Shown one piece after another: positions 1 to 64,000 of a stretch of 64,000 nt of DNA. The DNA lies in NCBI GenBank assembly GCA_021740745.1, contig JAIOZF010000005.1:1-64000 (forward strand). Reading direction: 5' to 3'. The DNA is from Crocinitomicaceae bacterium. GTDB lineage: Bacteria; Bacteroidota; Bacteroidia; Flavobacteriales_D; Crocinitomicaceae. Within the stretch, counting starts at the first letter, position 1. Each line of letters begins with the position of its first letter. The notes under the pieces are model-generated. The model made no database searches, was not told the DNA's origin, and was given only the letters and a program-made list of their open reading frames with translations. The position numbers and the translations under genes are program-made.

Positions 1-1444
1 TGATTTTACGGATAGCATTCTTTAAATCATGCGGAAACTCTTCCATATAATTCGCAAATTCATACAACCCATTCAAGATTTTTTGACCTAATTTAAATGG
101 ATTCAGTTTTTTCGCAATGGCTGACAATAAATAAGGTCTAGCAATTTCTAATAAATCAATTTCTGGATCCAAGTTTCTCAAAAGTCCCTCAATAGTCACC
201 ATTGATCGCGCAAGTAAAAAGAAATGCGGTGGTACTTTTAGTTCATGTATAACAATAATATCTTTCAATTGCATGAGAACGGAACTCATTTCATTTTCAT
301 GGATTTCATTCAGACCATAATTGGCAACGAATTCATTTATTTCATATTCAAGAGCGCGCATGTCTTTGATGGAAGTGGTTTGTGACATTTGCATCAAAAC
401 GCGAATTATTTTTCGTACATCCTTACCTTTCACCGCTAAAAACAAATGACCAAACATTTCAATATCTCGAGGCATAATGCTCCCCATCATTCCAAAATCA
501 AGAAAACACACATGTCCATTTGGAAGAACTAATATATTTCCCGGATGCGGATCTGCATGAAAGAATCCATACTCAAATACTTGTTTAATGTATGTGACAG
601 CTAGTTTGTGTGCTACCTCTTTTCTGTTGTATCCTTTTGATTCAAGAATATCTCCATTCGTTACTTTGACACCAGCAATGAATTCCATGGTGAGCACCTT
701 ACCCGTTGTGAATTCTCTATAAACTTTGGGAACATGTGTTGTTGTATCGTGCGGATCTTCTAGAATATTCTGTCCGAAGCGTTGAATATTGACAGATTCA
801 TGAATAAAATCCAATTCCTTCATGATACTTTCTTCAAAGCTTTTAACCAATCCATATGGATCAAAACTTTTTAGCGACGGAATTCGTTTTTCGAAAACAC
901 CAGCAAGCATATACATCACTTTGATATCTTCAACTATTACTTCGCGAATTCCAGGCCGCTGAACTTTGATTGCTACTTTCTCTCCAGTCTTCAACGTTGC
1001 CTTATGCACTTGTGCCATCGACGCAGATGCAAATGCTTCCGGTTCAAACCAAGCGAACAAATCGTCTACAGATTTTTTTAATTCCGTTTCAATTACTTGC
1101 CTGGAAACAGCTCCAGGTTGCGGAGGCACACTGTCCTGCAGTTTTTCAAACTGAACAATTAATTCTGCCGGCAGTAAATCGGGACGATTACTTAATATTT
1201 GACCAAATTTGACAAAAGTTGGACCCAATTCTTCGCAGACCAAGCGCATTTTCTCATACTTTGTATACTTCTGTGCATTTTTCTTCGTGGCATGCGGTAG
1301 TAATTTTCGAATGAAAGAAAAACGTTTGGTTTCCACCATGTACGAAACAATATCCTCAAAACCATAGCGTACGAAAATGCGAAGAATCTGATTGTAACGA
1401 ACAAATGAACGGTACCGTTTACGAATTGTGTCAAATAATCCCAT
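1..1444 (-). CDS. ABC1/AarF (UbiB-family) protein kinase-like protein, partial (C-terminus beyond window start)
   Basis: Reverse-strand reading from ATG at 1444 (MGLFDTIRKRYRSFVRYNQILRIFVRYGFEDIV...) with ABC1 motifs ASMAQVHKATLKTGEKVAIKVQRPG, ...YGFFHADPHPGNILVLPNG, CFLDFGMMG. Missing from the ORF track because it runs off the edge. Confidence 0.93.
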   Translation of the reverse strand, partial: MGLFDTIRKRYRSFVRYNQILRIFVRYGFEDIVSYMVETKRFSFIRKLLPHATKKNAQKYTKYEKMRLVCEELGPTFVKFGQILSNRPDLLPAELIVQFEKLQDSVPPQPGAVSRQVIETELKKSVDDLFAWFEPEAFASASMAQVHKATLKTGEKVAIKVQRPGIREVIVEDIKVMYMLAGVFEKRIPSLKSFDPYGLVKSFEESIMKELDFIHESVNIQRFGQNILEDPHDTTTHVPKVYREFTTGKVLTMEFIAGVKVTNGDILESKGYNRKEVAHKLAVTYIKQVFEYGFFHADPHPGNILVLPNGHVCFLDFGMMGSIMPRDIEMFGHLFLAVKGKDVRKIIRVLMQMSQTTSIKDMRALEYEINEFVANYGLNEIHENEMSSVLMQLKDIIVIHELKVPPHFFLLARSMVTIEGLLRNLDPEIDLLEIARPYLLSAIAKKLNPFKLGQKILNGLYEFANYMEEFPHDLKNAIRKI

Positions 1445-1449
1445 TCAAC

Positions 1450-1824
1450 TTATGACTTGCTTTCTATATGATTAATTCGGGCTTCTGCAAGCGCTAAATC
1501 TTTACTTAATTGATCAATTTTCAACTCAAGTTCTTTCACTTTATCTACATGTGCGATGTTCATTTTATCATAAAAAACAGCCACCATCTCGCCAATTTTA
1601 TCCTCTAGCTCTTCTTTCGCATCATGAGCTTTCATCATGAGTCTTTCAATGAATTCAACTTCATTTCCATTCTCGTCAACAATTTTCTCTTTCATAAAAT
1701 CATTGATTTTATCCTTGCCATGCTCTGACATATCTTTGATTTTATCCATCAAATGCGTTTCCTTTGAAATCGCATAAAGATTAGCTGATAAAGCTACCAA
1801 TTCTAAAAATGTTTTAGCTTTCAT
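1450..1824 (-). CDS. small phasin/YtxH-like helical protein of unknown function
   Basis: ORF 1450..1923; likely true start MKAKTFLELVALSANLY at 1824; charged helical composition; sits just upstream of the ABC1 kinase gene on the same strand. Confidence 0.7.
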   Translation of the reverse strand: MKAKTFLELVALSANLYAISKETHLMDKIKDMSEHGKDKINDFMKEKIVDENGNEVEFIERLMMKAHDAKEELEDKIGEMVAVFYDKMNIAHVDKVKELELKIDQLSKDLALAEARINHIESKS

Positions 1825-1917
1825 AGTGTTCAATTTATACTGTAAAATTAATATATTTGTAAGGAGCAAAAAATGATTAATATCACTATTCTGCTTTTTA
1901 TCAGCTTTTCCAAATAA

Positions 1918-2328
1918 ATGCAAGATATGGATTTAAATTTGCCCGTTTCAACTATCATGACCTCACCAGTTGAATGTGTTATGCCTAATCAAAAAATTAT
2001 TGATTTAAAACACATTTATGAAAGTCAACATTTTCATCACCATATCCCTGTTACTGAAAATGAACAATTGGTTGGAATGGTATCTTTGATTGATTTCATG
2101 CGTGCAATTAGCTATGCTTCATTGGATGATAATGAGGCAGTTTATTCTTCAAAAACGGTAAGTGATATTATGTCAATTCACCCTATAGGTATTGATGAAT
2201 CCTCAAAAATCGGTGATGTGGCAAATTTGCTTGCAAAAGGAGAATTCAATTCTGTTGTAATAACAAAGGATAATCATGTAATTGGAATTGTTACGACAAC
2301 AGATTTAATTCGTTATTTTTTGAAATAA
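1918..2328 (+). CDS. CBS-domain pair protein
   Basis: Two CBS-like motifs: VSTIMTSPVECVMPNQKI...HHIPVTENEQLVGMVSLIDFMRA and VSDIMSIHPIGIDESSKIGDVANLL...VVITKDNHVIGIVTTTDLIRYFL. Confidence 0.93.
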   Translation: MQDMDLNLPVSTIMTSPVECVMPNQKIIDLKHIYESQHFHHHIPVTENEQLVGMVSLIDFMRAISYASLDDNEAVYSSKTVSDIMSIHPIGIDESSKIGDVANLLAKGEFNSVVITKDNHVIGIVTTTDLIRYFLK

Positions 2329-2511
2329 TTTTCTTAAAAAAGCTATTCAATTATTCACGACTCATTCAAACCTAATACAGAAATTACAGCTGAATTTCAA
2401 AATAAATTGACTGTAATCCCTAAAAATTCAATATAATTAATTCTACAAAACATGATTAAGGTCAGTGTTTAAAAATGAGAACACACTTAACTTCGCTGAA
2501 AATTTTCAGTC

Positions 2512-3732
2512 ATGCTTTGGAAAAAATATTCTCAAGAAAAGATCAATCACCACGTTTTTACAGCCCTAGAAAAAAACATCAGTTATACGGATGAAATCAT
2601 GCTAGGTGTACCTGCTTCCTATCTTGATGACAAGGTTTTTTCAAAAGACTCCAACATTTTAAAAAATGCGCCATTCCTAACTACAATGGTTGATAATCCA
2701 AATCACATTGGTTGTCATACTTTTGGTACCTCTGAAAGTTTTTTTTCAGGCACACAAGAAATTGAAAGAGATGTTATCCGGATCTGTAGCGAAAACATTT
2801 TTAATGCAGCGCCAGAAAGTTGCGATGGTTACATCGCTTCTGGTGGAACAGAAGCGAACTTAGAAGCCATATGGATTTATCGCAATTATTTCATGCAACG
2901 TTACAAAGCTTCAATTGAAGAGATTGCTATTCTATGTTCGTCAGACAGTCATTATTCAATGGACAAAGCCTCAAATTTATTGAATATAGGCTTGTATAAA
3001 GTTTCAACAAATGATGAAACACGCGAAGTTCAATCGAATGAGTTAATTAAAACTATTCGTACAGCAAAAGAAAATGGCACGAAGTACTTTATTGTCATCG
3101 CTAACATGATGACTACGATGTTTGGATCAGCTGATGACATTGAACTGTATATTTCCAATTTAACAAATGAAGGTGTTGTGTTTCGATTGCACATTGATGC
3201 TGCTTATGGCGGCTTTTTCTATCCATTCGCTAATAAATCAAATCCTATAAATTTTTCGAATCCACATGTTAGTTCCATTACGATGGATGCTCATAAGATG
3301 GCACAAGCTCCTTATGGAACAGGTATTTTCCTAATCCGAAAAGGTTATATGTCATACGCAAGTACGCGTGAGGCGTCATATGTGGAAGGAGAAGATTGTA
3401 CAATTATAGGAAGTCGCTCAGGTGCGAACGCTGTTGCAGTATGGATGATTTTAGCAAAATATGGTCCCCACGGTTGGTTTGAAAAGGTCCTTGTTTTGCA
3501 ACGAAGAACAGATTGGTTATGCGAACAATTAATACAATTGGGAATCCAATTTTATAGAAATCCGTTTTCAAATATTGTGACTATTCGAGCAACAAGCATC
3601 AATTCGAGCATTGCGCATAAATATCATTTAATTCCTGATAACCATCATGATCCAAATTGGTATAAAATTGTTGTAATGGAACACGTATTAATTGACAAAA
3701 TGGAGCCATTAATCGAAGATTTAAAAAATTGA
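2512..3732 (+). CDS. PLP-dependent group II decarboxylase family protein (histidine/glutamate-type)
   Basis: SGGTEANLEAIW, HIDAAYGGFFYPF, TMDAHKMAQAPYGTGIFL (PLP lysine motif). Confidence 0.88.
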   Translation: MLWKKYSQEKINHHVFTALEKNISYTDEIMLGVPASYLDDKVFSKDSNILKNAPFLTTMVDNPNHIGCHTFGTSESFFSGTQEIERDVIRICSENIFNAAPESCDGYIASGGTEANLEAIWIYRNYFMQRYKASIEEIAILCSSDSHYSMDKASNLLNIGLYKVSTNDETREVQSNELIKTIRTAKENGTKYFIVIANMMTTMFGSADDIELYISNLTNEGVVFRLHIDAAYGGFFYPFANKSNPINFSNPHVSSITMDAHKMAQAPYGTGIFLIRKGYMSYASTREASYVEGEDCTIIGSRSGANAVAVWMILAKYGPHGWFEKVLVLQRRTDWLCEQLIQLGIQFYRNPFSNIVTIRATSINSSIAHKYHLIPDNHHDPNWYKIVVMEHVLIDKMEPLIEDLKN

Positions 3733-3740
3733 CTAAAACA

Positions 3741-3770
3741 AAAAAGAGCAGTAATTACTGCTCTTTTTTG
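3741..3770. terminator. intrinsic terminator (likely bidirectional)
   Basis: aaaaagagcagtaattactgctcttttttg perfect stem with A/T tracts, directly after the decarboxylase. Confidence 0.85.
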
Positions 3771-3806
3771 TTTATTAATGTCTATTTTAATCAATAGAAT
3801 AATCCC

Positions 3807-4844
3807 TTATTCAACTTTTATCAGTCCACCTTTATTCTGTTCTTTCTTCTTTTTCTTTTTCTTTCCTGACGGCATTGCATCCTCTTCGGTATTCTTTGAA
3901 GCCGTCCCACCGAAAGCATAAATCTCAGTTCCTTGCTCGTCATACTTGTATTCTTCAATAACGACACCTTTTTTGTACAAGGCTCTGCGTTTTAATTTAT
4001 CTTCAGGCCAACGTTCTTCAAACCAACCTTCTGCAATACCTTTCTTATAATTCTCCATTGTTTGAATGAATCCCTGATAATAGAATGTTTTGAACTCACC
4101 ATCCTTTACATCCATTGTCCATTTTTCTGTTTTTAACAATTTACCATCATCATAATAGTATTTGCATTCACCATTCTTTTTACCTTGCTTATAAGTAATC
4201 TCTTCTAGCAAAATTCCATCACGGTTATAGTGTTTAAATGAACCATCCATTAAACCATTGACATAATTAATGTCCTTTTCTATGCGTGATTTAGAATAGT
4301 ACAATCGCTTATTGCCATGCAAGATACCATTGTTATAAAATTCGATTCGAGCTGTATCGCCTTCGCGCGTCAAATAAATCTGTTTTCCATGCTGAGAACC
4401 AAGACTGTAATTCATTTCCCAAGCAATTGCCTGTGTACTATCAAAATAAAATACCCATTGACCGTTAGGCTGACCTTGTATGTGACTCCTAACAACTTGA
4501 GGACAACCTGATTTGTAATAAGTGGTATCCTGACCGTTTTCTTTTCCATTGACGAACGTTACACGTCGCTCCAACAATCCATTGTTGTGACATGTTTCGC
4601 ACTGCCCTGTAAAGGGTTTTCCCATGTTTCCACTCATCACCAAGTCATTCGATTCATCATAGGTTAACTTCTCATTACAATCAACTACACCTGCCAATTT
4701 TCCACATTCCCATTCTGCGAACTTTTGACCTTTTCGGCTATCTAATTTATCGTAACAATTCTTTTTCTTGACTTCCGGAATTTGAGTAAATGCTAGGAAT
4801 GAAAAAGAAATACTTAAGAAAAAGATGAAATACTTCATATACAC
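3807..4844 (-). CDS. MORN-repeat (YwqK-like) secreted protein
   Basis: Signal peptide MKYFIFFLSISFSFLAFTQ; repeated motifs such as YVNGLMDGSFKHYNRDGILLEEITYKQGKKNGECKYYYDDGKLL. Confidence 0.82.
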   Translation of the reverse strand: MYMKYFIFFLSISFSFLAFTQIPEVKKKNCYDKLDSRKGQKFAEWECGKLAGVVDCNEKLTYDESNDLVMSGNMGKPFTGQCETCHNNGLLERRVTFVNGKENGQDTTYYKSGCPQVVRSHIQGQPNGQWVFYFDSTQAIAWEMNYSLGSQHGKQIYLTREGDTARIEFYNNGILHGNKRLYYSKSRIEKDINYVNGLMDGSFKHYNRDGILLEEITYKQGKKNGECKYYYDDGKLLKTEKWTMDVKDGEFKTFYYQGFIQTMENYKKGIAEGWFEERWPEDKLKRRALYKKGVVIEEYKYDEQGTEIYAFGGTASKNTEEDAMPSGKKKKKKKEQNKGGLIKVE

Positions 4845-4847
4845 TTT

Positions 4848-5246
4848 TTAAGATTTTAACAATCGTGTTAACACTTGTTTCATTTCATCTGGAATTACAG
4901 TTGATTGCTGCTTTTCGCCATCAAAACCTACAAGAACGGATTTCCCTTTAGCAAAAATGATTCCATTCACTTTTAATTCATAAGAAAGTGTAAAGCTTTT
5001 AGAACCGATATGTTCTGTCACCATATAGATAAGCGGTTCATGGTGCAATAGCACTGGTTGAATATAATCAACTTCGTTGTGCACTAGCACCACTCCATTC
5101 TTCTTCCAATCCCAATTTACGCCCAGCAATTCCTTAAAATAATGAACTCTTGTCATTTCGAAATAACTCAAATAGATTGTATTATTTACATGTCCTAAAA
5201 CATCTAAATCGGCAAAGCGAACTTGTATTTTTGCGGGTTGAATCAT
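4848..5246 (-). CDS. acyl-CoA thioesterase, 4HBT hotdog family
   Basis: VRFADLDVLGHVNNTIYLSYFEMTRVHYF motif. Confidence 0.92.
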   Translation of the reverse strand: MIQPAKIQVRFADLDVLGHVNNTIYLSYFEMTRVHYFKELLGVNWDWKKNGVVLVHNEVDYIQPVLLHHEPLIYMVTEHIGSKSFTLSYELKVNGIIFAKGKSVLVGFDGEKQQSTVIPDEMKQVLTRLLKS

Positions 5247-7129
5247 TTCTTATCTAAACTTTCGTATTCTGAATTATTACTAATAAACTCAGGAACAATC
5301 TCCTTCATTTTAGCGACAATTTCTGTATTTTTTTGAGCACCAAATAAGCCTATCAAATCATTTACAGCAACAATTTGCTCATCTGCCTCGGTTCTGACTT
5401 TTGCTGTTAAAATTTGTGGATGATGCGTCGGTATAGTATTCTCTTCTTGAGCCAGTAATTCTTCGTATAATTTTTCTCCAGGACGCAGTCCAGTTACGCG
5501 TATTTCAATGTCTTTGCCTAGCTCTAAACCACTCAATTGAATCATTTTCTTAGCCAAATCAATAATTTTGACAGACTCCCCCATATCAAACACAAAGATT
5601 TCACCACCTTTCCCCATTGTTCCAGCCTCAAGCACTAATTGACATGCTTCTGGAATCGTCATAAAGAAACGCGTAACGCGCTCATCGGTTACTGTAATTG
5701 GTCCACCTTGTTCAATTTGACGCTGAAACAGCGGGATTACAGATCCATTTGAGCCCAATACATTACCAAAACGTGTAGTTACAAATTTTGTAATGCCCTT
5801 TTCATTTGCTTTCTGTGCATAGATTTCAGCAATTCGCTTGGATGCACCCATTACGTTTGTTGGATTCACAGCTTTATCTGTTGAAATCATAACAAATTTC
5901 TCTGCAGCGTATTTCAAGGCTGTATCAACTAAATTTTTTGTTCCTTTCACATTCGTTAAAACGGCTTCTGAAGGATTATCCTCCATCAGTGGAACGTGTT
6001 TATAAGCCGCTGCATGAAAAATATAGCTTGGATTGAAAGCGCTAAATAAACGATCCATTCTTTCCAAACTTCTGATGTCACCAACGATTATTTCGAAATT
6101 TAGAAATGGGAAATCCGACTTTAATTCATTTTGTAAATCATACAAAGGTGATTCAGCTTGATCAAGCAATAACAATTGCTTCGGTTCAAATAAGGCGATT
6201 TGTTTTACCAATCCACTTCCGATTGATCCAGCTGCTCCTGTTACCAAAACTGTTTTCCCTTTCAATTCACTCGCAATTCTAACAGTATCCAATTGGATTG
6301 GTTTTCTTCCTAATAAATCTTCAATATTAATTTTCGAGATTTGTTTCGTTGAAAATTCACCATTTATCCAGCTTTTTGGACTTGGTACCTTTTGCATTTT
6401 CACTTGCTTTGCTAGGCACAATTCAACTACTTTCTTGCGATTTTCTTCATTTGGATTTTGAATAGCAAGGATAACCAATGTTATGTCGTTTTCAACTAAC
6501 AACTCTTCTAATTTGGAAGTATGAAATACTGGAACACCTTCCAAACGCGTTCCGTTCATTTTCTGATTATCATCAACGAAACCTACTATTGCATAATTGA
6601 TTCGTGCATCTTTTTCAATCGTCCGTTTAGTGATTAAGCCAGAAATTCCTGCTCCATATATTAAAATTCGCTCCTCTTCTCCTCTATTTTTTATCGTTTC
6701 TAAAAACAATGCTTTAACAAAAAAACGTGATCCAATCATCACCATAAAGCACACTAAAAACTCCATCACCAATACAGAAGTTGGAAACAAGTAGTACCCG
6801 TCAAATTGATAAAAGCGGATAAATCCAAGAACCCAATAAATAATCGATGTGGTAAGCGACGCTAGAAAAATTCTCCGCAAATCAGCTGTCGATGTATGTC
6901 TAACCAATCCTTTGTGAATTTTAAAGACATAAAAAACAACTAGTTTAACTAAAAAATAAATCAGAATCGATTTGGAAAGAATAGCCCATTCTGTTCGGAT
7001 TAATTCCTTGTCTGCTTTTAAGTCAAAACGAATCAAATAAGCGAACGCCAAAGAAAATAAGGCAATGAATTGATCAATGACAATAATTACCCATCTTGGT
7101 GTATTTGATCTTAAACGAAGCATAGACAA
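5243..7129 (-). CDS. membrane nucleoside-diphosphate-sugar epimerase/dehydratase (CapD/FlaA1/PglF-like)
   Basis: N-terminal TM segments, GKTVLVTGAAGSIGSGLVKQIA, HAAAYKHVPLMEDNPSEAV, STDKAVNPTNVMGASKR. Confidence 0.95.
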   Translation of the reverse strand: MSMLRLRSNTPRWVIIVIDQFIALFSLAFAYLIRFDLKADKELIRTEWAILSKSILIYFLVKLVVFYVFKIHKGLVRHTSTADLRRIFLASLTTSIIYWVLGFIRFYQFDGYYLFPTSVLVMEFLVCFMVMIGSRFFVKALFLETIKNRGEEERILIYGAGISGLITKRTIEKDARINYAIVGFVDDNQKMNGTRLEGVPVFHTSKLEELLVENDITLVILAIQNPNEENRKKVVELCLAKQVKMQKVPSPKSWINGEFSTKQISKINIEDLLGRKPIQLDTVRIASELKGKTVLVTGAAGSIGSGLVKQIALFEPKQLLLLDQAESPLYDLQNELKSDFPFLNFEIIVGDIRSLERMDRLFSAFNPSYIFHAAAYKHVPLMEDNPSEAVLTNVKGTKNLVDTALKYAAEKFVMISTDKAVNPTNVMGASKRIAEIYAQKANEKGITKFVTTRFGNVLGSNGSVIPLFQRQIEQGGPITVTDERVTRFFMTIPEACQLVLEAGTMGKGGEIFVFDMGESVKIIDLAKKMIQLSGLELGKDIEIRVTGLRPGEKLYEELLAQEENTIPTHHPQILTAKVRTEADEQIVAVNDLIGLFGAQKNTEIVAKMKEIVPEFISNNSEYESLDKK

Positions 7130-7193
7130 ATGTACTTAATTTAGAGGAAACAATTGAGGATCAAAACAATTTCAAAAAAACTGTATACAGCCG

Positions 7194-8069
7194 TTATTTC
7201 ATTGCGTTTTTCAGGCGCTTCAGTACTTTAAAATGAAAAGGTGCCTTGTTCCATTTATAATTAAAGTAAATACGGTCAAAAGCCCCAAAATTCATATTAA
7301 ACTTTCGAACATTCTCCACTCTTGAACCTCCGAAATCAATGATGTTTTGGCTTGTAGACTCTTCTTCAATTAAAGTAGAAATACACTTAAACATTCCACC
7401 ACTTTTCTTTGCTGATTCGGTAAATGCACCTTTTAGGTAGATGATTCGATTTTTAAATTGCATGCTTAAAATACCTCCAACAAGGTGATTGTTTTCCATA
7501 ATCGCATAAGAACTTAACATGTTATTTTGTGCAATCACAAAGACTAACTTATTCAAGCTTAGAATTGCCTGTTTATCCAAGGAAGCAATTTTTGCAGGCA
7601 ACTCTGATTCAATGATTGTCAAAATATCATTCTCCAACTTACCTTTAACCAATTGCAATCCAGATTTTTCGAATCTTTTTAATGCCCTTTTAGTTTGTTC
7701 GTTATACTTAGATTCAATAAGTTCTTGTCGCACGTATTCTTTTCGATTCGGATCCGCAAGCTCATCCTTCATACAAATATCTCCAACAGCAAAGGACTTT
7801 TGAAGAAGTGTTATTAAATTCTTAGGCAAATCCGGTCCCAACCATTCAACATACATTAAGTAAAATGGGGTATATAAAGTTTTAACATTTAGTCTAATCG
7901 TATAAGGCAAAGCAATTCCTTTTGAATACGTTTCATCGACCAAAACACACCAGTTTTCAGCGACTGCATCTAAGTAAAAAGAAAGCGAAAACATCGTGGA
8001 ATCAGCTGAATCAAGGACTAATTTATCCCATAACTCCTTATTCAAATCAACCCTTTCTACAATTTTCAT
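7194..8069 (-). CDS. GNAT/FemAB-like acyltransferase
   Basis: Fold-like pattern ...SSYAIMENNHLVGGILSMQFKNRIIYLKGAFTESAKKSGGMFKCISTLIEE...IIDFGGSRVENVRKFNMNFGA; coupled to the downstream deacetylase-like ORF. Confidence 0.6.
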   Translation of the reverse strand: MKIVERVDLNKELWDKLVLDSADSTMFSLSFYLDAVAENWCVLVDETYSKGIALPYTIRLNVKTLYTPFYLMYVEWLGPDLPKNLITLLQKSFAVGDICMKDELADPNRKEYVRQELIESKYNEQTKRALKRFEKSGLQLVKGKLENDILTIIESELPAKIASLDKQAILSLNKLVFVIAQNNMLSSYAIMENNHLVGGILSMQFKNRIIYLKGAFTESAKKSGGMFKCISTLIEEESTSQNIIDFGGSRVENVRKFNMNFGAFDRIYFNYKWNKAPFHFKVLKRLKNAMK

Positions 8070-9052
8070 TTTAAGGAATTAAATGTAGTAAAAACGTGTT
8101 TTTGAGCATTTTCGTTTAAGAAACTGTCTAATTTCTTAAATGAAAAATTTGTCATGCTTTTGGGGTGACCAATAATGACCATTTCCTTACTGCCTTTCGA
8201 TAATTGATCTTTTAAGCAAGTGGTCAATTTTGAAGCATAAAATCCATCTGTACTGACATGATTCCAAGTAAAATTGGTCAAAACTGACTTTTTTCTTCCC
8301 GGTTGAGCCAAGAATGTTCCGTCGCCAAGCATTTTGTGATCGCTTGGGTTTATGCGTCCCCATGCATATAGACGCCAATAAAAAAGAGGATTATAACGAT
8401 AGGATGAAATTGGAAATTCAGTAAAATATCCATCTTTGTTTTCAACGCACACATCTTCTTCAAAACGATACGACGATTTGTGCGGAGCATTGGTAAAATC
8501 AAAGGCATAATGAGTCGATTCAAATTTTCCACCAGGAAAAACACTAGAATCGTACTTAATTTCAAGTTCCTGAAAAACTTTTTTTAAGCGATTAAATGGT
8601 TGAATACACCATCCACCAGCTCTAAATGTTGTTGTTTTAGAGCCCGTTAATTCGTCGATAAAAAACTTATATCGCTTCACTATATCTACAATTTCTGCAT
8701 CACTGAAATCATCCAATTTGTATGCGTTGTCAGTCACACAATTCCATTTACCATCAGCATAAAAAGATTTTTCCCAATGTGGATGAATGTGCAGTTGTAT
8801 ATCGTTACCGGTAGAAATAATCTCTTGCAGTTGACCTTCAATTTTGGATAAATCTTCCTTTAATTCATGGTGAGAATGAGCGTATTCAGACAATTTAATG
8901 ATGTAACCAACATCCACAAAAAAGGTCATTGCAATTGAATGCTTTTTCGATAATTCAAGTAAACGTTTGGTTGGTTGAATGATACATTTCTCGACACTTC
9001 CGGTTGATTCACCAAAAAACAATTCATAGTCATATGTCAGAAAAATGTTCAT
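8066..9052 (-). CDS. polysaccharide deacetylase-like (NodB-like) protein
   Basis: MNIFLTYDYELFFGESTGS start, TFFVDVGYIIKLSEY, IQLHIHPHWEKSF, TFRAGGWCIQPF, VIIGHPKSM. Confidence 0.75.
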   Translation of the reverse strand: MNIFLTYDYELFFGESTGSVEKCIIQPTKRLLELSKKHSIAMTFFVDVGYIIKLSEYAHSHHELKEDLSKIEGQLQEIISTGNDIQLHIHPHWEKSFYADGKWNCVTDNAYKLDDFSDAEIVDIVKRYKFFIDELTGSKTTTFRAGGWCIQPFNRLKKVFQELEIKYDSSVFPGGKFESTHYAFDFTNAPHKSSYRFEEDVCVENKDGYFTEFPISSYRYNPLFYWRLYAWGRINPSDHKMLGDGTFLAQPGRKKSVLTNFTWNHVSTDGFYASKLTTCLKDQLSKGSKEMVIIGHPKSMTNFSFKKLDSFLNENAQKHVFTTFNSLK

Positions 9053-9132
9053 TCGTGCGAAGTTAAAAGAATTCTGCACAAATCAAGTGGATTCATGATT
9101 TGAGATTCAAGGTTCATGATTAAAAATATTTA

Positions 9133-9276
9133 CCACTGAGAAACTGAAAACACGGAGTTTTTTTTTAAAGTGTGTATAGTTACGCTGAAAGGTTTTCTAT
9201 GTTTCTATCTCGAAAAAGTTCGGGACAAGTTGTGGTTGACAAAAACCACTGAGAAACTGAAAACACCGTGCATTCT
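9133..9276. repeat. intergenic direct repeat (ccactgagaaactgaaaacac, two copies)
   Basis: ccactgagaaactgaaaacac seen at ~9133 and again at ~9247 in an otherwise non-coding gap. Confidence 0.7.
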
Positions 9277-9366
9277 CTATGAGAACTTTCTAATTTATTT
9301 TGCATTAAATATCTATGTGCCCTATGTGTTAAAAAAAATGCGATTCAAATTGATACATTTGTATAC

Positions 9367-9816
9367 ATGGAAATAGAACGTAAATTTTTGGTAGACAAGT
9401 TAGAATGGGAAAAAGTAACAAAACCACTTCCTAAGAGAATTGTGCAAGCCTACATTTTAAACAGTCCAGAAAAAACGGTGCGCGTTCGAATTAAAGGTAA
9501 CAAAGGCTATTTAACCATTAAAGGAGCGACAATTGGTATTTCCAGAAGTGAATTCGAATATGAAATTCCTTTGAAGGAAGCACAAGAAATGATTGATTTA
9601 TTTGCTGAAAAGACAATTGAAAAAATGCGTTATGAAATCCAAGTAGGCAAGCACCTTTGGGAAATAGATGAATTTCATGGAAAGTTAAGTGGATTGCTAA
9701 TAGCTGAAATCGAGTTAGAATCAGAAGACGAAGCTTTTGAAAAACCTAACTGGGCACTAGAAGATGTATCTACCGATATTAATTATTTCAACGCTCAACT
9801 GATTGAACGCTGCTAA
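9367..9816 (+). CDS. CYTH-domain protein (adenylate cyclase IV/thiamine triphosphatase superfamily)
   Basis: N-terminal MEIERKFLV with VRVRIKGNKGYLTIKG and EIELESEDEAFEKP. Confidence 0.95.
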   Translation: MEIERKFLVDKLEWEKVTKPLPKRIVQAYILNSPEKTVRVRIKGNKGYLTIKGATIGISRSEFEYEIPLKEAQEMIDLFAEKTIEKMRYEIQVGKHLWEIDEFHGKLSGLLIAEIELESEDEAFEKPNWALEDVSTDINYFNAQLIERC

Positions 9817-9817
9817 A

Positions 9818-10414
9818 TTACTTGGTGAAATTTATTAATTCTACCGCTACCTCATTTCGGCGGTTAATTACTTCAAAAGGCGGATTGTAACCAAGATAAG
9901 CGAATTTACCTGTGTGTGATAGGTTATTCTTAGCTAATTCTGCAATAAGTTTTAGTTTGTATTTTTCAATTTTCTCATCATCTGCCCATCCCCCAAAAGA
10001 AATAGCTGCAATTATTTTCTCCTCTTTCTGTTCGAAATAAATTTGTTTGTTATTTGGAGTTGGAAGATTTTCAATATCAATTCCAGCCGGCACCATAAAA
10101 GACATTTTTGATGAATCATCAATTTCCATAGTGACAGGTGAAGTCATTGCAATTTTTTCATTTGTTTCATTTCCTCCAAATATGTAACCAGCCAACATTC
10201 TGAAACCAGTTCCCGAAACTTTGTCATACGTATCTGCATTCAATTTAACACTTGAAAACAAGGCAGCTTCATATTGACGAACTTCGAATTCATCGAATGA
10301 CTTCAATACAACGTATTTGTGCTGTTCTGTATCTCGGGTACTTTTGCTAATGAAGGCCATAGTGATAAAAAAAAGAACGACTAGTGATAATGTTATGTAT
10401 AAGAATACTTTCAT
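9818..10414 (-). CDS. SOUL family heme-binding protein
   Basis: YEVRQYEAALFSSV-like FEVRQYEAALFSSVKL, FRMLAGYIFGGNETNEKIAMTSPVTME. Confidence 0.92.
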   Translation of the reverse strand: MKVFLYITLSLVVLFFITMAFISKSTRDTEQHKYVVLKSFDEFEVRQYEAALFSSVKLNADTYDKVSGTGFRMLAGYIFGGNETNEKIAMTSPVTMEIDDSSKMSFMVPAGIDIENLPTPNNKQIYFEQKEEKIIAAISFGGWADDEKIEKYKLKLIAELAKNNLSHTGKFAYLGYNPPFEVINRRNEVAVELINFTK

Positions 10415-10559
10415 GACTTGTTTTTGTTTAATAACACTACAAAGAGAAGTTTGTTTAATTTTTACAATTCTTCACAAGTCAAATTTCTTTAAAGAAATAG
10501 AGTTATATAATTATCTTTGATTCCAACAAAAGAGATTTTCTTATCAATTAGAACGTATA

Positions 10560-10814
10560 ATGCTTACGAACAATGACATTTTAAAAAAACTGCGTGTTGC
10601 TCTTGAACTAAGAGATGACCAAGTAATCGAAATTTTAAAATTGGTAGATTTTGAAGTAAGTAAAAGTGAAATCAACGCGCTCTATAGAAATCCAGATCAC
10701 CCCAAATACATGGAATGTGGGGATCAATTGTTACGCAACTTCTTAAATGGACTAGTAATCTACAAACGTGGACCGATGCCTAAAAAAGGTGAGAACAAGG
10801 ATGTGATTAGGTGA
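10560..10814 (+). CDS. DUF1456 (YehS-like) family protein, single-domain
   Basis: MLTNNDILKKLRVALELRDDQVIEILKLVDFEVSKSEINALYR...LRNFLNGLVIYKRG. Confidence 0.85.
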   Translation: MLTNNDILKKLRVALELRDDQVIEILKLVDFEVSKSEINALYRNPDHPKYMECGDQLLRNFLNGLVIYKRGPMPKKGENKDVIR

Positions 10815-10888
10815 TTCAAAATTCGATGATTTGATGATTTGATTGTTCAAATTTTCAAATCTTCAAATCTTTCAAATCTTTCAAATTA

Positions 10889-11221
10889 TTACAACTTCTC
10901 CCCCTTCAAATCAGCTTTTTCTAAATCGAAGACGGTTGATCCAATATCTATTGTAAACCAATTTAAAAAGACTTCTAGAGTGCGTTCTTCGGGCCATTCA
11001 GATTCTTCTTCTGTAATCATCGAAAGTTCATTTTTGAAAATCTTCTTAAAATGCTGTTCAATTAACGGTTCGATTTCAAAGAAATCATCTGTAATCAAAT
11101 AAACATTTGGTTCAACACCGTCTTCAGCTGAAAATTCTAAATCATCTTCAAATTGATTCGTCCAATCCCAAAAAGCTTGCTTGGGTGCAACTGTTATAAA
11201 TCCTCTATTTACAATTTTCAT
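10889..11221 (-). CDS. conserved hypothetical protein (110 aa)
   Basis: Open frame with 4-nt ATGA overlap with the upstream ORF; acidic protein, no family recognised. Confidence 0.7.
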   Translation of the reverse strand: MKIVNRGFITVAPKQAFWDWTNQFEDDLEFSAEDGVEPNVYLITDDFFEIEPLIEQHFKKIFKNELSMITEEESEWPEERTLEVFLNWFTIDIGSTVFDLEKADLKGEKL

Positions 11222-11844
11222 TTTACCGCTGTTGAATTTTCAATATACTTGCCTTTTTCTATTTTACCCCAATTGGTTTTAGCACGCACACCTTGATGCA
11301 TAATTAATTTCCAATCTTCGATTTTATAGGTCTTTTCAAAATACGTTTGCCAATCAGCATACTTTAATAGTTTACTGCTTGAAATATAGATAATCGCTGT
11401 GTCACTCATAAATAGCACAAAATTCTCCTTTTGAAGATTCGTACGCTCATACATCTTAATTGACTTACATCTTTCTCCAAAACAATCAATCCAATTGTAA
11501 AAAGCATTTTTAGTTGCCACAGAATCTCTGTATGACCATTGACAGTAGAAGGTAGAATCCATTTCCTGCATTAAAACTAACTTCTTTGTTGTTCTCGGAT
11601 TAAAACGATCTGGAAATAAGGGATCTTCATAAAAATGAATGCTAGACAAGTTCAATCCCAATTCATTAGCGACAGCCGAATTAAAACCATAATCAATCGT
11701 GTCTATTTTAGCAGCTACGGTATCATAATTGCGTCCTGAAGATGGAGTAATGTCGCTCATATCTAACACTTCATCCTTATTTTTTTCTCCACAAGAGAGG
11801 AGTGAAATGGCGAAATACAGAATGGCGAAATACTTTATCATCAA
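11218..11844 (-). CDS. putative lipoprotein of unknown function
   Basis: Lipobox-like MIKYFAILYFAISLLSCGEKNK. Confidence 0.72.
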   Translation of the reverse strand: MMIKYFAILYFAISLLSCGEKNKDEVLDMSDITPSSGRNYDTVAAKIDTIDYGFNSAVANELGLNLSSIHFYEDPLFPDRFNPRTTKKLVLMQEMDSTFYCQWSYRDSVATKNAFYNWIDCFGERCKSIKMYERTNLQKENFVLFMSDTAIIYISSSKLLKYADWQTYFEKTYKIEDWKLIMHQGVRAKTNWGKIEKGKYIENSTAVK

Positions 11845-12860
11845 TTATTCATTTTTTTCAACACTTCACACGTTTGGTCTATCTCTCCCGAAGTTACATC
11901 TAAATGCGTTACCAAACGCAACATTCCTTCACCAAATGCCATTATTCGAATGTTTTGTTCAGCAAGTTGTGCGATAATCAAATCACGTTGACTTGCATCT
12001 TTCAAAATAGCCACAACTATATTTGTTTGAACAGGTAAAACAGATTCCACCCAATTTAATTGATTCAATGTAGTTTCAAGTTGACGTGCATGTGCATGAT
12101 CAATTGCTAATCTGTCGACATTATTTTTCAGAGCATATAAACCTCCCGCAGCAATAATTCCTGCTTGACGCATTCCACCACCAAACACCTTACGAACACG
12201 TCTTGCTTTCTTGATGAAATCCTTGGTTCCAATTAAAACAGAACCGACAGGCGCACCTAATCCTTTCGACAAACAAAGTGAAATAGAATCAAATTGCGCT
12301 GCATAAGTTCGCGGATCTATCTTAGTTTCTACCAAGGCATTCATCAAACGCGCTCCATCCAAATGCAAAGGCAAATTATTTGCGCTACAAAATTCCTTTA
12401 TTTTCTTAATCTCCTCAAAATTATAAATAGCTCCTCCTCCTCTATTCGCAGTATCTTCCAAACTAACCAGTTGCGTCGTTGGAAAATGAACATCATCTGG
12501 ATTAACCCATTTCGCAATAGTATCAACCGTTAACCGACCGCGATCTCCTTGTAATAATCGCACTGAAGCACCCGAGTTTTTGGCAATTCCACCACCTTCG
12601 TATTTGTAAATATGACTTTCTTCGTGACAAATCACTTCACTACCCGGTTGCACATGCACATTGATTGCAATCTGATTGGTTTGTGTCCCTGAACTGCAAA
12701 ACAAAGCATCTTCTTTCCCGAACATCCTAGCCGCATATTGTTGTAATTCATTGATCGTTGGATCTTCTGAAAACACATCATCACCAACTGGCGCGGAGAA
12801 CATTGCATCCATCATTTCTTTTGATGGTTTGGTTACAGTATCACTTCGGAAATCAATCAT
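11841..12860 (-). CDS. ltaE: low-specificity threonine aldolase
   Basis: MIDFRSDTVTKPSKEMMDAMFSAPVGDDVFSEDPTINELQ, HLDGARLMNA, LSKGLGAPVGS. Confidence 0.95.
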   Translation of the reverse strand: MIDFRSDTVTKPSKEMMDAMFSAPVGDDVFSEDPTINELQQYAARMFGKEDALFCSSGTQTNQIAINVHVQPGSEVICHEESHIYKYEGGGIAKNSGASVRLLQGDRGRLTVDTIAKWVNPDDVHFPTTQLVSLEDTANRGGGAIYNFEEIKKIKEFCSANNLPLHLDGARLMNALVETKIDPRTYAAQFDSISLCLSKGLGAPVGSVLIGTKDFIKKARRVRKVFGGGMRQAGIIAAGGLYALKNNVDRLAIDHAHARQLETTLNQLNWVESVLPVQTNIVVAILKDASQRDLIIAQLAEQNIRIMAFGEGMLRLVTHLDVTSGEIDQTCEVLKKMNN

Positions 12861-12941
12861 ACTCTTAAATTTGACCATGAAATTAATCTTAACCTTACAA
12901 TTGAACGATTATTTTTATGTTTTTTTGACAAAAATCTTTAA

Positions 12942-13715
12942 ATGGAATATATCATCATTTCGATTACTGTTTTATTTGGTGCTAGTCTAACCTTTTTCTC
13001 AGGGTTTGGGCTAGGAACTTTGATGTTACCCGTTTTTAGTCTATTCTTTCCTCTACCAATCGCTATTGGAGCGACGGCAATCGTGCATTTTACCAACAAC
13101 ATTTTCAAATTCGGTTTGGTTTACAAGCATATCCATTACACTACTCTGCTTCGTTTTGGAATTCCAGCATTCATTTTCGCTTTAGTCGGAAGTTTTTTAC
13201 TGAAATTTATAGGAGATATTGAAATCGTTCACCGCTATGAAATGAATGGTCATTGGTTTGAAATGACTTATTTAAAAATTATCATTGGTTCACTGATGAT
13301 CTTTTTTGCTTGGTTTGATTTAGATCCAAGATTTGACAATTTACACGTAAAAAAAGAATGGATTCCTCTGGGTGGTGCACTAAGTGGATTTTTTGGAGGA
13401 GTTTCAGGACATCAAGGTGCATTTCGTTCTGCATTTTTAACGAAAGCCGGGTTAACAAAAGAGCAATTCATCGGAACATCAAATGCCATTGCATTAATTA
13501 TTGATGTGTCTCGAATAATTGTCTACATTGAAACAATCAATTTTGCAGCTCTTTCTGAAGAAAAAGGAATTTTGGGTGCTGGAATTCTTTTTGCTTTTGT
13601 GGGGACATACTTCGGAAAAGAACTGGTCAAAAAAACAACCTTGAAAGGAATTCAGAAAGTCGTGGGTGTACTCTTATTTCTCTTGGGAACCCTTTTCATT
13701 CTAGGTATTCTATGA
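12942..13715 (+). CDS. TauE/SafE (TSUP) family membrane permease
   Basis: Multi-TM; GFGLGTLMLPVFSLFFPLPIAIGATAIVHFTNN and GGALSGFFGGVSGHQGAFRSAFL. Confidence 0.9.
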   Translation: MEYIIISITVLFGASLTFFSGFGLGTLMLPVFSLFFPLPIAIGATAIVHFTNNIFKFGLVYKHIHYTTLLRFGIPAFIFALVGSFLLKFIGDIEIVHRYEMNGHWFEMTYLKIIIGSLMIFFAWFDLDPRFDNLHVKKEWIPLGGALSGFFGGVSGHQGAFRSAFLTKAGLTKEQFIGTSNAIALIIDVSRIIVYIETINFAALSEEKGILGAGILFAFVGTYFGKELVKKTTLKGIQKVVGVLLFLLGTLFILGIL

Positions 13716-14405
13716 TTTGAATTCGTTTTGCGACCTCATCAATTCTAAAATACGAGTGAATTCATCGCTCATTTCTGCTTTAATGTGTTGTTGAACTTTC
13801 GTAATTGGATGTGTAAATCGAATTTCATTGGCATGTAAAAGCATCTTGTTCATGTTCCAAGTTTCCAAAAATAATTTATTTTGTTTGTTGCAACCATGGG
13901 GACGATCACCAATAATTGGATGAAAAATATGCGCTAAATGCTTGCGAATCTGATGCATTCTACCTGTTTCTGGATTAACGGAAATGAATGAATACCGAGA
14001 AGAATGATGTTTTCCAAGTGGAACAGGTACTTCAAATTGTTCAATTGTGGTAAAATGCGTAATGGCATCTTGTGTTTTACCATCGTCCGTCGTTAAATCA
14101 TAATCTATAGTTACATGTGGTGAAGTAAATCCGCGCACAAAAGCCAAATAGTTCTTCTCTACTTTTTTATTCATGAAATCTTGTTGCATCAAACGATTTG
14201 AATTTTCATCCAAGGCAAACAACAATACGCCACTTGTTTTTCTGTCTAAACGGTGCGTTGGATATACCTTTTGTCCAAGTTGATCTCTCAATAACTGTAT
14301 TGCAAATTCACTAGCATCCGCAGCGATTGGAGAACGATGCACCAACAAACCATGCGGTTTATTGATTGCAACTAAATAATCGTCTTGATAAAGAATTTCT
14401 AGCAA
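13710..14405 (-). CDS. RluA/TruC-like RNA pseudouridine synthase
   Basis: VYPTHRLDRKTSGVLLFALD, GRMHQIRKHLAHIFHPIIGD. Confidence 0.94.
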   Translation of the reverse strand: MLEILYQDDYLVAINKPHGLLVHRSPIAADASEFAIQLLRDQLGQKVYPTHRLDRKTSGVLLFALDENSNRLMQQDFMNKKVEKNYLAFVRGFTSPHVTIDYDLTTDDGKTQDAITHFTTIEQFEVPVPLGKHHSSRYSFISVNPETGRMHQIRKHLAHIFHPIIGDRPHGCNKQNKLFLETWNMNKMLLHANEIRFTHPITKVQQHIKAEMSDEFTRILELMRSQNEFKS

Positions 14406-14408
14406 AAT

Positions 14409-15050
14409 CTATTTTTTTCGAGCAATCATCAATCCATCTCGAATTGGAAGTAAGACTTCTTGAACGCGATCGTCTTCGTGAATTTTCTTATTGTAATCCA
14501 TAATTACTTTCGTTTCACGGTCCAAAGAATCATAGTCTTCTAGAACTTTTCCAGACCATAATACATTGTCAGCAATGATATATCCACCTTTTCGAACTTT
14601 GTCGAAAACCAAATCGTAATAATTGCAGTAATTCTTCTTGTCAGCATCTATGAAAACAATATCAAATTCATCATTCAAGGTTGGAATCAACTGAGTTGCA
14701 TCGCCAATAAGGTATTCAACTTGACTGGTCATTCCTGCTTTTTCAATGTATTCCCTAACCAAATCTTCTAATTCTTCATTGACATCAATGGTTGTGATTT
14801 TTCCGTTTGGAACAAGTCCTTCTGCGAAACAAAGCGCTGAATAACCAGTGTAAGTTCCGATTTCTAGAATACGTTGTGGTTGAATCATATGGGAAATCAT
14901 GCTTAAAACCCTTCCTTGAAAATGTCCGCTCAACATTCTTGGTTGCATCACACTTAGATGTGTTTTACGATTTAATTCTTTTAAAACGCTGGGTTCAATT
15001 TCTGAATGTTGACAAACATACTCATCCAGCTTCGCATCAATAAATTCCAT
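14409..15050 (-). CDS. class I SAM-dependent O-methyltransferase (caffeoyl-CoA OMT-like)
   Basis: ILEIGTYTGYSALCFAEGL, DIVFIDADKKNYCNYYD, GYIIADNVLWSGKV; likely start MEFIDAKLDEYV. Confidence 0.93.
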   Translation of the reverse strand: MEFIDAKLDEYVCQHSEIEPSVLKELNRKTHLSVMQPRMLSGHFQGRVLSMISHMIQPQRILEIGTYTGYSALCFAEGLVPNGKITTIDVNEELEDLVREYIEKAGMTSQVEYLIGDATQLIPTLNDEFDIVFIDADKKNYCNYYDLVFDKVRKGGYIIADNVLWSGKVLEDYDSLDRETKVIMDYNKKIHEDDRVQEVLLPIRDGLMIARKK

Positions 15051-15118
15051 TCGATATTCCTTTTGGCAAAGATGGTTAAAAGGTTCTAAGTGCAAAAGTT
15101 ATTTTGCACTTTTGTCCT

Positions 15119-15598
15119 ATGAAAACGAACAACAAAGAAGGTTACTGTGCGATTGGTGTATTTCGGGGGAAAACGGAACACAATTTAGGTACTCTTTGGC
15201 GTTCAGCTTATATTCTTGGTGCAGCTTACATCTTTACTGTCGATAATAAATACAAGAAGCAACAATCAGATGTGCTGAAGACATGGGCTCGAATTCCCCT
15301 CTTTCATTACAAAACATTCGATGAATTGCTCAATAATATTCCTTATGACTGCCGATTGATTGGAGTTGAAATGGATGAAAATGCGACAATGTTGCATGAA
15401 TTCAATCATCCCAAAAGAGCAATTTATTTAATGGGTTCTGAAAACGAAGGTTTACCGCAAGAAGTGAGAGACAAATGTCATTTCCTCATCAAATTACCTG
15501 GAAATTCTTCTTTGAATGTTGGTGTGACTGGTAGTATTGTGTTGCATGATCGTGCAACCAAAGTTCCAACTATCTTCCCACCAAATCATATTGAATAG
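15119..15598 (+). CDS. TrmH/SpoU family RNA methyltransferase
   Basis: HNLGTLWRSAYILGA, IYLMGSENEGLPQEV, KLPGNSSLNVGVTGSIVLHDRATK. Confidence 0.93.
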   Translation: MKTNNKEGYCAIGVFRGKTEHNLGTLWRSAYILGAAYIFTVDNKYKKQQSDVLKTWARIPLFHYKTFDELLNNIPYDCRLIGVEMDENATMLHEFNHPKRAIYLMGSENEGLPQEVRDKCHFLIKLPGNSSLNVGVTGSIVLHDRATKVPTIFPPNHIE

Positions 15599-15677
15599 CA
15601 ATTATCAATTATTTAGAACTTTTTTAATTGATTATCAATCTTTTATATTCATATCGTTAGCATAAAAACATAAACTG

Positions 15678-15760
15678 TACTTTGGATTATCAATGTAAAT
15701 ACAAAGTTATACTTTGGATTATTAATGTAAATACAAATTTATACTTTGGATTATTATTAA
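15678..15760. repeat. tandem 32-bp repeat, ~2.5 copies, upstream of the DUF4143 ATPase
   Basis: tactttggattat(c/t)aatgtaaatacaaa starts at 15678, 15710 and 15742 (period exactly 32). Confidence 0.88.
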
Positions 15761-15792
15761 AAAAAGCATAGCTTTGTGTAAAATTATATGCG

Positions 15793-16932
15793 ATGGATTT
15801 AGTAAGAAAGCAAGTTTTTATCGATAATGATGGACAGAGTATATTTTTTTGGGGTGCTCGTCAAACAGGGAAAAGTACTTTACTTAAAACGCTCTTTCCT
15901 GGAGCATTAGTATTCGATTTATTACTTTCAGATGTTTATAAACGATTGATCACAAATCCTGAATACCTTCGAGAAACAATTTTAGCTCAAGAAAAAAAAC
16001 GTGTAATCATTGATGAAATTCAGCGCATTCCAATTTTATTAAACGAAGTTCATTGGCTCATCGTGAACCATAATATCCAATTTATATTAAGCGGTTCAAG
16101 TCCTAGAAAAATTATTCGTTCTGGAGAAAATTTGTTGGGGGGAAGAGCATTAAAATATTCATTATATCCACTAACCTATAAAGAAATCCCAAATTTTGAT
16201 TTGGACAGAGCACTGAATAATGGATTGCTTCCAAGACATTATTTATCAAAAAACCCAAAACGATTAATTGCTTCTTACATAGGTAATTATCTGCAAGATG
16301 AAATCGTAGCTGAAGCTAAGATTAGAAAAGTAGATGTGTTTTCAAAATTTTTACATGCCGCTGCATTTAGTCAGGGTGAAATGGTAAATTATACTAATAT
16401 CGCAGCAGATTGCGGTGTTTCTGCAATTACCATAAAAGAATATTTTCAAATCTTGGAAGACACCTTGTTGGGGTATTTTATTCCTGTGTATCAACGAAAG
16501 CCAAAAAGACGTGTAGTTAAGACTCCTAAATTTTACTTTTTTGATGTGGGAATTGCAAATAATTTACTTCACCGGGGAAGAATAGAAAAAGGAAGTGAAT
16601 TATTTGGTCACGCTTTTGAATCCTTTATTTTTCAAGAACTAACAGCACACAAGCACTATTCAGGCTTAGAATACCTGATTTCGTATTGGAGAACAGCGAC
16701 ACAAATTGAAGTGGATTTTATTTTAGGACACAATGAAGTTGCCATTGAAATAAAATCTTCAAATAATATTACATCAAAACACCTCACAGGATTAAAAGCT
16801 TTCAAAGAGGAATATGAGGTAAAAAAAGCGATTATAGTGTGCACAGAACCCTTGCCAAGAATAGTAGATACAATTCTGATCCTTCCTTGGAAAGATTTTT
16901 TAGAAAAATTGTGGGCAGGACAGATTATTTAA
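15793..16932 (+). CDS. AAA ATPase with DUF4143 C-terminal domain
   Basis: Walker A FWGARQTGKSTLL, Walker B RVIIDEIQRIP, sensor QFILSGSSPRKI, nuclease-fold-like C-terminus SYWRTATQIEVDFILGHNEVAIEIKSS. Confidence 0.95.
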   Translation: MDLVRKQVFIDNDGQSIFFWGARQTGKSTLLKTLFPGALVFDLLLSDVYKRLITNPEYLRETILAQEKKRVIIDEIQRIPILLNEVHWLIVNHNIQFILSGSSPRKIIRSGENLLGGRALKYSLYPLTYKEIPNFDLDRALNNGLLPRHYLSKNPKRLIASYIGNYLQDEIVAEAKIRKVDVFSKFLHAAAFSQGEMVNYTNIAADCGVSAITIKEYFQILEDTLLGYFIPVYQRKPKRRVVKTPKFYFFDVGIANNLLHRGRIEKGSELFGHAFESFIFQELTAHKHYSGLEYLISYWRTATQIEVDFILGHNEVAIEIKSSNNITSKHLTGLKAFKEEYEVKKAIIVCTEPLPRIVDTILILPWKDFLEKLWAGQII

Positions 16933-16941
16933 GAATAAAAT

Positions 16942-17001
16942 GTTTTACAGGATCGTGCAACGAAAATTGAAACGATATTACCTCCGAATCATATTGAATG
17001 A
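16942..17001 (+). pseudogene. orphan trmH-family 3'-end fragment (second, diverged copy)
   Basis: Frame from 16942 reads VLQDRATKIETILPPNHIE*, matching the real TrmH end VLHDRATKVPTIFPPNHIE* at 15539..15598; 46 of 60 nt match by hand with no gaps. Confidence 0.85.
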
Positions 17002-17010
17002 GAAATAAAA

Positions 17011-17721
17011 TTATTTCTTTTCCTCAACTAGTTTGTCAACTGCGTTTGTAAACTTGAACATCCAATCGTACATTTCATCAGTGCGGAATACCTTTTCCAA
17101 ATCTCCGTGGTCTGCACCTTTATGAACGGTAAAAGTTAAATTATCGCCACCATTACACGCATTAATTGCATTCACTACTTTTTGTGACTCTGACAATGGC
17201 ACTGCACGATCCAAATTTCCATGCTGAATCCATAATGGAACTGTTGCAAGATCGCATCCATCGCTTGGATTTCCACCTCCACACAGCGCTACTGCAGCCG
17301 TTACCGTATTTGGATATTCACCTGCAAAATGCAATGTCCCGTATCCACCAAGACTCATTCCAGCCACATAAACACGATTTGTATCTGTTGTATATTGACT
17401 CTGAACATATTTCAACACATTCATTATTTTCTTTGGCTCCCACGATTTTCCTGCAGGTACTTGAGGTGCGATAACAATTGCTGGAATATCACGTCCTTTT
17501 TCGATTTCGTGAATTACACCATAACGTTTTACAGTATTCAAATCACTTCCAGAAAGACTTCTTCCATGCAAAAAAATCAAAATCGGTGGATTGTTTTTTA
17601 GAATACTGTCAGCCGGTAAAGAAATCCAAAAGTTATAATCTGATTTTCCTTTTACAGGCGTTAATTGTGCACTTAAATTTAATGCGACGAATGTGATAAA
17701 TAGAGTTGTTAAATTTTTCAT
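17011..17721 (-). CDS. secreted alpha/beta hydrolase (phospholipase/carboxylesterase-like)
   Basis: Signal peptide; ILIFLHGRSLSG, VYVAGMSLGGYGTLHFA (GxSxG), ADHGD. Confidence 0.9.
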   Translation of the reverse strand: MKNLTTLFITFVALNLSAQLTPVKGKSDYNFWISLPADSILKNNPPILIFLHGRSLSGSDLNTVKRYGVIHEIEKGRDIPAIVIAPQVPAGKSWEPKKIMNVLKYVQSQYTTDTNRVYVAGMSLGGYGTLHFAGEYPNTVTAAVALCGGGNPSDGCDLATVPLWIQHGNLDRAVPLSESQKVVNAINACNGGDNLTFTVHKGADHGDLEKVFRTDEMYDWMFKFTNAVDKLVEEKK

Positions 17722-17775
17722 AGGTCGGCGAAGATAGTGATAATGAGTTGAATGGAATGTTAAATAATGTCAAAA

Positions 17776-17866
17776 CAGACAAAAGATCGCTGCGCTTTAG
17801 TACAAAAAGACAAAGTACTTTATTTTTGGAGAAAATAAAAGTCTTTTAGCGAAGCTGTCTTTTGTC
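17776..17866. repeat. imperfect long inverted repeat (hairpin-forming) in intergenic DNA
   Basis: cagacaaaagatcgctgcgctttag (17776 on) pairs imperfectly with cttttagcgaagctgtcttttgtcc (to ~17867); inner gtacaaaaagacaaagtac can also pair. Confidence 0.6.
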
Positions 17867-17912
17867 CTATTGTCCTAATGTCCTAACGTCCTAACGTCCA
17901 AATGTCCTAACG
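17865..17912. repeat. 8-bp tandem repeat (tcctaacg/tcctaatg), 6 copies
   Basis: tcc starts at 17865, 17873, 17881, 17889, 17897 and 17905. Confidence 0.9.
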
Positions 17913-17919
17913 CCAAAAT

Positions 17920-18222
17920 TTAACCAAAATAAATATCTGTAATCAATTCAAAACCCGCTTTTTCGTTCACACGTAGAATAATAATCTGTTTTCCATGTTG
18001 CAATTCTTCGCGCATAACAGCAGAATCCATTGTCAAAAAAAGTGTTTTGTTTCTAATTTTGATGTCTTTCGTTCGATTGGCAACGGCTGGACCCATTAAT
18101 TCAGGCCACGCAGCAATTACATCCAATTCCTTCATTTTTCCTTCCAAACCATAAGCCCTCATCAACTTGTCAATGATAGTGCTCAACGGAGCTTCATTTG
18201 AATTTCTTTTGTGATCGTTCAT
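17920..18222 (-). CDS. DUF721/DciA-like protein
   Basis: LSTIIDKLMRAYGLEGKMKELDVIAAWPELMGPAVANRTKDIKIRNKTLFLTMDSAVMREELQHGKQIII; adjacent to recF. Confidence 0.9.
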   Translation of the reverse strand: MNDHKRNSNEAPLSTIIDKLMRAYGLEGKMKELDVIAAWPELMGPAVANRTKDIKIRNKTLFLTMDSAVMREELQHGKQIIILRVNEKAGFELITDIYFG

Positions 18223-19352
18223 ATAGAAATAGTTTGAGAATTGGTTATGTCAATTGATTTCACTTGTCCGTCTGAAACTTGAAAAAGATGAAAAGGAAAA
18301 TCTTGTCCTCCAAAAATAGTTTGAAGTCGCTCCAAATCAGTATCTGTTACCATAACTTGTCCGAAGTACTCATCTGAAACTAGTGCCAATAACTTTTTCA
18401 CCCTTTTCTGATCGAGCTTATCAAAAATATCATCCAACAGCAAAAGTGGTTTTACACCCAAATGAGATTTTAACCATTCATATTGTGCTAAGCGCAGGGC
18501 AATGACAAAAGACTTTTGTTGTCCTTGTGAACCAAACTTTTTAATTGGGTGACCTTTAATTGAAAAAACTAAATCGTCTTTGTGAATTCCTGCATTTGAA
18601 TAGTGTGTTATAGCATCTTTCTTTTCGTATTGTGTTAAAAGATCTTCAAAACTAGCATCATTTAGTTGTGAACGATAAGTTAAGTTGACTTCTTCAGAAT
18701 CCAAACCAATATAATTGTATCGTTCTCTAAACACAGGGATAAACTCTTCGATGAATTGCTTTCTTTTTTCAAAGATCGTTTGTCCAACCTTTATCATTTG
18801 AGCATTCCACACGTCGATTGACTCACGATCAAACAATCCATGCTCATACATATTGCGCAGTAAAGCGTTTCGCTGATCAAGTATTTTACTGTAACGCTGA
18901 ATATCTTCTAAATACTTCCGATCAAATTGAGCAATAATCCCATCCATCCATTTTCTGCGCAATTCGCTTCCTTCAGATATTAAATCACGATCGTACGGAG
19001 AAATCATAACAACAGGAAACTGACCGATATGGTCTGCTAATTTTTCGTATTCTTTTTTATTGCGCTTAAATACTTTTTTCGCACCCTGTTTGACTGCACA
19101 ATGGATTGATACAGCTTGTTCGTCCTTCTCCCAATTGCCCATGATTGAGAAAAAACCTTGGTCAAAACGAATATTTTGTCGATCCAAAACATTCAAATAG
19201 GACTTGCACATGCTGAGGTAATAAACCGCATCAAGAATATTTGTTTTCCCCGAACCGTTTTCCCCAACAAAGCAGTTAATACCTTGTCCAAGCTCGATTT
19301 CAGCTTCTTCGTAATTCTTAAAATTGATGAGATGTAGCGACTTTAAATGCAT
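18219..19352 (-). CDS. recF: DNA replication/repair protein RecF
   Basis: MHLKSLHLINFKNYEEAEIELGQGINCFVGENGSGKTNILDAVYYLS; SQGQQKSFVIALRLAQ; LLLLDDIFDKLD. Confidence 0.97.
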   Translation of the reverse strand: MHLKSLHLINFKNYEEAEIELGQGINCFVGENGSGKTNILDAVYYLSMCKSYLNVLDRQNIRFDQGFFSIMGNWEKDEQAVSIHCAVKQGAKKVFKRNKKEYEKLADHIGQFPVVMISPYDRDLISEGSELRRKWMDGIIAQFDRKYLEDIQRYSKILDQRNALLRNMYEHGLFDRESIDVWNAQMIKVGQTIFEKRKQFIEEFIPVFRERYNYIGLDSEEVNLTYRSQLNDASFEDLLTQYEKKDAITHYSNAGIHKDDLVFSIKGHPIKKFGSQGQQKSFVIALRLAQYEWLKSHLGVKPLLLLDDIFDKLDQKRVKKLLALVSDEYFGQVMVTDTDLERLQTIFGGQDFPFHLFQVSDGQVKSIDITNSQTISI

Positions 19353-19486
19353 TGAAACAAATTTAAGCTAATTAGTTTAGAATGCCTCGAAGAACACAAC
19401 TTTAATTCACTATCAATTTCTTGTTGAAAACTTCAAATCATTTATTAAAAAAAAAAACTATTTTTGCAGCGCTAAATTGTGCGAAA

Positions 19487-20131
19487 ATGTTAGAAAACTT
19501 CTCATTCCAAAATTTAAAAGAACAGTTCAACTCGAACAAAAACGTTAAACTATTGACTTTCGCCGTGGGTGGAGTTTTGTTGGTAGTAGTTGGTTATTTC
19601 GCTTACCGTCAATTCCTATGGAATCCTGACAATGAGAAATCGAAAGATGCTTATTGGGTAGGTTTGAACTATGCCGCTAAAGATTCAACTGATCTAGCTA
19701 TTGATGAACTTCAAGGAACAGTTAAAAAATACGACGGTAAAATTGGTGGTGAAAATGCTCAGTTTGTCTTGGCTCGTCAATACATGGCAAAAGGTGAATT
19801 CAAAAAAGCATTGAAAGAATTAGAAGGTGTTAATTTGAATGACACTTATTTATCTGCAATGTCTCTTGGTTTACAAGGTGACTGTCAGAGTGAAATGAAA
19901 GATTTTGAAAAAGCAGGATCTATTTATTTACAAGCTGCAGATATGAATGCAAATGATTTTACAACTCCTATGTATTTATACAAAGCGGGATTATGTGCTG
20001 AAAAAGTAAAAGATTTTGACAAAGCTGTTGAAGCCTATACACGAATCAAAGATGATTATCCTCAATACGCAAGTCAAAAAGCGATTGAAAAATACATTGC
20101 TCGTGCTTCAAATCAAAAATTGAAAAAGTAA
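19487..20131 (+). CDS. TPR protein with N-terminal TM (YfgM-like)
   Basis: Single TM FAVGGVLLVVVGYFAYRQF followed by TPR helices (KGEFKKALKELEGV, KDFEKAGSIYLQAADMN). Confidence 0.82.
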   Translation: MLENFSFQNLKEQFNSNKNVKLLTFAVGGVLLVVVGYFAYRQFLWNPDNEKSKDAYWVGLNYAAKDSTDLAIDELQGTVKKYDGKIGGENAQFVLARQYMAKGEFKKALKELEGVNLNDTYLSAMSLGLQGDCQSEMKDFEKAGSIYLQAADMNANDFTTPMYLYKAGLCAEKVKDFDKAVEAYTRIKDDYPQYASQKAIEKYIARASNQKLKK

Positions 20132-20649
20132 TGGCTACTGAAGGTAGAAACTTATCTGAATACAATAAGGACTTTGTTCCAAACGGTGCCGATTTTAAAG
20201 TCGGCATTGTTGTTTCTGAATGGAACGATGCAATAACCTTAAATTTATTAAAAGGTGCCAAAGAAGCGCTTATTGATAATGGGGTTCAAGAAGACAATAT
20301 TATTGTCCGTTTTGTTCCTGGAGCTTTTGAACTTCCTCTTGGTGCACAATATTTTTGCGAATATTCTGACGTAGATGGTATCGTTGTAATCGGTGTCGTT
20401 ATTCAAGGAGAAACAAAGCATTTTGACTTTGTGTGTGATGGTGCAACTCAAGGTATAAAAGATGTGAACCTGAAATACAATACACCCGTTGCTTTTTGCT
20501 TATTAACTGATAATAACATGCAACAATCAATTGACCGTTCAGGTGGTAAACATGGAAACAAAGGTGTTGAATGTGCAATCGCTTGTTTGAAAATGATTGA
20601 TTTGAAAAAACAATTTAAAACAACTGGTAAAATTGGCTATTCAAAATAG
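20131..20649 (+). CDS. ribH: 6,7-dimethyl-8-ribityllumazine synthase
   Basis: VRFVPGAFELPLGAQYF, GVVIQGETKHFDFVCDG, DRSGGKHGNKGVECA. Confidence 0.97.
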   Translation: MATEGRNLSEYNKDFVPNGADFKVGIVVSEWNDAITLNLLKGAKEALIDNGVQEDNIIVRFVPGAFELPLGAQYFCEYSDVDGIVVIGVVIQGETKHFDFVCDGATQGIKDVNLKYNTPVAFCLLTDNNMQQSIDRSGGKHGNKGVECAIACLKMIDLKKQFKTTGKIGYSK

Positions 20650-20748
20650 ACAAAAGTTTAAAAACTAAACTCTATCCTCTTAAACCTCAATTCATTCCGC
20701 TCTGGCGGACTAACTCATAATTCATAAATCATAAATCATAATTCCCTT

Positions 20749-22134
20749 ATGACACTCATTAAATCTATCTCAGGAATCCGCGGTACGATTGGCGGAAAAG
20801 TTGACCAAGGATTAACACCTATTGATGCTGTAAAATTTGCTGCAGCATACGGAACGTGGTTAAAGAACAGAAATGAAGGTCAAGCGTTAAAAGTAGTGAT
20901 TGGGCGTGATGCACGTATTTCTGGACAAATGATTTCCGATTTAGTTGTTTCAACATTAGTGGGATTAGGAATTGACGTAATCAATTTAGGCTTATCTACT
21001 ACTCCAACAGTTGAAGTAGCTGTGCCGCTCGAAAAAGCGCAAGGAGGAATTATCTTAACAGCAAGTCACAACCCGAAACAATGGAATGCCTTGAAATTAT
21101 TGAATGAAAAAGGTGAATTTATTTCAGGAAGTGATGGTGAAGAAGTACTGGCAATTGCTGAAAAAGAAGCTTTCGATTTTGCAGAGGTAGATGATTTAGG
21201 AAAAGTGACAATTGACGATTCTTACTTACAAAAACACATAGATGCTATCCTTGCTTTACCTTTAGTCGATAAGAAAGCTATTGAAGCAGCAAATTTTTCA
21301 ATTGTAGTTGACGCGGTAAACTCGACAGGAGGAATTTTTGTACCAGCTTTATTGAAAGCACTTGGTGTGAACCAAATTACTGAACTATACTGTGACCCAA
21401 CAGGACATTTTCCACACAATCCTGAACCATTACCTGAACATTTAACAGATTTATCTAATAAAATCAAAGAAGTCGGAGCAGATGTTGGCATCACGGTTGA
21501 CCCAGATGTGGATCGCTTGGCCTTGGTTTGTGAAGACGGTTCCATGTTTGGAGAAGAATACACATTGGTGGCAGTGGCTGATTACGTTCTAACACATACT
21601 CCAGGTGCAACTGTATCCAATTTATCGTCTACTCGCGCATTAAGAGATGTTACTGAAAGTCGCGGATTGCTATACTCTGCAGCAGCAGTTGGTGAGGTGA
21701 ATGTAGTGACTAAAATGAAAGAAACGAATGCGGTAATTGGTGGAGAAGGAAATGGTGGAGTAATTTACCCTGAATTACATTATGGTCGTGATTCATTGGT
21801 TGGAATTGCATTATTCTTAAGCCATTTAGCACACAAGAAAATGACCGTTTCTCAATTAAGAGATAGTTATCCAAAATACACCATTTCAAAAAATAAAATA
21901 GAATTAACGCCAGATATCGATGTTGATCATTTATTGATGCATATGACAATCAACTATGCTCATGAAGAAGTAGATACAACAGATGGTGTAAAAATCTATA
22001 TTGGTAAAGAATGGGTGCATTTGCGCAAGAGTAATACAGAACCTATCATTCGCATCTATTCTGAAAGTGAAAACGAACAGAAAGCGAATGAGTTAGCTGA
22101 ACGCATAATTTTAGAAATTAAAGCGTTGGTTTAA
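20749..22134 (+). CDS. glmM: phosphoglucosamine mutase
   Basis: SISGIRGTIGG, GIILTASHNPKQWNALK, DPDVDRLALV, GGEGNGGVIYPELHYGRD, RKSNTEPIIRIYSE. Confidence 0.93.
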   Translation: MTLIKSISGIRGTIGGKVDQGLTPIDAVKFAAAYGTWLKNRNEGQALKVVIGRDARISGQMISDLVVSTLVGLGIDVINLGLSTTPTVEVAVPLEKAQGGIILTASHNPKQWNALKLLNEKGEFISGSDGEEVLAIAEKEAFDFAEVDDLGKVTIDDSYLQKHIDAILALPLVDKKAIEAANFSIVVDAVNSTGGIFVPALLKALGVNQITELYCDPTGHFPHNPEPLPEHLTDLSNKIKEVGADVGITVDPDVDRLALVCEDGSMFGEEYTLVAVADYVLTHTPGATVSNLSSTRALRDVTESRGLLYSAAAVGEVNVVTKMKETNAVIGGEGNGGVIYPELHYGRDSLVGIALFLSHLAHKKMTVSQLRDSYPKYTISKNKIELTPDIDVDHLLMHMTINYAHEEVDTTDGVKIYIGKEWVHLRKSNTEPIIRIYSESENEQKANELAERIILEIKALV

Positions 22135-22787
22135 AGAATCTGTATTTTCTCTCCTAAATAGGTTGGATTTACGTTGATTTTCACTTCAATGTAAGCTTTC
22201 ACACAAGCGAAAAATTCTCGAATCTTGGTTTTCAAGCCGTTCATTTTTTTGACATCTCGTGCGTTATATCCGTAGGCATTAATTCCATTTCTTCGTGCGA
22301 TATAAACTGCTCGTTGATTGTGGAATTTTTGTGAAACAACGATAAATGACTGTTGACCAAAAATCTTTTTTGCCCTTAAAACAGAATCATACGTATCAAA
22401 TCCAGCATAATCCAAGGTGATCTTTTCCTCTGGAATTCCTCTGGAAATTAATTCATTTTTCATGTCTTGAGGTTCGTTATACTCCTTACTGCCATTATCA
22501 CCACTAATTAAAATGTGAGAAACTTTTCCCGAACGAAATAACTCCAAACAGGCATCTATACGATACTTGAAATACAAATTATCATTCCCATTCCTCAACT
22601 TTTTACTCGTACCAAGAAGTAAAGCGGTTTTTGTAGACGGAAGATTTTTTGCCTTTGAAAATAAAAAATTCTTGGATTCATAATAAACGGAGAAATTCGA
22701 CCAAAAAGCCATGATTACCAAACAAATAGAAACAATTTTAAAGGATTTAAAAGAAAATATAGATCTAAAAACAGCTTTCAAATTCAT
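22131..22787 (-). CDS. SanA/YdcF-like (DUF218) membrane protein
   Basis: N-terminal TM, TALLLGTSKKLRNG...YFKYRIDACLELFRSGKVSHILISGDNGSKEYNEPQDMKNELISRGIP. Confidence 0.9.
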   Translation of the reverse strand: MNLKAVFRSIFSFKSFKIVSICLVIMAFWSNFSVYYESKNFLFSKAKNLPSTKTALLLGTSKKLRNGNDNLYFKYRIDACLELFRSGKVSHILISGDNGSKEYNEPQDMKNELISRGIPEEKITLDYAGFDTYDSVLRAKKIFGQQSFIVVSQKFHNQRAVYIARRNGINAYGYNARDVKKMNGLKTKIREFFACVKAYIEVKINVNPTYLGEKIQIL

Positions 22788-22851
22788 GTAAATTTCAATT
22801 TAGATTGAACCGAATTTGGTTCATCATGTATCAGCATCAAAACACATTAAC

Positions 22852-24525
22852 ATGAAAAATATTTTAATCATCAGTTCATTTCTTTTCACCGCTTTTTTTT
22901 CATCTGCAACTGAAAAAGAAATCATCAAATCTTCGATGTACGAAGTTACCGTTTACGCTCAAGGTGCACAAATTTTCAATCGGGCATCTTACACCGTTAA
23001 ACCAGGAATCACAGAAATTATCATTGATGGAGTAAGTCCATTCATCGATGCAAAAAGTTTACAAGTAAAGGCAACAGGAAATGTCATTTTAATGGACTCA
23101 AAATACAGTTTGTATTATCCGAAACCGGAGCCTGCAAGTGTCGATGGTTTACCATTAAAAATAAGAAAGGACATTTTACTAATTGAAGATTCAATCAAAA
23201 TAGTTGCCTATGACTTACAAGAAATTCAAGATGAATTGGATGTTTTAATGGCAACAAAAAACATTCTCGCTAACAATGGCGCTATCCGTGGCCAAGGAAA
23301 AGTGAATGATTCAATCAATCTATTAAAACAGGCTGTTGACTATTATACACTTAAAATGACGGAATTAAACAAAAAGATTCAAGCTCTAAATAAGCGTAAA
23401 GCTGACAAGTTAGAAAAGCGTCAAGGAATGGATGAACGCTTAGCCGATCTAAGAAATTATCAGAACAACCATGATATGAATCCCGCTAAAAAAGGTCCTA
23501 TTCACCGATTAACAATTACTGTTTCAAGTAAAGAAGCTGCCACTGGAAAAATCAATTTTTCATACTTGGTATCAAATGCCGGTTGGACCCCAAGCTATGA
23601 TTTAAGAAGTGATGGTTTAACAAGTAAAATCAACTTAACGTATAAAGCAAATGTTTATCAAAACTGTGGTTTGGATTGGGACAATGTAAAATTGAACATT
23701 TCAACAAACAATCCATACATGAACAAAACCAAACCAACTTTACACCCTTGGTATATTGATTATTATGCCTACCGAAATGATCAATATAAAAGCATAAACA
23801 TGAACGCTGCGCCAGCGATGCAAAAAGAAGAACTTTCTGAAAAAGGATACGCTTATTCTAATACCATTCAAACAGATGCATTAACATCGGATATGTTTGT
23901 TCAAACCATTCGACAACTCTCTTCAATCGAATTTAAAATTGATTTACCCTATTCAATAAAATCGAATAATGAGCAACACATGGTGTTAATTAAAACAGCT
24001 GATTTAGACGCAGAATACAAATATTTCTCAGTTCCAAAATTAGATAATTCAGTCTACTTGGTTGCACAAATCACCAAATTAGATGAATTAGGTATGGTTC
24101 CCGCAGAAGCAAATATATTCTTTGATGGCAGTTACATAGGTGAAACATACATTGATCCAACTGCAATGGAAGATACTTTGAGTTTGAGTTTAGGTCGTGA
24201 CCAAAACATTGTCATCAAACGGACACTTTTAAAGAAAGAGTTAAAAGAGAAAGTAATCGGTGATAAGAAAGAACGCACATTTGCGTATTCAATTGAAGTT
24301 AAAAATATCAAAGCAACGGCGATTGATATTGTAATTCAAGATCAAATTCCAATTACCACAAATGCTGACATTACGATTGAACCAATTGATTTAGCAAAAG
24401 CAAGATACGATGATCGAACCGGAGCTCTCGAGTGGACCTTTACACTTAAACCTAAAGAAAACAAGGTCATTGACTTTAGCTTCAAAGTGAAACACAACAA
24501 AGATTTAAACATTCCTATTCATTAA
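22852..24525 (+). CDS. secreted DUF4139/mucoidy-inhibitor (MuiA) family protein
   Basis: YEVTVYAQGAQIFNRASYTVKPGITEIIIDGVSPFID, YLVSNAGWTPSYDLR, VKNIKATAIDIVIQDQIPITTN, LEWTFTLKPKENKVIDFSFKVKH. Confidence 0.92.
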   Translation: MKNILIISSFLFTAFFSSATEKEIIKSSMYEVTVYAQGAQIFNRASYTVKPGITEIIIDGVSPFIDAKSLQVKATGNVILMDSKYSLYYPKPEPASVDGLPLKIRKDILLIEDSIKIVAYDLQEIQDELDVLMATKNILANNGAIRGQGKVNDSINLLKQAVDYYTLKMTELNKKIQALNKRKADKLEKRQGMDERLADLRNYQNNHDMNPAKKGPIHRLTITVSSKEAATGKINFSYLVSNAGWTPSYDLRSDGLTSKINLTYKANVYQNCGLDWDNVKLNISTNNPYMNKTKPTLHPWYIDYYAYRNDQYKSINMNAAPAMQKEELSEKGYAYSNTIQTDALTSDMFVQTIRQLSSIEFKIDLPYSIKSNNEQHMVLIKTADLDAEYKYFSVPKLDNSVYLVAQITKLDELGMVPAEANIFFDGSYIGETYIDPTAMEDTLSLSLGRDQNIVIKRTLLKKELKEKVIGDKKERTFAYSIEVKNIKATAIDIVIQDQIPITTNADITIEPIDLAKARYDDRTGALEWTFTLKPKENKVIDFSFKVKHNKDLNIPIH

Positions 24526-24681
24526 TATTTCCGATTATCAACGAAAATGGCTGCCAATTTGGTGGCCTTTTCTGTTTTAAAATAGGATTTAATTGTACTT
24601 TTGAATATCGAATCATCATGTAAATTGAATGATTGTAATTCAAACAAATAGTTCACAAATTCGTTTTACCAAAAACAAGCA

Positions 24682-25902
24682 ATGAAACAATTCGAAATCC
24701 CTGCATTTTATCGATCACCAATCATAAGTCGTTTGAAGGCTCAACGGAAATTAGAAGACCCAAGAAAGAAAGATTTCTCTCCTTCTATTATCGACTTCGG
24801 TAAAGTACGATTCATTGTAGCACGTCATTTTGGATTTTGCTATGGCGTAGAAAATGCCATTGAAATCTCCTACAAAGCATTAAAGGAGAATCCTGATAAA
24901 AAGATTTATTTACTAAGCCAAATGATTCACAATCCCGATGTGAACGATGATTTAACAAGAAATGGAATAAAATTTATCCAAGATACAGATGGATCCCAAT
25001 TAATCCCGTGGTCGGAAATTAATTCAAATGATGTCGTCATAATACCCGCATTTGGAACAACTGTTGAAATAGAATCAATTTTAAAAAAAATTGGTGTTAA
25101 TGTTGCTTCATACAACACAACATGTCCTTTTGTGGAAAAGGTATGGAATCGATCAGAAAAACTTGGCTCAGATAAGCATACTGTGATAATTCACGGTAAA
25201 TATAACCATGAAGAAACGAGAGCAACCTTTTCACGGAGTGCTCAAAATGCTCCTGTTATAATTATAAAAGACATCAAAGAGGCAGCAATAATTCAACAAT
25301 TTATCAAAAAAGAAATTTCATCAGAACAATTCTTATCATTTTTTCAAGGGAAATATACTGAAGGATTCGATCCAACAATTGATCTCACAAAAATTGGCGT
25401 AGTCAATCAAACAACAATGCTTGCTACAGAAACGCAAGAAATTACAGATTATCTAAGAGAAACAATGATTGAAAAATATGGAATTGAACACATTAAAGAA
25501 CATATAGCAGATACGCGTGATACCTTATGTTATGCAACGAACGATAATCAATCCGCAACATTTGGTTTACTTGAAAAAGATGCCGATTTTGCATTGGTAA
25601 TTGGAGGATACAACAGTTCAAATACCACCCATTTAGTCGAATTATTAGAACCTAAATTCCCTACGTATTTTATTCGATCTAAAGACGAACTTATTTCAAC
25701 TGAACTTATCGAACACTTCAATATTCACTCGAAAACACTTGAAAAAACATCACAATATATTCCTAATAAAACAAGTCCACTCGACATTATTGTGACCTCT
25801 GGTGCCTCTTGTCCTGATGCCATGGTTGATGGAGTTATTCAACGTTTATTGGATTTACTTCAAATTTCTACTACAATCGAAGAAGCATTTTCGAAAATAT
25901 AG
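24682..25902 (+). CDS. ispH: 4-hydroxy-3-methylbut-2-enyl diphosphate reductase
   Basis: ARHFGFCYGVENAIEIS, TCPFVEKVWNR, VVNQTTMLATETQEI, ADTRDTLCYATNDNQSA, TSGASCPDAMVDGVI. Confidence 0.96.
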   Translation: MKQFEIPAFYRSPIISRLKAQRKLEDPRKKDFSPSIIDFGKVRFIVARHFGFCYGVENAIEISYKALKENPDKKIYLLSQMIHNPDVNDDLTRNGIKFIQDTDGSQLIPWSEINSNDVVIIPAFGTTVEIESILKKIGVNVASYNTTCPFVEKVWNRSEKLGSDKHTVIIHGKYNHEETRATFSRSAQNAPVIIIKDIKEAAIIQQFIKKEISSEQFLSFFQGKYTEGFDPTIDLTKIGVVNQTTMLATETQEITDYLRETMIEKYGIEHIKEHIADTRDTLCYATNDNQSATFGLLEKDADFALVIGGYNSSNTTHLVELLEPKFPTYFIRSKDELISTELIEHFNIHSKTLEKTSQYIPNKTSPLDIIVTSGASCPDAMVDGVIQRLLDLLQISTTIEEAFSKI

Positions 25903-26036
25903 TTATTTGTTCAGCTTTTTCACTAAGTCAATACACCTTTCCTCTGTTAGAATACCCAAATTATACTTTAACTAAATATGAATTTGAATTTTATTTAACG
26001 AATGATTCATTACTTTTAGCCAGAAAGATTATTTGA

Positions 26037-27737
26037 ATGGAGCGTTTTATAAATATACTTATCATTGATGAAAATAGTAAGAACCGAAAAGGTTTGAAAG
26101 AAATTTTATCTGGTGGTGGCAATAATATTCTCCAAGCTAATACTATTGAGGATGCTTTACCTATTTTAACTCAAAAGGAAATTGGTATTCTATTAATCAA
26201 CATCGATACGAACAACTTCGAAGAAATCGATTCATTGCCATTTCGAAAAGCTATTGGTAACCTAAAAAACATATACAAAATAGCTATCACTGCGTTTCCA
26301 TCATCTGGCGCAAAAATGGTAAAAGGATTAAATGAAGGTGCCGTCGACTATATCACAGCTCCTTTCAACCCAAATTTGATTAGAGCCAAAATAGAGGTGT
26401 TTAAATCACTCTATTACAAAGATCAACGGATCAATCAATTGCTGAATAATATTTTTCCTGCGAAAGTACTTGAAGATTTAAGTACAAGCAGTAAATTCTC
26501 ACCAAAAAGAGTAGAAAATGGAATAGTATTATTTACTGACTTCGTTGATTTCTCTATGAAATCGCGTGATATAAAACCAATACGTTTATTAAAAAAACTA
26601 GAATATTATTTTACGAGTTTTGATGAAATAATTCAACGGTACAAATTAGAAAAAATCAAAACAATTGGTGACTCCTACATGGCATTAGCAGGAGTAACTG
26701 AAAATTATCCTGAACCTGCAGTGCGTGCTTGTTTAGCAGCAATTGAAATTCGTAATTTCATGCAAAATGAACGAAATATTGCTCGAGCCGTGAACCGAGA
26801 CTATTGGGAAATACGAATTGGTTTACATATGGGACCTTTGGTAGCGGGTATAATTGGTAAATACAAAATTAGTTTTGATGTCTGGGGTGACACAGTGAAT
26901 ATCGCTGCACGTGCAGAACAAGTCTCCAAGCCAGGTTTTATAACGATTACCGAATCAATCGAAAAGCAAGTTGAAAAATATTTCAATTATCAAAATCGCG
27001 GAGAAGTTAGTATTCATAAACGAGGCGGACACATGATTATGTCGTATTTGACTTCCCTTAAACCAGAGTATAGTCATGATGGCGATGAAAAAATTGCTTC
27101 TCGTGAACTGCGTATCCTATGCGGTTTGTCATCAATTGATTTCAATCAAATGAGAAAAGAAATTGTCAATCGTTTGCGTTCATTGATGCCCGACGAACTG
27201 ATTTATCATGATTTGAATCACACAATGAATGTTGAGAAGGCAGCAATACGATTTGCAAAATTAGAAGGATTGGATGAAGATTCCATGTTAATACTGCGCA
27301 CTGCAGTATTGTATCATGATTCAGGATTTATATTGCGTTATGAAGAAAATGAAGATTTTGCCGTTCAACTTGCAAAAAACAATTTATCGAAATATGGCTA
27401 TTCACCTGAACAAATTTTACAGGTTGAAGAAATAATTTCATCAACCAAACATGGCGCAAAACCAAAGAATCTCCTAGAACAAATTATGTGTGATGCCGAC
27501 CATGATTACCTCGGTAGGCCTGATTATTTTATTGTATCTGCTAAATTGCGTATTGAGATGGAAAATTATGGGAAATCGATGAGTGATGAAGAATGGTTGA
27601 AATTTCAGTTGCATTATTTAGAAAATGTACATCGGTTTCATACTGAAACATCTCAAAACATACGATTACAAGGAAAGAAATTAAGAATTGAAGAACTTAA
27701 ACATCAATTGGATGTTTTATCTAAAAATCAAGCATGA
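26037..27737 (+). CDS. degenerate receiver / class III adenylate cyclase / HD hydrolase fusion
   Basis: Receiver-like N-terminus (ILIIDENSKN...ITAFPSSG...GAVDYITAPF); cyclase FTDFVDFS, EKIKTIGDSYMALAG, FDVWGDTVNIAARAEQ; HD domain YHDLNHTMNV...LRTAVLYHDSGF. Confidence 0.92.
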   Translation: MERFINILIIDENSKNRKGLKEILSGGGNNILQANTIEDALPILTQKEIGILLINIDTNNFEEIDSLPFRKAIGNLKNIYKIAITAFPSSGAKMVKGLNEGAVDYITAPFNPNLIRAKIEVFKSLYYKDQRINQLLNNIFPAKVLEDLSTSSKFSPKRVENGIVLFTDFVDFSMKSRDIKPIRLLKKLEYYFTSFDEIIQRYKLEKIKTIGDSYMALAGVTENYPEPAVRACLAAIEIRNFMQNERNIARAVNRDYWEIRIGLHMGPLVAGIIGKYKISFDVWGDTVNIAARAEQVSKPGFITITESIEKQVEKYFNYQNRGEVSIHKRGGHMIMSYLTSLKPEYSHDGDEKIASRELRILCGLSSIDFNQMRKEIVNRLRSLMPDELIYHDLNHTMNVEKAAIRFAKLEGLDEDSMLILRTAVLYHDSGFILRYEENEDFAVQLAKNNLSKYGYSPEQILQVEEIISSTKHGAKPKNLLEQIMCDADHDYLGRPDYFIVSAKLRIEMENYGKSMSDEEWLKFQLHYLENVHRFHTETSQNIRLQGKKLRIEELKHQLDVLSKNQA

Positions 27738-28282
27738 AAATTTATACAAAAAAGGGAGATACAGGTGAAACCGGTTTAATTGGAGGAACACGTGTTCCTA
27801 AATGTTCCCTTCGCATAGAATCATATGGAACAGTCGATGAATTAAATTCTTACATCGGTTTGATTCGCGATCAGGATATTGATGTGTTATATAAAACGCA
27901 ATTAATCGAAATACAAGATCGCCTATTTACAATCGGATCCAGTTTAGCTTCAGATCCAGAAAAGTCATCAATGAAAATTCCTGATTTAATTGGTTCAGAC
28001 ATTGAAGCGTTGGAAAATTGGATGGATCAAATGGAAGAAAAACTGCCTGAAATGAAGCATTTTATATTGCCAGGTGGACATACAACTGTTTCTTATTGTC
28101 ACATTGCTCGTTGTGTTTGCCGAAGAGGTGAACGAATCATCGTTGATTTGAATGCGCATGAGTTTGTTGCTCCTATGATTTTACAGTATATGAATCGCTT
28201 AAGTGATTATTTATTTGTACTTGGTAGAAAATTAACACTCGATATAGGAGCCATTGAACAGCCTTGGAAACCACGTATTTAA
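27734..28282 (+). CDS. PduO-type cob(I)alamin adenosyltransferase
   Basis: KIYTKKGDTGETGLIGGTRVPK, ESYGTVDELNSYIG, RCVCRRGERI, YMNRLSDYLFVLGR. Confidence 0.96.
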   Translation: MKIYTKKGDTGETGLIGGTRVPKCSLRIESYGTVDELNSYIGLIRDQDIDVLYKTQLIEIQDRLFTIGSSLASDPEKSSMKIPDLIGSDIEALENWMDQMEEKLPEMKHFILPGGHTTVSYCHIARCVCRRGERIIVDLNAHEFVAPMILQYMNRLSDYLFVLGRKLTLDIGAIEQPWKPRI

Positions 28283-28395
28283 AAGAAAAAAACAACTTGT
28301 GAATAAAAGAATTTGAATCTTTTTGAACTAAAGTTTGCAAAAAATTAAATAAAGTCTATTTTTGCGCAAAATTAACCATTTAAAAAAGGAGAAAG

Positions 28396-28617
28396 ATGTA
28401 CTGGACATTAGAGCTTGCATCATATCTAGAGGACGCCCCTTGGCCGGCGTCGAAAGATGAATTGATCGATTATGCTATACGAGCTGGAGCTCCACTTGAG
28501 GTTGTAGAAAACTTGCAAGATTTAGAAGACGAAGGTGATATATACGAAAGTATAGAGGAAATATGGCCGGATTATCCTTCTAGAGAGGATTTCCTGTTTA
28601 ACGAAGACGAATACTGA
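28396..28617 (+). CDS. DUF2795 domain protein (73 aa)
   Basis: MYWTLELASYLEDAPWPASKDELIDYAIRAGAPLEVVENLQDLEDEGDIYESIEEIWPDYP, a familiar Bacteroidota small protein. Confidence 0.9.
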   Translation: MYWTLELASYLEDAPWPASKDELIDYAIRAGAPLEVVENLQDLEDEGDIYESIEEIWPDYPSREDFLFNEDEY

Positions 28618-28621
28618 TCGA

Positions 28622-28650
28622 AACTCCCGCTAAAACGGGAGTTTTTTTTT
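28622..28650 (+). terminator. intrinsic terminator
   Basis: aaactcccgctaaaacgggagttttttttt. Confidence 0.9.
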
Positions 28651-28663
28651 GTACCTTCGAGAG

Positions 28664-29239
28664 ATGAATTTCCTAGGTCACCTTTATTTTTCAAATAATG
28701 ATCCCTCTTTGATGTACGCCAATCTGTTTGGAGATTTCGTTAAAGGCAAGGATTTAGATCGTTTTTCAGACCTACAAAAACAAGGAATCATTCTTCATCG
28801 TGCAATAGATCAATACATCGACCATCATCCTGCGGTACTTGAATTAATGCATCAATTGTACCCACACCTCCCCAAAGTAACTGGAATTGCAATCGATTTG
28901 TTTTTTGACCATTTGCTAGCAAAGCAATGGGAGAATTATCATTCATCCTCGCTCAATGATTTTTTAGCTAACTTCTATTCAGTCTCTATTCAAGATGACC
29001 CTAATTACACGGAAGAATACAAAATCTTTATCCAACAGCTCAAACGAAACAACTGGATTGCATCTTATCCTCAATTTCATGCACTCGAAAAGATGAGTAA
29101 AGGGGTTTCTTCTCGCATATCTTTTAAAACTTCGTTGGAAACCGCTCCAAAAATCTTTTTACAATTTGAATCTCAAATTGAACAAACTTTTTCGCGTTAT
29201 ATGATTGATGCGCAAAACTATTTTCCAAAATACTTTTAA
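28664..29239 (+). CDS. ACP phosphodiesterase-like (DUF479/AcpH)
   Basis: MNFLGHLYFSNNDPSLMYANLFGDFVKG, LHRAIDQYIDHHPAV, IDLFFDHLLAKQW. Confidence 0.93.
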   Translation: MNFLGHLYFSNNDPSLMYANLFGDFVKGKDLDRFSDLQKQGIILHRAIDQYIDHHPAVLELMHQLYPHLPKVTGIAIDLFFDHLLAKQWENYHSSSLNDFLANFYSVSIQDDPNYTEEYKIFIQQLKRNNWIASYPQFHALEKMSKGVSSRISFKTSLETAPKIFLQFESQIEQTFSRYMIDAQNYFPKYF

Positions 29240-29323
29240 CCCATAAATTGAGGTCAATTACGATCGAACTGGAACTTCATTTTTGAAGCTTAATTTTTTT
29301 GTTGTATATTTCGGAGTTCAAGA

Positions 29324-30772
29324 ATGAATCAAATGCGTGCTTTTAAGATTTCATTTTATTTTTCTACTCTACTTGTTGTCATAAGTATGCTAGTGCCGTC
29401 TTGTGGCATAAAAGTCAAAGAAGAAGAAGTAAAGGTAGCAGAGGAAAGCATTACAGATTTACCAGAAATACTTAAAAAAGGAAAACTAGTTGTTCTAGCT
29501 GAAAACAGTTCTACCTCCTACTTTATTTATCGAGGTAAAAAAATGGGTTTCGAATACGAACTTTTGAAAGAATTTGCAGATGAACTTGGCCTAGAATTAG
29601 AAGTGAAAGTTGTCCATAACTTGGATGATATGATTAGCATGCTAAACAAGGGTGAGGGAGATTTAATTGCTTGCAATTATACATATACAAAAGAACGACT
29701 TAAAGAAATAGAGTTTTCAGAACCTTTTATTAAAACACCACAGGTGCTTATCCAGAAGAAACCTGATGGTTGGGCAAAGATGAAACCTGAATTACTCAAT
29801 GCGCAACTCATCCGATCACCAGAAAAATTAGCGCATGAAAAAGTACACGTTTGGAAAAACTCCAGTTACTATGATCGTTTGCTGAATCTTCAAGAGGAAA
29901 TTGGTGATACAATTTTCATCGAAGAACAAAATGGCCAAATTGGAACAGAAGAAATGATTGAGATGGTGGCTGAAGGGATGATTGATTATACCATTACAGA
30001 AGAAAATGTTGCGCAAGCAAATGAAAAATTTTATGACAATATTGATATTCAGACCAAATTATCTGTTAAACAAAAAATATGTTTTGGCTTACGCAAATCT
30101 GATCTTTTACTCAAGGCAAGATTAGACAAATGGTTAGTGCAACAAACCAAGAAAATTAGCTTCAATTACCTAAAAAGAAAGTACTTTGACTTGAGCGTCT
30201 TACCGTCAAATTCAGATTTCAAACCAGCAAATCTTAAACGTGGTGAAATCTCTGTTTATGATGCTCTATTTAAAAAAGTAGCAGCGGAATATGAATGGGA
30301 TTGGTTGATTTTAGCTTCTATTTCTTACCACGAATCTCGTTTTAATCCCAACGCAAGAGGATTCGGTGGCTCTTATGGGATTATGCAATTTATGCCAAGT
30401 ACAGGACCTAAATTTGGCGTATATCCGAACTCAATACCAGAAGTTCAAATTCGTGGTGGAATGAAAAAATTATATAAAGACTATGCAAGTTGGACAGATA
30501 TAGCAGATCCTGTTCAACGCTATAAATTCACCTTGGCAACATACAATGCGGGAAGAAGCCACGTTGAGGATGCTCAGCGACTAGCGAAGAAAAATGGCTT
30601 AAACTCAAAAGTTTGGGATGATAACGTGGAGAAAATGATGCTTAATTTATCGAAACAGCAATACTATCGCGATCCAGTTGTGAAAAATGGAGCACATCAC
30701 GGTTCAATTACCTATCGATATGTGCGAGAAATTTATGGAAGATACCTTGAATGGAAGGCAGTTGTCAAATGA
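29324..30772 (+). CDS. mltF: MltF-like lytic transglycosylase with SBP_bac_3 domain
   Basis: Lipobox LVPSCGIK; solute-binding domain GKLVVLAENSSTSYFIYRGKKMGFEYELLKEFADELG; SLT domain SISYHESRFNPNARGFGGSYGIMQFMPSTG. Confidence 0.92.
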   Translation: MNQMRAFKISFYFSTLLVVISMLVPSCGIKVKEEEVKVAEESITDLPEILKKGKLVVLAENSSTSYFIYRGKKMGFEYELLKEFADELGLELEVKVVHNLDDMISMLNKGEGDLIACNYTYTKERLKEIEFSEPFIKTPQVLIQKKPDGWAKMKPELLNAQLIRSPEKLAHEKVHVWKNSSYYDRLLNLQEEIGDTIFIEEQNGQIGTEEMIEMVAEGMIDYTITEENVAQANEKFYDNIDIQTKLSVKQKICFGLRKSDLLLKARLDKWLVQQTKKISFNYLKRKYFDLSVLPSNSDFKPANLKRGEISVYDALFKKVAAEYEWDWLILASISYHESRFNPNARGFGGSYGIMQFMPSTGPKFGVYPNSIPEVQIRGGMKKLYKDYASWTDIADPVQRYKFTLATYNAGRSHVEDAQRLAKKNGLNSKVWDDNVEKMMLNLSKQQYYRDPVVKNGAHHGSITYRYVREIYGRYLEWKAVVK

Positions 30773-30780
30773 TTCCGTAA

Positions 30781-31707
30781 ATTCGTCAAAAAAATAAAAT
30801 CAAACATTTAATCGTCATACAAGGTCCAACTGCAAGCGGTAAAACTGATTTTGCTATTGAACTTGCGCGCTATTTCAAAACAGAAATTATTTCGGCTGAT
30901 TCTCGCCAGTTTTTCAGAGAAATGTCAATTGGCACAGCTAAACCTTCCTTTGATGAACAAAAAGGCATAAAACACCATTTCATAGATTCTCATAGTATAG
31001 AAGAAGATGTTTCTGCCGCACGCTTCGAAAGAGAAGCTTCTTTAGTTTTAGAAGATTTATTTAAACGAAATGATTTTGTTGTTTTAGTTGGTGGCTCGGG
31101 AATGTTTATAGATGCGCTTTGCAATGGATTAGACGAAATCCCCCACTCGACTGAAATCCGAAATGAATTAACAGAATTATGGGAGAATGGTAATCGAGAA
31201 ATGCTACTCGAAGAACTTCACCAAAAAGATCCTGTCTTTTTTGAAATTATCGATAAAAACAATCCCACAAGAGTGATACGCGCCCTTGAGGCAGTGCGCT
31301 TGACTAAAAAACCTTTTTCTGAACTTCGCACAAATCAATCGAAGGAAAAAAACTATGAACTACACCGCTATGTTATAGATTATGATCGTGAGAAATTATA
31401 TGACCGAATTAACATGCGAGTGGACGCAATGATTCAACATGGTTTAATAGAAGAAGTTCGTAAATTATTACCCTTTCGCGATTGTAATTCAATGCGAACT
31501 GTTGGATATAAAGAACTCGTTGCTTATTTTGATGGTCAATGTACCCTTGACGAAGCCATTGAATTAATCAAACAGAATTCTCGTCGCTACGCTAAACGCC
31601 AAGTTACTTGGTTAAAAAGATACGATGATGCTCTTTGGATCCAAGCTGATTCAGCTGAAAATATGAAAAAAAATCTCCTCGAGCACTTAAATAAAATCCG
31701 AGTTTAG
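30781..31707 (+). CDS. miaA: tRNA dimethylallyltransferase; start codon unresolved
   Basis: In-frame reading upstream of the ORF-track start gives IRQKNKIKHLIVIQGPTASGKTDFAIELARYFKTEIISADSRQFFREMSIGTAKP; P-loop and DSRQ motifs are essential MiaA elements. No ATG/GTG/TTG in frame between the TAA at 30778 and the P-loop. Confidence 0.9.
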   Translation: MRQKNKIKHLIVIQGPTASGKTDFAIELARYFKTEIISADSRQFFREMSIGTAKPSFDEQKGIKHHFIDSHSIEEDVSAARFEREASLVLEDLFKRNDFVVLVGGSGMFIDALCNGLDEIPHSTEIRNELTELWENGNREMLLEELHQKDPVFFEIIDKNNPTRVIRALEAVRLTKKPFSELRTNQSKEKNYELHRYVIDYDREKLYDRINMRVDAMIQHGLIEEVRKLLPFRDCNSMRTVGYKELVAYFDGQCTLDEAIELIKQNSRRYAKRQVTWLKRYDDALWIQADSAENMKKNLLEHLNKIRV

Positions 31708-31775
31708 TCCCTGAAAAATAAATCATTGCGTAATTGGAATGATTCTTGAAAACCTGACGTTCAAATTGCTGTATT

Positions 31776-32417
31776 ATGAAAATTATATTTGATCATATCA
31801 TGCCAGAACCCTTAGCTTCAATTGCACATTCTGCAGAAAGCATTTGGGGAAATCACATTGAATTTAATCCAGGTGAAAAAATCCTATTGAACGCTTCCAG
31901 TGGAAAAGGAAAATCGACTTTCACGATGACTTCTTTTGGTTTAAGAAGAGATTATAGAGGAACTGTTACCTACGATGGAAGAGATATTAAAACTTTCACA
32001 CCGGATGAATGGGCACTTATTCGTCAAGAGAAAATTTCAGTTGTGTTTCAAGATTTACAGTTGTTTCCAAGTCTAACGGTGGCTGAAAATCTTGAAATCA
32101 AAAACGAATTGAGCAAAGTTTATTCTGAACGCGAACTAAGAGAAATGCTCGATTTACTTGGAATAGGAGATAAATGGGATCAAAAATGTGGTTTATTGTC
32201 GATGGGACAGCAGCAACGGCTAGCAATAATACGTGCGTTGTCACAGCCTTTTGAATTGCTAATTATGGATGAACCTTTTTCGCATCTCGATGAAGAGAAT
32301 AGCCAAAAATGTTTGACGCTTATTCATAAACGATGTGATGAACAAAACGCTGGATTTGTCCTTACAACACTAGGTGACAGCCACAATACTCATTTTGACA
32401 AAGAATTAAAACTGTAA
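31776..32417 (+). CDS. ABC transporter ATP-binding protein (LolD/MacB-like)
   Basis: ASSGKGKSTF Walker A, VVFQDLQLFPSLTVAENL, LSMGQQQRLAIIRAL signature, LLIMDEPFSHLDE. Confidence 0.93.
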   Translation: MKIIFDHIMPEPLASIAHSAESIWGNHIEFNPGEKILLNASSGKGKSTFTMTSFGLRRDYRGTVTYDGRDIKTFTPDEWALIRQEKISVVFQDLQLFPSLTVAENLEIKNELSKVYSERELREMLDLLGIGDKWDQKCGLLSMGQQQRLAIIRALSQPFELLIMDEPFSHLDEENSQKCLTLIHKRCDEQNAGFVLTTLGDSHNTHFDKELKL

Positions 32418-32420
32418 GCC

Positions 32421-33596
32421 ATGTTATCGAAATTATTATTTAGAAACCAAGATAAAAAGCAATTGGTGATTGCTATAGTTGGTGCGTTCATGGGAATCAC
32501 GTTTCTTGTTACTTCTATTCATTACCTCATCAAGGTGAATGAGTTTGGCGAAGGTGCAGATATTCTAGGACCAAATACTATAATCGTACAGAAGAAAGTA
32601 TCGAGTTCAAGTACTTTGCGTTTAACGAAAACTGATTTTTCAGAACGAGAAATTCAAACAATTAAACAAGAGAAATTCATTGCAGACGTTCAACCGGTTA
32701 TTAGTAACAATTTTGATGTCTCGTTCGAAACAGCCGACCCAATGGTTCCTCGTTTTCGTTCAGATGTTTTCATTCAAACCTTAGATCCTGAATTTTTAGA
32801 TGTTAAATCAAGCAAGTGGCATTGGGAAGAAGGGGATGAATTTGTACCAATCATTTTACCGCGCGATTTTTTAGTCATGTTAAATACGTTCATGAGCGCC
32901 CAAGGAATTCCACAAGTTTCAGATGAATTAGCCATGGACATTAAATTTAAGTTCACCCTTTCCAATGAAACGGGCAAAGAATGGGTTGATGCGCGAATTA
33001 TTGGATTCACAAATGAAGTTGCTTCGATTCTTGTGCCTGAAAGTTTCATGACATACGGTAACGACAAATACGCAAAAGGAAAAGACCAGTTAATAACTCA
33101 AGTAATGATTTCTGGTAAAGAAAGTGAGTTCGGACTAGTAGAAGAATTGTTAACGAAAAGAGGCTTAGAATCTAAAAATTCTCAAATGGTAGTTGGCCGT
33201 TTAAAAAGTATGGTAGGAACCTTGTTCTTGGTTGTGCTTGGCATCTCAATCATTGCAGTTTTTGTTTCAGGATTAGTTCTGATTCAGTATATGCAGCTAT
33301 TAATGTCCCGAAATGCTTATGAAGTAAGAACTTTGCTTCGGATCGGTTATCATCCAAAAACAATCATTCGACAGTTCTTTGTGTACTTTGTGAAAGTTTT
33401 TGGAATTGTGTCGGCATTGGCCTTGTTAATCTTCTTCTTGTTCAAATACTTTTTAGACAATATGTTTGCTTCGGGTGGTTTGTACATTGACACAGGATTG
33501 TCGTATCAAAGCATTGGTGCCTTAATTGTTGCCTACGGCATTTTCACCTATTCAAGTTATTCTTCTGCCAAAAAAGGAATTTTTAAAGAATATTAA
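32421..33596 (+). CDS. ABC transporter permease (FtsX/MacB-like)
   Basis: N-terminal TM, long extracytoplasmic domain, three C-terminal TMs (TLFLVVLGISIIAVFVSGLVLIQYMQLLMSRNAYEVRTLLRIGYHPKTI); adjacent to the ATPase. Confidence 0.88.
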   Translation: MLSKLLFRNQDKKQLVIAIVGAFMGITFLVTSIHYLIKVNEFGEGADILGPNTIIVQKKVSSSSTLRLTKTDFSEREIQTIKQEKFIADVQPVISNNFDVSFETADPMVPRFRSDVFIQTLDPEFLDVKSSKWHWEEGDEFVPIILPRDFLVMLNTFMSAQGIPQVSDELAMDIKFKFTLSNETGKEWVDARIIGFTNEVASILVPESFMTYGNDKYAKGKDQLITQVMISGKESEFGLVEELLTKRGLESKNSQMVVGRLKSMVGTLFLVVLGISIIAVFVSGLVLIQYMQLLMSRNAYEVRTLLRIGYHPKTIIRQFFVYFVKVFGIVSALALLIFFLFKYFLDNMFASGGLYIDTGLSYQSIGALIVAYGIFTYSSYSSAKKGIFKEY

Positions 33597-33679
33597 TTGG
33601 TTAAAGAAATGTTAATTTTGAATTCTTTTCGGCAATTGATGCGTCTTTGAATTAACTTCATTTTAAAAAGTAAAAAGCT

Positions 33680-35203
33680 ATGAAATTTTACCTTGTATTA
33701 TCATTTGTTCTTGCCTCAACTTTTGGCTTCAGTCAGAAATTGAAATTCAAAATAAACGGTCAAAAAGACACCACAATTCACTTGGTGAAATATGTCGGTA
33801 AAGGTTTGTTCTATGCCGATACTGCAGAAATTGTAGGTGGTTTAGTAGAATTTGATGGTTCAAAACAAGTTCCTGGAATTTTGGCTGTTTTACTTCCAGG
33901 TCAAAAGTTTTTTGAATTCGTTTACAATAATGAAGAAGTTCAAATTGAAACCACTGGTCCAGATTTCATCAATACCATGAAGGTCAAAAAATCGGAAGAA
34001 AACAAGGTATTCATTGAATATGTAAAGTTCATCAGTGCCAAGAAAGGTGAATCTCAAAAATATATTGACGAGCGTGCCAAGTTAAAAGAAAATGACGCAA
34101 AGTATAAAACATTGACAGTTTCAATAGACTCGCTGACAAATATGGTGACGGACTACCAGAAAAATTTGATTGCTGCGCATCCAACAAAATTTGTTTCTAA
34201 AATAGTAAAGATGTCTATGGACATTGATATTCCTGAAGCACCAAAGGATGCAAAGGGAAATGTAATTGACTCATTTTATCGATTCAAGTATTTCAAAGAC
34301 CATTACTGGGATAATGTTGATTTCAGTGATGACCGCTTGGTAAACACACCTATTTTCCACAACAAATTAGAATACTATTTTGGAAAAAACATGATTGTTC
34401 AGCATTGGGATACAATATTGCGTTATGCCTATAAATTCTGCGATCAGTTTGATCAAAAATCTAAAATGTTTGAATATTCTGTTTCATGGATCACATCAAG
34501 TTTTGGTAAAAGTAAAATCATGGGAATGGACAAAGTCTATATTATGATGGCTGACCGTTACTATTGTACGAACAACAAAGAGGGTAAATCACCAGCCTTT
34601 TGGATGACACCTGAAAAATTAGAGGATTTATGTGAAAAAATTCCCGTTCAAAAGAATTTAGTAATGGGAGCACAACCACCAAATTTGATTTTACGTGATA
34701 CAACAGATGTAAAATGGAAGGATTTCTACAGTTTGAAATCAGAATACACTATTCTTTATTTCTGGGATCCAGAATGTGGTCATTGTAAGAAGATTACACC
34801 GAAATTAGAAACCCTTTACAAAGAAAAATTGAAAGCGCGTAATGTGGAAATTTTCGCAGTAGGAAAAGCTGTTGGAGAAGATTTTGGAAAGTGGAAAAAA
34901 TTCATTCGCGACAACAACTTAACATTTATCAATGTTGCCGTAACAGAAGCCTTGTTTAAGGCAGCAATGGAAGATGCTCGTCAGTTTGTCCCAAGGTACA
35001 CAACAATCGAATCATTGAATTATCAAACTACCTACGATGTCTTTTCATCACCGAAAGTATTTGTATTGGACAAAGACAAGAAAATAGTTGCAAAGAGTAT
35101 CACATTATCTCAATTGGAAGACTTTTTGGATATGATGCAAGATAAAAAAGATGCACCGAAACTCTTTCCTCCTGATCCAGAAGAGGATGAACAAATGCAC
35201 TAA
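33680..35203 (+). CDS. secreted thioredoxin-fold protein (DUF4369/DUF5106-like + TlpA-like)
   Basis: Signal peptide; YTILYFWDPECGHCKKITPKLETLYKE (CxxC). Confidence 0.9.
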   Translation: MKFYLVLSFVLASTFGFSQKLKFKINGQKDTTIHLVKYVGKGLFYADTAEIVGGLVEFDGSKQVPGILAVLLPGQKFFEFVYNNEEVQIETTGPDFINTMKVKKSEENKVFIEYVKFISAKKGESQKYIDERAKLKENDAKYKTLTVSIDSLTNMVTDYQKNLIAAHPTKFVSKIVKMSMDIDIPEAPKDAKGNVIDSFYRFKYFKDHYWDNVDFSDDRLVNTPIFHNKLEYYFGKNMIVQHWDTILRYAYKFCDQFDQKSKMFEYSVSWITSSFGKSKIMGMDKVYIMMADRYYCTNNKEGKSPAFWMTPEKLEDLCEKIPVQKNLVMGAQPPNLILRDTTDVKWKDFYSLKSEYTILYFWDPECGHCKKITPKLETLYKEKLKARNVEIFAVGKAVGEDFGKWKKFIRDNNLTFINVAVTEALFKAAMEDARQFVPRYTTIESLNYQTTYDVFSSPKVFVLDKDKKIVAKSITLSQLEDFLDMMQDKKDAPKLFPPDPEEDEQMH

Positions 35204-35213
35204 AACGATATAG

Positions 35214-35241
35214 TAAAGGCGTCCATGAGGGCGCCTTTTTT
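35214..35241 (+). terminator. intrinsic terminator
   Basis: aaaggcgtccatgagggcgccttttttg. Confidence 0.8.
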
Positions 35242-35318
35242 GTTAATAATTCCTTCACTTTCTTTTCTGATTTCCCGCTCATTCTTTCGTATTTTTGTCA
35301 TTCAAAATCATATAAAAG

Positions 35319-37844
35319 ATGAAAAGAATACTATTTATTTTATGCCTTTTACCGACTGTAATTTTTGCTCAAACGACCAATCTATTCATATCTGAATATG
35401 GCGAAGGTTCTGGTGGAAACAAAAAATACCTTGAAATTTATAATGGAACCGGAGCAACGGTTGATTTGGCAAATTTCCAAATTTGGAAAGGAATAAATGG
35501 AGCGGTTTGGGGTGCACCTTTATCACTCACTGGATCCTTATTAAATGGGAGTACTTATGTCATTGGTAATAACAATATAGATGTTATTGGTGCGGATTTA
35601 TACAACACTTATATCAATTTCAATGGAGATGATGCAATGGGTTTAGCATGGAATGGAGGATCTGGAGCTACTTTTACATTATTAGATGTTTTTGGAATTG
35701 AAGGAATTGATCCAGGAACAAGTTGGACAATTGCTGGTAACGCGAGTGCTTCTCAAGATAAAATCTTAATTCGTAAACCAACAGTTTGTTCACCAAGTAC
35801 TGATTGGACAGTTATTGCAGGTACAGATGCCGCTTCTTCGCAATACACGATTGTTGTTGATCCATACAATTTAACTAGTCAAACAACTGATTTAGGAATC
35901 CATACCGCAACGTGTATCACAAGTTGTAATACAACAAGTTCTTTCTCTATTACGAATTGTACATCATACACCGTTCCCAGTGGAGATGAGACGTATACGG
36001 TATCTGGAATTTATTTAGATACTATTCCAAATGCTGCATTGTGTGATAGTGTTATGACAATAGATGTTACCATCACAACTGGAATTACTTATTATGCAGA
36101 TTTAGATACGGATGGTTTAGGTGATGCGAACAACACAACTATCGGTTGCGTTTTGCCAGTTGGATACGTAACAAATAGTAACGATTGTAATGATACAGAT
36201 AACCTAATAGGCCTTCCAACAACAGTTTATTATTTGGATGCTGATCTTGACACCTATGGTGATTTGAATAGCACCACTGTCGCTTGTTCATTGCCGGCAG
36301 GATACGTAACAAATTCATTGGATTGTAATGATAATGACAATACTATAAATCCGATGGGAATTGAGATCCTTGATAATGGAATCGATGAGGATTGCTCTGG
36401 TTCAGATGCATCTGCATTAGGTACCCAAATTGGATTATATGAATTCACTGCTGCAGCTGCTTGTCCAGTTACAGCAGTATCAGTAACAACTCAACCTTCA
36501 AATGCTGTTTTTAGTGATTACACAAGCACAGGAACGAGTTGTTCTCAAGCCAACAATGTATTCAGCAATAGTGGTTGGAATACCACACCATCAATTGATT
36601 TAGGAGAATACAATGAGTTTTCAATTCAAGCAAATGACTGCTCTACTTTGGATTTGAATCGCATTATTTTCACGCATAGAATAAGTGGTTCTGGTGGTAC
36701 ACCAACATGGACTCTTCGCTCTAGCGCAGACAATTACACGGCTGATTTAGCAACAGGTACACCTCTAACAACAGACAAAACTGATACTATCAATTTATCT
36801 GCTGCATTCGACGCATTAACGCAAGTATCTTTCCGTTTCTATATCACGAATATGGGAGCCACAGGCTCTACTTGGAGAAATGATAACGTTCGAGTTATTG
36901 GAAATTTCGGTTCATTGACACCTCAAACTTTCTATGCTGATACAGACAGTGATACTTACGGTGATTTAAACGCTCCATTGACTGTTTGTACACCACCAGC
37001 AGGGTATGTTTCAGATAATACAGATTGTGATGATACAGATGGTTTAGTTAATCCTATGACAACTTGGTATCAAGATAATGATGGCGATTTATCTGGTAAT
37101 ACTGCAGTAACTTTTGTAGGTTGTACTCCTCCTGTTGGGTATGTTTTAGATTCAGGTGACTGTGACGATAATGACGTTTTAATTGTTTTACCAACAACGT
37201 ATTATGCAGACGCCGACAATGATGGATTCGGTGCAGGGCTTGGGCTTGTATTATGTACAAATCCAGGTGCAGGATATGTAACAAACCAAGGCGATTGCGA
37301 CGATGCATTAAATACAGTTTATCCGGGAGCCCCAGAAATCTGCGACCAATTAGATAACAATTGTAATGGTACATCTGATGAAGGTTTAATTTTTAATGCA
37401 TATTTCACAGATACAGACAATGACACATATGGAACGGGAACGGGAACATTGTATTGCCAAGATCCCGGAACAGGCTATTCATTAATTGATGGTGATTGTA
37501 ATGATTCAAATCCAAATGCTTATCCTGGTGCAACAGAAATCCTAGATAATGGGATTGATGAAAACTGCGATGGTGTAGATGGGTATTTATCTATTGACCA
37601 AATCGAAGCAGTTGTTTTGACAATTTACCCAAATCCTTCAATTGGCATTTTTACTATTAAATTCAATACTGAATTAAATGGACAAATTGTGTGTGCAGAC
37701 TTAAATGGTAAAACATTGAAAACAATCGCAATATCAAATTCTGAACAAGTATTGGATTTCTCAGAATTAGCAAATGGAAATTACTTGCTTAAAATTATGA
37801 CTGAAGTTGGCGTTCGTCAATTTAGAATTGTCATTCAAAAGTAA
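35319..37844 (+). CDS. lamin-tail domain + MopE-like metal-binding repeats + T9SS type A sorting domain protein
   Basis: N-terminal LFISEYGEGSGGNKKYLEIYNGTGATVDLANFQIW; repeated YYADxDxDxYG...GYVTNxxDCxD; PEICDQLDNNCNGTSDEG; C-terminal YPNPSIGIFTIKF...LANGNYLLKIMTEVGVRQFRIVIQK. Confidence 0.92.
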   Translation: MKRILFILCLLPTVIFAQTTNLFISEYGEGSGGNKKYLEIYNGTGATVDLANFQIWKGINGAVWGAPLSLTGSLLNGSTYVIGNNNIDVIGADLYNTYINFNGDDAMGLAWNGGSGATFTLLDVFGIEGIDPGTSWTIAGNASASQDKILIRKPTVCSPSTDWTVIAGTDAASSQYTIVVDPYNLTSQTTDLGIHTATCITSCNTTSSFSITNCTSYTVPSGDETYTVSGIYLDTIPNAALCDSVMTIDVTITTGITYYADLDTDGLGDANNTTIGCVLPVGYVTNSNDCNDTDNLIGLPTTVYYLDADLDTYGDLNSTTVACSLPAGYVTNSLDCNDNDNTINPMGIEILDNGIDEDCSGSDASALGTQIGLYEFTAAAACPVTAVSVTTQPSNAVFSDYTSTGTSCSQANNVFSNSGWNTTPSIDLGEYNEFSIQANDCSTLDLNRIIFTHRISGSGGTPTWTLRSSADNYTADLATGTPLTTDKTDTINLSAAFDALTQVSFRFYITNMGATGSTWRNDNVRVIGNFGSLTPQTFYADTDSDTYGDLNAPLTVCTPPAGYVSDNTDCDDTDGLVNPMTTWYQDNDGDLSGNTAVTFVGCTPPVGYVLDSGDCDDNDVLIVLPTTYYADADNDGFGAGLGLVLCTNPGAGYVTNQGDCDDALNTVYPGAPEICDQLDNNCNGTSDEGLIFNAYFTDTDNDTYGTGTGTLYCQDPGTGYSLIDGDCNDSNPNAYPGATEILDNGIDENCDGVDGYLSIDQIEAVVLTIYPNPSIGIFTIKFNTELNGQIVCADLNGKTLKTIAISNSEQVLDFSELANGNYLLKIMTEVGVRQFRIVIQK

Positions 37845-37863
37845 GCGCATTCAATATTAATGT

Positions 37864-37891
37864 GAAAGGCTATCCATTTGGGTAGCCTTTC
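37864..37891 (+). terminator. intrinsic terminator
   Basis: gaaaggctatccatttgggtagcctttc. Confidence 0.85.
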
Positions 37892-37970
37892 TTCATTGCA
37901 TTACGTACTTTTAACCAAAATATTAAGATTATCTTTCACAAGAACTTATTTTTGTAAAAACTGAATTCAA

Positions 37971-40900
37971 ATGAAAAACCTTTTTTTAGTTACCCTTCTA
38001 CTATTTGGATCGAATATCGCGCTGTCGCAAACATATTGGCAACAAGAAGTGAATTACAAGATTGATGTTAAACTAGATGATGTTAATCATACTATCTCAG
38101 CATTTGAGGAGTTTGAGTACATTAATAACTCACCAGATCAATTGGATAAAATATATATTCACCTTTGGCCAAATGCCTATCGCAATGGAAAAACTGCTCT
38201 AGGAAAACAACAGTATCACGGTGGTGAAACCATGTTAACCTATGGTGATGATATAGATAAAGGTGGAATTGATTCACTTGATTTTAAAGTAAATGGACTT
38301 GCAACCAAATGGGAATATGATCCAGAACATATTGATATCGGTATAATTTATCTTGCAACACCTCTTAAAAGTGGAGAACAAATTACCATTTCAACCCCCT
38401 TTAAAGTTAAATTACCTTCAGGTAAAATTTCTCGTTTAGGACATATTGATCAATCTTATCAAATAACTCAATGGTATCCAAAACCAGCAGTATATGATAA
38501 AAATGGTTGGAACCCAATTCCATATTTGAACCAAGGTGAATTTTATTCTGAATATGGAACGTTTGATGTAAGCATAACACTTCCGAAAAACTATGTGGTT
38601 GGATCAACAGGTGATTTACAAACAGATTCTGAAATCACTTTTCTTGAAAACAAATCACTGGAAACACTTACAAAAATTACAGAATACCTTCAGCAAAAGC
38701 AAGGTCGAGCGGGAAAAACAGATTTCCCTCCTTCTTCTACTGAATGGAAAACGATTCGCTATACACAATCCAAAGTGCATGATTTTGCATGGTTCGCCGA
38801 TAAACGCTTTGCCGTAAACAAGGGAGAAGTCACGCTTCCTCATTCCAAAAGAAAGGTTACCACTTGGGCAATGTGGGTCCCTCACAACACCTTTACTTGG
38901 CGTTATGCTGATGAATATTTGAGAGATGGGACTTATTATTATTCACTTTGGAATGGTGATTATCCTTACAATCAAGTTACAGCTGTTGATGGTACAATCA
39001 GTGCGGGTGGTGGAATGGAGTATCCAAATGTTACGGTTATTGGAAATGCGAGCAACAAGGAAGAATTGGAGGTGGTGATTGTTCACGAAGTTGGTCACAA
39101 CTGGTTTTACGGAATTATGGGCACCAATGAGCGCGTTCATGGATGGATGGATGAAGGAATCAATACCTTGAATGAAATACGCTACGTTCAAACGAAATAC
39201 CCGGATAACACGCGTTTATCAGATATGGTCATGAATGGACAGTTTCACATGAATGATTTGGATCACCACGATATGGCCGATGTATTTTATCGTTTATCAG
39301 CCGTGTTAGGAGAAGATCAACCAATTGAAACACATTCAGCTGAATTTACATCCGCTAATTACGGTGGAATCATGTATCAAAAAACAGGATTAGTTTTCTA
39401 TTACCTGAAAGATTATTTAGGAGATGAATTGTTCGATAAGTCAATGATGGCTTATTTTGAAGAATGGAAATTCAAACATCCACAACCAGAGGATATGCGT
39501 GCAACTTTAGAACGTGTTTCTGGTAAAAACCTTAACTGGTTGTTTGAAGATTTAATTCAAACGACAAAGCATGCTGATTATAAGTTAGTGAAGGTTAAAG
39601 AAAACGAAACCGGTACTTCAGTAAAAGTTAAAAATGTAGGGCAAGTTGATGGTCCAATTGAAGTCAATGCCATTAAAAATGGTGAAGTTGTGGAGACCAA
39701 ATGGGCTGAACCTGGTCAGAAAAAGTCTACCCTTGAACTAACAACGAAAGATGCGGATGAAATTCGAATTGACGCGAGTAAAGATATTCCTGAATTGTAT
39801 CGCAAGAACAATAATTGGAAATCAACAGGCATTTGTAAGAAGTTTGAACCACTTGCTTTCGAATTTTTAATTGGTGACAACGAGCCGACAAAAACGAATC
39901 TTTTTTGGACTCCAGTGATTGCTGGCAACGCCTATGACAAATTCATGATTGGTGCAGCTATTCACAACAATGCCATCCCGTTTAATAAATTTCAGTACTT
40001 AATTGCTCCAATGTATTCTTTTGGTCGACAAATGGTTTCTGGAATAGCAGAATTTAGCTATACTTCCCTGCCTTCACGTGGATTGAAAACTTCACGTTTT
40101 GGTTTATCCGTTAAATCGTTCAAATTCGATACAACTGCAAATTTGCGTAAAAATCAAGGAGCATATTTGGCAATTGCACCATACTGGATAGCGAAAATTG
40201 GTAACAAGCGAAACTCTTCTCCACTTTCACAGCAAATTTTAATTCAAGGCATTGGACGTTATGATATTTATTCAAACGTGCGTGCAAATTACGTAGGTGG
40301 TTTAATTAAATACAATCTTGATTTAAGTTATCCCGATCACAAATTAAACATTCAAGTGCGTAACGAAAACATTGCTGCAACAGAAGTCGATATGGGTCGC
40401 ATTTTGGTTGAATCAACATATCGCTTCCGTTATTTAAAAAACAAGATGAAGCGTTGGGTTGAAATTCGTGGATTCATTGGAAATAATTACACTTTCAGAA
40501 AAAAATTCAACAATTCTTACACTTATCCGTTTGCAATGTCATTAAGCGGAAGCGACGGTCAACAAGATTTATTCTTCGAAGATTACTATTTTGGAAGGGG
40601 AAGCATCTCTGGATTATGGTCTCAACAGCGCGATGAAAACATGGGTGGATTTAAAAGTACAGCTTGGTATGGAACAACGAGTAATTGTATGGCAACTGGA
40701 AACTTATATGTTCAATTACCCATTCCTCAAGTTGGTATTTTCGGAATTTTTGCAGATGCCGGAGCATTTAACAATGGTGTAAGCGTTAAGACTGCTATAA
40801 ATACAGGTTTAGCAATGCGTTTAGGTAAAATCTTCGCTATCTATTTCCCTATATGGATGAGTGATGAATTATCAAATTCTTTTGGTAGTTCTTCTTACGG

Positions 40901-40973
40901 TGAAAAAGTACGTTTCACGTTGAAGTTCAATCCAATTAACAAACCATTGAAATTAGGATCTTTGTTGGAGTAA
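37971..40973 (+). CDS. M1 family metallopeptidase
   Basis: GGGMEYPNVTVIG, VIVHEVGHNWFYGIMGTNERVHGWMDEGINTLNE (HEXXH-18-E). Confidence 0.95.
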   Translation: MKNLFLVTLLLFGSNIALSQTYWQQEVNYKIDVKLDDVNHTISAFEEFEYINNSPDQLDKIYIHLWPNAYRNGKTALGKQQYHGGETMLTYGDDIDKGGIDSLDFKVNGLATKWEYDPEHIDIGIIYLATPLKSGEQITISTPFKVKLPSGKISRLGHIDQSYQITQWYPKPAVYDKNGWNPIPYLNQGEFYSEYGTFDVSITLPKNYVVGSTGDLQTDSEITFLENKSLETLTKITEYLQQKQGRAGKTDFPPSSTEWKTIRYTQSKVHDFAWFADKRFAVNKGEVTLPHSKRKVTTWAMWVPHNTFTWRYADEYLRDGTYYYSLWNGDYPYNQVTAVDGTISAGGGMEYPNVTVIGNASNKEELEVVIVHEVGHNWFYGIMGTNERVHGWMDEGINTLNEIRYVQTKYPDNTRLSDMVMNGQFHMNDLDHHDMADVFYRLSAVLGEDQPIETHSAEFTSANYGGIMYQKTGLVFYYLKDYLGDELFDKSMMAYFEEWKFKHPQPEDMRATLERVSGKNLNWLFEDLIQTTKHADYKLVKVKENETGTSVKVKNVGQVDGPIEVNAIKNGEVVETKWAEPGQKKSTLELTTKDADEIRIDASKDIPELYRKNNNWKSTGICKKFEPLAFEFLIGDNEPTKTNLFWTPVIAGNAYDKFMIGAAIHNNAIPFNKFQYLIAPMYSFGRQMVSGIAEFSYTSLPSRGLKTSRFGLSVKSFKFDTTANLRKNQGAYLAIAPYWIAKIGNKRNSSPLSQQILIQGIGRYDIYSNVRANYVGGLIKYNLDLSYPDHKLNIQVRNENIAATEVDMGRILVESTYRFRYLKNKMKRWVEIRGFIGNNYTFRKKFNNSYTYPFAMSLSGSDGQQDLFFEDYYFGRGSISGLWSQQRDENMGGFKSTAWYGTTSNCMATGNLYVQLPIPQVGIFGIFADAGAFNNGVSVKTAINTGLAMRLGKIFAIYFPIWMSDELSNSFGSSSYGEKVRFTLKFNPINKPLKLGSLLE

Positions 40974-40978
40974 GGGAT

Positions 40979-41374
40979 ATGAAAAAAGCACATTTATTAT
41001 TCGTTTTAATCGGTCTGAGTGTTTTGTTTGCTGCTTGCACGAAAAAGACATTTAAATTGAAAGAGGAATTTACGCTTGCGTTTAATAACACTGGGATAGT
41101 GAAATTGGGAGGTAAAGACAAAATGGAACTCAAATTCACAAAGTTGGTGGAAGAATCACGTTGTGCACCAGGAAAGACCTGTGTTTGGGAAGGAAGAGTT
41201 TCAGTTGATATTGAACTTGACAACAACGAAATTATAACACTTGGATTGGGAGATGGATTTACATCAGTTACAAGCTACAAAAATCACAACATAGAATTGC
41301 TGGAAGTTTCTTACGAAAATAAAGAAGACTTTGGTAAGGAAAGCAAATATATCCTAAAACTGAAAGTAGATTAA
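40979..41374 (+). CDS. putative lipoprotein of unknown function
   Basis: MKKAHLLFVLIGLSVLFAACTKK lipobox; RCAPGKTCVWEGRVSVDIEL. Confidence 0.8.
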   Translation: MKKAHLLFVLIGLSVLFAACTKKTFKLKEEFTLAFNNTGIVKLGGKDKMELKFTKLVEESRCAPGKTCVWEGRVSVDIELDNNEIITLGLGDGFTSVTSYKNHNIELLEVSYENKEDFGKESKYILKLKVD

Positions 41375-41380
41375 ATCAAT

Positions 41381-42502
41381 TTATTTCGTTTCACGAATTT
41401 GTTTGAAACCGATAGAAAGGGTACGTTCGTAATTGCGTAGAATTTTGATTTCAGATGGGTTGACAAGACATAACGAAACACCTTCTTTTCCTGCTCTTGC
41501 CGTTCTTCCGCTTCGATGCGTGTAATATTCTTCGCTTTCTGGTAATTGATAGTGAATAACAAACGAAAGTCCTTCCACATCTATTCCTCGAGCCGCCAAA
41601 TCAGTTGCAACCAAAATTTGTACGTTGCCATTTTTAAATGCGCGCATTACTTTATCACGTTCCTTTTGTTGCAAGTCACCATGAATTGCATCCGCTAATA
41701 CATTTTTTGATTGAAGTTGTTTTGCTAATTTCTGAGCGGTAGCTTTCGTTCTGCAAAAAACAACTCCCCTATTCTCTTTTTCAGTTTTCAAAAATTGCAA
41801 CAAGACATATAATTTATCTGTATCATCGCAAATTAAGTACTGATGATTAATCTTGTTGTTAACAACATTCTTCGGATTAACCGTTATCCTATGTGCATTT
41901 GGAGAAAGATACTTTTTAATAATTTGTTGAATTCCCGCTGGTATTGTTGCCGAAAAAAGCCATTTATTTCCAACGTTGCGCATCGAACTCATGATTTCGT
42001 CCAATTCAACTTTGAAACCCATGCTCAACATCTCATCTGCCTCATCCAAAACAATTGTCTCAACATGACTCAAATCGAGTGCTTTTCGATTGATTAAATC
42101 GATTAATCGTCCAGGTGTTGCAACCACAATGTGTGTTGGTCGTTGCAAAGCAGATATCTGCAAATCAATATTTTCTCCACCATAAACAGCTTCGATAAAT
42201 ATGCGTTCTGAGTATTTCGTGAATTTGAATAATTGTTTGGCGACTTGCTGACCTAATTCACGTGTGGGACATAAAATCAAGGCTTGAATTTCCTTTCGAT
42301 CAGCATCGATGTTTTCCAAAAGTGGTAATCCGTAAGCAGCCGTTTTACCTGTTCCCGTTTGAGCTTGACCCACAATATCTGTTTCTCCATCAATCAATAA
42401 TGGAATTACTTTATGCTGAATCTCCGTTGGAGTAATGATGTTCAACTCTTTCAATCCTTTAATAAGATTGCCACTTACGCCTAATTCTTCAAAATTTCTC
42501 AA
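41381..42502 (-). CDS. DEAD-box RNA helicase, core only
   Basis: AQTGTGKTAAYGLPLL, PTRELGQQV, VLDEADEMLSMGF, FSATIP, HRSGRTARAGKEG. Confidence 0.96.
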   Translation of the reverse strand: MRNFEELGVSGNLIKGLKELNIITPTEIQHKVIPLLIDGETDIVGQAQTGTGKTAAYGLPLLENIDADRKEIQALILCPTRELGQQVAKQLFKFTKYSERIFIEAVYGGENIDLQISALQRPTHIVVATPGRLIDLINRKALDLSHVETIVLDEADEMLSMGFKVELDEIMSSMRNVGNKWLFSATIPAGIQQIIKKYLSPNAHRITVNPKNVVNNKINHQYLICDDTDKLYVLLQFLKTEKENRGVVFCRTKATAQKLAKQLQSKNVLADAIHGDLQQKERDKVMRAFKNGNVQILVATDLAARGIDVEGLSFVIHYQLPESEEYYTHRSGRTARAGKEGVSLCLVNPSEIKILRNYERTLSIGFKQIRETK

Positions 42503-42574
42503 AACGGATGGAATATATTTAATGGTACAAAGGTAATTGAAAGTTTGGGAGACATTGAATTTAAAAAAGAACCC

Positions 42575-42997
42575 CTACTCTGAATCAATTAATTCAGCAT
42601 TACTTTTTATTTCAACTACCTTTTTATAAACTAGGAAATAATACGCAACAGCTCCTATTATTTCATATCCGATTAATCCAATGATACTAAAGAGTTCGAA
42701 GCCAATAAAAAAGATAGTACCAACAAAATGAATTACAAATATTGAGAAATGAAGCCAAATTGTAAAAGGGATTTTTTTCCATTGTTCGATCAGATAAATG
42801 ATAAAAATAGATGGAAATGATAACAGGAAACTTAAAATAAACCCAACAATAAAAACAAAAATAATATAATCAAATCCACGATTGAATCCAGGATTAGGAG
42901 TCGATAAAACCATTTCCTCCATCCACCATAGAAAAGTATTCATTAAGCTACCTCCAATAGCAATCGACAACCAAACAAGGAAATAGTTTTTCAACAT
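42575..42997 (-). CDS. small integral membrane protein, unknown
   Basis: 140 aa with ~4 hydrophobic segments. Confidence 0.7.
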   Translation of the reverse strand: MLKNYFLVWLSIAIGGSLMNTFLWWMEEMVLSTPNPGFNRGFDYIIFVFIVGFILSFLLSFPSIFIIYLIEQWKKIPFTIWLHFSIFVIHFVGTIFFIGFELFSIIGLIGYEIIGAVAYYFLVYKKVVEIKSNAELIDSE

Positions 42998-44884
42998 TTA
43001 AATAAACTCAGATAATTCCAACCAACGATCAGTCGCTGTTTCCAACTTAGAAACAACCTCCGACAAGCGAATTCCAGCATTCATTAATTCTTCGTTTGAC
43101 AAGCTTGAATCGGAAAGTTTATTCGTCAATTCCTCTTTTTCTAATTCAAGAATTTCCATGTCCTTTTCGGCTTGCTTGAATTCTTCTTTTTCCTTGAATG
43201 ACAATTTTCGTTTCTCAGCTGGCTTTTCAGAAGATTCAGAAAGTTGGGTAACCTTCACTTGTTTAGCCGGTTCACCATCCTTAATTTCTTGCTTTTCCTT
43301 TTTATAATCTGCCGCTGTTTGCTTACGGTATTCAGTGTAATTTCCAATAATATCTTTGATGGCACCTTCGCCTTCAAAAACAAATAAATGGTCAACCATT
43401 TTATCCATGAAATAACGGTCATGCGAAACAACAATCAAGCATCCTTCGAAGGTACGCAGGTAGTCTTCCAAGACTGACATTACGAAAATGTCAAGGTCAT
43501 TTGTTGGCTCATCTAAAATCAAGAAATTGGGATTAGACATCAACACCGTCATCAGTTTCAATCGACGTTTTTCTCCGCCACTCAACTTGTGTACAAAGTT
43601 GTAGTGCATATGACGTTCAAAAAGGAACTTCTCCAAAAACTGCGCAGCAGATAACTGACGACCTTTCTCAAGTGGAATAAATTCTGCAATATCGCGAATG
43701 ACATCAATCACTTTTTTGTCTTCATCAACCTTTATCAAATCTTGACTGTAGTAACCGAAAACGACTGTTTCACCCGTTACAACCTTTCCTCTATCAATCT
43801 CTTCTCGACCTTGAATCACATTCAAAAAAGTCGATTTACCCGTACCATTGTTTCCAACAATCCCCAAGCGTTCTTTGCGCTGAAAATTATAGGTAAAATT
43901 ATCTAAAATGACTTTATCACCGTAGGATTTTCCGATCTTGTGTAATTCCAAAATTTTAGATCCAAGACGTTCCATTTTAACTGGAATATCAATTTCATCC
44001 TCATCAATTCGTTGACTTGCAGCCTTTTTAACGCCTTCAAACGAATCAACTCTCGCTTTTTGTTTTACACTTCTCGCTTTCGGTTGACGACGAATCCAAT
44101 CTAATTCCTTTTTAAACGTATTCTTCGCTTTTTCAATGGTTGAAGACAATTGCTCTTGACGCTCCGCCTTCTTCTCTAAATAATAGGAGAAATTTCCTTT
44201 GTATTTATAGATCGTTTTATCTTCCAATTCATAAATAGTATCACATACAACCTCTAAAAAATAGCGGTCATGCGTCACCATTAAAATCGTTGATTTTGAC
44301 TTAGAAAGGTATTCTTCCAACCATTCGATCATATCTAAATCCAAGTGATTCGTTGGCTCATCGAGGATTAAGAAATCTGCTTCCGCAACTAGAACTTGGG
44401 CCAATGCCACACGTTTTTTTTGTCCACCAGATAGACTTCCAATCAATAAATCGGTGTTGTCCAATTTCAAAACAGAAAGAATCTGATTCACTTTGACTTC
44501 CATATCCCAAGCATTTAACTCAGTCAGTTCGTCGTAACATTCATGAATCAATGCTTCATTCCCTTCACGAAGTGCTTGATTGTATTTTTTAACTATTTGT
44601 AATTCAGGTAAATCATGCGAAAAAACAGCTTCAAGAATGGTATGTGTATCATCTAAATTTTCACTTTGCTGCATAAAAGCAACTCGAATATCATTGCGAT
44701 AAACGATGCGACCACTATCATAGGGTTCCAGCTCCATCAAACAGCGCAGCATGGTCGTTTTACCGTTACCATTTTTAGCAACGATTGCCACTTTTTGACC
44801 GAGGTCAATACCGAAAGTTAAATCAGAAAAAATAACTCGATCACCAAACGATTTGGTGAGATTTTCAACAGAAAGATAATTCAT
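42998..44884 (-). CDS. ABC-F family ATPase (Uup-like)
   Basis: Two ABC cassettes: AKNGNGKTTMLR/LSGGQKKRVALAQ/LILDEPTNHLDLD and GNNGTGKSTFLN/LSGGEKRRLKLM/LILDEPTNDLDI; C-terminal coiled coil. Confidence 0.96.
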   Translation of the reverse strand: MNYLSVENLTKSFGDRVIFSDLTFGIDLGQKVAIVAKNGNGKTTMLRCLMELEPYDSGRIVYRNDIRVAFMQQSENLDDTHTILEAVFSHDLPELQIVKKYNQALREGNEALIHECYDELTELNAWDMEVKVNQILSVLKLDNTDLLIGSLSGGQKKRVALAQVLVAEADFLILDEPTNHLDLDMIEWLEEYLSKSKSTILMVTHDRYFLEVVCDTIYELEDKTIYKYKGNFSYYLEKKAERQEQLSSTIEKAKNTFKKELDWIRRQPKARSVKQKARVDSFEGVKKAASQRIDEDEIDIPVKMERLGSKILELHKIGKSYGDKVILDNFTYNFQRKERLGIVGNNGTGKSTFLNVIQGREEIDRGKVVTGETVVFGYYSQDLIKVDEDKKVIDVIRDIAEFIPLEKGRQLSAAQFLEKFLFERHMHYNFVHKLSGGEKRRLKLMTVLMSNPNFLILDEPTNDLDIFVMSVLEDYLRTFEGCLIVVSHDRYFMDKMVDHLFVFEGEGAIKDIIGNYTEYRKQTAADYKKEKQEIKDGEPAKQVKVTQLSESSEKPAEKRKLSFKEKEEFKQAEKDMEILELEKEELTNKLSDSSLSNEELMNAGIRLSEVVSKLETATDRWLELSEFI

Positions 44885-44887
44885 GAA

Positions 44888-45370
44888 TTAACGCAAGCGG
44901 TTAAGTGAATCAATCAAACCTTTGTCGCGTTTGATTGAGATATTTGCAAGAAAAACGAATGGTAAACCAAGCACAAAAAGAAGATATCCAAGACCCAATT
45001 CTCGTTTAAAAGGTCCACCTTCGAATTGGTTTTCTCCAATAAAAGAGAATACAACAAGAGCAATGGTTAAAAGCAAGTATAGAAAAAATACGATTCGCAC
45101 CAATTTCAATTGACGACTTAAATTTTTGTACGCCATTAGGGTGACAAAAAGCAATAATACGATGGCTATCAAGCTAATATAAAATGGATAAGCATTTACA
45201 ACTTCTGCTTTTCCGGAAGTAGATGAATTAGCATATTGAGAAATTCCATAAGAATTAAACACAAAATAGAAATCATTACCAACAAAACGAAAAACCTCAC
45301 TCCCTGTCGCCACGATAGAAAGCAAAATCATAGAAACGGCCAAATAGATTGTTTGAATACGTTGAATCAT
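44888..45370 (-). CDS. DUF4293 family membrane protein
   Basis: MIQRIQTIYLAVSMILLSIVATGSEVFRF, four TMs; typical Bacteroidota protein. Confidence 0.88.
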   Translation of the reverse strand: MIQRIQTIYLAVSMILLSIVATGSEVFRFVGNDFYFVFNSYGISQYANSSTSGKAEVVNAYPFYISLIAIVLLLFVTLMAYKNLSRQLKLVRIVFFLYLLLTIALVVFSFIGENQFEGGPFKRELGLGYLLFVLGLPFVFLANISIKRDKGLIDSLNRLR

Positions 45371-45565
45371 TTGAATGTAAATTTTACACAAAGAAAGTGA
45401 AAATCGAGCACATAATGAATTCCGGAATGCATCAAATATAAACTTCATGCAATTATGGGGAGGCTACACAAAAACTTCATCCTATCATGATGATTATCAT
45501 TAATTGGTTTAATTTCAGTCGCACAGTGTTTTAATTATCCTAACAATCAAGACAGGATCCAACGA

Positions 45566-45769
45566 TGAAAAAATAACAAACTATAAAATTGTCAATTATT
45601 TTCGAAAATGAAAATTTACAGACATATATTGAATATTAGTGCAGTTTGAATAAATATTCAATGCCTATTTTTGTATTTTATAAACTTATCTTTGGGAGGA
45701 CTGAATAAGTTTGTTTTAATTTACGCTATCTATTATTTTTACAGGCAACTTTAGAAGACATTTTGCGTC
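45566..45769 (+). promoter_or_regulatory. duplicated promoter/leader, copy 1
   Basis: 204-bp ungapped match to 54718..54921 with about a dozen mismatches by eye; contains TTTG (45645) -17 bp- TATTTTTG (45666..45673), a good Bacteroidota sigma-factor promoter. Confidence 0.9.
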
Positions 45770-45910
45770 TAAATAGGCCATCCTTAGAAATGTAGTTTTC
45801 GTTCGATATTTTTTCAAACCACAAAAAATCAACATTTTAAGTTTTTATGAATGAATCGAGACATTCATAACTTTCTTGAAAAGAATAATTGTTTGATGAA
45901 AAAATGTTAA

Positions 45911-46564
45911 ATGAAAAATAAAGTTAACCTATTAACTGTCTTCAGTTTTGTTTTTATTACTAGCTTTTTTGCCAATGCTCAAAACAAGGCTGCAGAAGGG
46001 ATGGAAGCATCAGAAACTAACTTTTCTAGTTTTACAGATCGCCCAATTCAAAATTTAGGTAATTGGAAGAAAATCAATAAAGAAGCGTTTTATTCTCATC
46101 CAGAGTTTGGTATTTTGTCATTAGATGCATCTTGTAAAGATTGTTCCGAAGACTTATCGAAACGAACGGTAGATGAACGATTTTTTGTTGATAATAATGA
46201 CCATAAACAATTTTATCAGCAAAAAGCAATGGGAGAATTGCATGAGCTCATTGGAGGCAATTGGACAACAATTGATCATCGTTTGAAAAAAGTCTCTAAT
46301 GGCATCTATAAATCTGGTTTTAATTTGGATAGGGCTGGTTTTGACCTTGCAAATAAAATATCGTTACTTGAAACTACTAATGGCAATCTAAGTTTCAATA
46401 ATTGGAGATTGATTTTAAAAAAAGATGGTCAATTACAGGGCCCTATTTCAGCCAACTGGTCAATCATTTCAATCGGTGATGATGGCGTTAATATAACAGC
46501 TGTATTCCCGGGAATTGATGCTTTTATTATTGATAACTTCTGCACCCTTAACGTTAAAGTTTAA
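45911..46564 (+). CDS. secreted protein of unknown function (217 aa), possibly truncated N-terminal module of a larger surface protein
   Basis: Signal peptide MKNKVNLLTVFSFVFITSFFANAQ; no counterpart in cassette copy 2. Confidence 0.75.
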   Translation: MKNKVNLLTVFSFVFITSFFANAQNKAAEGMEASETNFSSFTDRPIQNLGNWKKINKEAFYSHPEFGILSLDASCKDCSEDLSKRTVDERFFVDNNDHKQFYQQKAMGELHELIGGNWTTIDHRLKKVSNGIYKSGFNLDRAGFDLANKISLLETTNGNLSFNNWRLILKKDGQLQGPISANWSIISIGDDGVNITAVFPGIDAFIIDNFCTLNVKV

Positions 46565-46731
46565 ATGTTTTATATTCAAGTATTTATAAAAATTATCGGA
46601 TGAATATTTGAAATTATTTAGTTTTTTATGTATAAAATAATTAATACACAACTGATTAATAAACAACTGATTATACAAATTTACGTCATTCAAAAAATAA
46701 ATTAAGTCAACAATACTATAACTACTACTCA

Positions 46732-47211
46732 ATGCGCATAGTTCCCTTAATATTAGCTATACTGTCTGTTCTGATTTGTCAAAACAGCATTTCTCAACAA
46801 CAAATATCAACAGATACAATTAATTTAATTGACAAATACTCAGTTGATTGGCTAACATATTTTGAAAATGATCAAGTTAAGATTGAATATAAATTCTCAG
46901 AATGCGATCCTGAAATGGGATATGATTTCGAACAAGTGAATTTTAAGTTTATCAATAAAACTTCTACCAAACTTGATCTCAATTGGCATATCCATTTGTA
47001 TTATGATAAAAAATGCTTGACATGTAATTATCCGGATGAGTATGCGCGAACCATTCAATTGCTACCAAATGAGACACTAGAAGGGAATTGCGACCGAGAA
47101 ACTATTAATGAATTGAAATTGTTTTCAAAATTCACTGATGTAAACTATTCTAAAGGTGCGATTTTAACAAGTTTTCAGTTAGCTTCATTAAATATTGCAT
47201 TTCCTCAGTAA
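46732..47211 (+). CDS. secreted companion protein, paralog 1
   Basis: Signal peptide; core GYDFEQVNFKFINKTSTKLDLNWHIHLYYDKKCLTCN shared with 54951..55421. Confidence 0.88.
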   Translation: MRIVPLILAILSVLICQNSISQQQISTDTINLIDKYSVDWLTYFENDQVKIEYKFSECDPEMGYDFEQVNFKFINKTSTKLDLNWHIHLYYDKKCLTCNYPDEYARTIQLLPNETLEGNCDRETINELKLFSKFTDVNYSKGAILTSFQLASLNIAFPQ

Positions 47212-47273
47212 TTCAGATTTAATTTTATTTGATACTAAAGCATTCAAATGAATAACAAAACTATTCCACAAAA

Positions 47274-50200
47274 ATGAAAAATATAAGACAGATCGTTCTA
47301 ATGTTCACTTTTTTATCAATGAACATTTTAGTGTTTTCACAAACCTATCTATTAAGTGCTGCTGCTAACAATACCACTGTAAGCACTTGTGGGGGTAATT
47401 TTTATGATTCTGGTGGAGCGACAGGACAATATACTAATAATCAAAACCGTACTATTACATTTTGTCCGAATACACCTGGAGCAATGATTCGCTTGAATTT
47501 TACAGCGTTTGCGTTAGAAAATTCTTATGATTTTCTTTACATATATAATGGTACTAGCACAGCAGCACCTTTATTAGGAACATATACGGGAACAAACAAT
47601 CCTGGTGTGGTTACAGCAAATAATCCTTCAGGATGTATAACAATCAGATTCACCTCTGATGGTTCTGTTTTAGCAAATGGTTGGGCAGCTGCCATTTCAT
47701 GCATTGCACCCGCGACATGCACTGATGGTATTCAAAATCAAGGTGAAAACGGTATAGACTGCGGTGGCCCTTGTGCAGCTTGTCCTCCTGTCCCTTGTAA
47801 TGTTAATTTAACATATACATCAGTACCGGCCAACCTAACATGTGCGGGCGGATCAGTTTCATTAACAGCTGTTGGTCTAGGCACAAATAACCTAGCAATG
47901 AACAATAATTTTAACGGAGGATCTTTAGGTGCTGGTTGGATTGCAACAGGTGGGCAGTCCGTAGGAACACTTTGCGGACCAAGTCTTGATGGCACTCCTT
48001 ATTATTGGGCATCAACAGCCGGTTCTAGTGTTCCTCAGTTAACAACTGCTGTTTTAAACGTAAGTTGCGGTGGTATAATTAGTTTTGATATGGATTATGC
48101 AACTCAAGGAGCCAATGCACCTTGTGAAGGACCTGATTTACCGAATGAGGGTGTTACCTTTCAGTACTCTACTAATGGCGGTGCTTCATGGACGGTTATT
48201 CAGTATTGGGATCCGCTAGGTGGTTATAATGCTGGATTGACAAACTGGAACACATATTCATTTCCAATTCCGCCTGGTGCAATTGGGCCAAATACTCAAT
48301 TCCAATGGATTCAATTGTCATCATCTGGATCTCAATATGATAATTGGGGGATTGATAATGTACAAATTTCATCTGTAATTAATTGCAACGCTTATTGGTA
48401 TGATTATTCTTTTTTACCGCCTACAAGTGATAACGCAGTTCAAACAACAAATATAACTAGTACCACAACTTTTAATGTCACCTATACAAATGGTATAGAT
48501 GCTTGTAATACTTCTGTAACTGTTGTTGTTCCTCCAGGAACTACTGCCAATGCAGGGCCAGATAAAGTAAGATGTTCTGGTGGTGCAGGAGTTGTGATTG
48601 GTGCGAATCCGGTTTCACCTGATAATGGGGCTACTTATTCATGGAGTGCTGGCGCTGGATCAGGAACAATAGATCTTATACCAGCAGGAGGCACAACTAC
48701 TGGTCAAGTAACCGTTTCACCTTTGGTAACAACAACCTATACATTAACTGTTACCTTTAATGGTTGTACCGTAACTGATCAAGTTACTGTTGTTGTTGAT
48801 AATCCGCCAACAGCATCTAATCCTGCACCAATTACATTAACATGTGCTTCAGCAATTCCAGCACCAGATATAAATGTTGTTACAACAGAAGCCGACGATA
48901 TCACAATTCCTCCTACAGTAACTTGGATTAGTGATGTTTCAAATGGTGGTATTTGTCCAAATATTGTAACAAGAACTTATCGTGTAACTGATGGATGTGG
49001 AAACTTTGTTAATGTTACTCAAACGATTACTGTTTCAGATTTAATTGCTCCAACAGTAACTGGAACTTTAACGGCAGCTGCAGTATCGGGATGCTCCGCG
49101 ACTTCAGTTCCTGCAGCAGTAACGACAGTTGCAGCTTTGGAAGCAATGGGCGTTGCAATAGCTGATAACTGCACTGCAGATGCTAGTTTAACGGTAACAA
49201 GTTCAGATGGAGCGCCAACAGGTACTTGTCCGATTGTGATAATCAGAACGTATACCATCAAAGATGCGTGTTTGAATGCAATTACAGTTAATCAAACAAT
49301 CAATATTACAGACCTAATAGTTCCAACAGCTTCTAATCCTGTTGATATTTCTGTAGCCGCAGGAACTGCGCCAGCGCCAAACATTTTACTTGTTATTGAT
49401 GAGGCAGACAATTGTTCAATTCCAATAGTTGCTTGGGTAAGTGATGTTAGCAATGGAGGAACATGTCCAGAAATAATTACAAGAACTTACAGTGTTACAG
49501 ATGCATGTTTAAACCAAATATTATTAACTCAAACAATAACTGTTGGAGATGCTATTTTGCCAACTGCCTCAAATCCTTCAGCAATAAATGTTCAATGTTC
49601 AGCTTTAGTGCCATTACCAGATGTTTTAGTTGTAACAGATGAAGCCGATAATGGGGTAACACCAACTGTGACTTGGCAAGATGATGTGTCAAATGGTTTG
49701 ACTTGTCCAGAAATAATTACAAGAAGATACCTAGTTACTGATGATTGTGGAAACTTTATTTTTGTCACTCAAACAATAACAGTATTGGACACACAAGCTC
49801 CAGTTTTTGTAGCTCCACCAACTGCTGTCACTGTTGCTTGTTTAGCTGACGTTCCTGCGATGACCAACCTTGGGTATACTGATAATTGCGATCCTGCTGG
49901 ATCGGTAGCTGGTACTGATGGTGCTTTAGTTGGAGGTGCTTGTGGTGGTACAATAACACGTACGTGGACTTTCACTGATCTTTGCGGTAATACTTCTACA
50001 ACAACTCAAACAATTACAGTTGACGATAATACGTTGCCTACGGCTTCAAATCCTGCAACGATAACTGTTCCTGGTGGACCAGCTCCAGCGGTTGATGTGA
50101 CAGTCGTAATTGATGAAGCGGATAACTGCTCTGTACCTGTAGTTACTTTCGTGAGTGAATCAACTGACGGTGCCGCTTGTCCTGAAACGATTACTCGTAT

Positions 50201-53200
50201 TTACGCTGTAACGGATGCTTGTGGGAATACAATCAATGTTACACATACTATTCTTATTACAGATCCATTCTCACCAACTGCTTCAAACCCTGCTCCTATT
50301 TCTGTAGAGTGCATCGCTGATGTTCCAGCTCAAAATATTGCAGTTGTGACGGATGAAGCAGATAATACAGGTGTGCCGATCGTTGCTTGGGTAAGTGACG
50401 TATCGAACGGTGCTACTTGTCCAGAAATTATTACACGTACTTATTCTGTTACGGATCTCTGTAACAATCAAATCTTGGTGACTCAAACAATTACGGTCGA
50501 TGATGTAACTACTCCAATATTCGCTGCAGCGCCAGCTGCGGTAACTGTTTCTTGTTTAGCTGACGTTCCTGCAATGACAAACCTTGGATACACTGATAAC
50601 TGTGATCCTGCTGGATCGGTTTCAGGAACTGATGTTTCTAATGGAGGTACTTGTCCTGAAATTATAACAAGAACATGGACTTTTACGGATCTTTGTGGGA
50701 ATACTTCAAGTGCTTCGCAAACAATTACAGTTCACGATTTAGTAGCACCAATATTCGCTGCTGCTCCGGCTGCTGTAACCGTTGCTTGCGCTGCTGACGT
50801 TCCTGCAATGACAAACCTTGGATACACTGATAATTGTGATCCTGCTGGATCGGTTACAGGAACTGATGTTTCTAATGGTGGTACTTGTCCTGAAATCATA
50901 ACAAGAACATGGACTTATACGGATGCTTGCGGCAACACTTCATCTACTACTCAGACTATCACTGTTCATGATTTAGTAGCACCAATATTCGCTGCTGCTC
51001 CTGCTGCTCTTACTGTTGCTTGTTTAGCTGACGTTCCTGCGATGACAAACCTTGGATATACTGATAATTGCGATCCTGCTGGATCGGTTGCTGGCACTGA
51101 TGGTGCTTTAGTTGGCGGTGCTTGTGGTGGAACAATCACACGTACGTGGTCTTTCACTGATCTTTGCGGTAACACTTCGTCTACTACTCAAACAATTACA
51201 GTTGATGATAATACGTTGCCTACTGCTTCTAATCCTGCGACAACTACTGTTCCTGGTGGTCCAGCTCCAGCGGTTGATGTGACAGTAGTAATTGATGAAG
51301 CGGATAACTGCTCTGTACCCGTAGTTGCTTTCGTAAGTGAGTCAACTGACGGTGCCGCTTGTCCTGAAACGATTACTCGTATTTACGCTGTAACCGATGC
51401 TTGTGGGAATACATTCAATGTTACACATACTATTCTTATTACAGATCCATTCTCACCAACAGCTTCAAACCCTGCTCCTATTTCTGTAGAATGTATCACT
51501 GATGTTCCGGCTCAAAACATTGCAGTTGTGACGGATGAAGCAGATAATACAGGTGTGCCGATCGTTGCTTGGGTAAGTGATGTGTCTAACGGTGCTACTT
51601 GTCCAGAAATCATTACACGTACTTACTCTGTTACGGATCTCTGTAACAATCAAATCTTGGTGACTCAAACAATCACGGTCGATGATGTAACTACTCCAAT
51701 ATTCGCTGCTGCGCCAGCTGCGGTAACTGTTGCTTGTTTAGCTGATGTTCCTGCAATGACAAACCTTGGATACACTGATAATTGTGATCCTGCTGGATCG
51801 GTTACAGGAACTGATGTTTCTAATGGTGGCACTTGTCCTGAAATTATAACAAGAACATGGACTTTTACGGATGCTTGTGGTAACACTTCATCCACCTCTC
51901 AAACAATTACAGTTCATGATTTAGTACCACCAATATTCGCTGCTGCTCCGGTTGCTGTAACTGTTTCTTGTTTATCTGACGTTCCTGCGATGACCAACCT
52001 TGGATACACGGATAATTGTGATCCTGCTGGATCGGTTACAGGAACTGATGTTTCTAATGGAGGTACTTGTCCTGAAATCATAACAAGAACATGGACATTC
52101 ACGGATCTTTGCGGCAACACTTCATCTACTACTCAGACTATCACTGTTCACGATTTAGTAGCACCAATATTCGCTGCTGCGCCAACTGCTGTAACTGTTG
52201 CTTGTTTAGCTGACGTTCCTGCGATGACAAACCTTGGATACACTGATAATTGTGATCCTGCTGGATCGGTTGCTGGTACTGATGGTGCTTTAGTTGGAGG
52301 TGCTTGTGGTGGTACAATCACACGAACGTGGTCTTTCACTGATCTTTGTGGTAACACTTCGTCTACTACTCAAACAATTACAGTTGACGATAATACGTTG
52401 CCTGCGGCTTCTAATCCTGCGACAACTACTGTTCCTGGTGGACCAGCTCCAGCGGTTGATGTGACAGTCGTAATTGATGAAGCGGATAACTGCTCTGTAC
52501 CTGTAGTTACTTTCGTGAGTGAATCAACTGACGGTGCCGCTTGTCCTGAAACAATTACTCGTATTTACGCTGTAACGGATGCTTGTGGGAATACAATCAA
52601 TGTTACACATACTATTCTTATTACAGATCCATTCTCACCAACAGCTTCAAACCCTGCTCCTATTTCTGTAGAATGTATCGCTGATGTTCCGGCTCAAAAT
52701 ATTGCAGTTGTGACGGATGAAGCAGATAATACAGGTGTGCCGATTGTTGCTTGGGTAAGTGACGTATCGAACGGTGCTACTTGTCCAGAAATCATTACGC
52801 GTACCTATTCTGTAACGGATCTCTGTAACAATCAAATCTTGGTGACTCAAACAATCACGGTCGATGATATCACTGCTCCAACTGGTACAGCACCAGCAAA
52901 CGTGACAGTCGAATGTATTAATGACGTGCCACCAGTTCCTTTAGCAGTTACATTCGTGATAACAGATGCGATGGACAATTGCACGGCTGTTCCAGCGTTG
53001 GATTGGGTTGGTGATGTATCCGATGGAAATACATGTCCTGAGACAATCACAAGAACTTTCTCAATTACTGACAATTGTGGAAATCAGACATTAGTTGATC
53101 AATTAATCATTGTAAATGACGTTACAGCACCAACTGCTTCTAACCCAGGCAGCGTGAATGTTGAGTGTATTTTAGATGTTCCGGTAGCTGACATTACAGT

Positions 53201-54632
53201 TATAACAAATGAAGCTGATAACTGCACTACCGCTCCACTTGTTGCATGGGTAAGTGACGTTTCTGATAACGGAACATGTCCTGAAACAATTACAAGAACT
53301 TATTCTGTGACAGATGATTGTGGTAATCAAACGTTGTTAACACAAACTATCATTGTCAATGATGTCACCAATCCAACTGCTACTAACCCTGTTGCTATTA
53401 GTGTTGTTAGCGCTGCGACGGTTCCTGTTCCAGATCCAACAGTTGTTATAGATGAAGCAGATAATTGTACTACAAATCCAATCGTTGTATGGGTAAGTGA
53501 TGTGTCAAACGGTAATGTATGTAACAATGAACAAATCACACGTACATACAGTGTTACTGACGATTGTGGGAATAGTATAATTGTGACACAATTAATTACT
53601 ATAACTGCAATTTACCCTACAATATCTGCCGGAGTGGATCAAACCGTATGTGAAAATGAATCAGTAACCTTGTCTGGAACTTATAGTCCATCTACAACAG
53701 TTATTTCTTGGACGGCACCAGTAGTTGATGGTGTGAGCTTTACACCTCAAGTTGGAACGAATACCTATACACTTACCGCAAATAATTATGGTTGTATTGC
53801 AACTGACAATTTGACTATTGTAGTAAATCCAATACCCGCAGTAAGCTTTACACCTGATGTTACTGAAGGATGTGAACCGTTAAGTGTGTTCTTCAACAAT
53901 ACTTCTACTTCAGGATTAGCACTTACTAATTGTGTTTGGACGATGGGAGATGGCACAGTTCTAAACGGTTGTGGAGATATTAACTATACTTATAACAATC
54001 CAGGAATCTTTACTGTTGGATTAACATCAACAGATGCAAATGGTTGTACAAATTCGGTTTCTTATCAGAACTTGATTTATGTTGAAGATTATCCTGTTGC
54101 AGACTTTACAGCTTCAGAGTACAACTTGAGCAATTTATTAAATGAAACAGAGGTTAATTTTACGAATCAATCAAGTGGTGCAGTAACCTACTTATGGACA
54201 TTTGGTGATGGAGGAAATTCCACGGAAACAAATCCTAGTCATTTATTTGAAACTGATTTAGCTGGAAGTTATACAGTAATGCTGGTTGCCTATTCTGATT
54301 TAGGATGCACGGATACTGCGTATCAATCATTCACAGTGACGGAAGAATTAATTTTCTATGTTCCAAATACGTTCACGCCAGATAATGATGTATTCAACAA
54401 TACCTTCCAACCTGTATTTACTTCAGGGTTTGATCCTTACAACTTCAACATGTTAATTTACAATCGTTGGGGAGAAATTATTTTTGAAACACGCGATGCT
54501 TCAATCGGATGGGACGGTACATACAATGGTGATTATGCTCAAGATGGAATTTACACGTGGAAAATTGAATTTAAATCAAGAGTTAACGACAAGAAATATG
54601 TAAAAGTAGGCCATGTCAATATGATGAGATAA
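47274..54632 (+). CDS. giant surface protein: CUB-like + Cys-rich + reelin-subrepeat-like + HYR-like array + PKD + gliding-motility (T9SS type B) C-terminal domain
   Basis: 2452-aa uninterrupted ORF; C-terminus FYVPNTFTPDNDVFNNTFQPVFTSGFDPYNFNMLIYNRWGEIIFETRDASIGWDGTYNGDYAQDGIYTWKIEFK; repeats SNPAPISVECIADVPAQNIAVVTDEADNTGVPIVAWVSDVSNGATCPEIITRTYSVTDLC. Confidence 0.95.
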   Translation: MKNIRQIVLMFTFLSMNILVFSQTYLLSAAANNTTVSTCGGNFYDSGGATGQYTNNQNRTITFCPNTPGAMIRLNFTAFALENSYDFLYIYNGTSTAAPLLGTYTGTNNPGVVTANNPSGCITIRFTSDGSVLANGWAAAISCIAPATCTDGIQNQGENGIDCGGPCAACPPVPCNVNLTYTSVPANLTCAGGSVSLTAVGLGTNNLAMNNNFNGGSLGAGWIATGGQSVGTLCGPSLDGTPYYWASTAGSSVPQLTTAVLNVSCGGIISFDMDYATQGANAPCEGPDLPNEGVTFQYSTNGGASWTVIQYWDPLGGYNAGLTNWNTYSFPIPPGAIGPNTQFQWIQLSSSGSQYDNWGIDNVQISSVINCNAYWYDYSFLPPTSDNAVQTTNITSTTTFNVTYTNGIDACNTSVTVVVPPGTTANAGPDKVRCSGGAGVVIGANPVSPDNGATYSWSAGAGSGTIDLIPAGGTTTGQVTVSPLVTTTYTLTVTFNGCTVTDQVTVVVDNPPTASNPAPITLTCASAIPAPDINVVTTEADDITIPPTVTWISDVSNGGICPNIVTRTYRVTDGCGNFVNVTQTITVSDLIAPTVTGTLTAAAVSGCSATSVPAAVTTVAALEAMGVAIADNCTADASLTVTSSDGAPTGTCPIVIIRTYTIKDACLNAITVNQTINITDLIVPTASNPVDISVAAGTAPAPNILLVIDEADNCSIPIVAWVSDVSNGGTCPEIITRTYSVTDACLNQILLTQTITVGDAILPTASNPSAINVQCSALVPLPDVLVVTDEADNGVTPTVTWQDDVSNGLTCPEIITRRYLVTDDCGNFIFVTQTITVLDTQAPVFVAPPTAVTVACLADVPAMTNLGYTDNCDPAGSVAGTDGALVGGACGGTITRTWTFTDLCGNTSTTTQTITVDDNTLPTASNPATITVPGGPAPAVDVTVVIDEADNCSVPVVTFVSESTDGAACPETITRIYAVTDACGNTINVTHTILITDPFSPTASNPAPISVECIADVPAQNIAVVTDEADNTGVPIVAWVSDVSNGATCPEIITRTYSVTDLCNNQILVTQTITVDDVTTPIFAAAPAAVTVSCLADVPAMTNLGYTDNCDPAGSVSGTDVSNGGTCPEIITRTWTFTDLCGNTSSASQTITVHDLVAPIFAAAPAAVTVACAADVPAMTNLGYTDNCDPAGSVTGTDVSNGGTCPEIITRTWTYTDACGNTSSTTQTITVHDLVAPIFAAAPAALTVACLADVPAMTNLGYTDNCDPAGSVAGTDGALVGGACGGTITRTWSFTDLCGNTSSTTQTITVDDNTLPTASNPATTTVPGGPAPAVDVTVVIDEADNCSVPVVAFVSESTDGAACPETITRIYAVTDACGNTFNVTHTILITDPFSPTASNPAPISVECITDVPAQNIAVVTDEADNTGVPIVAWVSDVSNGATCPEIITRTYSVTDLCNNQILVTQTITVDDVTTPIFAAAPAAVTVACLADVPAMTNLGYTDNCDPAGSVTGTDVSNGGTCPEIITRTWTFTDACGNTSSTSQTITVHDLVPPIFAAAPVAVTVSCLSDVPAMTNLGYTDNCDPAGSVTGTDVSNGGTCPEIITRTWTFTDLCGNTSSTTQTITVHDLVAPIFAAAPTAVTVACLADVPAMTNLGYTDNCDPAGSVAGTDGALVGGACGGTITRTWSFTDLCGNTSSTTQTITVDDNTLPAASNPATTTVPGGPAPAVDVTVVIDEADNCSVPVVTFVSESTDGAACPETITRIYAVTDACGNTINVTHTILITDPFSPTASNPAPISVECIADVPAQNIAVVTDEADNTGVPIVAWVSDVSNGATCPEIITRTYSVTDLCNNQILVTQTITVDDITAPTGTAPANVTVECINDVPPVPLAVTFVITDAMDNCTAVPALDWVGDVSDGNTCPETITRTFSITDNCGNQTLVDQLIIVNDVTAPTASNPGSVNVECILDVPVADITVITNEADNCTTAPLVAWVSDVSDNGTCPETITRTYSVTDDCGNQTLLTQTIIVNDVTNPTATNPVAISVVSAATVPVPDPTVVIDEADNCTTNPIVVWVSDVSNGNVCNNEQITRTYSVTDDCGNSIIVTQLITITAIYPTISAGVDQTVCENESVTLSGTYSPSTTVISWTAPVVDGVSFTPQVGTNTYTLTANNYGCIATDNLTIVVNPIPAVSFTPDVTEGCEPLSVFFNNTSTSGLALTNCVWTMGDGTVLNGCGDINYTYNNPGIFTVGLTSTDANGCTNSVSYQNLIYVEDYPVADFTASEYNLSNLLNETEVNFTNQSSGAVTYLWTFGDGGNSTETNPSHLFETDLAGSYTVMLVAYSDLGCTDTAYQSFTVTEELIFYVPNTFTPDNDVFNNTFQPVFTSGFDPYNFNMLIYNRWGEIIFETRDASIGWDGTYNGDYAQDGIYTWKIEFKSRVNDKKYVKVGHVNMMR
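49791..52870 (+). repeat. higher-order tandem repeat, period 1182 bp (394 aa, five HYR-like units), ~2.6 copies
   Basis: Identical landmarks spaced exactly 1182 bp: GTDGALVGG codons at 49911/51093/52275; antisense shadow ORFs at 50283/51465/52647. Confidence 0.95.
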
Positions 54633-54650
54633 AAACCAATAAATAGAAAC

Positions 54651-54680
54651 AAAAAAGCGATCTAAACGATCGCTTTTTTT
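54651..54680 (+). terminator. terminator of cassette copy 1 (duplicated)
   Basis: aaaaaagcgatctaaacgatcgcttttttt. Confidence 0.9.
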
Positions 54681-54717
54681 ATGCTTATAAAATCTTGGTT
54701 TGAGATTTTGACTTACC

Positions 54718-54921
54718 TGAAAAAATAACAAACTACAAAATTGTCAATTATTCTCGAAAATGAAAATTTACAAACATAAATTGAATATTAGTGCAGTTTG
54801 AATAAATATACAATGCCTATTTTTGTATTTAATAAACTTAACTTTGGAAAGACTGAATAAGTTTGTTTTAATTTACGCTATCTATTCTTTTTATAGGCAA
54901 CTTTAGAAGACATCTTGCGTC
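54718..54921 (+). promoter_or_regulatory. duplicated promoter/leader, copy 2
   Basis: Matches 45566..45769; TTTG (54797) -17 bp- TATTTTTG (54818..54825). Confidence 0.9.
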
Positions 54922-54950
54922 CATTTATATATTAATAAGTAATTTACAAC

Positions 54951-55421
54951 ATGAAATCTCTACTATTCATTTTAATTTTGTTGTCAACGAGTCGCTTATC
55001 TGCGCAAAGTCAACTCCCAACAGATACAATTAACCTAATTGACAATCATTCAACAACTTGGAGAACGTATTTTGAAAATGATCAAATTCGAATTGAATTT
55101 ATATCATCCAATTGCGACCCTTCAATGGGATATGACTTTGAACAAGTGAATTTTAAGTTTATCAATAAAACTTCTACCAAACTTGATCTCAATTGGCATA
55201 TACATTTGTATTATGATAAGAAATGCTTAACATGTAATCATCCTATGGAATATTCCCGAACAATCAGATTGATTGGAAATGAAACGTTAGAGGGTGACTG
55301 CAGAAGAGAAACGCCAGATGAATTGAAATTATTTTCCAAATTCAACGATGCAAACTATTCGAAAGGTGCTATACTAACGTCCTTTCAATTGGCATTCTTA
55401 ACTATTTCTGCAGTTGACTAA
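54951..55421 (+). CDS. secreted companion protein, paralog 2
   Basis: Signal peptide MKSLLFILILLSTSRLSAQ; aligned to paralog 1 across its length, with a 62-nt identical stretch. Confidence 0.88.
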   Translation: MKSLLFILILLSTSRLSAQSQLPTDTINLIDNHSTTWRTYFENDQIRIEFISSNCDPSMGYDFEQVNFKFINKTSTKLDLNWHIHLYYDKKCLTCNHPMEYSRTIRLIGNETLEGDCRRETPDELKLFSKFNDANYSKGAILTSFQLAFLTISAVD

Positions 55422-55469
55422 ACTGTCGCTCATACTTTTTTGTTACGATCCGAATTAACAATATACATT

Positions 55470-58400
55470 ATGAAATTTTTATTCTCAATATTATTTACAG
55501 TTGCACTATTATCTGATGGGGTATTTGCTCAAGCAGTTGTGCCATGTGATGTAGAATTAACATATTCTACCGGTTTTTATGATCCGCCGCCAGTTGCAGG
55601 CCCGGCATATAACATGTCAAATACTACAGTAAACACTTGTGGAGGAACTTTTTATGATCCAAATGGAACAGGTAATTACGCCAATAATCAATTAAATACA
55701 ATGACATTTTGTTCTTCGACTGCAGGTGCTCAGCTACAGTTCATATTTACTTTATGGAATCTTGAAACTTGTTGCGATTATTTAAGTATTTATGATGGTC
55801 CAAATACGTCAAGTCCACTATTGTTCAATGATGATGGGTCAAATAGCCCTGGAACAGTTACTTCAAGTAATGGGTGTTTAACTTTTGTTTGGGACTCGGA
55901 TGGTTCAGTTGTCGGTCAAGGTTGGGCGGCTACAATCAATTGTGTTGATGTGCCTATCCCCTTCAATTGCAATGGAGGAACTGTTTTTTTACAAGCAACT
56001 GGCGTTGGTGACTACGAAATAGTTCAAAATAATAATTTTAATAATGGTTCATTAGGTGCTGGTTGGGTGGCAACAGGTGGTCAATCTGTTGGTACAGCTT
56101 GTGGTCCAAGTCTTGATGGTACTCCTTACTATTGGGCATCTACTGCTGGATCAGGTGTTCCTCAATTAACCACAGTTGGCTTAGATGTGAGTTGTGGTGG
56201 ATTTCTGACATTTGACTTGGATTATGCTACTCAAGGTGGAGCAGCTCCTTGTGAGGGTCCCGATTTACCCAACGAAGGTGTTACACTGCAATATTCAACA
56301 AACGGTGGAGCAACATGGACTGTCATTGAGTATTTTGAACCACTAGGTGGATATGATGCTACAATGACAAGTTGGAATAACTATTCCTTCCCAATTCCTC
56401 CAGGAGCGGTTGGTCCAAATACTCAATTTCAATGGATTCAACTTTCGTCATCCGGTTCTTGTTGTGATAACTGGGGAATTGATAATGTCCAAGTTTCTTC
56501 TGTTGTTAATTGTACACCTTATTGGTATGATTATTCATACCTTCCCCCCTCTGTTGACAATCCAAGTCAAACTGCGACGATAACGTCTACAACTACTTTT
56601 AATGTTACCTATACGAATGGAATAGATGCTTGCAGCACTTCAGTAACTGTTGTTGTACCTCCAGGAACGACAGCAAATGCTGGTGCTGATGTCACAATGT
56701 GTGCAGGTGGAACAGGTGTTGTAATAGGAGCAAGCCCTGTTACATCAGACAACGGTGCTACTTTCTCTTGGAGCGCAGGAGCAGGTTCGGGCACAATCGA
56801 CTTAGTTCCTGCTGGAGGCACAACCACAGGTCAAGTTACAGTTTCACCAGCAGTTACTACAACTTATACATTAACAGTTACTTACAATGGTTGCACAACA
56901 ACGGATCAAGTTACTGTAACTGTAAATCCAGTTGCGACGGTAAATGCGAATATCGAACAGACTGTTTGTGCAGGTGGTACAATTACACTTGCTGGTGCAG
57001 TTGGCGGCGGAGCAACTTCGGGGACTTGGACCGCACCAACGGGAACATTTTCCAGTGCAAGCAATTTAGCATCAACTTATACTCCTTCAATAACTTCAGG
57101 AACGGAAACGTTAACACTTACTACAGATGATCCAGCTGGACCATGCCCTTCTGTTTTAGATCAAATGATCGTAACTGTAAATCCGGTTCCAACAGTGATT
57201 GCTGGTCAACCACAAACGGTATGTGAAGGAACTAATATCACACTTGCTGGTACTGGAGCAACAAGCTATTCATGGGACAATGGAGTAACACAAGGTATAG
57301 CGTTTGCTCCTACTGCTACAACAACCTATACGGTTACAGGTACAACTTTAGGATGCACAAATACAAGCACAGTTACTGTGACTGTAAATCCAATTCCTAA
57401 CGTTAATGCAGGTAATGACATTTCAATCTGTGCGTCTACATCAACGACTTTAACAGCATCGGGTGCAACAACATATTCATGGTCTCCAGGTGGATTGACA
57501 ACTGCAGAAATCACTGTTTCTCCAGCTGCGACAACTAGTTATACTGTTACTGGTACATCTTTAGGATGCACCGCAACTGATATCGTAACTGTTACTGTGG
57601 CGGGCAGTGCGCCAATTAATGCAGGTCCGGATGTTGAATTATGTATCGGAGCTTCGACCACATTGAATGGCACTGGTGGTGATACATATGTATGGGATAA
57701 TGGTTTAGGTAATGGCAACAACTTTACAATTTCGCCAGCTTCGACAACAACTTATACTGTCATTGGAACAGATGCTTCTGGTTGTGTTGGAACAGATGCA
57801 ATTACAGTAACTATTAATCCAATACCAACAGTTCTTGCTGGTCAGCCACAAACGGTTTGTTCAGGCACAGCTGTGACTTTAAGCGCTTCTGGAGCAACAA
57901 GCTATTCTTGGGATAACGGTATTTCGCAAGGGGTAGCTTTTACACCTACTGCAACAACAACATATACAGTTACAGGAACAGCTTTAGGTTGTACAAATAC
58001 TAGTTCTGTATTAGTGACGGTAAATCCTTTACCAACGGTAGTAGCTGGTCCGCAACAAACAGTTTGTGAAGGGACTTCTATTACGCTAACTGCATCTGGT
58101 GCATCAACTTATACATGGGACAATGGCGTTACTCAAGGTGTAGCGTTTACTCCTACTGTTGGCGCTGTGACATATACAGTCACTGGTACTTCTGGTGCTG
58201 GATGCACCAATACTAGTGCAGTTTTAGTTACAGTTAATCCTTTGCCACTTGCAGATGCTGGTGGAGATCAGGTAGTTTGCGCAGGAACAAGTGTTACATT
58301 ATCTGGACAAGGTGCCGCAACTTATTCATGGAATATTAGTGTAACAAATGGTACAGCCTTTACTCCTGCTGTTGGCGCTGTGACATATACAGTCACTGGT

Positions 58401-60893
58401 ACTTCTGGTGCTGGATGTATAGCAACTGATCAAGTTGTGGTAACAGTAAATCCTAATCCATCTCCAATAATAAATGGAACGACTGATTATTGCATTGGAT
58501 ACCCTGCACTTTTGTCAACCTCTATTCCTTTTGCAACTTACGATTGGTCTACATTGGTTTCAACAGCGACTACTTCTGCTACAATAGCTAATAATCCAAT
58601 TACGGTTACCGTTACGAATGCTTTTGGTTGTTCCGGCACTTCTCCAGCATTTATTGTGAATGAAAATTTATTTATTACTGCCAATTCAACTGAAACAATT
58701 TGTCAAGGACAATCAGTTTTGATTCATGGGGTTTCTCAATCGGTAGCAGGTTTATACTCGCAAACGTTTACAACCAGTACTTGTGATTCTGTTTCGAATG
58801 TTACGTTAATTGTTAATCCATTACCAATTGTTAATGCCGGATTGGATCAGGAAGTTTGCACACTAACAGCAACTTCATTGACCGCAACAGGTGCTGCAAC
58901 TTATTCATGGGATAATGGAATTACAAATGGAGTTACTTTTACTCAAGCTCTCGGAACGACTACTTATACCGTAACGGGAACAAGTGTTGATGGTTGTATC
59001 AGTACGGACCAAGTTGATATCATAGTTAATCCTCTCCCTCTGATAGATGCAGGTGCAGATCAAGCAATTTGTATTGGAACATCTGCTATTATTTCAGGAG
59101 CAGGAGCAGCGACCTATACATGGAATAATGGTGTGACAGATAATGTTTCATTTACACCAGCTTTAACAAATACGTATACCGTTACAGGAACAGATGCTAA
59201 TGGATGTGTAAACACAGACCAAGTTGTTGTGACTGTTAATCCATTGCCAACAGTGGTTGCCGGACCAGACGAAGATATTTGTTTTGGAGCATCCGTTACC
59301 TTATCAGGTTCTGGTGCTTCAACATACACATGGGATAATAGTGTAACAAATGGTATTTCATTTTCTCCTGCTGCAACGACCACTTATACCGTTACAGGGA
59401 CAGATCTGAATGGATGTATCGATACGGATCAAGTTTTAGTAACTGTTAATCCTTTACCAGTTGTAAATGCTGGTATAGATCAAGATGTTTGTCAAGGAAC
59501 TCTTATTACACTTTCTGGTGCTGGAGCAACTACCTATTCTTGGAATAATGGTGTACTAAATGGAACTCCTTTTACACAAGCTGTTGGAACTGTAACATAC
59601 ACTGTAACAGGAACTGACGCAAATGGTTGTATTGATACTGATCAAGCTGACATTACTGTCAACCCAACACCGGTTGTAAATGCAGGACTTGATCAAATTG
59701 TTTGTATTGGTGCTTCTGTTACGTTAGCAGGAAGTGGAACGTCAACCTATTCATGGAACAATGGAATTACAAACAACGTTGCCTTTACACCTTCTCTTGG
59801 AACTGTAACTTATACTGTAACAGGAACAAGTATTGAGGGATGTATAACAACTGATGACGTTGTTGTCACCGTAAATCCTTTGCCAGTTGTCTTTGCAGGA
59901 AATGACGTTACTGTTTGTGAAGGATCAACTGTAACTTTAACTGGTTCAGGTGCTTCAAACTATTCTTGGAATAATGGTGTGTTGAATGGAACACCATTTA
60001 CACCGAGCGTTGGCACAACAACGTATACAGTCACAGGCACATCAGCTGCAGGTTGTATAAATACTGATCAAATAGACATAATTGTTAATCCAATACCAAT
60101 AGTATCATTTTCTCCAGATGTAACAAGTGGTTGTGTACCATTAACGGTGAATCTAACAAACACAACTCCAAATTCTGTAAACTGCTTGTGGACGATTAGT
60201 AATGGTACTGTTTTAAATGGATGTGGAACTGTACCAGTTACTTTCACACAAGGAGGATGTTATGATGTGACATTAACGACAACATCTAATAATGGATGCG
60301 CTGGTACATTAACTTCAACAAATCTTATTTGTGTTGAAGCATTGCCTATCGCTTCGTTCTCTCCATCTTCTAATACGGTAACAACGATCAATACAGAAGT
60401 GATTTTCACAAATCAATCAATTGGTGCATCTTCATATTACTGGACTTTTGGAGACGATTCACCATCATCTACAGATGTTAATCAAATTCATGTATATCCA
60501 GATAGTGAGACAGCGAATTACTTAGTAACATTAATTGCATACTCGCCACTAGGTTGCACGGATACAGCTTTAGCATATATAAATGTGGTTGAAGAATTGA
60601 TTTTCTATGTACCCAATACATTCACTCCAGATGATGATAATTTTAATCCAGTTTTTCAACCTATTTTCACAGCTGGTTTCGATCCTTATGATTATACCTT
60701 ATTAATTTTTAACCGTTGGGGTGAAATCATTTTTGAATCAAAAGATGCATCAATTGGATGGAATGGAACGTATGGTTCAAATGGAGAAATACAAATGTGT
60801 CAGGATGGAACATATACATGGAAAATTGAATTCAAAACAAAATTGAATGACGAACGGAAAATGATCCTTGGTCATGTTAACCTAGTAAGATAA
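55470..60893 (+). CDS. giant surface protein: CUB-like + reelin-subrepeat-like + Ig-like repeat array + PKD + gliding-motility (T9SS type B) C-terminal domain
   Basis: Likely start MKFLFSILFTVALLSDGVFAQ at 55470 (track start 55440); repeats such as VNAGIDQDVCQGTLITLSGAGATTYSWNNGVLNGTPFTQAVGTVTYTVTGTDANGCIDTDQADITVNP; C-terminus FYVPNTFTPDDDNFNPVFQPIFTAGFDPYDYTLLIFNRWGEIIFES. Confidence 0.95.
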   Translation: MKFLFSILFTVALLSDGVFAQAVVPCDVELTYSTGFYDPPPVAGPAYNMSNTTVNTCGGTFYDPNGTGNYANNQLNTMTFCSSTAGAQLQFIFTLWNLETCCDYLSIYDGPNTSSPLLFNDDGSNSPGTVTSSNGCLTFVWDSDGSVVGQGWAATINCVDVPIPFNCNGGTVFLQATGVGDYEIVQNNNFNNGSLGAGWVATGGQSVGTACGPSLDGTPYYWASTAGSGVPQLTTVGLDVSCGGFLTFDLDYATQGGAAPCEGPDLPNEGVTLQYSTNGGATWTVIEYFEPLGGYDATMTSWNNYSFPIPPGAVGPNTQFQWIQLSSSGSCCDNWGIDNVQVSSVVNCTPYWYDYSYLPPSVDNPSQTATITSTTTFNVTYTNGIDACSTSVTVVVPPGTTANAGADVTMCAGGTGVVIGASPVTSDNGATFSWSAGAGSGTIDLVPAGGTTTGQVTVSPAVTTTYTLTVTYNGCTTTDQVTVTVNPVATVNANIEQTVCAGGTITLAGAVGGGATSGTWTAPTGTFSSASNLASTYTPSITSGTETLTLTTDDPAGPCPSVLDQMIVTVNPVPTVIAGQPQTVCEGTNITLAGTGATSYSWDNGVTQGIAFAPTATTTYTVTGTTLGCTNTSTVTVTVNPIPNVNAGNDISICASTSTTLTASGATTYSWSPGGLTTAEITVSPAATTSYTVTGTSLGCTATDIVTVTVAGSAPINAGPDVELCIGASTTLNGTGGDTYVWDNGLGNGNNFTISPASTTTYTVIGTDASGCVGTDAITVTINPIPTVLAGQPQTVCSGTAVTLSASGATSYSWDNGISQGVAFTPTATTTYTVTGTALGCTNTSSVLVTVNPLPTVVAGPQQTVCEGTSITLTASGASTYTWDNGVTQGVAFTPTVGAVTYTVTGTSGAGCTNTSAVLVTVNPLPLADAGGDQVVCAGTSVTLSGQGAATYSWNISVTNGTAFTPAVGAVTYTVTGTSGAGCIATDQVVVTVNPNPSPIINGTTDYCIGYPALLSTSIPFATYDWSTLVSTATTSATIANNPITVTVTNAFGCSGTSPAFIVNENLFITANSTETICQGQSVLIHGVSQSVAGLYSQTFTTSTCDSVSNVTLIVNPLPIVNAGLDQEVCTLTATSLTATGAATYSWDNGITNGVTFTQALGTTTYTVTGTSVDGCISTDQVDIIVNPLPLIDAGADQAICIGTSAIISGAGAATYTWNNGVTDNVSFTPALTNTYTVTGTDANGCVNTDQVVVTVNPLPTVVAGPDEDICFGASVTLSGSGASTYTWDNSVTNGISFSPAATTTYTVTGTDLNGCIDTDQVLVTVNPLPVVNAGIDQDVCQGTLITLSGAGATTYSWNNGVLNGTPFTQAVGTVTYTVTGTDANGCIDTDQADITVNPTPVVNAGLDQIVCIGASVTLAGSGTSTYSWNNGITNNVAFTPSLGTVTYTVTGTSIEGCITTDDVVVTVNPLPVVFAGNDVTVCEGSTVTLTGSGASNYSWNNGVLNGTPFTPSVGTTTYTVTGTSAAGCINTDQIDIIVNPIPIVSFSPDVTSGCVPLTVNLTNTTPNSVNCLWTISNGTVLNGCGTVPVTFTQGGCYDVTLTTTSNNGCAGTLTSTNLICVEALPIASFSPSSNTVTTINTEVIFTNQSIGASSYYWTFGDDSPSSTDVNQIHVYPDSETANYLVTLIAYSPLGCTDTALAYINVVEELIFYVPNTFTPDDDNFNPVFQPIFTAGFDPYDYTLLIFNRWGEIIFESKDASIGWNGTYGSNGEIQMCQDGTYTWKIEFKTKLNDERKMILGHVNLVR

Positions 60894-60906
60894 AATAAAC
60901 TAGCAT

Positions 60907-60938
60907 AAAAAAAAGCGATCTAAACAATCGCTTTTTTT
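60907..60938. terminator. terminator of cassette copy 2 (also positioned to serve aroC)
   Basis: aaaaaaaagcgatctaaacaatcgcttttttt; near-identical to 54651..54680; flanking agcat...atgct extends the stem. Confidence 0.9.
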
Positions 60939-60969
60939 ATGCTTTAATAATTTGATTAAATCTTTTGGT

Positions 60970-62043
60970 TTATTCCCAAACTGTAGTTTTTTGTCTCAAG
61001 TAAAAATCAAGTATTACCATGGCTGCCATTGCTTCTACAATTGGTACTGCTCTTGGAACAACACATGCGTCATGCCTGCCTTTTCCTAATAACTCCACTT
61101 TTTCACCGATGGAATTGATTGTTTCTTGCGGTTTTAATATGGTTGCAACTGGTTTAAATGCTACTCTAAATTCAATTGGCATTCCATTCGAAATTCCACC
61201 TTGAATTCCACCACTGTTATTTGTTAAAGTTGAGCCATCCGAGTTGAACAAATCATTGTGATCGGATCCTCGCATTTCTGCAGATGCAAAACCACTTCCG
61301 AATTCAACTCCTTTTACAGCATTAATAGAAAGCATAGCCTTGCCTATTTCAGCATGTAATTTATCAAAAACAGGATCTCCCAAACCTGCAGGAACATTCA
61401 CAATCATACAGCGCACACATCCGCCAACAGTGTCACCATCCTTGCGCACATCACGAATCAAATGTTCCATTCGTTCAGCCGTTAATTCATCTGGACAACG
61501 CACTAAATTGGATTCAATCGCATCAGTCAAAAAGAAGGAAGGATCTTGTAATTTAATATGTCCCACTTGATCAACATAAGTTGAGAATTCAATTCCCAAT
61601 GACTCTAAAAATTGTTTTGCAATCGCACCTGCAACTACACGACAAGCCGTTTCTCTTGCGCTTGACCTTCCTCCTCCTCTATGGTCACGAGTGCCATATT
61701 TTTGATCATAACTATAATCTGCATGAGAAGGCCGATATGCTTCTTTCAAATGATCATAATCACTTGAATGTTGATCTTCGTTGGGAATAACAAAACCGAT
61801 TGGTGTACCTGTGGTTTTTCCATTAAACAAACCTGATAAAAATTGAACCGTGTCGGACTCCTTTCGTTGTGTAACAATAGCAGATTGACCTGGTTTTCTT
61901 CTGTCAAGTTCGAATTGTACTTTGTCTAAATCAATTTTGAAATTAGAAGGTACACCATCTATAATTCCGCCGATTGCTGAACCATGTGATTCTCCAAATG
62001 TCGTTAATTTGAAAATTGTACCAAACGTAGAACCTGCTGCCAT
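60970..62043 (-). CDS. aroC: chorismate synthase
   Basis: [63 protein letters not shown]. Confidence 0.98.
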
Positions 62044-62160
62044 AATTCAAATATAATGGACAAATAACAATTAGCAATACTTAAATCCTTTTCAATCGCG
62101 TAAATGTTTATCTTCGAAGGCATAATTGTTGAATTACATTTCATTCTAAAAAATACTATC

Positions 62161-62775
62161 ATGCAAATAAATGAAGATAAATTAGAAGCATTTTGGCAAT
62201 GGTTTGTAAAGAATTCAACGATTATCAAAGAGGTGATAGAACACAACGATACCAATCAAAGTGAGCGTATAGTTGAAGAATTGAACAATTTTATTCTTGA
62301 TTTCGGGATGTTTACTTGGGACATTGGTCAGAATGAGGATAATGTTTGGTTTTTCTTGATTTCTCCTAATGGCGACCCAGAACTTTTGCTAATGAGTCAA
62401 CGAATAATGGCTGATGCTCCTTCGTATTTAGAGTGGCTTTTTCTGTCTAGCAGACCATCAAAGTCTTGGGATCGCCAATTCAGCATCTACAATAACGAAA
62501 TGGACCTTATTCAAATAGATGGAACCTATTGGTCATATTTAGCATTTGAAGAAGACAACGGTCAAATCGAATTGGTATTTGAGGCACAAAACATTGCTCA
62601 TTTAGATGAAGAAACAGCTGAGTTCGCGGTAAATCAATTTCTTGTAAATGAGCTTGGCGAACAGGAACGGATTCTTAAAGTTTCGAGTGTAACAGTTGTA
62701 CCGATTATAGATGAAGAAGATCAGGAAGATAAATATCCTATAGACCTTTTGCGCTCCCATTTCGGAATTGAGTAA
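62161..62775 (+). CDS. conserved hypothetical protein
   Basis: Likely start MQINEDKLEAFWQWFVKNS; W/E-rich acidic protein, family not recognised. Confidence 0.75.
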   Translation: MQINEDKLEAFWQWFVKNSTIIKEVIEHNDTNQSERIVEELNNFILDFGMFTWDIGQNEDNVWFFLISPNGDPELLLMSQRIMADAPSYLEWLFLSSRPSKSWDRQFSIYNNEMDLIQIDGTYWSYLAFEEDNGQIELVFEAQNIAHLDEETAEFAVNQFLVNELGEQERILKVSSVTVVPIIDEEDQEDKYPIDLLRSHFGIE

Positions 62776-62782
62776 AACAAAA

Positions 62783-62812
62783 AAATCCCGATGACTATCA
62801 ACGGGATTTTCT
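62783..62812. terminator. intrinsic terminator
   Basis: aaatcccgatgactatcaacgggatttt between convergent genes. Confidence 0.8.
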
Positions 62813-62824
62813 ATGAACTTTTTA

Positions 62825-64000
62825 TTACTTACAAATTGTTTCTTCCGTTGCCTTGAGAATAACCCGAACCTCATCTAAGGTTGGTGCTTCAGCATACGTG
62901 CGCAGAACCGGCTCTGTTCCAGAAGGTCTAATCATTACCCAACGTTTATCATCAAAGAAATACTTAAATCCATCAATGGTTTTCAAGTCTGCTACATTGT
63001 ACGTTCCAAATGATTTGTAATTATCGGCTTTACAATTCGCAATAATTCGCTGTTTTAATTCTTCCGTGATGTGTAAATCACTTCGTTCAAATTTAAATTC
63101 TCCAACGATTTCATACACCTCAGCAATTAATTCATCGAGTGTTTTGCCTGATTTCGCCATGAATTCCCAAATGATTAATCCCATCCAGATACCATCTCTT
63201 TCCGGAATATGACCTTTAACAGCAATTCCACCTGATTCTTCACCGCCAAGTAAAACATCATCTTCCACCATAATTGAAGCAATTTCCTTGAATCCAATTT
63301 TGGTAGTTTGTAATTCTAATCCATAATGCTTACACATCTTCTCAACGCGCGGAGTAACCGAGAAAGCAATAACAACTTTACCAGTCATTTGCTTGTATTT
63401 TACCATATAATGGATCAATAAAAGGATGATGTGATGCGAATCAACGAATTCTCCTTTGCCATTATATAATCCAATTCTATCTGCATCTCCATCTGTGGCT
63501 AAAGCACAATGAATATTGCCTTTTTCCTTAATATATGCTTCTAACTCTTTTAGATTCTTTGCAATTGGTTCAGGCGCTTGTCCGTGAAATGAAGGATTAT
63601 AATCACAATGTAAAAATTGTGTGTTTGGTAATATTCTTCTCAAAACATTTTGACCAGCACCATACATCGCATCATACACCAAGTTCAATCCAGAATTTGC
63701 GATGGCATCTAAATCGAAATTTGCTTTCACATGATCCACATAACGTGTCTCAATATCTACGATTTCTAATTGTCCTGCAGATATTGCACCATCTAAGGAA
63801 ACATCATTGTAATTTACTGGACACGTATCTGGAATAATATCTTCCACCTCTTGCACATGCCATGGTGCGAGAGGTCCACCAAAAAACGCTTTTAATTTAA
63901 ACCCATTATAACTCGGAGGGTTATGACTTGCAGTCAATATAATTCCAATCTGACAGTCAAATTGCTTTGCGGCTAATGAAATCATCGGTGTTGAAACAAA
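62825..64000 (-). CDS. phosphoglucomutase/phosphomannomutase family protein, partial (N-terminus beyond window end)
   Basis: GIILTASHNPPSYNGFKLKAFFGG, ALATDGDADRIGLYNGKG, GGEESGGIAVKGHIPERDGI, RPSGTEPVLRTYAEAP; frame is open upstream (FVSTPMISLAAKQF) to the window edge. Confidence 0.94.
   Translation of the reverse strand, partial: FVSTPMISLAAKQFDCQIGIILTASHNPPSYNGFKLKAFFGGPLAPWHVQEVEDIIPDTCPVNYNDVSLDGAISAGQLEIVDIETRYVDHVKANFDLDAIANSGLNLVYDAMYGAGQNVLRRILPNTQFLHCDYNPSFHGQAPEPIAKNLKELEAYIKEKGNIHCALATDGDADRIGLYNGKGEFVDSHHIILLLIHYMVKYKQMTGKVVIAFSVTPRVEKMCKHYGLELQTTKIGFKEIASIMVEDDVLLGGEESGGIAVKGHIPERDGIWMGLIIWEFMAKSGKTLDELIAEVYEIVGEFKFERSDLHITEELKQRIIANCKADNYKSFGTYNVADLKTIDGFKYFFDDKRWVMIRPSGTEPVLRTYAEAPTLDEVRVILKATEETICK

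Follow-up and report, generated by a model that had tools for sequence, protein, structure and literature searches.

The DNA analysed here, hereafter the window, is a 64,000-nucleotide stretch of a Crocinitomicaceae genome (contig JAIOZF010000005.1) that encodes two giant proteins of the type IX secretion system (T9SS), each preceded by a small exported companion of about 130 residues in its mature form. Our analysis indicates that the companion probably serves the Reelin-like front end of such proteins as a dedicated helper or partner. The reading that we favour, to which we give a probability of roughly 45%, is that it works within the periplasm as the partner of this N-terminal module, its likeliest role there being that of a chaperone or escort specific to its pair.

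Two companion–giant pairs and their sequence families

The preliminary description of this DNA reported an exported protein of 156-159 aa directly before both giants, and the reading frames, signal peptides and common strand bear it out (Table 1). Companion and giant lie on the same strand in each pair, separated by 62 bp in the first and by 48 bp in the second. The hairpin after giant 1, listed on the - strand and reading A6...T7 on the + strand as well, suggests two separate companion–giant units. These two companions are the only ones in the genome; a scan of genome contigs with P0001 returned one locus only. Upstream of companion 1, positions 45911-46564 encode an exported 217-aa protein without a Pfam match.

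Table 1. Features of the companion–giant locus, in window coordinates
Feature	Position	Strand	Remarks
Companion 1	46732..47211	+	159 aa; N-terminal signal peptide (by inspection); conserved family positions C58, N75, C95xxC98, E103, C120; no sorting domain
Tract identical to 55150-55211	46930..46991	+	62 bp; probable recent gene conversion between companions
CxxC pair C95/C98 of companion 1	47014..47025	+	from the family alignment, 61 members
Giant 1	47274..54632	+	2452 aa; signal peptide, CUB, Reelin-B module, HYR_4C stalk, PKD, type B sorting domain
CUB domain of giant 1	47472..47690	+	residues 67-139
Reelin_subrepeat-B module of giant 1	47952..48371	+	proposed target of companion 1; matches solved Reelin structures (E 3.5e-20)
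CHU_C type B T9SS sorting domain of giant 1	54360..54596	+	
Terminator-like hairpin	54651..54679	.	near-palindromic, 12-bp stem; between giant 1 and companion 2
Companion 2	54951..55421	+	156 aa; paralog of companion 1, 73% identical
Giant 2	55470..60893	+	1807 aa counted from the first ATG (55470), the ORF opening at 55440 with TTG; signal peptide, CUB, Reelin-B module, Ig_7 stalk, PKD, type B sorting domain
CUB domain of giant 2	55629..55934	+	residues 64-165 of the ORF from 55440
Reelin_subrepeat-B module of giant 2	56079..56495	+	
CHU_C type B T9SS sorting domain of giant 2	60609..60860	+	

Both giants match the CHU_C / TIGR04131 type B sorting domain. Matches between the partner profile and the Aureispira grappling-hook protein GhpA (PDB 9flp) occur in 18 stretches, and the best of these lies outside the Reelin module, over the repeats after it.

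Searched as single sequences and as a 61-member family profile, the companions gave no convincing match to Pfam, NCBIfam or PDB sequences, and the weak matches obtained scatter across many unrelated folds. The family was first described as unrecognised, and so it stays, with no known unrelated family emerging as a match; it appears undescribed in the sequence libraries and the open-access literature covered here. An AlphaFold2 model built on an alignment of three close sequences reached a mean pLDDT of 42.6. The companion matches neither CHU_C, Por_Secre_tail nor TIGR04131 and thus carries no type A or type B sorting domain, and comparison with the partner N-terminus revealed no homology, only the signal peptides aligning.

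The segment YDFEQVNFKFINKTSTKLDLNWHIHLYYDKKCLTCN, which had been quoted as the core of the family, has to be given up as such. Its identity in the two copies goes back to a probable recent gene conversion of local extent, which overstates the motif's conservation in the family, whose conserved core consists of the positions given in Table 1: the two companions share 62 identical bases at 46930-46991 and 87 of 90 bases over the overlapping stretch 46933-47022, against roughly 50-85% identity in most flanking 30-base blocks.

Pairing with the Reelin-like module across Flavobacteriales

A search with a single sequence recovered homologs in 18 of 60 relatives, and where the DNA downstream of a homolog outside the window was read, which was the case for 20, a secreted ORF of the same kind came directly after it every time. 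With a profile, 117 of 198 genomes in the same family-rank group proved to carry the family, as did 101 of 296 genomes in the order, spread over 27 of 65 genera; a sample across the phylum gave 3 of 299 genomes, our own included. The contrast between 101/296 and 3/299 therefore marks it as essentially a family of this order, Flavobacteriales. The same arrangement in homologs across the order shows that the pairing is real and not due to chance, and most homologs adjoin T9SS type B proteins, contrary to the case, named in the preliminary description as refuting, of homologs that mostly lack such a neighbour.

In 50 genomes searched for PF21471, 79 of the 80 companions listed have a Reelin_subrepeat-B protein just downstream, the sole exception being the first copy of a tandem duplication; over all fetched non-redundant loci, a set purposely enriched for odd clades, 92 of 118 companions are paired. 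The gap to the partner has a median of 13-14 bp and is 50 bp or less in 51 of 59 fetched loci, with several overlaps, as expected for translational coupling. Of the partner N-termini scanned, 54 of 59 contain PF21471, and of the C-termini, 48 of 51 contain CHU_C, each set including one orphan locus in which the next gene is a polysaccharide enzyme. An apparent companion–giant fusion in one genome (G137, a 1649-aa frame) proved to be two ORFs with a TAG stop between them.

The partners range from 625 to 2483 aa, and their stalks differ freely (none, SprB, PKD, HYR or Ig_7). Many of those outside the window measure only about 650-1100 aa, so that being a giant T9SS protein as such does not define a partner. 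The preliminary description had further proposed a 1:1 pairing with each giant T9SS protein, which holds for both giants of the window but fails genome-wide, where 46 CHU_C proteins, 44 of them above the curated cut-off, stand against two companions. Only two strong Reelin-B proteins occur among the 46, precisely the two with companions, which leads to the rule that the companion goes with the Reelin-like module at the N-terminus and not with the T9SS giant. A chance placement of a secreted gene before a T9SS gene was considered and ruled out, since the genome's two strong Reelin-B genes both lie behind its only two companions.

Companion and module also vary together, although the distances are not independent and the co-variation is accordingly support, not proof: across 47 pairs, the distances between companions show a correlation of r=0.80 with those between modules and of 0.52 with those between sorting domains, the partial correlations being 0.73 and 0.26, respectively. 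When partners were swapped within genomes that have several pairs, the true correlation with the module was reached in 5 of 13,824 arrangements, a count that includes the true one, and the same test against the sorting domain gave 9 of 13,824.

Exceptions occur on both sides. In the genus g41 the companion persists at the same syntenic site with the module gene missing and a polysaccharide-biosynthesis gene next to it (15 loci), three further loci are unpaired, and at least 15 genomes have the companion but not its usual neighbour; orphan-type loci with such a polysaccharide gene next are L111, L179, L185, L187-L189, L233-L239 and L241-L243. Six such g41 genomes were tested and contain no Reelin-B protein above the cut-off, and the orphan companions tested are under purifying selection (pN/pS 0.18-0.55, with synonymous sites saturated). 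The few other unpaired cases are distant members in families f4 and f9, one in f3, and those of G112 and G253, the protein after the companion in G253 having a type A-like tail. Conversely, 79 of the 125 Reelin-B proteins in the 50 genomes have a listed companion and six more gained one on inspection; those without are mostly of an internal-domain class, short or weak matches, the first members of giant-companion-giant clusters, or at contig ends. Long proteins with a FWxGFMxN-like N-terminal motif, an internal Reelin-B and no companion were seen at L151-L155, L158 and L183, and the order LytTR regulator, giant, companion, giant at L167 and L169 (G137 and G123), with two Reelin-tipped giants and one companion.

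Proposed role of the companion and alternatives

On the chaperone or escort reading, the companion would be made first, from the same short operon as the giant, and its own signal peptide would take it across the inner membrane. It would then meet the giant's Reelin-like N-terminal module as this emerges in the periplasm and hold it in a folded or shielded state up to the giant's passage through the T9SS translocon, for which the giant uses its C-terminal signal. The companion is exported by a signal peptide (inspection) and has no outer-membrane export signal of its own, as a periplasmic chaperone would. Having a signal peptide without a sorting domain, it cannot use the T9SS alone by the known route and should stop in the periplasm, and the gene order, companion then giant, fits a protein needed as the giant's N-terminus emerges. 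Its own signal peptide, the lack of a T9SS signal, its earlier translation and its tie to the first-arriving module make a chaperone or escort our first choice; physical binding, the periplasmic site of action and the chaperone role itself are inferred. Counting against it are the g41 companions, kept under purifying selection without a module gene, and some Reelin-B proteins that have no companion, for example those in which the domain is internal.

The main rival, which we rank second and regard as possible but doubtful, is a tip or cap subunit that binds the Reelin-like module in the periplasm, is exported with the giant and stays at the distal tip. The pairing and co-variation fit it equally; because the giant is anchored at its C-terminus and bears the module at its N-terminus, the companion's place would be distal, and its conserved cysteines and mostly acidic surface would suit an extracellular protein. 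Lacking a sorting domain, however, it would have to be exported by piggy-backing, and a literature search on type IX secretion and piggyback co-export returned no title or abstract describing such co-export; the retention of the companion without a module protein in g41 weighs against this reading too. We consider it unlikely that the companion is instead a disulfide partner, linked covalently to the cysteine-rich module or to an envelope component by a labile CxxC disulfide or exchanging disulfides with the module's cysteines. C95 and C98 do behave as a unit among the 61 aligned members (both present in 55, both absent in 6, never one alone), the module has several conserved cysteines, and a precedent exists in Flavobacterium johnsoniae, where SprF and PorG form permanent intermolecular disulfides with GldK through a Cys-X-Cys motif (PMC12635249). 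Some of the six members without CxxC nevertheless keep a module partner (e.g. L082), and no thioredoxin-fold profile matched the companion above chance level.

Two further readings are much less probable. That the companion works like an inhibitor or immunity protein against some activity of the T9SS cargo encoded after it is suggested by the potempins of KLIKK proteases, whose small genes lie directly upstream of the cognate secreted protein (PMC7296668). This reading shares the gene arrangement only, because the partners lack enzyme domains: no protease or other enzyme domain was found in the two window giants (P0003, P0004) or in nine full-length partners. Potempins are moreover described as lipoproteins (PMC7296668), whereas a lipobox-like pattern occurs in only 5 of 61 companions, mostly inside the signal peptide; we hold this reading very improbable.

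Least probable of all is that the companion replaces a PorP/SprF-like carrier in collecting the giant's C-terminal sorting domain from the translocon. In its favour, the genome has 18 PorP/SprF matches, 11 of them by position after CHU_C genes (11 of 46 CHU_C proteins), and none near the window pairs, and such a gene adjoins the companion in only 4 of 60 pairs. In those four, however, the two genes are same-strand neighbours, the PorP/SprF-like one directly before the companion (L066, L076, L082, L106), and in 0 of 60 does it follow the partner. SprF-like carriers act at the C-terminal signal of type B substrates (PMC12618676, PMC9143113), whereas the companion co-varies more with the module than with the sorting domain, which points indirectly to the N-terminal end, and type B substrates orphaned from their carrier gene can use a shared distant carrier (PMC12618676). 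Neither the two companions nor the listed matches of the 61 members hit PF11751 (PorP_SprF), a barrel profile of about 270 positions against about 130 mature residues in the companion. From the SprF gene positions across pairs we therefore conclude that the companion neither is nor strictly replaces a PorP/SprF carrier. The original suggestion of a partner of a different kind is upheld, given the companion's size, its upstream position and the lack of a PorP_SprF match. PorP/SprF-like gene, companion and partner possibly form a three-gene adhesin operon; in one example (L022 in G029) the PorP/SprF-like gene also carries a SPOR domain.

Comparison with known systems

Dedicated adhesin chaperones are a feature of other secretion systems, such as the chaperone-usher pathway, in which an exported periplasmic protein is co-expressed with the adhesin. 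On the reading favoured here the companion would resemble these chaperones as an exported periplasmic protein co-expressed with the adhesin that it serves; it differs from them in matching no Pfam family. We know of no cargo-specific periplasmic chaperone used by the T9SS, and a dedicated partner of a Reelin-like front end appears undescribed for this system.

The potempins of Tannerella forsythia, which inhibit KLIKK proteases and are described as lipoproteins encoded upstream of the cognate protease, are like the companion small, exported, pair-specific and placed directly upstream of the secreted protein that they accompany (PMC7296668). The companion differs in having no consistent lipobox and a partner without a protease domain. 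Vertebrate Reelin enters the comparison through the partner, whose N-terminal module matches PF21471 and solved Reelin structures, while the companion itself has no similarity to the Reelin-B (PF21471) module.

If the proposed role is correct, some T9SS adhesins need help at their N-terminus or carry one more subunit at the tip. A family of small proteins that has had no name would gain a testable role, and a class of Flavobacteriales surface proteins would be defined by its Reelin-like module and not by its stalk or sorting domain.

The closest comparison within the T9SS is the PorP/SprF-like shuttle, whose gene, like that of the companion, is paired with a type B adhesin and which is cognate to it with some specificity (PMC12618676, PMC9143113). 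The shuttle resides in the outer membrane and binds the sorting domain at the substrate's C-terminus, and its gene usually lies downstream, whereas the companion is small, exported, encoded upstream and co-varies with the N-terminal module. The cargo pairing known for the T9SS concerns the C-terminal signal and its carrier only, and on balance we lean towards regarding an exported chaperone or tip subunit for Reelin-like N-terminal modules, independent of the C-terminal signal and of the SprF-like carrier, as the first N-terminal, cargo-specific partner system of the T9SS.
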